Assembly (NCBI GenBank): GCA_026693065.1
Contig: JAPLNA010000159.1
Location: forward strand, 1-33,245
DNA length: 33,245 nucleotides
Reading direction: 5' to 3'
Origin: Planctomycetota bacterium
GTDB taxonomy: Bacteria > Planctomycetota > Phycisphaerae > SM23-33
A program made the translations under genes and the position numbers. The notes below the pieces were generated by a model, which saw nothing but the letters and a program-made list of their open reading frames with translations, was not told where the DNA came from and searched no databases. Positions 1 to 33,245 of this stretch are shown here, piece after piece. Numbering within the stretch: the first letter of the stretch is position 1; each line of letters opens with the position of its first letter.

Positions 1-129
1 TTCTCCACCTTGACGCCCGCCGAGTTATCCCGGTACACTTGGGAACTAAACAACCGTCCGCGTAAGTGCCTCAACTACCGGACCCCAGCCGAGGCGTTCC
101 ATCAACGCCCTGTTGCGCTTCGGATGTGA
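1..129 (+). CDS. IS30-family transposase, C-terminal fragment
   Basis: The window opens inside a reading frame that runs to a TGA at 127-129 and gives 42 residues. They include the signature LNNRPRKCLNYRTPAEAF followed by a short tail ending VALRM. This is the typical end of the integrase-like catalytic domain of IS30-family transposases, the DDE enzymes that move the element. The catalytic acidic residues lie upstream and are not visible. The right terminal inverted repeat of the element should lie within a few tens of bases after the stop. I cannot define it without the left end. The family call rests on the short but distinctive RPRK-x-L-x-Y-RTPAE motif. Confidence 0.8.
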   Translation, partial: FSTLTPAELSRYTWELNNRPRKCLNYRTPAEAFHQRPVALRM

Positions 130-173
130 ATTCGCCGTCCCCGCCAAAGGTTTTTCCGGGCTGGGTTTTGCGG

Positions 174-202
174 TTTTCTATGTGCTGGCCGTGCGGTATA
201 GT
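174..202 (+). promoter_or_regulatory. Possible promoter giving a leaderless HIT transcript
   Basis: A TATAGT hexamer at 197-202 ends 6 bases before the ATG at 209. A weak -35 candidate, TTTTCT at 174-179, lies 17 bases upstream of it. If used, transcription would start at or next to the start codon and leave no room for a ribosome binding site. The same geometry occurs upstream of the toxin gene at 17717. The -35 is poor, so this is tentative. Confidence 0.3.
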
Positions 203-208
203 CTGGAC

Positions 209-801
209 ATGAGCGAATCGGCGGACAATCCGGGCCAGGTGGCGAACCTGTGGGCGCCGTGGCGGATGGAGTACATCCACAGCCTCAGTGGGCCCGAGGG
301 CCAGTGCTTTCTCTGCCGCGACCGGGACAACCCGGCTGACGACGACGCGAACCTGCTGCTGTGGCGAGGCCCGCGGTGTTTTGCGGTGCTCAACCGGTAT
401 CCGTACACGGGGGGCCATGCCCGCGGTGTTTTGCGGTGCTCAACCGGTATCCGTACACGGGGGGCCATGCTCTGGTGGCCCCGAACGCGCACGTGGCGGA
501 CTTGGCCGACCTGGACGCCCCGACGATGACCGAGATCATGGAAATGGTCCGCGACGTCCAGAAAGTGCTGCAGGAGGTCGTTCACGCTCACGGGTATAAC
601 ATCGGCATCAACCTCGGGCGGTGTGCGGGGGCCGGGCTGCCCGGGCACCTTCACGTGCACGTCGTGCCGCGATGGAACGGGGACACGAACTTCGTGTCGG
701 TGTTCTCCGGGGCGCGGGTGATCTCGTCGGCCTTGGGCGAGCTGTTGGGGCAGCTTCGAGCGGCGGGGGCGAAACTGAACCTGCCTCGCCTGACGCCATG
801 A
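209..801 (+). pseudogene. HIT-family protein, disrupted by a 50-bp tandem duplication
   Basis: The frame starts at ATG 209 (MSESADNPGQ) and encodes the family's N-terminal region, with a CFLC pair and a segment ending in LNRYPYTGGH. It is then thrown out of frame by an exact 50-bp tandem duplication (370-419 repeated at 420-469). The rest of the protein continues in another frame to TGA 799-801 and carries the HIT signature HLHVHVV (H-x-H-x-H-x-x). Removing one repeat copy gives one uninterrupted 180-residue protein, a normal length for HIT nucleotide hydrolases/transferases of the Ap4A phosphorylase-like group. As written, translation from 209 stops at 527-529, before the catalytic histidines. 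The end overlaps the dgt start by ATGA. An assembly artefact is a real alternative to a recent mutation. Confidence 0.85.
370..469 (+). repeat. Exact 50-bp tandem duplication
   Basis: Two head-to-tail copies, 370-419 and 420-469, are identical at every base. The unit is not a multiple of three, so it shifts the frame of the HIT gene. Perfect identity implies a very recent event or a misassembly. Confidence 0.95.
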
Positions 802-1961
802 CGAACGCCCCCCTCACGCCGCGGGAAGCGTACGAGCGGGCGCAGGAGGCGTTCCTGGCCCCCTACGCGGTCGGCTTCGGCCCGGACGAGGGCCGGCGGG
901 CCGTGACGGAGGAAGAACACGACTACCGCACCTGCTTCCAACGCGACCGCGACCGCATCATCCACTGCAGCGCGTTCCGGCGGCTGGATTTCAAGACGCA
1001 GGTGTTCGTGCCCCACGAGCACGACCATTTCCGCACGCGGATGACGCACACGCTGGAGGTCGCGCAGGTGGCGCGGACGCTGGCGCGGGCGTTGCGTGCG
1101 AACGAAGACCTGGCCGAGACGGTCGCCCTGGCCCACGACCTGGGGCATCCGCCCTTCGGACATGGCGGGGAAAAGGTGTTGGACGAGCGGATGGCCGGGC
1201 ACGGGGGGTTCGAGCACAACCGCCAGTCGCTGCGGATCGTGGACGTGCTGGAGCACCCGTACCCGGCGTTCCGCGGGCTTAACCTCACGCACGTGGTGCG
1301 GGAGTGCATGGCCCGGCACGAGACGCGGTACGACGCCCCGAGCGGATCGGAATTTCCGCCCGGCCTGCAAGGCCCGCTGGAGGGGCAACTGGTAGACCTG
1401 GCCGACGAGATCGCCTACACGTCGGCGGACCTGGAAGACGCCCTCGCGGTCGGATGGATCACGGAAGAGTCCCTCGCCGGGCAGGCGTTGTGGGACGAGG
1501 CGGTGCTCGCGGCGGCGGCGGCCGACCCGGGGGCAAGGGCCATCCACCGGCGGATCCGCGCGTGCAAGGCGGTGCTGGCGGGCATGGCCGACGACCTGCT
1601 GGCGACGACGCGGGCGAACCTGGCCGCCGCGGGCGTGGGCAGCGCCGACGACGTGCGGCGCGCGGGAGGGAAGCTGGCGAGTTTCTCGCCCCGTAAGGCC
1701 GCCGACGTGGAGGCCCTCCAGCGGTTCCTGGAGGCCAACGTCTACTGCCACGAGCTGAACCTGAAGGCCACGCGGAGCGGGCAAGCCGTGATCGGCGACC
1801 TGTTCGACGCGTACGTGGCCGACCCCTCGCTGCTGCCGGGGCGATACCAGCAGCGGATCGCGGCCGACGGACTCGAGCGGGTGGTGTGCGACTACGTCGC
1901 GGGGATGACGGATCGGTACTGTCGGGAGAAGAGGGAAACGTTGCTAAACCGCAAGCGGTAA
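798..1961 (+). CDS. dgt: HD-domain deoxyguanosinetriphosphate triphosphohydrolase-like protein
   Basis: This 387-residue protein belongs to the dGTPase-like HD phosphohydrolases, which remove triphosphate from dNTPs and so control the nucleotide pool. Near the N-terminus is the typical stretch with CFQRDRDRIIHCSAFRRL. The metal ligands follow: the RMTHTLEV histidine at residue 84 and the HD pair in LAHDLGHPPFGHGGE at residues 113-114. A later LVDLADEIAYTSADLED segment supplies the distal aspartate of the HD site. Length is normal for type-2 dGTPase-like proteins. The start ATG at 798 overlaps the HIT stop by four bases, and no Shine-Dalgarno sequence is evident upstream. Translation therefore probably depended on ribosomes finishing the HIT gene, and the HIT frameshift would weaken that coupling. 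Confidence 0.93.
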   Translation: MTNAPLTPREAYERAQEAFLAPYAVGFGPDEGRRAVTEEEHDYRTCFQRDRDRIIHCSAFRRLDFKTQVFVPHEHDHFRTRMTHTLEVAQVARTLARALRANEDLAETVALAHDLGHPPFGHGGEKVLDERMAGHGGFEHNRQSLRIVDVLEHPYPAFRGLNLTHVVRECMARHETRYDAPSGSEFPPGLQGPLEGQLVDLADEIAYTSADLEDALAVGWITEESLAGQALWDEAVLAAAAADPGARAIHRRIRACKAVLAGMADDLLATTRANLAAAGVGSADDVRRAGGKLASFSPRKAADVEALQRFLEANVYCHELNLKATRSGQAVIGDLFDAYVADPSLLPGRYQQRIAADGLERVVCDYVAGMTDRYCREKRETLLNRKR

Positions 1962-1970
1962 GAAGAAGAA

Positions 1971-1995
1971 ACGCCCGGGAGAGTGTCCCGGGCGT
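1971..1995. terminator. Bidirectional hairpin terminator between convergent genes
   Basis: A perfect 10-bp stem, ACGCCCGGGA with TCCCGGGCGT, closes a 5-base loop (GAGTG). It lies between the end of dgt (plus) and the end of the membrane-protein gene (minus). On the minus strand the stem is followed by a T-rich TTCTTCTTCT tract, so it suits that strand best. On the plus strand the following CTTCGTCT is only moderately T-rich. Confidence 0.8.
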
Positions 1996-2022
1996 CTTCG
2001 TCTACAGAAAGATAAAGGGGAA

Positions 2023-3897
2023 TTACTTGGGCGCTTCGGCGGCGGGGGCCGCGGGGGTTTCGCCCGCCGGGGCGGGGGCTTCGCCTTCGTCGGCCTCTTC
2101 CACGTAGACGTCGTCGAGGTCGGTGGCGTCGACCTTGTTACGGAGGAGGCAGTAGATGCTGGTGGAGGCGCTGGCCAGGAAGGTCAGGAGGTAGGCCGCC
2201 AGGACGACGACGACCAGGTTGACCCAGGCGGCGATGATGTAGGCGGCGATTTTCTCGGCCCCGCTCATGGCGGCGAGGTTCATGGGGGCATGGAACTCCA
2301 GGAAGGTCGGGGCGGTCCAGAGCTTGTCCATGCGGTCGGCGCCTTCGCCCAGGGACGCGCCGTTGCCGATGACGCCGATGGCGATGAAGGCGTGGGTGGC
2401 CGCCAGGGCGACGAAGAGGAACAGCCGCATCAGCAGATAGCACAGGCTGCCGAAGACGATGGCGACGCCGCCGTAGAAGAGGGAGCGGCTGGGGCGGTTG
2501 AAGGTGTAGGAGAAGCTGCGGCTGATGCCGTCGAAGCTGTCGGAGCCTTCGACGGCGATGGTGGGATACATCAGCCCGCTGCCGATGGCGAGCCCGATGC
2601 TCAGGAAGGCGATCAGCAGGCCGACCAGGAGGGCGACCGGGAAGAAGATGGCCATCACGATCCCGCCGGCGAAGTTGCCGAAGACCAGGCCGCCCAGGGT
2701 CAGCAGGCCCAGGCCCAGGCCGAAGATGACCACCAGGAGGATCAGCGGGGCCGAGAAGAAGCTGAGGAACTTGCCCACGCTGAATCGGAGGGCCTGTCGG
2801 ATGGAGATTTTTTCGCCTCGGGTGACGCTGAGGGCGCAGACGCGGTGGAGAGCGCCGCCGAAGAGCGCCCAGACGGCCAGGGCGATCACGGCGAAGACAC
2901 TCGCGAACACCCAGTGGCGGCCCAACAGCCACATCAGGCCTTGTCCGGCCATCAGCAGCCAGTAGATCACGCCGCACTCGGGCTGGGGGGCGTCCTGGGC
3001 CGTCGTCAGGTTCGCCGTGGGCGGGGCGTCGGCCAGAACGGGCGGAACCCTCTTCTTCTGCGCGGCCATGTACGTGTCCAGCCCGCCCAGAAGGTTGCAC
3101 CGCCAGGCCGAACGAAGCATGCCCTGAATGCACCAGCCCTGGTAATCGACGAGGCTGTCGAAGATCCCGGAGCCCTCGATGGCCTGAATCTCGTTACGAA
3201 CGCGGAGTTTCTCCTTGCTCAGGGCCGACCACGCTCCCGCCGAAGCGGCCAGAGCCGCCCGGGAGGCCTTCTCCTTCTCCGCGGGGGCCTGGTTGTCCCT
3301 GGCGTTGGAATGGGAGTTGTCCCATTCTTTCATGGCCGCATCCACGGCGTCCTGCTGGAAATTGCCCTTCGACAGGATGTCGTCGGCCTTTTGGAAGGCC
3401 TTGGCGTAATGCTTTCGCGCCTGGTCCAGCAGGTCCGACCAATCGTTGGCGTCGTCGACCTTCAGTTCCTTCTCCTTCGGGTCGTCGTTCTTGAGGTACT
3501 CTTCCCGGCGTTTGCGGAACTCATCGCCGCCGACGCCACCGGCGCCCCGGACGGCCCGGAGAATGCCGTCCAGTTCCTTCCGCTCGAAGCACGCCTCCCG
3601 GGCCAGGACCAGGGCCTTCTCTCGCCGCTCGGAGAGCTTCCATTCCGTCTGCTCGACGTCGAAGGCGGCAGGGCTCTGCGAGACGTACAGGTTGATCTCG
3701 TCTCGCCGGGCGGTCTGCCCGCAGACCCCCCAGAGCCACCCCATCGCCTCCCCCACGCCGTAGAGCAGCAGGATCGCCGCCATGGCCAGCATCAGCTTGG
3801 AGGGCTGCAAGGCCACCCAGCCGGTCTTGAAAATGTGGGTGAAGCTGAAAACCTCGTCCCACTTGATTCGCCGTATCTCGCTACGTTCCTCTGCCAT
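2023..3897 (-). CDS. Large multi-pass membrane protein of unknown function
   Basis: The 624-residue product has a cytosolic-looking N-terminus, then a hydrophobic segment at about residues 33-58 (MLAMAAILLLYGVGEAMGWL). A long charged region to about residue 300 is rich in Lys, Glu and Ala and looks helical. It is followed by roughly six to eight hydrophobic segments to about residue 590 and an acidic/Pro-Ala-rich tail. A VEGSDSFDGISRSFSYTF stretch sits between membrane segments and resembles proteins I associate with planctomycetes, but I cannot assign a function. It lies downstream of fmdB on the same strand with a 226-bp gap holding a repeat pair, and is convergent with dgt across a terminator. 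Confidence 0.8.
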   Translation of the reverse strand: MAEERSEIRRIKWDEVFSFTHIFKTGWVALQPSKLMLAMAAILLLYGVGEAMGWLWGVCGQTARRDEINLYVSQSPAAFDVEQTEWKLSERREKALVLAREACFERKELDGILRAVRGAGGVGGDEFRKRREEYLKNDDPKEKELKVDDANDWSDLLDQARKHYAKAFQKADDILSKGNFQQDAVDAAMKEWDNSHSNARDNQAPAEKEKASRAALAASAGAWSALSKEKLRVRNEIQAIEGSGIFDSLVDYQGWCIQGMLRSAWRCNLLGGLDTYMAAQKKRVPPVLADAPPTANLTTAQDAPQPECGVIYWLLMAGQGLMWLLGRHWVFASVFAVIALAVWALFGGALHRVCALSVTRGEKISIRQALRFSVGKFLSFFSAPLILLVVIFGLGLGLLTLGGLVFGNFAGGIVMAIFFPVALLVGLLIAFLSIGLAIGSGLMYPTIAVEGSDSFDGISRSFSYTFNRPSRSLFYGGVAIVFGSLCYLLMRLFLFVALAATHAFIAIGVIGNGASLGEGADRMDKLWTAPTFLEFHAPMNLAAMSGAEKIAAYIIAAWVNLVVVVLAAYLLTFLASASTSIYCLLRNKVDATDLDDVYVEEADEGEAPAPAGETPAAPAAEAPK

Positions 3898-4011
3898 GAC
3901 AATGCCCTTTCCTCAGTCGGCCAAGTGTGTATCCATCGGCGGAGATTATACGCAGGAGGCCCAAGGACAGGCAAAGACAATTCCCAACCCTCCCGCGCCG
4001 GGCTCGGGGAA

Positions 4012-4111
4012 CCGACAAGCCCCCTGCATCGCAGGGGGATGCCGTTGTGAGGTCCGACGGGCGCCCTGGGTCCACGAACAACCTCCCCCTGCGGTGCAGG
4101 GAGCTTGTCGG
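4012..4111. repeat. REPIN-like inverted pair of CGACAAG hairpin repeats
   Basis: Two copies of one short element face each other. The left copy has CCGACAAG at 4012-4019 and a hairpin with stem 4020-4027/4031-4038 (CCCCCTGC/GCAGGGGG, loop ATC). The right copy is its inverse, with hairpin 4085-4092/4096-4103 and then CTTGTCGG at 4104-4111. The roughly 28-base arms differ at only two positions. The architecture, a conserved head next to a hairpin in an inverted doublet of about 100 bp, matches REP doublets (REPINs). Related single copies sit at 18170-18195 and 20061-20086. Confidence 0.75.
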
Positions 4112-4123
4112 CTCGGATGCCCT

Positions 4124-4420
4124 TTACTTCGAGTCGGAGGATTTGTCGGCCTTGGCCGGGGCGTCTGTCTTGCCAGCCTTGTCGGCAGTGGCCGCCGCGG
4201 CGGGCTTCTCCCCCTGGGCCGACTTCTTGTACGAATCGCTCCGGTAGTCGGTCTGATAAAAGCCGCTGCCCTTGAAGATCACGCCGGCCCCCGTGCCGAT
4301 CAGCCGCCGCACCTTCCGCTTGCCGCAGGCGGGGCACTTGCGGACGGGGGAGGCCTTGATCGACTGGAACTGCTCGAACGCGTGCCCGCACGCGTCGCAT
4401 TCGTAATCGTAGGTAGGCAT
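4124..4420 (-). CDS. FmdB-family zinc-ribbon protein
   Basis: The protein has 98 residues. It begins MPTYDYECDACGHAFEQFQS and has a second cysteine pair in CPACGKRKVRRLIG, followed by a low-complexity Ala/Lys-rich tail. The two CxxC pairs form the single zinc ribbon of the FmdB/YfbR-type putative regulatory family. These small proteins often sit beside chaperone or translation genes and have no firmly known reaction. An AGGAGG ribosome binding site lies 8 bases before the ATG, within the 16-bp gap after grpE, so the gene ends the dnaJ-grpE-fmdB run. Confidence 0.9.
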   Translation of the reverse strand: MPTYDYECDACGHAFEQFQSIKASPVRKCPACGKRKVRRLIGTGAGVIFKGSGFYQTDYRSDSYKKSAQGEKPAAAATADKAGKTDAPAKADKSSDSK

Positions 4421-4436
4421 GATGCGTCCTCCTGTG

Positions 4437-5000
4437 TTACTTCGGCTCGCCCGGGGGGTCCGGCAGACGGGAGACCACCACCTCGGCCGGGCGGATCGTC
4501 CGCCCGTGCAGGCGGTAGCCCTTTCGGACGGCCTCCAGGACGGTGTGCTCGGGGTAGCCGCCCTTGGGCTGCTGGCAGATCGCCGAGTGGATCGCCGGGT
4601 CGAAGGCCTGGCCCACCGGATCCTCGACGGGGGTGAGCCCCTGGCGAGCCAGCGTCTCGGTCAGCTTGGCCTGCACCAGTTGCGTGCCGTGGCCCAACGC
4701 CTGGGCGTTGCCCGGATCGGCCCGCCAGGCCGCCAGAGCGCGCTCCATGTCGTCCAGCACCGGAAGCAACTGCTTGATCACCTCGACCGAGGCGAACTGG
4801 CGGGCCTCGTCGATCTCCCGCTGGACACGTTTCTTGTAGTTGAGGAAATCGGCGGAAACACGCTGGAGCCGCCCGAGCAGATCGTCTCTCTCGGCCTGGA
4901 GGGCGGCCACGGGATCGGCCGGGGCCTGCGGATTCTCCCCCGCCTGCGCCTCCGGCGCGGGAGTCTGCTCGTCGTCGGAATGGTGCTTCTTGCCGCTCAT
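4437..5000 (-). CDS. grpE: Nucleotide exchange factor GrpE
   Basis: This 187-residue protein releases ADP from DnaK and resets the Hsp70 cycle in the cytosol. An acidic, Pro/Gln-rich N-terminus leads into the long dimerisation helix (about residues 34-85). The family hallmarks ADFLNYKKRVQREIDEARQ and VIKQLLPVLDDMERAL follow. The C-terminal beta domain has FDPAIHSAICQQP and ends VSRLPDPP. Length is typical. I chose the ATG at 5000 because MSGKKHHSDD gives the expected N-terminus and GGAGGAAG lies just upstream. The frame stays open to 5192, but that part is antisense-like dnaJ DNA. The gap to dnaJ is 16 bp, indicating an operon. No dnaK lies in the window. Confidence 0.95.
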   Translation of the reverse strand: MSGKKHHSDDEQTPAPEAQAGENPQAPADPVAALQAERDDLLGRLQRVSADFLNYKKRVQREIDEARQFASVEVIKQLLPVLDDMERALAAWRADPGNAQALGHGTQLVQAKLTETLARQGLTPVEDPVGQAFDPAIHSAICQQPKGGYPEHTVLEAVRKGYRLHGRTIRPAEVVVSRLPDPPGEPK

Positions 5001-5016
5001 CGGTTCTTCCTCCACC

Positions 5017-6123
5017 TCAGGACGAAGCTCGCTTGAATGTGTCCTTGAGCTTGTCCATGAACGTTTTTCGCTGCGGGGAGATCTCGACGTTGTCCGTCTC
5101 GGCCAGGGCCGAAAGAATCTCCCGCTGCTTCTTGGTGATCTTGCGGGGCACTTCGATGAAGACCTGCACGAGCTGGTCGCCCTTGCGGGCACTTCGCAGG
5201 TTGGGCAGTCCGCGCCCGCGAAGGGCCACGACCTCGCCGTTCTGGATGCCGGCGGGGACCTCGATCTCCTCGGGCCCGGCGAGAGTGGGAACCTCCAGCT
5301 TGCCCCCCAGGGCCGCCAGCGAAAACGGCACCGGGGCCTGGCAGATCAGGTCGTCGCCCCGGCGCGCCAGCAGAGGATGGGCGGCCACGCGGACGTAGCA
5401 GTGCAGGTCGCCCCGGGTATCGTTGTTCGGGCCCGGCTCGCCCTCGCCACTGACGCGGACGACCTGGCCTTCCTGCACGCCGGCGGGAATGCGGACCTTG
5501 ACGACGCGATGCTTCCTCGCCCGCCCCACCCCCCGGCAGTGCGGACAGGGGTCTTTCACCGTCGAGCCCCGCCCCTTGCACGCCGGGCAGGCCGTGATCC
5601 GAACGCTCACCCCGAAAAACCCCGCCACCTGCTGCTGCACCTGCCCGTACCCGCCCGGCTTGGCGCCGCTGCCCGAGCAGGTCTCGCACAGGTCCATCCG
5701 CTCGAACTCCAGCGTCCGCTCCACCCCGGCGGCCACCTCTTCCAGCGTCAGTTCGACCTCGGTCTCCAGGTCGTAGCCGCGCTGGCCGGCGGACTCCCCC
5801 CGGCCGGAAAAACCCATGCCCGAGAAGATGTCGTTGAACATCGAGAAGATGTCGCCGAAGCCCATGCTCGAGAAGTCGTGCACGCCCGCCCCGCGAAGCC
5901 CCGCGTGCCCGTAACGGTCGTAGCGTTGGCGTTTGTCGGGGTCGTGGAGGACTTCGTAGGCCTCGGCGAGTTCCTTGAACTTGGTTTCGGCCTGGGCCTT
6001 GTCGCCCTGGGCGTTGTCGGGGTGGTGCTTGAGGGCCCCCTTGCGGTAGGCGCGCTTGATGTCCTCGTCAGTGGCGTTCCGCTCGACGCCCAGGACCTCG
6101 TAGTAGTCGCGCTTCTCGGGCAT
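5017..6123 (-). CDS. dnaJ: Chaperone protein DnaJ, lacking one zinc motif
   Basis: This Hsp40 co-chaperone (368 residues) delivers substrates to DnaK and stimulates its ATPase. The J domain covers residues 5-70 with HPD at 34-36. A G/F-rich linker follows to about 118, then the cysteine region and the two C-terminal substrate-binding beta domains with KIPAG-like VRIPAGVQEGQ. Type I DnaJ has four CxxCxGxG motifs, but only three are here: C146-G153, C179-G186 and C193-G200. Where the second should be, the chain reads AKPGGYGQVQQQ, as if about ten residues holding its cysteines were lost in frame. Zinc site I (motifs 1 and 4) can form; site II has only motif 3. grpE follows by 16 bp; groEL lies 95 bp upstream. 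Confidence 0.95.
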   Translation of the reverse strand: MPEKRDYYEVLGVERNATDEDIKRAYRKGALKHHPDNAQGDKAQAETKFKELAEAYEVLHDPDKRQRYDRYGHAGLRGAGVHDFSSMGFGDIFSMFNDIFSGMGFSGRGESAGQRGYDLETEVELTLEEVAAGVERTLEFERMDLCETCSGSGAKPGGYGQVQQQVAGFFGVSVRITACPACKGRGSTVKDPCPHCRGVGRARKHRVVKVRIPAGVQEGQVVRVSGEGEPGPNNDTRGDLHCYVRVAAHPLLARRGDDLICQAPVPFSLAALGGKLEVPTLAGPEEIEVPAGIQNGEVVALRGRGLPNLRSARKGDQLVQVFIEVPRKITKKQREILSALAETDNVEISPQRKTFMDKLKDTFKRASS

Positions 6124-6147
6124 GCCTCGTGCGTCCTGCAAACGTTT

Positions 6148-6183
6148 CAACGGGGCGCCGCATCGGCATGCGGCGCCCCGTTG
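6148..6183 (-). terminator. Strong hairpin between groEL and dnaJ
   Basis: A perfect 16-bp stem (6148-6163 with 6168-6183) closes a four-base loop in the 95-bp gap between groEL and dnaJ. It is very GC-rich. There is no clear U-run after it on the minus strand (AAACGTTTGC follows), so it may attenuate or stabilise message rather than terminate fully. Confidence 0.55.
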
Positions 6184-6218
6184 CAGGGAACGATCGTACC
6201 GGAAATCCGGCGTTTCGT

Positions 6219-7835
6219 CTACCGGACGGCGCCGGCGATCTTCTGCTCGGCCTTCTCGTCGTACTCGGTGACCATCAGGTCGGTCGTCAGCAACAGCCCG
6301 GCCACGCTGGCGGCGTTCTGCAACGCGCTGCGGGAGACCTTCGCCGGGTCGATAATGCCCGCGGCGACCATGTCCACGTACTCGCCGTTGGAGGCGTTGT
6401 AGCCGATGTTGCTGCCTCGCTCGAGAATCTCGGCCACCACCACCTCGCCGTCCTCGCCCGTGTTGGCGACGATCTGCTTGGTCGGGCTCGTCAACGCGCG
6501 GAGGATGATGTCCACGCCGATCTTCTCGTCGCCCTTGGCCTTGACGCGGGCGGCCTCGACGGCGGGAATCGCGTGCAGGAAGATCACCCCGCCGCCGGGA
6601 ACGATGCCTTCCTGGCTGGCGGCGCGAGTGGCGTGCACGGCGTCGTCGATGAGGTCCTTGCGTTCCTTCATCTCGGCCTCGCTGGCGGCCCCGGCGTTGA
6701 TGACGGCGACGCCGCCGGTCAACTTCGCCAGCCGCTCCTGCAGCTTCTCGCGGTCGTAATCGCTCGTGGTCGTCTCGATCTGCTTGCGGATCTGCTCGAT
6801 CCGGGCCTCGATGTCCTTCTTCTTGCCCGCGCCCTCGACGATCGTGGTGTTGTCCTTGTCCACCGCGATTCGCTTGGCGCGCCCGAGGCTGCTCAGCTCG
6901 ACCTTCTCGAGCTTGAGCCCGAGGTCTTCGCTGATCAGCTCGCCGCCGGTGACGACGGCCAGGTCGCCCAGGATGGCCTTGCGGCGGTCGCCGAAGGCCG
7001 GGGCCTTCACGGCGCACACGTGCAGCACGCCGCGAAGCCGGTTGACCACCAACGCCGCCAGGGCGTCGCCGTCGACGTCCTCGGCCACGATCAGCAGCGG
7101 CTTGCCCGACCCGGCGATCTTCTCCAGCAGCGGGACCAGGTCGCGCAGGTTGGAGATCTTCTTCTCGTGGATGAGGATGTAGGCGTCCTCGAGGGCGGCC
7201 TCCATCGTCGTGGCGTTCGTGATGAAGTAGGGCGAGATGTAGCCCTTGTCGAACTGCATGCCTTCGACCACTTCCAGCTCGTTGACGAGGCTCTTGCCTT
7301 CCTCGACGGTGATGACGCCCTCGGCCCCGACGGCGTCGAAGGCGTCGGCGATCAGATTGCCGATGTCGGTGTTCCAGTTGGCCGACACCGTGGCGACCTT
7401 CCGCAGGTCGTCGGTGGTCTTGCAGGGCTTGGAGGCCTTGCCGATGAACTCAATCGCCGCCGCGACCGCCAGGTCGATGCCGCGTTTGACGGCCATCGGG
7501 TTGGCGCCGGCGGTGACGTTCTTGAGGCCTTCGCGCATGATGGCCTCGGCGAGGACGACGGCCGTCGTCGTGCCGTCGCCGGCGACGTCGGAGGTCTTGC
7601 TGGCGACCTGATTGGCCATCTTGGCGCCCATGTTCTCGAAGGGATTGGGCAGCTCGACTTCCTTGGAGACCGTCACGCCGTCCTTGGTCACGCGAGGCGA
7701 GCCGAAGGACTTCTGGAGCAGCACGTTTCGCCCGGTCGGGCCCAGCGTCACCTTGACCGCGGCGGCCAGCTTCGATACGCCCGCCAGCATAGCCGCTCGG
7801 GCGTCGGTGTCATAGAGCATCTGCTTTGCAGCCAT
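6219..7835 (-). CDS. groEL: Chaperonin GroEL paralogue without a GGM tail
   Basis: The 538-residue 60-kDa chaperonin subunit has the full equatorial-intermediate-apical layout. Visible ATPase residues are KDGVTV (Asp52), [11 protein letters not shown] (Asp87) and the intermediate-domain Asp in DAVHATRA. The GGG nucleotide-contact motif is in VPGGGVIF. The C-terminus stops at [11 protein letters not shown], with no Gly-Gly-Met repeats. It diverges clearly from the upstream paralogue (SANWNTDIG instead of SANNDPEVG; different terminal region). The GTGACAGGAA region precedes the ATG, and groES ends 37 bp upstream. The tail normally projects into the cage cavity, so this subunit may make a chamber with different properties or mix with the other paralogue. 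Confidence 0.95.
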
Positions 7836-7872
7836 TTCCTGTCACTCCCGTATGTTGTTAGGCTGGGGCGCG

Positions 7873-8160
7873 TTATTCGGCGACGGCCAGAATGTCCGAC
7901 TCCCGAAGGATCACGTAGTTCGCGGAGTCGATCTTGACCTCCGTGCCGGCGTACTTGGCGTAGTAGATCTTGTCGCCCTTCTTGACGCCGACGGGGCTTC
8001 GCTTGCCGCTGTCGAGCATCTTGCCCGGGCCCACCGCGATCACTTCGCCAATCTGCGGCTTTTCCTTGGCGGCGTCGGGCAGCAGAATTCCGCCGGCCGT
8101 CTTCTCTTCCGCCTCGCACTGCTTCACCAGCACCCGATCCTCGAGAGGTTTCACTGCCAT
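7873..8160 (-). CDS. groES: Co-chaperonin GroES
   Basis: This 95-residue lid subunit of the GroEL folding chamber begins [14 protein letters not shown]. The mobile loop that docks on the GroEL apical domain is intact ([12 protein letters not shown], about residues 19-30), followed by [10 protein letters not shown] and a [17 protein letters not shown] strand pair. AAAGGAG lies 9 bases upstream of the ATG. It sits between two groEL genes, 37 bp before the tail-less copy and 121 bp after the GGM-tailed copy, so one GroES probably serves both. Confidence 0.97.
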
Positions 8161-8203
8161 GACTATCGCTCCTTTGCTGTTCTATCTTTCCGGTTGTCCG
8201 TTG

Positions 8204-8253
8204 TTCTTTCTTCTTCTTCTTTTTCTTCTTCTTCTTCCAACCGCTTGCGGTTT
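8204..8253. repeat. Polypurine/polypyrimidine GAA-type tract and short palindrome
   Basis: On the minus strand the leader between groEL and groES carries about 35 bases of GAA/GAAAA repeats (8204-8238) directly after the palindrome ACCGCAAGCGGT. A similar palindrome, AGCCGCAAGCGGCT, lies next to it. The same palindrome followed by AAGAAGAAGAA recurs at 1947-1971 at the end of dgt on the plus strand. The tract lies upstream of the groES ribosome binding site. Its role is unknown. Confidence 0.7.
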
Positions 8254-8281
8254 CGCAGCCGCTTGCGGCTTCGCGATCCGA

Positions 8282-9988
<1,707 letters not shown>

Positions 9989-10502
9989 ATCTACCATCTC
10001 CTTCAGGTTGTTTTTTGCCAACTACTTACACGTCGCCTTCGAGCCGCTCCAGCCCGACGCGCTGCCTTAAACAGCCGCGTAACGGCGACCACCCCTCAAA
10101 TAGCAACCCCTATGCCGCGAGTTTTATCCACCGTTCCGGCAACGCCTTAGCCAAAACTCCCGGGCCGTGCCCTCCCTCCGAAATCTGCCACACTTGCACC
10201 CTCCGCCCCCACCCGCGCGCAATTTGACAGGCCCCGCTCCGCCCGCTTCAGGTCGGGCGGAGAAACTGGGCAATGTGCGGCCTTTATGCCGGCAGCTCTC
10301 CCAGGCCCACGGCACCCTTGCATCGCCATCCAAAGCGTCAGTGGACCTCCCTACCGATTCCCAACGCCATGCGGAAATCCCCCTATGCCCTAAACGGGGA
10401 CTGGGCCGATGGGACCCAGCCGCCGTTGTTACATATACTTCGGTGAAGAAGTACCGGCGCGGCCTCATGGGGGCTCCGTCGGCACGGCGGAAAGGCTAGC
10501 CG
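9989..10502. other. 514-bp divergent intergenic region
   Basis: This gap separates the start of groEL (minus) from a small hypothetical gene (plus). I searched it for an inverted TTAGCACTC/GAGTGCTAA operator and saw none. On the plus strand a TATACT at 10434-10439 is a plausible -10 box for the gene at 10503, with no convincing -35. No clear -35/-10 pair for groEL stands out, and no gene or RNA is recognisable. Some short frames are open, but they lack start sites and family resemblance. Confidence 0.5.
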
Positions 10503-10874
10503 ATGACAATCCAACGCAGTGCCCCGGTCGACGAAGACACCCTGGCCGCAATGGCCGATGGCGACGTCGACTACCCCGGCGACGCCGACCTGGCCGCCGG
10601 GGGGCGGCTCGCTCGAAAACGCGCCGTCGACTGGCATCGGCGAATTCAGGGGCGGAACGCCCTTGTCAGCCGGCAGATCTGGAAGTCGCTGGCCCAGCGA
10701 ATGGCCGGGATCTCCTACCTCGCCGAGGCCTTGGCCGAACGGATGCTGCTCGAGAACCCCGGCGAGTCGCAACAGGCCAAACACATCGCCCAACTGTCCG
10801 CCGACGCCGTCCGCGAGGCCTGCCGACTGGCCAAGACCCTCGCACCCAACGACGAGAAGCAGTCCCTGAAGTAG
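10503..10874 (+). CDS. Small hypothetical protein
   Basis: The 123-residue protein is soluble, with an acidic N-terminal third (VDEDTLAAMADGDVDYPGD) and a basic, helical C-terminal part rich in Ala, Arg and Leu. I recognise no domain. A GGAAAGG stretch lies 8 bases before the ATG. A strong terminator follows at once, so it is probably a single-gene transcript. Codon use and base content match its neighbours. It is oriented away from groEL and may share control with it, but nothing in the sequence shows that. Confidence 0.7.
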   Translation: MTIQRSAPVDEDTLAAMADGDVDYPGDADLAAGGRLARKRAVDWHRRIQGRNALVSRQIWKSLAQRMAGISYLAEALAERMLLENPGESQQAKHIAQLSADAVREACRLAKTLAPNDEKQSLK

Positions 10875-10876
10875 GA

Positions 10877-10917
10877 CCGGGGGCGATTTGCTCAGTCGCC
10901 CCCGGCCCGTAGTTTTT
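10877..10917 (+). terminator. Rho-independent terminator
   Basis: A perfect 10-bp stem, CCGGGGGCGA with TCGCCCCCGG (10877-10886/10896-10905), has a 9-base loop. It is followed by CCCGTAG and five T at 10913-10917. It begins two bases after the stop of the gene at 10503. Confidence 0.85.
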
Positions 10918-11066
10918 CGCCCTTTGCCCTTTGCCTTTGCTCCGCTCCTGGTGAACCGGCACGCGCCGGAAATGCGCTCACGCTCTTGCAGAAAGAGGGG
11001 AACCCGCGACAATGACACCCGTCGGCCTCGGAAATAACCGCGGCCTCGAACGACGGGAGTCAGCGG

Positions 11067-13058
11067 ATGGCGAACGACATCAACACGCGGGTGGCCTTCG
11101 AAGGCCGAAAGCTCGTTTACAGGAACGGCTGGGAAACGGTCACTATCCAGGCCTGGGGCCCCGACGGGCTTCGCGTGCGAGTGACCCCCACCGGCGGGCG
11201 GCAGACCTCCGATTGGGCGCTGGATATCCCGCTCGAGACCGACGGCGAAGTCCAGATAACCCCCGATGAAGCCACGCTGCGCAATGGGAAAATCTCCGTC
11301 CGCCTCCGCGACATCTACACCCAGGGCGGGCACATGGAGTTCTTCCGCCATCACGGGCCGGGCCTCCAGGACAAGACCCCCATCCTCAGCGAGGTCAACT
11401 ACGTCGTCTACGCCCACAACCCCGCCGTGCGGTCGTTCAAGCCCGTCGGCGAGGGGCTCTTCCAGGCCGAGCTGCACTTCGCCGCCAAAGACGGCGAACG
11501 CTTCTACGGCATGGGCCAGAACGCCGCCGACCACCTGAACCTCAAGGGCCAGGTGATCGACCTCTACCAGCGGCACGTGAAGGCCGTCGTGCCCTTCGTC
11601 GTCTCCAGCGAAGGGTACGGGTTCCTGTGGAACAACCCCTCGCTCGGCCGGGCGGAGTTCGGCGTCAATCGCACGCGGTGGGTTTCGTATGGCTGCCGGC
11701 AGATGGACTACTACATCACCGCCGGGGACTCCTACGCCGACATCCTGTCCCACTACGCCGACGCCACCGGGCACGCCCCGGAGTTCCCCTACTGGGCGTC
11801 GGGCTTCTGGCAGTGCAAGCTTCGCTACGAGACGCAGGAGCAGTTCCTCGCCACGGCCCGCGAGTTCAAACGCCTCGGCCTGCCGCTTTCGGTGCTCGTG
11901 ATCGACTTCCTGCACTGGGACGTGCTGGGCAACTGGAAGCTCGATCCGAAGTTCTGGCCCGACCCGCCCGCCATGGTCAAGGAAACCGACGCGATGGGCG
12001 TGCGGATCATGATCTCGCCCTGGATCCTCGTCAACCCCGCCAGCGAGAACTACCCGTACATGAAGGAGCACGGCCTGCTCACCGGCTCGCTCGACGGGGC
12101 GAAGGACACCGTCGATTTCGGGGGCCCGGCCTACCAGTACGACCCCACCAACCCCCAGGCCCGCGAGTTCCTCTGGAGCAAGTGGAAGGCTAACTACGTC
12201 GACCTGGGAATCCGCACCTTCTGGCTGGACACCTGCGACGAGGCCCACGAGATCGGCGACTACGACCAGGTGACCTACCACATCGGCCCGGCCCGGGAGT
12301 GTCACTCCTTCTTCGTCGTCGCCCATCAGAAGAACGTCTTCGAGGGCCTCCACGCCGCCGGCGAGCACGAGGTCGTCACCATCTGCCGAAACGCCTGGGC
12401 CGGCAGCCAACGATACGGCGCCTGCCCCGCCCCGCACGACATCATGTCCTGCTTCGAGCACCTCGACCAGTACATGAAGGCCGGGCTCAATATGATGATG
12501 AGCGGCATCCCCTGGTGGAACTGCGACATCGGCGGGTTCGTCACCTTCGACCCCGAGACCCCCCTCTTCCACGAACTGATCGTCCGCTGGTATCAGTGGG
12601 GCGTCTTCATGCCCGTCTTCCGCACGCATGGCTGCCGGAAAAACAACGAGCCCTGGAACCTCGGCGGCGACTCCTACCGCCACGTCCGAGCCTGCCTGTT
12701 CCTCCGCGAGCGCCTCCGCCCCTACGTCATGGCCCAAATGAAACTCGCCTCCGCCCGCGGCCTGCCCCCCATGCGCCCGGTCTTCTTCGACTTCCCCGCC
12801 GACCCCCGGGCGGGCGTGGTCGAAGACGCCTACCTCTTCGGCCCCGACCTCCTCGTCGCCCCCATCCTCCACTACGAACAGCGCCGCCGTGACGTCTACC
12901 TGCCCGCCGGGGCCGACTGGACCGACGCCTGGTCCGGCCAAACCTTCGCCGGTGGACAGACCGTCACCGCCGTCGCCCCCATCGAACGCATCCCCGTCTA
13001 CATCCGCGGCAACCGCCCTGACCTCCTCGCCCTCTTTTCCGGTCTCTACGAGGAGTGA
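11067..13058 (+). CDS. Glycoside hydrolase family 31 (alpha-glucosidase/alpha-xylosidase type)
   Basis: This 663-residue enzyme probably cleaves terminal alpha-glycosidic bonds. After an N-terminal beta-sandwich with FYGMGQNAADHLNLKG, a (beta/alpha)8 barrel begins near residue 240 (PYWASGFWQCKLRYETQEQF). The nucleophile region is FWLDTCDE with Asp388. The acid/base region reads AGSQRYGACPAPHD with Asp458, where many relatives have WSGD. SGIPWWNCDIGGF (Asp487) is the usual +1-site motif. The C-terminal beta domains include YLFGPDLLVAPIL and YLPAGADWTDAWSG. No signal peptide is seen, so it likely acts on imported oligosaccharides. No sugar transporter is nearby. Substrate is not decidable from sequence alone. 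A poor GGAG-like site precedes the ATG. Confidence 0.93.
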   Translation: MANDINTRVAFEGRKLVYRNGWETVTIQAWGPDGLRVRVTPTGGRQTSDWALDIPLETDGEVQITPDEATLRNGKISVRLRDIYTQGGHMEFFRHHGPGLQDKTPILSEVNYVVYAHNPAVRSFKPVGEGLFQAELHFAAKDGERFYGMGQNAADHLNLKGQVIDLYQRHVKAVVPFVVSSEGYGFLWNNPSLGRAEFGVNRTRWVSYGCRQMDYYITAGDSYADILSHYADATGHAPEFPYWASGFWQCKLRYETQEQFLATAREFKRLGLPLSVLVIDFLHWDVLGNWKLDPKFWPDPPAMVKETDAMGVRIMISPWILVNPASENYPYMKEHGLLTGSLDGAKDTVDFGGPAYQYDPTNPQAREFLWSKWKANYVDLGIRTFWLDTCDEAHEIGDYDQVTYHIGPARECHSFFVVAHQKNVFEGLHAAGEHEVVTICRNAWAGSQRYGACPAPHDIMSCFEHLDQYMKAGLNMMMSGIPWWNCDIGGFVTFDPETPLFHELIVRWYQWGVFMPVFRTHGCRKNNEPWNLGGDSYRHVRACLFLRERLRPYVMAQMKLASARGLPPMRPVFFDFPADPRAGVVEDAYLFGPDLLVAPILHYEQRRRDVYLPAGADWTDAWSGQTFAGGQTVTAVAPIERIPVYIRGNRPDLLALFSGLYEE

Positions 13059-13157
13059 TTTCTCCCACCAGGAATCTCTATCCCAGGAGCGACTCCCCAG
13101 GGGCGGTTTACCGGGGTCTTCTACCTGTATGAAACGTTCCATCGCGCAATCGCTCGG

Positions 13158-13179
13158 CATGGTCACTTCAGTGACCATG
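13158..13179. terminator. Hairpin downstream of the GH31 gene
   Basis: A perfect 9-bp stem, CATGGTCAC with GTGACCATG, closes a TTCA loop about 100 bp after the GH31 stop. It is followed by a C/T-rich stretch (TCCCGCTTCTTCC) rather than a run of T, so terminator function is only possible. Confidence 0.4.
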
Positions 13180-13306
13180 TCCCGCTTCTTCCGGTCTCCG
13201 CTCTCGCGAGGTGTCCCAAAAACTCGTTGGTCAACCCCCCCGCGTTTGTAACTCTTTTTCCTGCAACCCCGCCCCACTTCCGCTCCTCCGCCCTCCCCTC
13301 AATTTC

Positions 13307-13361
13307 GGACACCTCAAGGACACCTCAAGGACACCTCAAGGACACCTGAAGGACACCTCGG
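13307..13361 (+). repeat. Five tandem 11-bp repeats (GGACACCTCAA)
   Basis: Units start at 13307, 13318, 13329, 13340 and 13351. The first three are identical, the fourth has one change and the fifth two. Degenerate copies continue to about 13390. The 11-bp period is close to one helical turn, so any bound protein would see the units on one face. Confidence 0.9.
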
Positions 13362-13407
13362 GGGTACTTGAAGGGCACCTCGGGGACACCCTCCCGGGGG
13401 AGGGTGA

Positions 13408-13531
13408 CCGGTAGCCCGTAGCCGGTAGCCAGGAAAAGAAACGGCCTGTGTATCTTCCTTCCCAATGTCATCGTCCTTCTCTCCCGCGGCCGGAGGCCGC
13501 TCCCCACCGGCTACCGGCTACGGGCTACCGG
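13408..13531. repeat. 23-bp perfect inverted repeat of the GTAGCC family
   Basis: The arm at 13408-13430, built of GGTAGCC/CGTAGCC units, is matched perfectly in inverse at 13509-13531. The same sequence appears a third time at 15020-15040 in direct orientation. The 78 bp between the arms includes the palindrome GCGGCCGGAGGCCGC. No gene lies inside, so this is a dispersed intergenic repeat. Confidence 0.85.
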
Positions 13532-13769
13532 CTCCTTTCCGTTCTCCGCGCGCATCTCGCCATTCATAATACATGGCAAATCCACAACCTTTTTCGCCCC
13601 CTTTCCTCCCGTCGTCGGCCGTAACTCCTTGCCCCGCCACGCGCCGATTTTTTTTCAGAATTATTTCGCCTGCGCAACTCCAGTTCGTTCGTAGTGCCCC
13701 CGTAAGGGGGTTCCCTTTCCCCGTCCGGTTTCCGGATGTGATAGCCAGTCGCCCGTACCCAGTTTAGCG

Positions 13770-13858
13770 GCCGACGGCACGTCGGCCTCTTCTTCTGTAG
13801 CAGTCCCGCTCTCTCGCACCTTCTTACGCCAGTGTGCTCTCGGTCGAAACCGTGGATG
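13770..13858. repeat. Hairpin-CTCTTCTTC module and a 49-bp dispersed segment
   Basis: A 7-bp stem (GCCGACG/CGTCGGC, 13770-13786) is followed by CTCTTCTTCTGT. A related hairpin plus CTCTTCTTCCGT lies at 15058-15093. Next to it, 13810-13858 matches 31895-31943 in the same orientation at roughly three of four bases. Both copies of the 49-bp segment lie 90-130 bp upstream of a plus-strand gene start. Confidence 0.6.
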
Positions 13859-13950
13859 CGGCAGGGCGGAATGCCCTTGCCAACCCACGACGGCCGGTTA
13901 CGATCTGGGAACCCGCCGGCGAGGGTCGCCGGCGAAACCCGGGAGTCACG

Positions 13951-14994
13951 ATGAGTCGTCAGCGAGCCCTGGAAGCCATCGCCGGCCGGCATTCCGACCG
14001 GGTCGCCCAATGCGAGTTCATCGCGCACGAGGCCTTGTTCCGCAAGGTCAGCGGGCTGGACCCGTACGAGAAGCCCCTCGAGTCGTACCTGGCGTATCTG
14101 GACCGCTACGACCTGGACGCCTCGCTGATCGGCGAGTTCGGCCCCCCCGCCCTCCGCGAGGGCCAGCAGCGACGCGAGGGCAAGCACGTCATCACCTCCT
14201 GGGGCCTGAGCCACACGGCCTGGCTGGCCGACCCGCTGTACAAAACCCCCGACGAGATCCTCGCCTTCGACCCGCGAACGCACGACCCCTCGAGCCTCCA
14301 GCAGAAGATCGACTCCTGGTGCGACGCGTGGGAGCGGGTCGAGCGGTGCGTCGGCGACCGCCTGTTGTGGATCCCCGGGCACTACCAGCTCGTCCTGCAC
14401 TACATGCCCTTCTACTGCGACTGGTCGGTGTTCATGGAAACGCTGATCACCCGCCCAGCCGACTGCCTGCCCCTGCTGGACCGCTGCACGGAATACACCC
14501 TCGACGTCTTCCGCGCGTTCGCGGCCACGCCCGCCCCCGTCGTCGTCGCCCACGAGGACCTGTGCAGCGCCCGCGGGCCGATCTTCAACCCAGCCTTCCT
14601 CCGCCGCGAAGTCTTTCCCCGCTTCGCCCGAATCTACGAGCCCTGCCTGCAGGCCGGCAAAAAAGTCCTCGCCGTCAGCGACGGGCTCATCGAGTCGATC
14701 GCCCCGGACCTGCTGGCCGCCGGCGCCTCCGGCCTGTTCCTCGAGCCCCACAACGACCTGTCCCGCATGATCGACCTGGTCGGCCCGGCCGGCCTCATCC
14801 TCGGCGGCGCCGACAGCCGCATCCTCACCACCGGAACCCCCCGCGACGTCGACTCGCACGTCCAGGCCGCCATGGCCCACGCCAAAGCCCTCCCCGGCTT
14901 CCTCTTCTGCCTGGGCGGCCAGGCCCCCAACAACGTCCCCCTGGAAAACCTCGAAACCTACTTCGCCGCCTGCCGCCGCTACGGGAAGAAATGA
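13951..14994 (+). CDS. Uroporphyrinogen decarboxylase (URO-D) superfamily protein
   Basis: The 347-residue protein fits the URO-D/MtaA-like (beta/alpha)8 superfamily, which includes haem-pathway decarboxylases and cobalamin-linked methyltransferases. Supporting stretches are MSRQRALEAIAGRHSDRVA at the start, VVAHEDLCSARGPIFNP in the middle, and the C-terminal series DGLIESIAPDLLAAGASG, GLILGGADSRIL and GTPRDVDSHV. In Planctomycetota such proteins are frequent outside haem operons, near sugar or oxidoreductase genes, so haem synthesis should not be assumed. The frame is open from 13834, but the ATG at 13951 follows GGGAG and gives the family N-terminus. It stands alone between two repeat-rich gaps. 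Confidence 0.85.
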   Translation: MSRQRALEAIAGRHSDRVAQCEFIAHEALFRKVSGLDPYEKPLESYLAYLDRYDLDASLIGEFGPPALREGQQRREGKHVITSWGLSHTAWLADPLYKTPDEILAFDPRTHDPSSLQQKIDSWCDAWERVERCVGDRLLWIPGHYQLVLHYMPFYCDWSVFMETLITRPADCLPLLDRCTEYTLDVFRAFAATPAPVVVAHEDLCSARGPIFNPAFLRREVFPRFARIYEPCLQAGKKVLAVSDGLIESIAPDLLAAGASGLFLEPHNDLSRMIDLVGPAGLILGGADSRILTTGTPRDVDSHVQAAMAHAKALPGFLFCLGGQAPNNVPLENLETYFAACRRYGKK

Positions 14995-15432
14995 CGCCTC
15001 CCCGGCCGGGCCCGGGTCGGGTAGCCCGTAGCCGGTAGCCCGTAGCCAGGTCTTGCGGCCGATCCGCCGCGGCGAATCGGCCTCTTCTTCCGTGGCGATC
15101 TCACGCAATCTGATCGGCCTCGTTCACACCAGGGCCCCCGAGAGAACCCCCTGTGGAGAGTTTCTCTCTTTGCCCCGGCGGGGCAATGGGCTGTCCGCCG
15201 AAGGCGGACGGGTGAAGTCCGCCGCTCTCCTCTCCACTCTCTCCCCGCTACTTTCTTGCGGGCCCCGCCCGCACGGGGTATCATCCGGCCGTGGAGACAA
15301 TCCAGGCCATCTCGGAGTTTCCCACCGCCCATTCATGCGGATCGTGAGGCGGGTGCTTCCGAAGGCAGAGGAATACATTGTGTCGCCCGAACCGGCGTGT
15401 GGTTCCCCAGATTTCGCAGGCGAGAACGTTAG
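14995..15432. other. 438-bp intergenic region with repeats
   Basis: It begins with a third copy of the GTAGCC repeat (15020-15040 and a partial unit to 15050), joined to the hairpin-CTCTTCTTC module (15058-15093). A GTCCGCCGAAGGCGGAC palindrome follows near 15200. The rest, up to the gene at 15433, shows nothing I can name. Base composition falls from very GC-rich to moderate toward the right end. Confidence 0.6.
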
Positions 15433-16008
15433 ATGAAACAAGAGGGCATCAAGCAATTCATCCGTTCCTCGGTTCGGGCCGAGAACGACAGGCCTGACAT
15501 GCATGAGTTGGAACGTTTGCTCGGCGACATGAGTACAGAGGCGCTCCAACTATTCTGGGCTCACTTTGCGGCAGACTGGGCGTACTCTGGGACAGTAAGG
15601 GTTCCTTATTGGAAGACAAGAGCACAGGAACGGATCCTTAAGGACGGCCTAGTGCGAATCGCATTCCACCCGAAGAAGATGGACAAGAACGGAAAGGGTA
15701 TCTTTGCGAGAGAGGATCTTGTGGACCATATCAAGACCCACCTGATCGAATACATTGGCGAGGAACGCCAACGCCGCGAGGAATACAAGAATCGCCCTTT
15801 CTCAAGAAAGATCGTCCCCATAGTAGGCAGTTTGGTGATCGTGGCGGTCGTTCCAGTCATGATCTGTTCTGTGCTCGCCCCGAAGTGGCGAGCCGCTAGC
15901 GAAATCCTGCTTGCGTCACTCTTGGGACTTTATATTCTGTCGGGCATATGTGCATCGACCATTGATCATTGGAAATCATGGCGGCTATCGAAGAAGACGG
16001 CCAAGTAA
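15433..16008 (+). CDS. Hypothetical protein with two C-terminal membrane segments
   Basis: The 191-residue protein has a charged, soluble N-terminal part (about 1-125) and two hydrophobic segments near residues 127-148 (IVPIVGSLVIVAVVPVMICS) and 156-174 (ILLASLLGLYILSGICAS), then a short basic end. I recognise no domain. Codon choice is less GC-biased than in the flanking genes (many AAG, AGA, ATT, GAA codons), which suggests acquisition by transfer. The ribosome binding site is weak. A cytosolic domain on two membrane helices recalls small defence or stress effectors, but that is only an architectural resemblance. Confidence 0.7.
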   Translation: MKQEGIKQFIRSSVRAENDRPDMHELERLLGDMSTEALQLFWAHFAADWAYSGTVRVPYWKTRAQERILKDGLVRIAFHPKKMDKNGKGIFAREDLVDHIKTHLIEYIGEERQRREEYKNRPFSRKIVPIVGSLVIVAVVPVMICSVLAPKWRAASEILLASLLGLYILSGICASTIDHWKSWRLSKKTAK

Positions 16009-16237
16009 TCATGAGGAACAGGGGACAGGTTTGTGCAACCTTGAAACCCGAGGATACCACACCCCACAATTCGTAGATTGCCGGTGGGTAGTTGCGGAGA
16101 CCGTACGACTTTGATGGGGGCGTTACTCTTGGTAACTGTCGCCATGAAGGCCGCCCGCGAAGGGACAAAAGTACGTGTGATATCCCGTGATGTTCGTGTC
16201 GCTGATGAACGCAACATGTTTGACGAGAGGAGATCCA

Positions 16238-16978
16238 ATGGCTTCCGAAGTATCCGACGATCAGATTCTGGAATGCCAGCGTGCTGTGGCAAATGGGATC
16301 CTCACGAAACTAAATACCATCCCGAAACCTGGCCCCGTAGCAGCCGCCATCGACATGATTGCAGGGCGACTCGTGGCGTCTGGGAATTCATTGCTCGTAC
16401 TCCGAAGAAACTCGCGACACGACTACGGGTTCGACGCGTTGTCGATTCTTCGGACCATGTACGACGTGACGCTGCAAGGCCTGTATATCCTGGCGGACCA
16501 AGCCAAGCAGGAAGAGCGGGCACGTTTGTACCTCGACTTTATGTGGGTCGAACGCAAGCAACGTATCGAACTCATGGACTCCAGCAAGACATGGCTCGCC
16601 AAGCGACTCAGCGGCAGTCCAATGCGTGCTAACGCGGAACCGGCGATCGAGGAAAGATTTGAGAGTGTCAAGGCAAAGTACACAGGCAAGAATAACAAGG
16701 TTCGCGGTGACTGGTTCCCGGGCAGACTTCGCGACCTCGCCAGGGCCACAGGGCTGGAAGCGGAATACCTGCTGATGCAGAAGTTCCTAAGCGGATTTGT
16801 GCATTCTACTCCGCTGACGATCATGATGGGGCCGGTTGTGCCCGATTTCTTGCTTATCGATTGGCACTGGCGCTTCGTATTTCGCATCCTCGGTTCGTAT
16901 GCTGAGGTCAAGGCAGTCACATTGGATGAGAAGGAGAACGGGTTGATAACCTTGAGCCGACAGAATGTCTTCGACTAG
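16238..16978 (+). CDS. DUF5677-like hypothetical protein
   Basis: This 246-residue, mostly helical protein has a middle region of the form LSILRTMYDVTLQGLYILAD, then RLYLDFMWVERKQRIELMD and FLSGFVHSTPLTIMMG. That pattern, with a conserved R-x-x-x-[ED] helix and a late H, resembles DUF5677, a family without known function often found in accessory regions. GAGGAG 7 bases upstream fixes the ATG at 16238 over an in-frame ATG at 16187. Codon use is less GC-biased than that of the chaperone genes, like the gene 229 bp upstream. The two may have arrived together. The family assignment is moderate. Confidence 0.65.
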   Translation: MASEVSDDQILECQRAVANGILTKLNTIPKPGPVAAAIDMIAGRLVASGNSLLVLRRNSRHDYGFDALSILRTMYDVTLQGLYILADQAKQEERARLYLDFMWVERKQRIELMDSSKTWLAKRLSGSPMRANAEPAIEERFESVKAKYTGKNNKVRGDWFPGRLRDLARATGLEAEYLLMQKFLSGFVHSTPLTIMMGPVVPDFLLIDWHWRFVFRILGSYAEVKAVTLDEKENGLITLSRQNVFD

Positions 16979-17073
16979 ATTTGACGGATCGGGGGCCACA
17001 CTACACATCTCGCCACTCGTGCGAATTTCGCGAGCCCAAAACCCCGGGCCCCTTCCCCGCGGCGGCCTACGGG

Positions 17074-17463
17074 CTAGCCGGCTTTCCTGGCCCGTGCCGG
17101 GCGTCGGGCGCGGGGTGGTTTGTTCGAGGGCCGGGCGGCCTGCTTCAAGGCGCGGTCGATCCGCTGGATGGTTTCGACGGAGGGGGTGTGCTTGCCCGTT
17201 TCGATGCGGCAGAGCGTCTCGACGCGGACCCCTGCACGGCGAGCCAGTTCCTTCTGGTTCAGACCGGCCGCCACGCGGTCGCGGATGATGCCCCGGGCGA
17301 TCGTCGCCCGGGCGAACGCCACGGCCGGGACGTTGCCTTCCCCGTCCGGCTCGGGCAGGGCGGGCAAGACGGCGGCCTTGGCCAGTTCCCGCAGACGTTC
17401 GTACTCGTCCCGCTCGACCACCATGAACATCTTGCCATTGACTTCAAATGTCGGCGTCTTCAC
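17074..17463 (-). CDS. XRE-family antitoxin / HTH regulator
   Basis: Read from a GTG at 17463 the protein has 129 residues. The N-terminus (FEVNGKMFMVVERDEYERL) looks like the short beta-helix start of Phd/AbrB-like antitoxins. A helix-turn-helix domain follows (AGLNQKELARRAGVRVETL, then RIETGKHTPSVETIQRI). The tail is basic and Pro/Arg-rich. It starts two bases after the toxin stop on the same strand, so the pair forms a toxin-first module. Members of this class bind and inhibit the partner toxin and repress their shared promoter. An internal ATG (MFMVVERD) is an alternative start. Confidence 0.82.
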   Translation of the reverse strand: MKTPTFEVNGKMFMVVERDEYERLRELAKAAVLPALPEPDGEGNVPAVAFARATIARGIIRDRVAAGLNQKELARRAGVRVETLCRIETGKHTPSVETIQRIDRALKQAARPSNKPPRARRPARARKAG

Positions 17464-17465
17464 GA

Positions 17466-17717
17466 TCAATCCTCGTAGATATCCTTCCGATGTCCGATCT
17501 TCTCTATCGTCACGCACTCGCCGCGGACATGGAACTGCACGCGGTAGTCGCCGGTTCTCAGCCGATACCGCCCGGCGAGGTTGCCCGTCAGCGGCTTGGC
17601 CCCACTGACGTCGGGCCAATCAGCCAACCGTTCGAACAGCCGCAGGACCCGCGTTTGAATCACGCGGGGCAGCGCCGCGAAGTCTTTCCGGGCCGATTCC
17701 GTGATCGTGACGTTCAC
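17466..17717 (-). CDS. RelE/ParE-superfamily toxin
   Basis: The 83-residue protein read from GTG 17717 fits the RelE/ParE fold: a helical hairpin (ARKDFAALPRVIQTRVLRLF), a loop with AKPLTGNLAGRYRLRTGDYR and a C-terminal strand pair ending VTIEKIGHRKDIYED. The R-x-R-x-GDYRV motif is typical of RelE-like mRNA interferases and of ParE-like gyrase poisons; sequence alone does not separate them. No ATG exists in frame near the start; longer frames run into repeat DNA, so the GTG is preferred. A good promoter ends 6 bases upstream, suggesting a leaderless message. The antitoxin gene follows immediately. Confidence 0.82.
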   Translation of the reverse strand: MNVTITESARKDFAALPRVIQTRVLRLFERLADWPDVSGAKPLTGNLAGRYRLRTGDYRVQFHVRGECVTIEKIGHRKDIYED

Positions 17718-17723
17718 CCCGTC

Positions 17724-17752
17724 ATCATACGCCCAATTGACATTCGTGGCAA
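17724..17752 (-). promoter_or_regulatory. Sigma-70-like promoter of the toxin-antitoxin pair
   Basis: On the minus strand TTGCCA (17747-17752) is separated by exactly 17 bases from TATGAT (17724-17729). Six bases separate the -10 box from the toxin GTG (17717), so the expected transcription start falls on or beside the start codon. Confidence 0.6.
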
Positions 17753-17836
17753 TCCCATTTTGCACATTGACTCGTACCCCCCGCACCCTCTGGGGTGGCC
17801 ACAAATCGTCCCCGGTCAGCAGACAGCGGGGCCGAT

Positions 17837-18076
17837 TGTGGTGCGGGCATCTTGCCTGCATCCCAAGTCTGGCGGCGGGAGCAGAGAGACGACCACGCCA
17901 GAACCCGGGAGACGGGGAGAACCGGCGGCGGTTCCCCCCGAACCCCCCATCCCCGGCCCACACACGCCAGACAACGGTGCGCCCGATCTGCCCATGACTT
18001 CCCCTTCCGGTTCTGTTGGGGGGCGCGTGGGCCGGGCAGAGGGGTTCGGGGAGAGCGACCGCACGCTCTCCCCGGG
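17837..18076. repeat. Hairpin-bounded inverted element, copy A
   Basis: The core 17914-18073 has two inverted half-sites. The left one is a stem-loop (17914-17924/17929-17939, one A·C mismatch) followed by AACCCCCCATCCCCGGCCCA. The right one is the reverse: a core with CGTGGGCCGGGCAGAGGGG, then a perfect 10-bp hairpin (18048-18057/18064-18073). The shared flank from 17837 (TGTGGTGCGGGCAT) also occurs in copy B. Related copies are at 20108-20349 and, inverted, at 31501-31656. Confidence 0.8.
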
Positions 18077-18094
18077 GTTTCGCTGGCGAGGATG

Positions 18095-18210
18095 AATTCG
18101 GGGGACGGCGGGCCAAGGGCCAAGTTTCGTGCGGGAGGGCGCGGGGGTAGGAGCACGAGGGGAAAGAGTCCCCCCGCGGTGCGGGGGGCTTGTCGATCGC
18201 GGTCGGGGTT
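18095..18210 (+). repeat. CTTGTCG hairpin module, copy A
   Basis: The module starts AATTCGGGGGACG and contains a hairpin CCCCCCGC/GCGGGGGG (18170-18177/18181-18188, loop GGT) followed by CTTGTCGATCGCGG. Copy B at 19995-20101 matches it along its length with a few gaps. The hairpin and CTTGTCG also form both arms of the inverted pair at 4012-4111. Confidence 0.8.
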
Positions 18211-18333
18211 GCCCGCACCACAAGGGCGGCGGGAACGCTCTGGCATGACCGAGGGAGCGTTCGTGGGAGATTCCCGCTTGATCGGCGGGCGGGGGCGGCT
18301 TAGGATCGGGGCGGCCTACAACAGGAGCAACAC

Positions 18334-19392
18334 ATGATACGGCTGGCGATTATCGGCACGGGCGGGATGGCGAATGGACACGCGGACAATTTCAGCAAGA
18401 TGAAAGGGGTAAGGCTGACGGCGTGCTGCGATATTGTCGAGGGGAAGGCCCGGGAGTTTGCGGCCAAGTGGAAGATACCGGCGGTGTATGGGGATTTCAG
18501 GAAGATGCTGGCGCGGGAGACGCTGGACGCGGTGAGCGTGGTGACGACGGATGCGGCGCATGCGGCGGCGTCGATCGCCGCGGCGAAGAGGGGGCTGCAC
18601 GTGATGTGCGAGAAGCCGCTGGCGACCAGCGTGGCGGAGGCCCGGCGGATGCTGGCGGCGGTGCGGAAGGCCGGCGTGATCAACATGGTGAACTTTTCGT
18701 ACCGGAATTCCTGCGGCCTGCAGGCGGCGGCGAAGGTGGTGGCCGCGGGGGGCATCGGAAGGGTGATTCACGTCGAGTCGAGCTACCTGCAGAGCTGGCT
18801 GGTCTCGCGGGTGTGGGGCGACTGGCGGAAGAACCCGGCCCTGCTGTGGCGGCTCTCGAGCCGGCACGGGAGCCTGGGCACGCTGGGCGACATCGGCTGC
18901 CACATTCTGGACATGACGGCCTTTCTGGGCGGCGAGATCGACCGGATCGCCTGCCAACTGAAGACCTTCGACAAGGGCGTCAGGGGCAACCGCCTGGGCG
19001 AGTACGTCTTCGACGCCAACGACAGTTTCGCCGCCACGCTGGGGTTCGCCGGCGGCGGGCTGGGGGCGATTCATTCCAGCCGCTGGGCGTGCGGGCACCT
19101 CAACAGCCTCCGCGCGCGGGTGTACGGCGACAAGGGCGGGATCGAGGTGGACCTGGACCGGGATGGGAGCGGGTATCGGATCTGCACCGGCCGCGAGGCC
19201 GTCGAAAAGGGCCTGTGGAAAGAAGTCAAATGCCCCCCCACGCCCAACAACTACCAGCGGTTCATCCGTGCGATCCGCACCGGCCGGCCCGACCCGAGCG
19301 ATTTCGCCAACGGCTTGAAGGTGCAGACGTACCTGGCCTCCTGCGTGGCCTCCGACCGCCTGGGCAAGCCCGTGCGCGTGGGGGCACCATAA
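18334..19392 (+). CDS. Gfo/Idh/MocA family oxidoreductase
   Basis: This 352-residue NAD(P)-dependent dehydrogenase starts with a Rossmann fold (MIRLAIIGTGGMANGHADNF, glycine motif GTGGMA). The family CEKPLATS motif is at about residues 92-99, and the second half contains GTLGDIGCHILDMTAFL, where the His and Asp near the substrate site are expected. These enzymes oxidise or reduce sugars and cyclitols; the substrate cannot be read from sequence. CAGGAG lies 7 bases before the ATG. No signal peptide is present, unlike many planctomycete relatives. The next gene starts 11 bp after its stop. Confidence 0.93.
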   Translation: MIRLAIIGTGGMANGHADNFSKMKGVRLTACCDIVEGKAREFAAKWKIPAVYGDFRKMLARETLDAVSVVTTDAAHAAASIAAAKRGLHVMCEKPLATSVAEARRMLAAVRKAGVINMVNFSYRNSCGLQAAAKVVAAGGIGRVIHVESSYLQSWLVSRVWGDWRKNPALLWRLSSRHGSLGTLGDIGCHILDMTAFLGGEIDRIACQLKTFDKGVRGNRLGEYVFDANDSFAATLGFAGGGLGAIHSSRWACGHLNSLRARVYGDKGGIEVDLDRDGSGYRICTGREAVEKGLWKEVKCPPTPNNYQRFIRAIRTGRPDPSDFANGLKVQTYLASCVASDRLGKPVRVGAP

Positions 19393-19403
19393 GGAGTGCC
19401 TTA

Positions 19404-19991
19404 ATGAATCTATTGATCTGTGATGGACCTGCATACCCTGGAGGTAACCCTCGCTACCGAGGCACGTACCGCGCAGTGCCATCGTATTGTGACAACCTTC
19501 CGCCGGATCATGAGATCAACAGAATGTTCATGTGGTATCTTGAAGAAGGTGGCGAATCGGGGGTTGTACGGGATCTCTCGAAGGCATGCCGTTTTGCCGA
19601 TTCATGGAACACTCACCTTGGCCAACGTGCTTTCGAGGTCATCGAAGTTACGGAAGGCGAAGCTCCAGCCGAAACCACAGGCGAGTTCCTTGGCTTTGAC
19701 TTATCGGCAGGCTATGGGTTCTCTCTACTTGGTGCGGGTGGCCTCATGGAACGAGGGCGGCAGGCGCTTCAGGAACCCGTGGGTAGCATAGACGAACTGA
19801 TGACCAAGCATTTTGGTCCCTTGGTCAACCATAACGGACTATTCGCAGTATATGAGAGCGCCGCCTTCTGCTTGCGTGTGATGGCCGCTCTTCAACGAAT
19901 TCACCCCGGTCTGTTTGAGTCTGGTGATCTTTCAGACTTCGAAGTTGTGGGAATCCACATTGCTTGGCCGCGAACACCGGGCACAGTTTGA
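19404..19991 (+). CDS. Hypothetical 195-residue protein
   Basis: The protein starts MNLLICDGPAYPGG and looks globular and acidic, with scattered aromatic residues. Notable stretches are GEFLGFDLSAGYGFSLLG and IDELMTKHFGPLVNHNGLF. I recognise no family. AAGGAG spans the end of the preceding stop codon and lies 7 bases upstream of the ATG, so translation may be coupled to the oxidoreductase. Its codon use, however, is markedly less GC-rich than that gene (many TTT, CAT, GAA, ATT codons), which suggests a separate, transferred origin. Soluble single-domain proteins of this kind are often immunity or effector partners, but nothing here proves it. Confidence 0.7.
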   Translation: MNLLICDGPAYPGGNPRYRGTYRAVPSYCDNLPPDHEINRMFMWYLEEGGESGVVRDLSKACRFADSWNTHLGQRAFEVIEVTEGEAPAETTGEFLGFDLSAGYGFSLLGAGGLMERGRQALQEPVGSIDELMTKHFGPLVNHNGLFAVYESAAFCLRVMAALQRIHPGLFESGDLSDFEVVGIHIAWPRTPGTV

Positions 19992-19994
19992 TCT

Positions 19995-20101
19995 AATTCG
20001 GGGGACGCCATACCGCTTTTTGTGCGGGACGGCGCGGAGGTACGAGCAGGGGAAAAACGTCCCCCCGCCGTGCGGGGGGCTTGTCGATCGCGGCCGGGGT
20101 T
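19995..20101 (+). repeat. CTTGTCG hairpin module, copy B
   Basis: It starts AATTCGGGGGACG and carries the hairpin CCCCCCGC/GCGGGGGG (20061-20068/20072-20079, loop CGT), then CTTGTCGATCGCGG. The stem is conserved relative to copy A while the loop differs. It begins four bases after the stop of the preceding gene. Confidence 0.8.
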
Positions 20102-20107
20102 TCTTGT

Positions 20108-20349
20108 TGTGGTGCGGGCATCCTCCCTGCATCCTGAGTCTGGGGGCGTGAGCAGAGAGACCCCCGTCGCCACCCCCGGGAGACGGGGAGAACCGGCGGC
20201 GGTTCCCCCCGGACCCCCCATCCCCGGCCCACACACAGGCCAGAACAACGGCATGGCCGATCTGCCCACGACGTCCCCTTCCGGTTCCGTTGGGGGGGTG
20301 TGGGCCGGGCAGAGGGGTGCGGGGAGAGCGACCGCACGCTCTCCCCGGG
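20108..20349. repeat. Hairpin-bounded inverted element, copy B
   Basis: The core 20185-20346 repeats copy A with the same left stem-loop, the CCCCGGCCCACACA core, the inverse core and the same 10-bp right hairpin (20321-20330/20337-20346). Differences cluster in the middle between half-sites. The flank from 20108 is also shared. Confidence 0.8.
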
Positions 20350-20412
20350 CATCTGACGCTGGCAGCGAAGGCTTTCGATCTGTCCAACCGCCTGTGGGGA
20401 CGTTCCGCGTTG

Positions 20413-21873
20413 TCAGTGAAGTGACATCTCCCAGGCGCGGAGGGCCGTGAGGTCGGCGTGGGCGTGGCGGAGGGCGAAGCCGACCCGGCCGGGGCCGGGA
20501 GTGTAGAAGAAGGTTTGCGCGAGGCGGTCGTCGAGGTAGAACTCGAAGAGGCCCGAGCGGGAGAGGAGGCGGAAGGAGTGGTCGCGACCGGGGGCCAGGG
20601 CGGTGAGGGTGGCCGAGTGTGGCGGGCCGGAGGCGTCCATCAGGGCGAAAGTTCCGCCGTCGGCGTTCAGCCGGCCGATCTGGGTCTGAGAATCTGCGGG
20701 TGAGCCGAGGCCGATGAGGGCGAGCATGGCGTGGCCGTCGGGTTCGGCGAGGGCGAAGCCGGCCGCGGGAGTTTGTTCCACGCTGGCCGGGGTGTTGACT
20801 CCGGCGGCGCCAACGGCGGGGCGAGCGCGGAGAACGCCCTCGACGATAACGCCGCGGTCGGGGTTGAAACGCTCGTCGAGCCAGGTGACGGCGTATCCGT
20901 TGGCGGCGTCGAGGGCGAGGGAGGGTTTGCTGAGGGGGAGGGGCTGGCCTTTGAGGGCGTCGTTGCCGGGCCACCAGGTGAGGTGGAGGCTGCCGTCGGG
21001 GTCGAGGAGGGGCTTGCGGAGGGGCAGGAGCCAGGGGGCCAGGTTGCCGGGTGCGATGGAGGCGTAGTTGCTGATGAGCAGTTCGTCATGGCCGCGGCAC
21101 CAGACGGCCAGCCAGGAGATGTGGGTGTCGGAATTGCCGCACAGTCGCATGGGGCCCGGGGCGGGGCGGAACGGGCCGCGGGGGTCGTCGGCGACGAAGG
21201 TGAACATGCCGTAGGCCTTGAAACCCAGGTAGACGCCGCCGCCGATGAGGTAATAGCGGCCGCCGATGCGTTCGCAGCCGCCCCACTCGAGATCGACGGG
21301 GGGCGTGTCGCCCCACTCGACCTTGGCGGGCGGGAGGGGTTCCCACTGTCGCCCGTCGGCGGACTGCATCATGCCGACGCCGCGGGGGTCGCCGGGTTTG
21401 GCGATGGCGACGGGGTAGCCCCAGTAGCCGGCCGCGGGGTTTTCTCCCACGTTCTCCACCTTGGGCAACATATACATGTGGTCCCAGCGGTGGGGATCGG
21501 GGGGCAGGCCGTACCAGCGGGGGTCCGGGCGGGTGCTGTAGAGGTAGTTCCAGTGGCGAAGGTCGCTGGACTCGTAGAAGCGCAACATATCCTGGCCTTC
21601 GGGTCGGGCGACGCCGTGGTTCAGGATGAAGCGATCCCCGCAGCGGGCGACCATGCACTTGAAGACCTTGCAGTCGCGATCGCGTTCGAGCTCCTCGATG
21701 ACGACGGCCTCATCGTGCCAGTGGACGCCGTCGTCGGAGACGGCCAGGAGACAGTGCTTGGCCTCGAGGCCGTTGACGCCGTCGCGGTTGTACATCATGA
21801 AGGCGTAGTATCGCCCGTCGTGCCAGAGGATGGAGGGATCCCACATGGCGCCTTTGCCGGGGTGATAGATCAT
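20413..21873 (-). CDS. Five-bladed beta-propeller glycosidase-like protein (GH43/GH32 type)
   Basis: The 486-residue protein begins MIYHPGKGAMWDPSILWHDG, the typical DPS motif of furanosidase-like propellers, where Asp12 may be catalytic. Blade-like repeats follow, each with a [GD]-x-YY or YY-x-GG strand (GRYYAFMMY, GRYYLIGGGVYLG) and DDPRGPF. A C-terminal beta-sandwich from about residue 360 (FYLDDRLAQTFFYTPGPGRV) resembles the second domain of GH32/GH43 enzymes. No signal peptide is seen. The exact family and substrate are uncertain, as is the identity of the general acid. AAAGGAG lies 9 bases upstream of the ATG. A 120-bp gap separates it from the DUF2330 gene on the same strand. Confidence 0.8.
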   Translation of the reverse strand: MIYHPGKGAMWDPSILWHDGRYYAFMMYNRDGVNGLEAKHCLLAVSDDGVHWHDEAVVIEELERDRDCKVFKCMVARCGDRFILNHGVARPEGQDMLRFYESSDLRHWNYLYSTRPDPRWYGLPPDPHRWDHMYMLPKVENVGENPAAGYWGYPVAIAKPGDPRGVGMMQSADGRQWEPLPPAKVEWGDTPPVDLEWGGCERIGGRYYLIGGGVYLGFKAYGMFTFVADDPRGPFRPAPGPMRLCGNSDTHISWLAVWCRGHDELLISNYASIAPGNLAPWLLPLRKPLLDPDGSLHLTWWPGNDALKGQPLPLSKPSLALDAANGYAVTWLDERFNPDRGVIVEGVLRARPAVGAAGVNTPASVEQTPAAGFALAEPDGHAMLALIGLGSPADSQTQIGRLNADGGTFALMDASGPPHSATLTALAPGRDHSFRLLSRSGLFEFYLDDRLAQTFFYTPGPGRVGFALRHAHADLTALRAWEMSLH

Positions 21874-21993
21874 CGCCGGACTCCTTTGTGGTGCGGGTTA
21901 CGCGTGGTGAGGGTATGCCAAGTCGCGAAGCCGCCAGCGGCAAGGCCCGACAGTAGACTCCCGCGCCGGGAGATAAGCAAGGGGTTGGCCCGG

Positions 21994-23256
21994 TCAGATG
22001 ACGGTCAGGAGGGCCAGGCCCAGGGCGACCAGCAGGGCGGCGAGGGCCTTGGCGGCGCGGCGGCGACGAGGGGCCAGCCCGCCGGCGGCGCAGGCGGAGA
22101 GGGCGCCGGCGCCCAGGGCGGCGCCACCGGCCTGGGCGGGGGCGGGCGGGGAGAACCGGATCTGGTTGTGCACTTGCGGGGCTCTGGGCTTGGGCTCGAG
22201 TGAGATGTCCTCGACCATCTGCTCCCGGCGGACGCACGCCCGGAGGCGGGTGAGGGCCTGGCGCCCCCCGATCGAGGCCAGCAGGTTCGACTCGATCACG
22301 TCGTCGAACCGCCTGCCCATGGTGGCCGAGGCGCCGAACATCTGCCAGGGCTGGGCGAACTCGGTCACGAGCAGCCGCCCGGCCAGGCTGCGGGCCTTGC
22401 GGCGGAGCAGTTCCTCGTAATTCGTGCCGCTGGGGGAGAGCTTCTGTTCGGCGATGCCGCCGGCGGCGAGTTCCTCGCTCGTGCAGCCGGTCCAGCCGGC
22501 GGGGCCGAAGTAGCCGGCGCCGACGACGTACAGAACGATCTCGGTTTCCTCGGCGGCTGACAGGGAGGAGATGGCCAGCGGAAAGACGAGGCTGGAGCTT
22601 TTGTAGCGGTAGGTGATGGGGTGTGGGGCGAGGGTGGGGCGGTGGGCCTCCTCCGCCCGCACGCGGACGGCCAGCCAGTGCCACCCCTTGGCCACGTAGG
22701 GGGCGAAGGTTTTGGCGGCGCCCTCGGGGGGGCTGTAGTTGTGCTGGTCGAGCCAGAGCAGGAGGTCTTGGGGGCTCTGGGCGGCGAGGACCTGGAAGTC
22801 GAAGATGCCGGCCCGCCCGGCCTTTTCGACCTGCACGGCCAGGGGCATGCCGGTGCGTTCGAGGCCTCCGTCGCCCGACCAGGCAACGGTGCCGCAGCCG
22901 AACATGAATCCGCCGCCGTGCCCGATCCGTTCGACCTGCACGAACGTGGGAGCGGTCATCGCGTCCAGGCGGTCGAAGATCGCGTCGTCGGCCTTGGCGA
23001 CGTCGTCGGGCTCGCCGGGCACGGGCACGACCCAGCCGAGTTCCTTGGGGCCCGCGTTGAAATGCGTTCGCAGGACCACCTGCACGGTCTGCCCGTCGGT
23101 GGCCAGGATGGCCTCCTGCTTGGGCGAACTCACCAGCGATTTGGACTGCCCCACCTCGGTCGTTTTGACGGACACGAAGCACCCGTCGGCCCGCCCATGC
23201 CGGGGGGCCAGCAGCACGAGGGCGGCGGCCGCGAACCACCATGGCGTGGTCTTCAT
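21994..23256 (-). CDS. Exported DUF2330 protein
   Basis: This 420-residue protein has an N-terminal signal peptide (about 1-24, KTTPWWFAAAALVLLAPRHG then ADG) and a DUF2330-type body. Family-like stretches are LRTHFNAGPKELGWVVPVPG and a long mixed beta region. A C-terminal hydrophobic segment (about 400-420) is followed by nothing, as in tail-anchored or sorted surface proteins. The function of DUF2330 is unknown. It starts inside the end of the upstream lipoprotein gene (ATGA overlap at 23253-23256), so the two are translated together. The start is fixed by this overlap and by the signal peptide. Confidence 0.85.
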   Translation of the reverse strand: MKTTPWWFAAAALVLLAPRHGRADGCFVSVKTTEVGQSKSLVSSPKQEAILATDGQTVQVVLRTHFNAGPKELGWVVPVPGEPDDVAKADDAIFDRLDAMTAPTFVQVERIGHGGGFMFGCGTVAWSGDGGLERTGMPLAVQVEKAGRAGIFDFQVLAAQSPQDLLLWLDQHNYSPPEGAAKTFAPYVAKGWHWLAVRVRAEEAHRPTLAPHPITYRYKSSSLVFPLAISSLSAAEETEIVLYVVGAGYFGPAGWTGCTSEELAAGGIAEQKLSPSGTNYEELLRRKARSLAGRLLVTEFAQPWQMFGASATMGRRFDDVIESNLLASIGGRQALTRLRACVRREQMVEDISLEPKPRAPQVHNQIRFSPPAPAQAGGAALGAGALSACAAGGLAPRRRRAAKALAALLVALGLALLTVI

Positions 23257-23882
23257 CTCTGTGCCTCCACGAAGAACCCGTCGCTGTTGAACTGTCGCAG
23301 CAGTTCCTCGAAGTCTCTCGGGTCCTGCGGGGTGGCGACGATTCGCCCCGACAGCGTGTACCGCCCCGCGCCCGGCGGGGAGAGGGTCAGCGGGACGTTT
23401 TGCACGTCGAATCGCAGGCGGCGGTCGCCGGCCTTGACGGGCGGTGAGGTGAGGGTGCCCTCGAGCATCACGCGCCGGCCGGCCCCTTTGGCGTCGGGGG
23501 CGAGCAGCTCTTCGGGGACGATCAGTTGGAACCTGTAGAGGCACGTCGCCGCGCCCGCCGGGCGAAGAGGGGTGATCAGGAGGCTGCGGCCTGGTTGCGA
23601 GCTTTGCCAGCGATCGTAACCGAAGTACAGGTATCCTTCGTGATCCCGCGGGTGGTAGCTCTGGGCGGCTGCCCCGTAACCCGACTGGAGCGTATCCCAG
23701 CCGACGTCCTCGAATCCCAGGTCAATAGGCTTGTCCCCGTGGCCCCCGTCGGCCGGCGCGGGCGAGAGGCGAAGGACGGTCGGGCTGGGGGGCTTGTACT
23801 CGACCAGCCCGCACCCGCCGCATAACGTCACGACCATCGCCAACGCCAGTGCTCTCACGGCCGGTCTCCTTTGTGCGGACAT
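23253..23882 (-). CDS. Putative lipoprotein, partner of the DUF2330 protein
   Basis: The 209-residue protein has a basic start, a hydrophobic stretch (ALALAMVVTL) and a lipobox-like CGGC near residue 24. The lipobox is imperfect because a cysteine occupies the position where Leu is normal. The mature part is beta-rich and has no domain I can name; YLYFGYDRW and VMLEGTLTSPPVKAGDRRLR are typical stretches. It overlaps the DUF2330 start by four bases, so both probably act in the same envelope process. The upstream gap to the YkgJ-like gene is 132 bp. Confidence 0.78.
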   Translation of the reverse strand: MSAQRRPAVRALALAMVVTLCGGCGLVEYKPPSPTVLRLSPAPADGGHGDKPIDLGFEDVGWDTLQSGYGAAAQSYHPRDHEGYLYFGYDRWQSSQPGRSLLITPLRPAGAATCLYRFQLIVPEELLAPDAKGAGRRVMLEGTLTSPPVKAGDRRLRFDVQNVPLTLSPPGAGRYTLSGRIVATPQDPRDFEELLRQFNSDGFFVEAQR

Positions 23883-24014
23883 CCGACCCTTTGTATCCCG
23901 TTCACCAACCGTTGCGCAAAGAGTTTTCGCCGTCGCGAGGAATATGCTTTGCTGGCCTGACGTGAAGATACGGCCGACGAAATCCCCTCGCGTCAGTTTC
24001 GATACACCCCGGGG

Positions 24015-24422
24015 TTACTCGCGGTCGGTGGCCGGGGTCACCACCTCGTCGATGGGCTCGGGGGGGGTGCAGGGCAGAGGCGGACAGGAGGCGCCCTCTT
24101 TGAGGAACCGGAACCCGCAGACGGCGCCCGGGCGGACGGCCTGGACGTCCCTCAGGTCCGAGGCGGTCGTGGGGAACTGGCGGCAGGAGGGCATGCGATA
24201 GCGGTCGTAGCGTTTGCACAGGGCCAGCCCGTCGTCGTCGAAGTCCAGGGCCGCGCAGACCCACCCCAGTTGGCAGCACGTGCCGCAGCGCTTGCACTGG
24301 CCCTGGCGGAGTTCGTGCCGGCGGCGGATGAAGCCCGAAAACAGGGCGCCCATCACCGTCCGGCGGATTTTGCCCCACCAGAGCGAAAGCAACGTGCCAA
24401 AACCAACCTGTGGGAATTTCAT
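24015..24422 (-). CDS. YkgJ-like cysteine-cluster protein
   Basis: The 135-residue protein carries the cluster CKRCGTCCQLGWVCAALDF, then LCKRYDRYRMPSCRQFP and a final CGFRFLKEGASCPPLPC. This spacing is that of the YkgJ family, predicted zinc- or iron-chelating proteins of unknown role. A basic, hydrophobic N-terminus (about 1-30) precedes it. No Shine-Dalgarno site lies before the ATG at 24422. A second ATG at 24353 (MGALFSGF) has none either, so the start is uncertain. No clear operon partner exists. Confidence 0.85.
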   Translation of the reverse strand: MKFPQVGFGTLLSLWWGKIRRTVMGALFSGFIRRRHELRQGQCKRCGTCCQLGWVCAALDFDDDGLALCKRYDRYRMPSCRQFPTTASDLRDVQAVRPGAVCGFRFLKEGASCPPLPCTPPEPIDEVVTPATDRE

Positions 24423-24555
24423 GGCGGATTACTCTACCGCGCGGGCCGGGGGGACTCCAGCTTTTTTTTTGCCCCCGCCGCCGGTCAGGTCCTGGGGCGT
24501 TTGCCGCGTCCCGGGCGCGCCCGGGGCGCCCGGCGCAGGGCCGGGATCCCGATGG

Positions 24556-25731
24556 CTATCGGACTCGGGCCTTGGGCCTTCGTTTCAGCCCCACTAGCAT
24601 CGGGCCGCCGAAGAGGGCCAAAAGGGTGGCTGGCTCGGGGACGCTCGAAAGGGAAACCGTGCCGGTGCCCCCCCCGGCCATGCCGAAGTCATCCTTCAGC
24701 AGCCCGAAGTCTTCCGGGCCGATCTCGCCGTCGTCGTTGGCGTCGCCCAGGGTCCAGCTCTCATGCTGGCCGTGCACCAGGCCGTCGAGACCGAAGCCGT
24801 CCTTCAGGATGCCGAAGTCTTCGGGCCCGACCTCGCCGTCCATGTTGAAGTCCCCGTACAGGATGCCGTCGGGGGGCGGGGGCGGAGGTTCCCAAGGAGG
24901 CGGGTCGACGGGGGGCTCCGGGTCATACCATTGGGAGGCCGGGGTCTGAAAGAACGTGATCTCCTGGGTCATCGCATACTGAGCCCCCGCTACGACCGGC
25001 CCGCCCAGGCCATAGAGGGTCACGTAGAGTTTGTTGTCGGTCCCCCTGTCCTGGATCGACTGTTTGGCGCCGTATCCCAGCCCCTCGGAGAGGGTCGAGA
25101 GGATTCCCTCGCCGGCGACGGGGTCGTACTGGGCCACAGACGCCGCGTCAAACCTGAATTCGGTGAAATTGTCGAGTCGTGTCGAGAACACCGAAAGCAG
25201 GCCTCCGTTCTGATCGAAGGTCGCCACTTTGTTCAACCGGTTCTCGCGGCTGGCCAGGAAGCCGTAGCACTTGAAGACCGACAGGTTCGTGGCCAGGCCT
25301 GTCAGGACCACGCGTTCGGTGATCCCCGCCGAACTGATGGTCATCGTGGAGGTCAGGGCGAAGGCGTCAAGAATCACCGAGCTGCGAGACAACTGCACCA
25401 CGTCGCCGGAGTAGCTGGTGTCGTCCTGAATCGCACCGGAAACGCCGTCGACCGTGACCGTCGCGCCAACCAGAGTCTCCCCCCCGTGGTAGGACCCTGC
25501 CAAGAGACGATCCACCCCGTCTCCGAATTCAATCACCGTGCCCTGCGCACTGCCGATCGCCAGGCCGTCGCAGAACCGGTGCGATTTCCAGTCAATGCTC
25601 GATACGGTCCACGATCCGCCCCGGTCAAAGGAAACGGAGACGTCGCCGGCCTGGAGAGTCACCGTGGCGTTGACGGAAGCGGCGCACAACAGGAACAACG
25701 CTCCGACGCCGCCAAGGATTCCAGACCGCAT
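24556..25731 (-). CDS. Exported protein with dockerin-like loops and PEP-CTERM tail
   Basis: A signal peptide (about 1-22) is followed by a beta-rich body of about 260 residues without recognisable domain, then a Pro-rich linker. Two EF-hand-like loops come next (GDFNMDGEVGPED and GDANDDGEIGPED), each D-x-N-x-D-G-E-x-G-x-x-D, as in dockerin type I. The C-terminus is a PEP-CTERM signal: VPEPATLLALF, a hydrophobic stretch and KRRPKARVR. PEP-CTERM tails are recognised by exosortase-type systems and sort proteins to the surface. The loop-and-tail block is nearly the same as that of the next gene upstream. A TTGACG/TATACT promoter lies in the 136-bp gap. Confidence 0.88.
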   Translation of the reverse strand: MRSGILGGVGALFLLCAASVNATVTLQAGDVSVSFDRGGSWTVSSIDWKSHRFCDGLAIGSAQGTVIEFGDGVDRLLAGSYHGGETLVGATVTVDGVSGAIQDDTSYSGDVVQLSRSSVILDAFALTSTMTISSAGITERVVLTGLATNLSVFKCYGFLASRENRLNKVATFDQNGGLLSVFSTRLDNFTEFRFDAASVAQYDPVAGEGILSTLSEGLGYGAKQSIQDRGTDNKLYVTLYGLGGPVVAGAQYAMTQEITFFQTPASQWYDPEPPVDPPPWEPPPPPPDGILYGDFNMDGEVGPEDFGILKDGFGLDGLVHGQHESWTLGDANDDGEIGPEDFGLLKDDFGMAGGGTGTVSLSSVPEPATLLALFGGPMLVGLKRRPKARVR

Positions 25732-25815
25732 GTTTCAAGACCTCCACGGTTCACGGGTTCGGCGGGCTCGCCGCCAAGGCGTGGCCGACAGGTGGCTTCC
25801 GTTACCAAACTGTAG

Positions 25816-25843
25816 AGTATATCACGACTCGGCCACGCGTCAA
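25816..25843 (-). promoter_or_regulatory. Sigma-70-like promoter of the PEP-CTERM gene
   Basis: On the minus strand TTGACG (25838-25843) is followed after 16 bases by TATACT (25816-25821). It lies 85 bp upstream of the ATG at 25731 and after the stop of the serine-hydrolase gene, so the gene can be expressed on its own. Confidence 0.6.
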
Positions 25844-25867
25844 GCCGGAACCGGTCGGGACCCCTGT

Positions 25868-27616
25868 TCATCTTCGGGATACGCCCGTCATCGGCCGTCG
25901 TTTCAGCAACATAGGAAGGGCGGCGGCGAAGATGGCAAAGAGCGTGGCCGGCTCGGGAAGGCTCGCCAGGGGATACGTGCCGACAAGACCGCCGGATTCG
26001 CCGAAGTGGTCTTTCAGCAGGCCGAAATCCTCCGGGCCGATCTCGCCGTCGTCGTTGGCGTCGCCCAGCGTCCAGCTCTCCTGGTTGCCGTGGGCCAGGC
26101 CCTCGAGGCCGAAGTGGTCCTTCAGGATGCCGAAGTCCTCCGGCCCGACCTCGCCGTCCCGGTTGAAGTCGCCGGGGATGGTGCTGGCGGTGACCAGGGC
26201 GATAATGTCCGCGGGCGCCCCGGCGTGCTGGAGGGCGGCGATGAAGCCCGGTGAATCCGCGGCGGTCACCGCGGCGTCGCCGTTGAAGTCGCCGGCGAGA
26301 TACCGGCCGCCGGGATAGGCCGCACCGAAGGCCGTGCTGGTGAGAGTCTCGGCCCGGCGGAAGAGGGTAACGTCGTCCTGGGTGAGCCACTGGTCGTTGC
26401 TCAGGTCGCCGGCGTAGCTCAGGGGCGCCGGCCAGGCCGTCAGGCCCCCGAGAATGCTCTGCAACGGGGAAATCAGCGAGTCGGTGTACACCGTGCCGTC
26501 GGTCGGGCGGCGGTCGAAGAGGACCGAATAGGTCCAGTTGCTCGCGCCGCTCTGGTACTGGAGCATCAGGGTGTCCGTGCCGTCGAGCGAGCCCTCGTGG
26601 GCCCACCAGTAGTTGGTGTAGGTGGTGTAGTCCGACCGCAGCTTGCCGATCTCCGGGCCGTACGCGATCCGACGCTGGGCCAGCGTGGCGATCGCCTTCG
26701 CCGAGCCGATCAGCCCGCCGTAGGCCATGGCCTTCTCGTGGTCCCACCCGCCGTAGGGGGAGGAAACGCTCGGCCCGGTCGGGTTGTAGACGTTCTGGGC
26801 GAGGTACGGGCTGGAGTAGACGGGCTCTCGCGGGTCCTGATTGGCCGCGAAGGTCCGCCCAGCGTTGATCTCCCACGCGGGGATGCCGGCCGGGGCCAGT
26901 ACCTTGCTGTCGACGTAGGACTCATACCCCTGGCCCGAGACGGCCTCGACGACCATGCCCAGGAACATGAAGCCGATGTTGGAATAGCTCGTCGCCGTGC
27001 CCGGGGTGAACTGGAGGGGCTGGCTGAGGATGTAGCGGGCGCTGGCGGCGATGCCAGGCGGGCTGGGCAGGCCCATCGCGTTGGCGATCGACACATCCCG
27101 GAACGCCAGGTCGCCCGCGACGTCGCGGTTCCACCCGCCCTGGTGGGCGAGCAGTTCGCCCACGGTGATATCCCGCAGCCGTGCGTCCCCCAGCGTTCCG
27201 TTGTACGGACTGACGTTCAAGACCCCGCCGTTGCCGCTCAGATTGAACACCTTGGCGTTCAGGCTGAGCTGCCCGTCCTTGATGAGTTGCTGGACCGCCG
27301 AGGCCGTCACGGGCTTGGACACGCTGGCCAGGCGCATGAGGGCGTTCTCCTGCATCGGCTTGCTTCCCCCGGCCGCGTCGGTGTAGCCGAAGCCCCGCTC
27401 GTAGACGACCTTGTTGTTGTGGGTAATCGCGATCGTGCCGCCGGGAATGGGCTTGCCGGCCATGAAATTCTGCATCAGCGTATCGACCGCCTGCAGTTGG
27501 GGCACATACGTCCCCGTCACGGGCAGGACGGCCCCCGCCGGCCTCGCGCCAGCCAGGCAAAACGCCACCCCCGCCACCAGGCCCACGAGGGCCGGCGTCA
27601 TCGTTCGGTTTGGCAT
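25868..27616 (-). CDS. Exported serine hydrolase (beta-lactamase/class C PBP type) with dockerin-like loops and PEP-CTERM
   Basis: This 582-residue protein has a signal peptide (about 1-29) and a class-C beta-lactamase-like domain to about residue 400. The catalytic motifs are S98-V-S-K101, Y211-S-N213 and H340-E-G342, matching SxxK, YxN and HxG. The third is often KTG in PBPs, so an esterase or D-Ala peptidase role is likelier than beta-lactam hydrolysis. A first dockerin-like stretch follows (GDLSNDQWLTQDD and GDFNGDAAVTAAD), then the shared block with GDFNRDGEVGPED and GDANDDGEIGPED, and the PEP-CTERM tail (LPEPATLFAIF, KRRP). The tail should place the enzyme on the cell surface. A Gfo/Idh/MocA gene ends 57 bp upstream. 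Confidence 0.9.
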   Translation of the reverse strand: MPNRTMTPALVGLVAGVAFCLAGARPAGAVLPVTGTYVPQLQAVDTLMQNFMAGKPIPGGTIAITHNNKVVYERGFGYTDAAGGSKPMQENALMRLASVSKPVTASAVQQLIKDGQLSLNAKVFNLSGNGGVLNVSPYNGTLGDARLRDITVGELLAHQGGWNRDVAGDLAFRDVSIANAMGLPSPPGIAASARYILSQPLQFTPGTATSYSNIGFMFLGMVVEAVSGQGYESYVDSKVLAPAGIPAWEINAGRTFAANQDPREPVYSSPYLAQNVYNPTGPSVSSPYGGWDHEKAMAYGGLIGSAKAIATLAQRRIAYGPEIGKLRSDYTTYTNYWWAHEGSLDGTDTLMLQYQSGASNWTYSVLFDRRPTDGTVYTDSLISPLQSILGGLTAWPAPLSYAGDLSNDQWLTQDDVTLFRRAETLTSTAFGAAYPGGRYLAGDFNGDAAVTAADSPGFIAALQHAGAPADIIALVTASTIPGDFNRDGEVGPEDFGILKDHFGLEGLAHGNQESWTLGDANDDGEIGPEDFGLLKDHFGESGGLVGTYPLASLPEPATLFAIFAAALPMLLKRRPMTGVSRR

Positions 27617-27673
27617 GCTCTGCTCGCCCTCTCGACGACGCGCCGGCGGCCCGACAGGCGTTCTTGGGCCCGC

Positions 27674-28747
27674 TTAGCGGATCTGGACTTCCTTGCCGGC
27701 GGCGGCGGAGCGGAAGATGCCGTCGATGATCTTCTGGGTCCAGATGGTTTCGGTGGCCGGCACGAAGACGGGCTTGTCGTGCTGGACGGCGTCGACGAAG
27801 CTGGCCAGCTCCAGCTCGTGGATGCTGATGTCGGCGGGCTTGCCGTGCAGGTCCACCGTGACGAAGTCGCGCGGGGTGCAGTCCATCAGGTGCCCGTTGG
27901 TCTCCAACTGCACCGACAGCGGGCTCAGGCTCGCCCCGCCCTTGTCGCCGACGATGTGGCAGCCCTCGCGGTCCTGGTCCAGGTTGGCGATGAAACTGCA
28001 CTCGATGCTCATCGTGGCCCCGTTGGCGAACCGCACCAGCCCGCAGGCGAAGTCCTCGACGGTGTAGGTCTTCCAGTCCCACTCGCCGAACATGCCGAAG
28101 TGGCCCGGGGTGTTGCCGATTGTGCGATATACCTGCCCGCTGACGGCCACCGGAATCGGCTTGCCCATCACGTACCAGCACAGGTCGATCTGGTGGACGC
28201 CGATGTCGATCAGCCCGCCGCCGCCCTGCTCTTCCAGCCGCCCGAAGACGCCCCAACTGGGCACGCCGCGGCGGCGGATGGCCTGGCAGCGGGCGAAGTA
28301 GATCTTGCCCAGCGCGCCGCTGTCCACGAGGCCCTTGACGTATCCGGCGTCGGTGCGGTAGCGGTGCATCAGGCCGATCTGCAGTTTGCGTTTGGCGGCC
28401 TTGGCGGCGTCGATCATCTTCTGCGCCTCGCCCGGGGTCATCGCCATGGGCTTCTCGCACAGCACGTGCTTGCCGGCCTTCAGGGCGTTCAGGGTGATGC
28501 TCATGTGGGTTTTGTTGGGGGTGCAGACGCTGACGGCGTCGATTTCCTTGAGCTTGAGCAGGGCGCGATGGTCGGCGAAGCAGCGTTCGGCCGGCACGTT
28601 GTAGACCTTGCTCTTGGCGGCGAGCACGTCGGGCTTGATATCGCACAGCGCCCAGACCTCCGCCTGCCCGCTCTTGACGTACCCGCTGTTGTGCACGCCG
28701 GAGATGCCCCCGTTGCCGATGATGCCGACCTTGATCTTCTTGGACAT
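27674..28747 (-). CDS. Gfo/Idh/MocA family oxidoreductase
   Basis: The 357-residue enzyme opens with a Rossmann fold (KIKVGIIGNGGISGVHNSGY). CEKPMAMTPGEAQKM is at about residues 99-113. The catalytic-region segment is GGGGLIDIGVHQIDLCWYVM, carrying the usual D-x-x-x-H-x-x-D pattern. It acts on an unknown sugar-like or cyclitol substrate with NAD(P). No signal peptide is seen. It shares little beyond family motifs with the enzyme at 18334. Its promoter lies in the 104-bp gap after the DUF4159 gene, and the serine hydrolase gene follows after 57 bp, so they may be co-transcribed. Confidence 0.93.
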   Translation of the reverse strand: MSKKIKVGIIGNGGISGVHNSGYVKSGQAEVWALCDIKPDVLAAKSKVYNVPAERCFADHRALLKLKEIDAVSVCTPNKTHMSITLNALKAGKHVLCEKPMAMTPGEAQKMIDAAKAAKRKLQIGLMHRYRTDAGYVKGLVDSGALGKIYFARCQAIRRRGVPSWGVFGRLEEQGGGGLIDIGVHQIDLCWYVMGKPIPVAVSGQVYRTIGNTPGHFGMFGEWDWKTYTVEDFACGLVRFANGATMSIECSFIANLDQDREGCHIVGDKGGASLSPLSVQLETNGHLMDCTPRDFVTVDLHGKPADISIHELELASFVDAVQHDKPVFVPATETIWTQKIIDGIFRSAAAGKEVQIR

Positions 28748-28814
28748 TGTCTGGACGCCTTTCCTGCGATGGCCGAACGCTTCTCACTGGCGCCTGCCGC
28801 CAGCGACGCTCCTC

Positions 28815-28842
28815 ATCCTACAGATTTTGCGCGATTCGACAA
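28815..28842 (-). promoter_or_regulatory. Candidate promoter of the oxidoreductase gene
   Basis: On the minus strand TTGTCG (28837-28842) is separated by 16 bases from TAGGAT (28815-28820), each matching four of six consensus bases. It lies about 68 bp before the ATG at 28747, just after the DUF4159 stop. Confidence 0.4.
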
Positions 28843-28851
28843 GCAAAGATA

Positions 28852-31357
28852 TCACTTCCCCCGGCAGGCCAGCGAAAGCATGTTGCGGAGCAGGCACAGG
28901 GCCGATCGGCTCGAGTACCCGTCCAGGCTCGCGTACGGGCAGCCCAGCAGGGCGGTGGTGACGTCCTCGCGGCTGAGGTAGAGCCGGGGGACGTCGTCGA
29001 AGAGTACGGCCTTCAGCAGCGGCATCTCGGGCGTGCGACCGAGGCGCTTCGTGGTCCGCGGGGCGTAGGTGACCGACTTGATCTCCAGTTCCGGGAGTTT
29101 CATCATCTCGTTGTCGGCGGGCAGGTCGACGAGCGGGCGGCCGGGACAGATGGCGGGGATGAGTTTCTCGGCCTGCTGGGCGAAGGGGGCGGAGGCCCCG
29201 ATGGCTTCGATCAGGAGGGTTCCCCCGCCCTCGACGAAGGCCTTGAGGGCGGCGATCTCGGCGGCGGAGAGGTTGAGTGGCCCGACGCCGGCGAGGTGGG
29301 CGAACCGCACCTTCTGGGCGGCCAGTTGGTCGATGGGGATCGGGCCGACGATCTCCACGCTGAGGGCATCGTGAACGGCCATCACCTGGCGGAACCGTTC
29401 GAGGGCGAGGGGCTCGGGGTCGGCGTTACCGGCGAACCGCAGGCGGGCCAGTTTCAGGGGCGCTGCCGCCGGGGCCGCCGCCGCCAACACCTTCGCGTCG
29501 GGCCAGTGGCTTTGGGCGCGGTGGCGCATCAGCTTGACCTCCCCCGTGACCAGCCGTGCGATATTGAAGGAGACCTGGAAGCTCTCCGGGCGAGAGACGT
29601 GCTTGTTGGTCTGCCAGTCCAAGGCCAGGTCCTGGTCGCTGTGGTAGGCCAGCACGCGGACGCCGTTGGTGACGACGTACATGGGAGGCCCGGCGGGCAT
29701 GGGGAAGCCGGCGTCCTTGTTGTAGATCTCGTGCGTCTTGGGGGCGAGGGTGATCTCGCCGTCGGGGAACAGTTTGGCGTAGAGTTTCCGCATGCCGCTC
29801 CGGAAGGCCTCCCCGCCGCACTCGGCGACGGAGAAGATCGTGCCCCCCTCGCGGACGTAGCGTTGGAGACGGGCGACCTGGGCGTCGGTGAACGTCGGGG
29901 CCTTGGAGCCGGAAATGTACAGGATCGGCGCGTCGTGCCAGTCGGTGGACTCGGAATCCACGTCGACGATCTGCCAGCCGATCTGACGTTCGAGAGTACG
30001 GCTGACCCAGCGGGTCAGGTGGGCCAGTTCCCGCGGGCGATTGTTCCAGTCGCCGGGGCGCTTGAGTTTGTTGAACAGGACGGGGTTGCGCCCCCGGGCC
30101 AGGAACAGGATGGTGTAGGCCGGCTCCCAGATACTGCCCCACTGGACGCCGGCCCCGGGGCCCAGGAGAATCTTCGTGCCGTGGCGGTACCACTCGATGC
30201 CGCCGAAGTACTTGTACCCGCTGGCCAGGGCCACCCGCTCGACGCCGTAGAGGTGATAGTGCATCGACTGGACGGCCGAGGGGTTGAAACTGGCGGCGAA
30301 GTTCTTCTCCAGCCATTTCATGCCGCGATCGATGGTGGCGGCGTTGGGGGGGGTGGCGCCGCACTGGATGGAGTCGGCCCCGTAGAGCTGGTCGTAACAG
30401 ACGAACAGGCTGGCCAGCCCGGCGGTGGCCATGGTGGCCGTGCCCAGCCCGGACGTGGACCGCTGCCCGGCGTCATACCCCCAACCGCCGTCGCCGTTCT
30501 GGCGGCTTCGCCAATGGCCCCAGGCCTCCTGCCAGTACTTGGCGGGGATCTCGACGTCGGCCTGGGCGGCGGCCCAGACGCCCAGGAGGGCGTAGGAAGT
30601 AGCTGTAGCCGCCGTGATTGGACTTCTCGATCAGCAGCTTGGCGTCCTGCTGGAGGGGCTTGCGATACTGGACGCCGCCCTGGCGGACGGCGGCCTGGTA
30701 GGCATTGGCGCGGAAGGCGACGTCGTACGTCTGGTCGCTGGTGGTCCCCTCCAGCCAATCGAGGGCCTTCTTCATCCGGGGGTCGTGGTACGTCAGCCCG
30801 CCCTCCAGCAGGGCGTAGACCGCCATCGCCGTCACCCCCATCTGGTGCATGGGGATGGGCTTCTGCCCCGGTGGCGGCCCCCCCGTGCCGATACCCGACC
30901 GGGCGGACTGATACATCAGGATCGGCTCCCACGAACCGTCTATCTGCTGGGCCGACAGGATCCGATCGCTGGCCGACCGGATCATCTGCTCCACCTGCTC
31001 GTTGGTGAAGGCCCCGAAGGTCAGCAGTTGGCGATCGGCTTCGACGTTGCGCGGATCGAAGGGCCCGGCGGGACGGCTGGCGGCGACCGGGGCCGTCTCG
31101 GCGCCCCCGGCCGGTTCCCCCGGCGCCGGCGGCGAGCCCGGGCCGCCCTCTACCTTCTGCCCGCACTGGGGGCAAAACTTCGCCCCGGGCCCCAGCGGCG
31201 CTCCGCACCGGGCGCACGCCGCCTGCACCTTGGCGCCGCAGGACGGGCAGAAGTTAGACCCATCGGGAATCTGCCCCTTGCAGTTGGGGCACACGCCGGC
31301 CAGGCACGCGCCCGTCACCGCGGCCAGCACGATCACGATCAGTACCGTTCTTGCCAT
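28852..31357 (-). pseudogene. Zinc-ribbon / alpha-alpha-toroid / DUF4159 protein, frameshifted
   Basis: Two frames together encode one protein. The first starts at 31357 with a signal-like segment (MARTVLIVIVLAAVTGACLAG) and two zinc ribbons (CPNCKGQIPDGSNFCPSCG, then CARCGAPLGPGAKFCPQCG). A Pro-rich linker and a toroid-like domain (IDGSWEPILMYQSA, MAVYALLEGG) follow until the frame is lost near 30597. The second frame resumes the same protein (ALLGVWAAAQAD, GDGGWGYDAG) and continues with DUF4159 (NRPRELAHLTRWVSRTLERQ) to 28852. Removing one T in AGCTACTTCC (minus strand) gives one 834-residue chain. The function of DUF4159 is unknown. Sequencing error is a likely explanation; if real, the DUF4159 half is not translated from the first start. 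Confidence 0.82.
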
Positions 31358-31402
31358 AGGGGGCCTTCGGAGCGGGCGATTGCCGCTCGCCCGACGGTGG
31401 CC

Positions 31403-31431
31403 ATTCTCCGTTCTCGGCCCCCGCCGGTCAA
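31403..31431 (-). promoter_or_regulatory. Candidate promoter of the DUF4159 gene
   Basis: On the minus strand TTGACC (31426-31431) is 17 bases from GAGAAT (31403-31408). It lies 46 bp upstream of the ATG at 31357. The -10 box is weak. Confidence 0.35.
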
Positions 31432-31500
31432 GGGTTTCCGCCGCTGAGCCTCCCCAGTTTGCCTTCGGAAACAATAGGCAATCCCAACAACCGGAAACAT

Positions 31501-31656
31501 GGGGAGAGCGTGCGGACGCTCTCCCCAAACCCCTCTGCCCGGCCCACACACCCCCCAACAGAACCGGAAGGGAAACTCGCGCGGCAATCGGGTGTGCCAT
31601 GGTTCTGGCGTGTGTGAGCCGGGGAAGGGGGTGCGGGGGAATCCGCCTTCGGCGGA
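31501..31656. repeat. Hairpin-bounded inverted element, copy C (opposite orientation)
   Basis: It starts with the perfect 10-bp hairpin GGGGAGAGCG/CGCTCTCCCC (31501-31510/31517-31526, loop TGCGGA), followed by AACCCCTCTGCCCGGCCCAC. The other half-site ends in a different hairpin, TCCGCC/GGCGGA (31642-31647/31651-31656). Compared with copies A and B that stem has a wholly different sequence, yet it pairs at the same place. It lacks the left flank found in A and B. Confidence 0.8.
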
Positions 31657-31723
31657 CCGGGTCCTCCGCCAACGGGGTCCTCTACATCGCACACCTCCTC
31701 ACCCAGGCTTTTCCTGGCGCACA

Positions 31724-31899
31724 GAGAAAGGGATTTCAGGATTATGGGATTGAAACGCGAAGACAGAACCCCCGGAAGCTGGAACGGTCGCATGCTTGTG
31801 GCCGGAGGTCACCGGACGACACAGGGCAGCCTCGTTCTTCTCCGAGGCATTCTGTTCAATCCCATAATCCCATAATCCTGAAATCCAATCCCTTTCTCT
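31724..31899. repeat. Imperfect inverted repeat with GGATTATGGGATT arms
   Basis: The left arm 31724-31754 and the inverse right arm 31855-31899 share GAGAAAGGG, ATTTCAGGATTATGGG and ATTGAA. The right arm carries two extra internal stretches, one being a second copy of ATTATGGG. The 100 bp between the arms hold no gene. Confidence 0.8.
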
Positions 31900-31943
31900 C
31901 GTACCTGCCTATGCCAATGTGCCCTCGACCGAAACTGGGGTTG
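31895..31943 (+). repeat. 49-bp dispersed segment, second copy
   Basis: It matches 13810-13858 in the same orientation: both read TCTCTCG, then ACCT, then GCCA, TGTG and CTCG in step, with scattered substitutions. It overlaps the end of the inverted repeat. Confidence 0.6.
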
Positions 31944-31991
31944 AGCCAGTTTCCGCCGCCGGTGGGGGCGACGGGGCGCGTGAGAGTTTCC

Positions 31992-32020
31992 TATACAGCC
32001 CCGCCCGGGTCGGATATGAT
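31992..32020 (+). promoter_or_regulatory. Candidate promoter of the thioredoxin-like gene
   Basis: TATACA (31992-31997) is 17 bases from TATGAT (32015-32020). The start codon is 50 bp downstream, preceded by CAGGAGA. Confidence 0.5.
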
Positions 32021-32070
32021 GGTGGACGACCTGTCCGCCGCCGACAGCGGCAGACGGCAGGAGACAAGTC

Positions 32071-33207
32071 ATGACGAACAGCCATGGGCTCTGGCGGCAG
32101 GCGATTCCGGCGGCGTGCGTAGCGTTCTTGACGGCGGCGCTGGCGGGTCAGACGGCCCCGGCGGACAAGACTCCGCCCCCCAAGCCCCAGACGCGAGAGG
32201 CCGCCCCGTCGACCTGGGACAGCTCGGAACTGGCGGCGGTCAAACTCGGCTCGCCGCTGGCCGGGCCCGACGCGGACGTCGAAGCGTTCCGTGGCAACGT
32301 CGTGGTGATCGTGATGTGGCAGCCCGCCGACCTGCGCTCGGTGGCGTCTCTGGACCAACTCAAGCGGTTCTACGAGGCCCATCGCGCCGCGGGCCTGGCC
32401 GTCATCGCCGGCGAGGGCTCCGGGATGCGGGAGAAGGCCGCCGCGGCCGCCAGGGCGCTCAAGCCCTCCTTCCCCGTCGTGGCCGGACTGACCCTGCCGA
32501 TGCCGGAGATCTTCAAGAAGGGACAGACCAACCGCGACGGCAAGCAGTTGACGGCGCTCGTGTACGATCACACGGGCACGGCCAAGGCCGCCTTCCCCGG
32601 CTTCAGCGTCGAGGCCCAGAACGCCGCCCTCAAGTACCTGGCCCTCCGCCCGCATCCGCTGCTGGGCGCCCAGACGTACAAGAAGATCGCCCCGGCGGTG
32701 GCCCTGGTTCGCTCGGAGCAATACGGCTCGGCCCTGAAGTACTGCAAGGAGCGCACCGAGAGCGACAAGGCCGACGAGGACACCAAGGCCGAGGCCTCCG
32801 CCCTCCAGGGCAACCTCGAAACCTACGCCGATCGCCTGACCAAACAGGCCCTCGACAAGCAGTCGGAGCGGCCTTCGCAGACGGTGAGTATCCTGACGAA
32901 CGTGCGGCAGCTCTACCGGGGCAGCGCCCCGGGGGAGGAGGCCGGGAAACAGTTGGCGGAACTGCTAAAGGACAAGGCGTTCCAGACCACACTGGAAGCA
33001 GAGAAGGAATACCTGGCCATCCGCTCGGCGGCCGCCGGCATTCCGACCTGCCCGTCGGACGCGCAGGAAAAGAAGAAGTGGCAAGGCAAGTTCGCCGGTC
33101 CGGTCCGCGAGATCCGCAAGCGGGCCGTCCTGATGAAGAAGAAGTTCGGCGACATCTGGCACACCCAGCAGGCCGAGGCGATCGCAACGGAACTCGAGGG
33201 CGCCTGA
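32071..33207 (+). CDS. Exported thioredoxin-fold protein lacking CxxC
   Basis: The 378-residue protein has a signal peptide (about 1-26, ending near ALAGQTAP), a Pro-rich linker and a thioredoxin/TlpA-like domain with AFRGNVVVIVMWQPADLRS at residues 72-90. In TlpA/AhpC relatives the cysteines follow this Trp (WCxxC). Here the place is WQPADLRS, so no redox pair exists. The domain continues with FYEAHRAAGLAVIAGEG and ALVYDHTGTAKAAF. A Lys/Glu/Ala-rich helical C-terminal half follows (about 200-378), of unknown role. GGAG lies upstream of the ATG. It may be a structural or binding protein in the envelope. Confidence 0.8.
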   Translation: MTNSHGLWRQAIPAACVAFLTAALAGQTAPADKTPPPKPQTREAAPSTWDSSELAAVKLGSPLAGPDADVEAFRGNVVVIVMWQPADLRSVASLDQLKRFYEAHRAAGLAVIAGEGSGMREKAAAAARALKPSFPVVAGLTLPMPEIFKKGQTNRDGKQLTALVYDHTGTAKAAFPGFSVEAQNAALKYLALRPHPLLGAQTYKKIAPAVALVRSEQYGSALKYCKERTESDKADEDTKAEASALQGNLETYADRLTKQALDKQSERPSQTVSILTNVRQLYRGSAPGEEAGKQLAELLKDKAFQTTLEAEKEYLAIRSAAAGIPTCPSDAQEKKKWQGKFAGPVREIRKRAVLMKKKFGDIWHTQQAEAIATELEGA

Positions 33208-33245
33208 GCCGCCCGGGCTCTGCCCCGGAGGCAATCGAATCGCCC

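Follow-up and report, generated by a model that had tools for sequence, protein, structure and literature searches.

What are the three related repeats that lie between genes on a 33,245-nucleotide contig of an uncultured planctomycete (this whole stretch is called the window below), and how did they come to be there? The original prediction had described each of them as two inverted, hairpin-capped half-sites around a variable centre, and had suggested either a non-autonomous mobile element or a structured RNA. On the sequence, the three copies (A, B and C) were found at the positions first given for them, and they do share one design, in which a left hairpin, an arm, a variable centre, an inverted arm and a right hairpin follow one another (Table 1). 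The core common to all three is about 160-180 bp long, the arm consensus is CCCCC(T/A)TCCCCGGCCCACACAC, and the right hairpin is GGGGAGAGCG..CGCTCTCCCC in each copy. The spans originally assigned to A and B contain this core but also take in about 70 bp of a second left module that these two copies share. Minimum free energy z-scores against dinucleotide shuffles were -4.7 for A, -4.1 for B and -4.6 for C.

Table 1. Features of repeat copies A, B and C, in positions of the window.
Feature	Position	Strand	Remark
Copy A, extra left module (TTGTGGTGCGGGCATCTTGCCTGCATCCC...)	17836..17903	+	common to copy B; occupies the place of the TIR arm in full-length copies
Copy A, left hairpin GGGGAGAACCG-GCGG-CGGTTCCCC	17914..17937	+	short-tip allele
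Copy A, left arm CCCCCATCCCCGGCCCACACAC	17944..17965	+	
Copy A, variable centre	17966..18023	+	
Copy A, right (inverted) arm GCGTGGGCCGGGCAGAGGGG	18025..18044	+	
Copy A, right hairpin GGGGAGAGCGACCGCACGCTCTCCCC	18048..18073	+	
Copy B, extra left module	20107..20174	+	common to copy A
Copy B, left hairpin	20185..20208	+	short-tip allele
Copy B, left arm CCCCCATCCCCGGCCCACACAC	20215..20236	+	
Copy B, right (inverted) arm	20298..20317	+	
Copy B, right hairpin GGGGAGAGCGACCGCACGCTCTCCCC	20321..20346	+	
Copy C, conserved tail ATGTTTCCGGTTG (minus-strand reading)	31488..31500	-	begins the TIR-bearing right flank in full copies
Copy C, right hairpin	31501..31526	-	
Copy C, right arm	31530..31551	-	
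Copy C, left arm (GTGTGTGAGCCGGGGAAGGGGG on the plus strand)	31610..31631	-	
Copy C, left hairpin	31635..31667	-	TCCGCC-GAA-GGCGGA tip within GGGGGA..TTCCCCC stem

The window holds other repeats as well. The repeat CCCCCCGCGGTGCGGGGGGCTTGTCGATCGCGG occurs at 18159-18210 and 20050-20101, where it adjoins copies A and B, and also near loci L031 and L013. A perfect 21-bp inverted repeat, GGATTTCAGGATTATGGGATT, lies near copy C at 31731-31751 and 31866-31886, with similar sequences in L016 and L108. Positions 24575-24874 and 25893-26192 form a 300-nt direct repeat with 79% identity in two adjoining genes, and the gene at 25868-27616 has beta-lactamase-type and dockerin domains.

The host genome is a Phycisphaerae draft of 5.68 Mb in 441 contigs, 93% complete, and a BLAST-type check for further copies in it, which the original prediction had proposed, returned at least 40 at 77-90% identity, far above chance. 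A covariance model with follow-up raised this to 61 dispersed copies or fragments, among which 42 have the full core; 61 is a lower bound, and several contigs end within copies. The family core was not found in 59 relatives (34 of the same family), and the exact 22-base core pattern had no match in other GTDB species genomes. A full core runs from the left hairpin GGGGGA..TTCCCCC through an arm, a centre of about 57 bp, an inverted arm and the right hairpin to the tail. Among the 42 full copies the left hairpin has the short GCGG tip in 17 and the TCCGCC-GAA-GGCGGA tip in 23, and both forms occur with differing flanking modules. The left hairpin of copy C, which had been taken for an unrelated stem, is the same stem carrying the latter tip. 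The alternative left hairpins are recurring alleles and not the product of point-by-point compensation. In one family copy (L103, G000:C103, about 5197-5520) the centre is interrupted by an unrelated MITE, GGTTCATCCGGGATTTCCGGGG..CCCCGGAAATACCGGATGAACC, which is about 150 bp long and has an apparent 8-bp duplication, TTCTTTCT.

The expected intergenic location holds throughout the family: with gene calls seeded with Pfam-supported genes, none of the 61 copies lies in coding sequence and no overlap with it exceeds 40 bp. For the 45 copies with a neighbouring gene on each side, the setting is convergent in 18, tandem in 20 and divergent in 7, a bias compatible with promoter avoidance or with insertion aimed at 3' hairpins.

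Alignment of the flanks placed the core within longer repeats, one form of which (T1) ends in a 28-bp terminal inverted repeat (TIR), CTTGTCATTACCCACATCTTTCACTCC. A pattern search of the host genome with this TIR found 12 sites and the reversed control pattern found none. The TIR stands at each end of the core in C302 (325 bp) and C372 (362 bp) and at each end of an internally deleted core in C226 (210 bp); an exact 9-bp target duplication, CCGGCCGCG, is present on both sides of C226, and the flanks of C302 and C372 agree at 7/9 positions. Profiles of the T1 arms matched the right flank of 27 copies and the left flank of 17, in several cases over a short part only, and gave no same-strand match on opposite-flank controls.

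The family is of the non-autonomous TIR transposon (MITE) kind, a kind of mobile DNA already well known. It has no coding capacity and measures 325-362 bp when full, its TIRs are accompanied by target duplications on the three elements named above, and an autonomous partner with the same ends was found in other genomes, not in the assembled host genome. This partner, the copy number, the absence from coding sequence and the ends and duplications of the fullest copies support the earlier proposal that the element is mobile and non-autonomous. New to our searches are the inverted hairpin-capped interior, the sharing of ends across phyla and the targeting of palindrome loops. QMITE2 of Coxiella, Nezha of cyanobacteria and RUP (reviewed in PMC10969869; listed in PMC3733652) are likewise short, non-coding, intergenic and strongly folding, with TIRs and target duplications, and their truncated copies lose the TIRs and come to resemble REPs. 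The host family differs from them in its IS50/Tn5-type TIRs, in a GC-rich interior whose inverted core has a hairpin cap at each end, and in outer modules that vary between copies, a distinction that for Nezha and QMITE was drawn from their descriptions.

The ends are not confined to the host. Of 397 genomes in the class, 7 carry a 15-base end, and three of these have several copies of it: G005, from the same family, and the class-level relatives G253 and G271. The reversed control matched once in total. In G253, at least 7 of the 8 end matches (L176, L181, L185, L189) lie at most 25 bases from contig ends, as expected if longer insertion sequences with these ends had stayed unassembled. The first 19 bases of the T1 ends recur in other GTDB genomes, in at least 108 stretches from many phyla, among them Planctomycetota, Hydrogenedentota, Verrucomicrobiota, Cyanobacteriota, Acidobacteriota and Armatimonadota, and also on one viral contig (IMG/VR 3300014839_001402, L300). 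There these ends delimit MITEs whose duplications measure 9 or 10 bp, and insertion sequences of 1.45-1.52 kb with a Tn5-like transposase. Many exact duplications were observed at 47 TIR pairs, 9 of them at 9 bp and 6 at 10 bp, and the same pairs scored at 5-8, 11 and 12 bp gave none.

In L262, a transposase of 466 aa takes up the 1455-bp interval between the ends; it has the Tn5-type Pfam domains PF14706, PF01609 and PF02281 and carries YSHRWLIEEYHKCLK, which fits the YREK motif. A tblastn search with this protein placed relatives inside the ends of L242 (1452 bp) and L214 (1522 bp), and the transposase lies beside a TIR in 11 further distinct loci, including one in the Phycisphaerae genome DeMMO2_9. 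L214 has an exact 10-bp duplication; L262 and L242 are without an intact one. Two plasmid IS4 transposases picked on protein similarity alone have the ends CTCATCGTTACCCACAA (Deinococcus) and CTATCCATTACCCACAT (Nostoc). The TIR pair of L291 holds no ORF of at least 300 aa. We rejected L218 (Armatimonadetes bin-9590) as an autonomous partner on finding by eye that its 1452-bp TIR pair holds an IS481/IS3-like transposase; because a 246-bp MITE is present in the same genome, L218 is probably a MITE of that type interrupted by another insertion sequence.

The published IS50 subgroup has ends of the form CW------Y---CA-A--W-, a size of 1350-1550 bp, direct repeats of 8-9 bp and the YREK motif (PMC2266710, Table 1), and as of 2008 its members had been reported mostly from proteobacteria (PMC2266710). 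The end CTTGTCATTACCCACATCTT agrees with every conserved position of this consensus, and the size of the partner elements, 1452-1522 bp, falls inside the range. The autonomous partner therefore matches the IS50 subgroup of IS4 in its size and ends, in the length of its duplications, and in the Pfam domains and YREK motif of its transposase, with two differences: duplications here are also of 10 bp, slightly beyond the published 8-9, and the end around TTACCCACA is common to many phyla. The view that the repeat fits no named family stands as far as the literature searched is concerned, in which we found none and nothing relevant to the end sequence, but the ends themselves can be assigned to this subgroup.

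Protein and family searches of the host assembly returned no Tn5-like transposase. The family search was positive in E. coli as a control, and three other genomes with these ends were also transposase-negative, so that for the host the loss of the transposase and an incomplete assembly are not separable.

The differing hairpins had first been read as structure-preserving change, which would point to selection on folded DNA or RNA. This reading did not survive the covariation check. In 33 stem pairs across 42 copies, 96.2% of 1379 cells pair, and there is one cell changed on both sides against about 50 broken ones; since 133 of 500 shuffles equal that single two-sided change, the stems are conserved and not covarying. 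A candidate compensatory change in the right hairpin, from GGGG/CCCC to GGCC/GGCC, was set aside, as it is complete only in fragment L105 and partial in L036; L081, L084 and L093 have one side of it only. Changes shared by several copies amount to 1.45 per column in the stems versus 5.77 in the centre (p=6e-43), about four times rarer in the stems, whereas private changes amount to 0.46 versus 0.68 (p=0.11), a comparison in which the saturated centre hides some private changes and the stem set takes in a few unpaired columns. The two ratios differ (p=0.0005, with gene conversion left out and with related copies that are not independent), and the pairwise stem distance stays at about 0.07 while the centre distance climbs from 0.09 to 0.33. 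It would seem that the lineages which multiplied retained their arms and that single copies mutate freely. Arms that hardly vary from one subfamily to the next, together with private mutations that strike arms and centre almost equally, suggest a constraint acting during multiplication of the element rather than through host use of each copy.

This bears on the possibility that the host keeps the repeats as a structured RNA or as an element of mRNA 3' ends, a bidirectional terminator or stabiliser. The strong folding, with z-scores of about -4 to -5, the excess of convergent over divergent gene pairs (18 vs 7) and the position of some copies directly between two stop codons are in line with such a role, but private mutations nearly as frequent in stems as in the centre are not, nor is covariation that does not rise above its control. 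No Rfam covariance model matched in the window at gathering thresholds, and the family is absent from the 59 related genomes searched; we consider a host-kept RNA very improbable. A REPIN or BIME moved by a RAYT (Y1 transposase) also consists of two inverted hairpin repeats flanking a variable centre, is intergenic and reaches high copy number, and the host genome does contain seven Y1-transposase matches. One of these (L057, G000:C365:422-766) is a RAYT-type gene that has inverted hairpin repeats of its own, CTACGGGTGGAGTCCGCCGAAGGCGGGCGCAACCCGTAG, on either side and forms a separate dispersed system. None of the seven loci, however, is flanked by the family core or its half-sites, only generic TCCGCCGAAGGCGG motif matches being found there, and we rejected mobilisation by these RAYTs. 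Neither a GTAG nor a CGTC tag stands beside the hairpins in the alignment of 42 copies. We know of no long TIRs or 9-bp duplications produced by Y1 transposases, and the presence of both on the fullest copies contradicts a REPIN for the full-length form, which makes this explanation scarcely credible.

A more serious alternative arises from the outer modules. At least three left modules (the T1 arm, T2 and the module of copies A and B) meet the core near the same hairpin boundary, about half of the 61 copies are without a recognised TIR arm, and some twenty have a quite different left module ending at that boundary. Since so many copies lack the arm and a different module ends at the same place, the core may spread by another route too. 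The hairpin-bounded core could even be the mobile unit itself, moved by an agent that is not Tn5-like, with the TIR, T2 and T3 forms as its carriers; the nearly constant left boundary, core-only copies adjoining unrelated DNA and a TIR element without a core (L031/L114) would agree with this. Several copies with the T2 left module nevertheless retain the T1 right arm, so that this arm is older than the T2 module and was carried by an ancestor of both forms. Where the core stands alone its right-hand limit is ragged, neither edge of a core showed a target duplication, and the core-less L031 is explicable as an internal deletion between GGG runs. On this balance an independently mobile core seems improbable. 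The modules may have been joined by nested insertion with deletion, by recombination between copies or by independent mobility of the core. The ends of the T2 form abut common CACAAAG-type repeats, and inverted repeats CACRAAGGACCCGGCGCGGCCTCGAACC occur without the core at L166 (G000:C299:13985-14351) and at C22:12749-12950, as if the T2 left module had a terminal inverted repeat of its own.

We therefore consider it likely that A, B and C are members of a MITE family whose mobile form was moved in trans by a Tn5-like transposase of the IS50 subgroup. This form would consist of the TIR, a left arm, the left hairpin, the inverted core, the right hairpin, a right arm and the inverted TIR, and its cut-and-paste transposition would have left the 9-bp target duplications (elsewhere also 10-bp). 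TIRs and target duplications were looked for at A, B and C and neither was found; from the core that they retain, we infer that they are eroded or rearranged relics of the mobile form, and it is on the same sequence grounds that they would themselves have been mobilised. The transposase would since have been lost from the host genome. Selection during multiplication, for example for cruciform folding or protein binding and not for a host role, may have kept the arms of the core.

Folded interiors and palindromic targets recur in other lineages. MITEs with the same ends and unrelated interiors, from several phyla, have z-scores of -3.8 to -12.3 in 16 of 24 cases outside the host, and the interior of the Fischerella element L238 holds a pair of inverted TAATAGCC half-sites, each with a different hairpin cap. 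Short cyanobacterial forms (166-181 bp) with these ends do not fold strongly, and of the host's full-length elements C372 has a z-score of -3.7 and C302 of 0.0, so that not every element folds strongly over its whole interior. The flanks of insertions tend to be palindromic, with 4.4 of 8 flanking pairs complementary versus 2.9 when shuffled (P=0.00005; 12 genomes, one site each). Elements ending in CTTGTCATTACCCACAT lie in palindrome loops above chance (L183, L214, L252, L263, L270, L284 and others), and a clear example of a duplication in a hairpin loop is CTCGTTCCCA[AATGGAATT]TGGGAACGAG, within the Hydrogenedentota repeat CTCGTTCCCA..TGGGAACGAG. The host's own exact site, at C226, is not clearly palindromic (3/8 pairs). 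Nested hairpin modules might arise over time through insertion into palindromes. More generally, but with considerable doubt, we propose that this cross-phylum Tn5-like class inserts into palindrome loops and that an inverted hairpin-capped interior, which aids multiplication, has evolved again and again in its small derivatives. If this is true, folded DNA matters to a DDE transposase twice over, in the choice of its insertion sites and in the choice of the MITEs that it amplifies.

The repeats are a real, lineage-restricted family of MITE-derived sequences whose mobile form belongs with the IS50/Tn5-like insertion sequences. An unexplained repeat of an uncultured planctomycete is now tied to a defined type of transposase through ends that are spread over many phyla. 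The comparison of private with shared changes is a simple way of separating selection for mobility from selection for host function, and can be applied to any repeat family. The preference for palindromic targets, together with many small derivatives that have folded interiors, offers a testable account of why palindrome-rich repeats build up in genomes of this kind.
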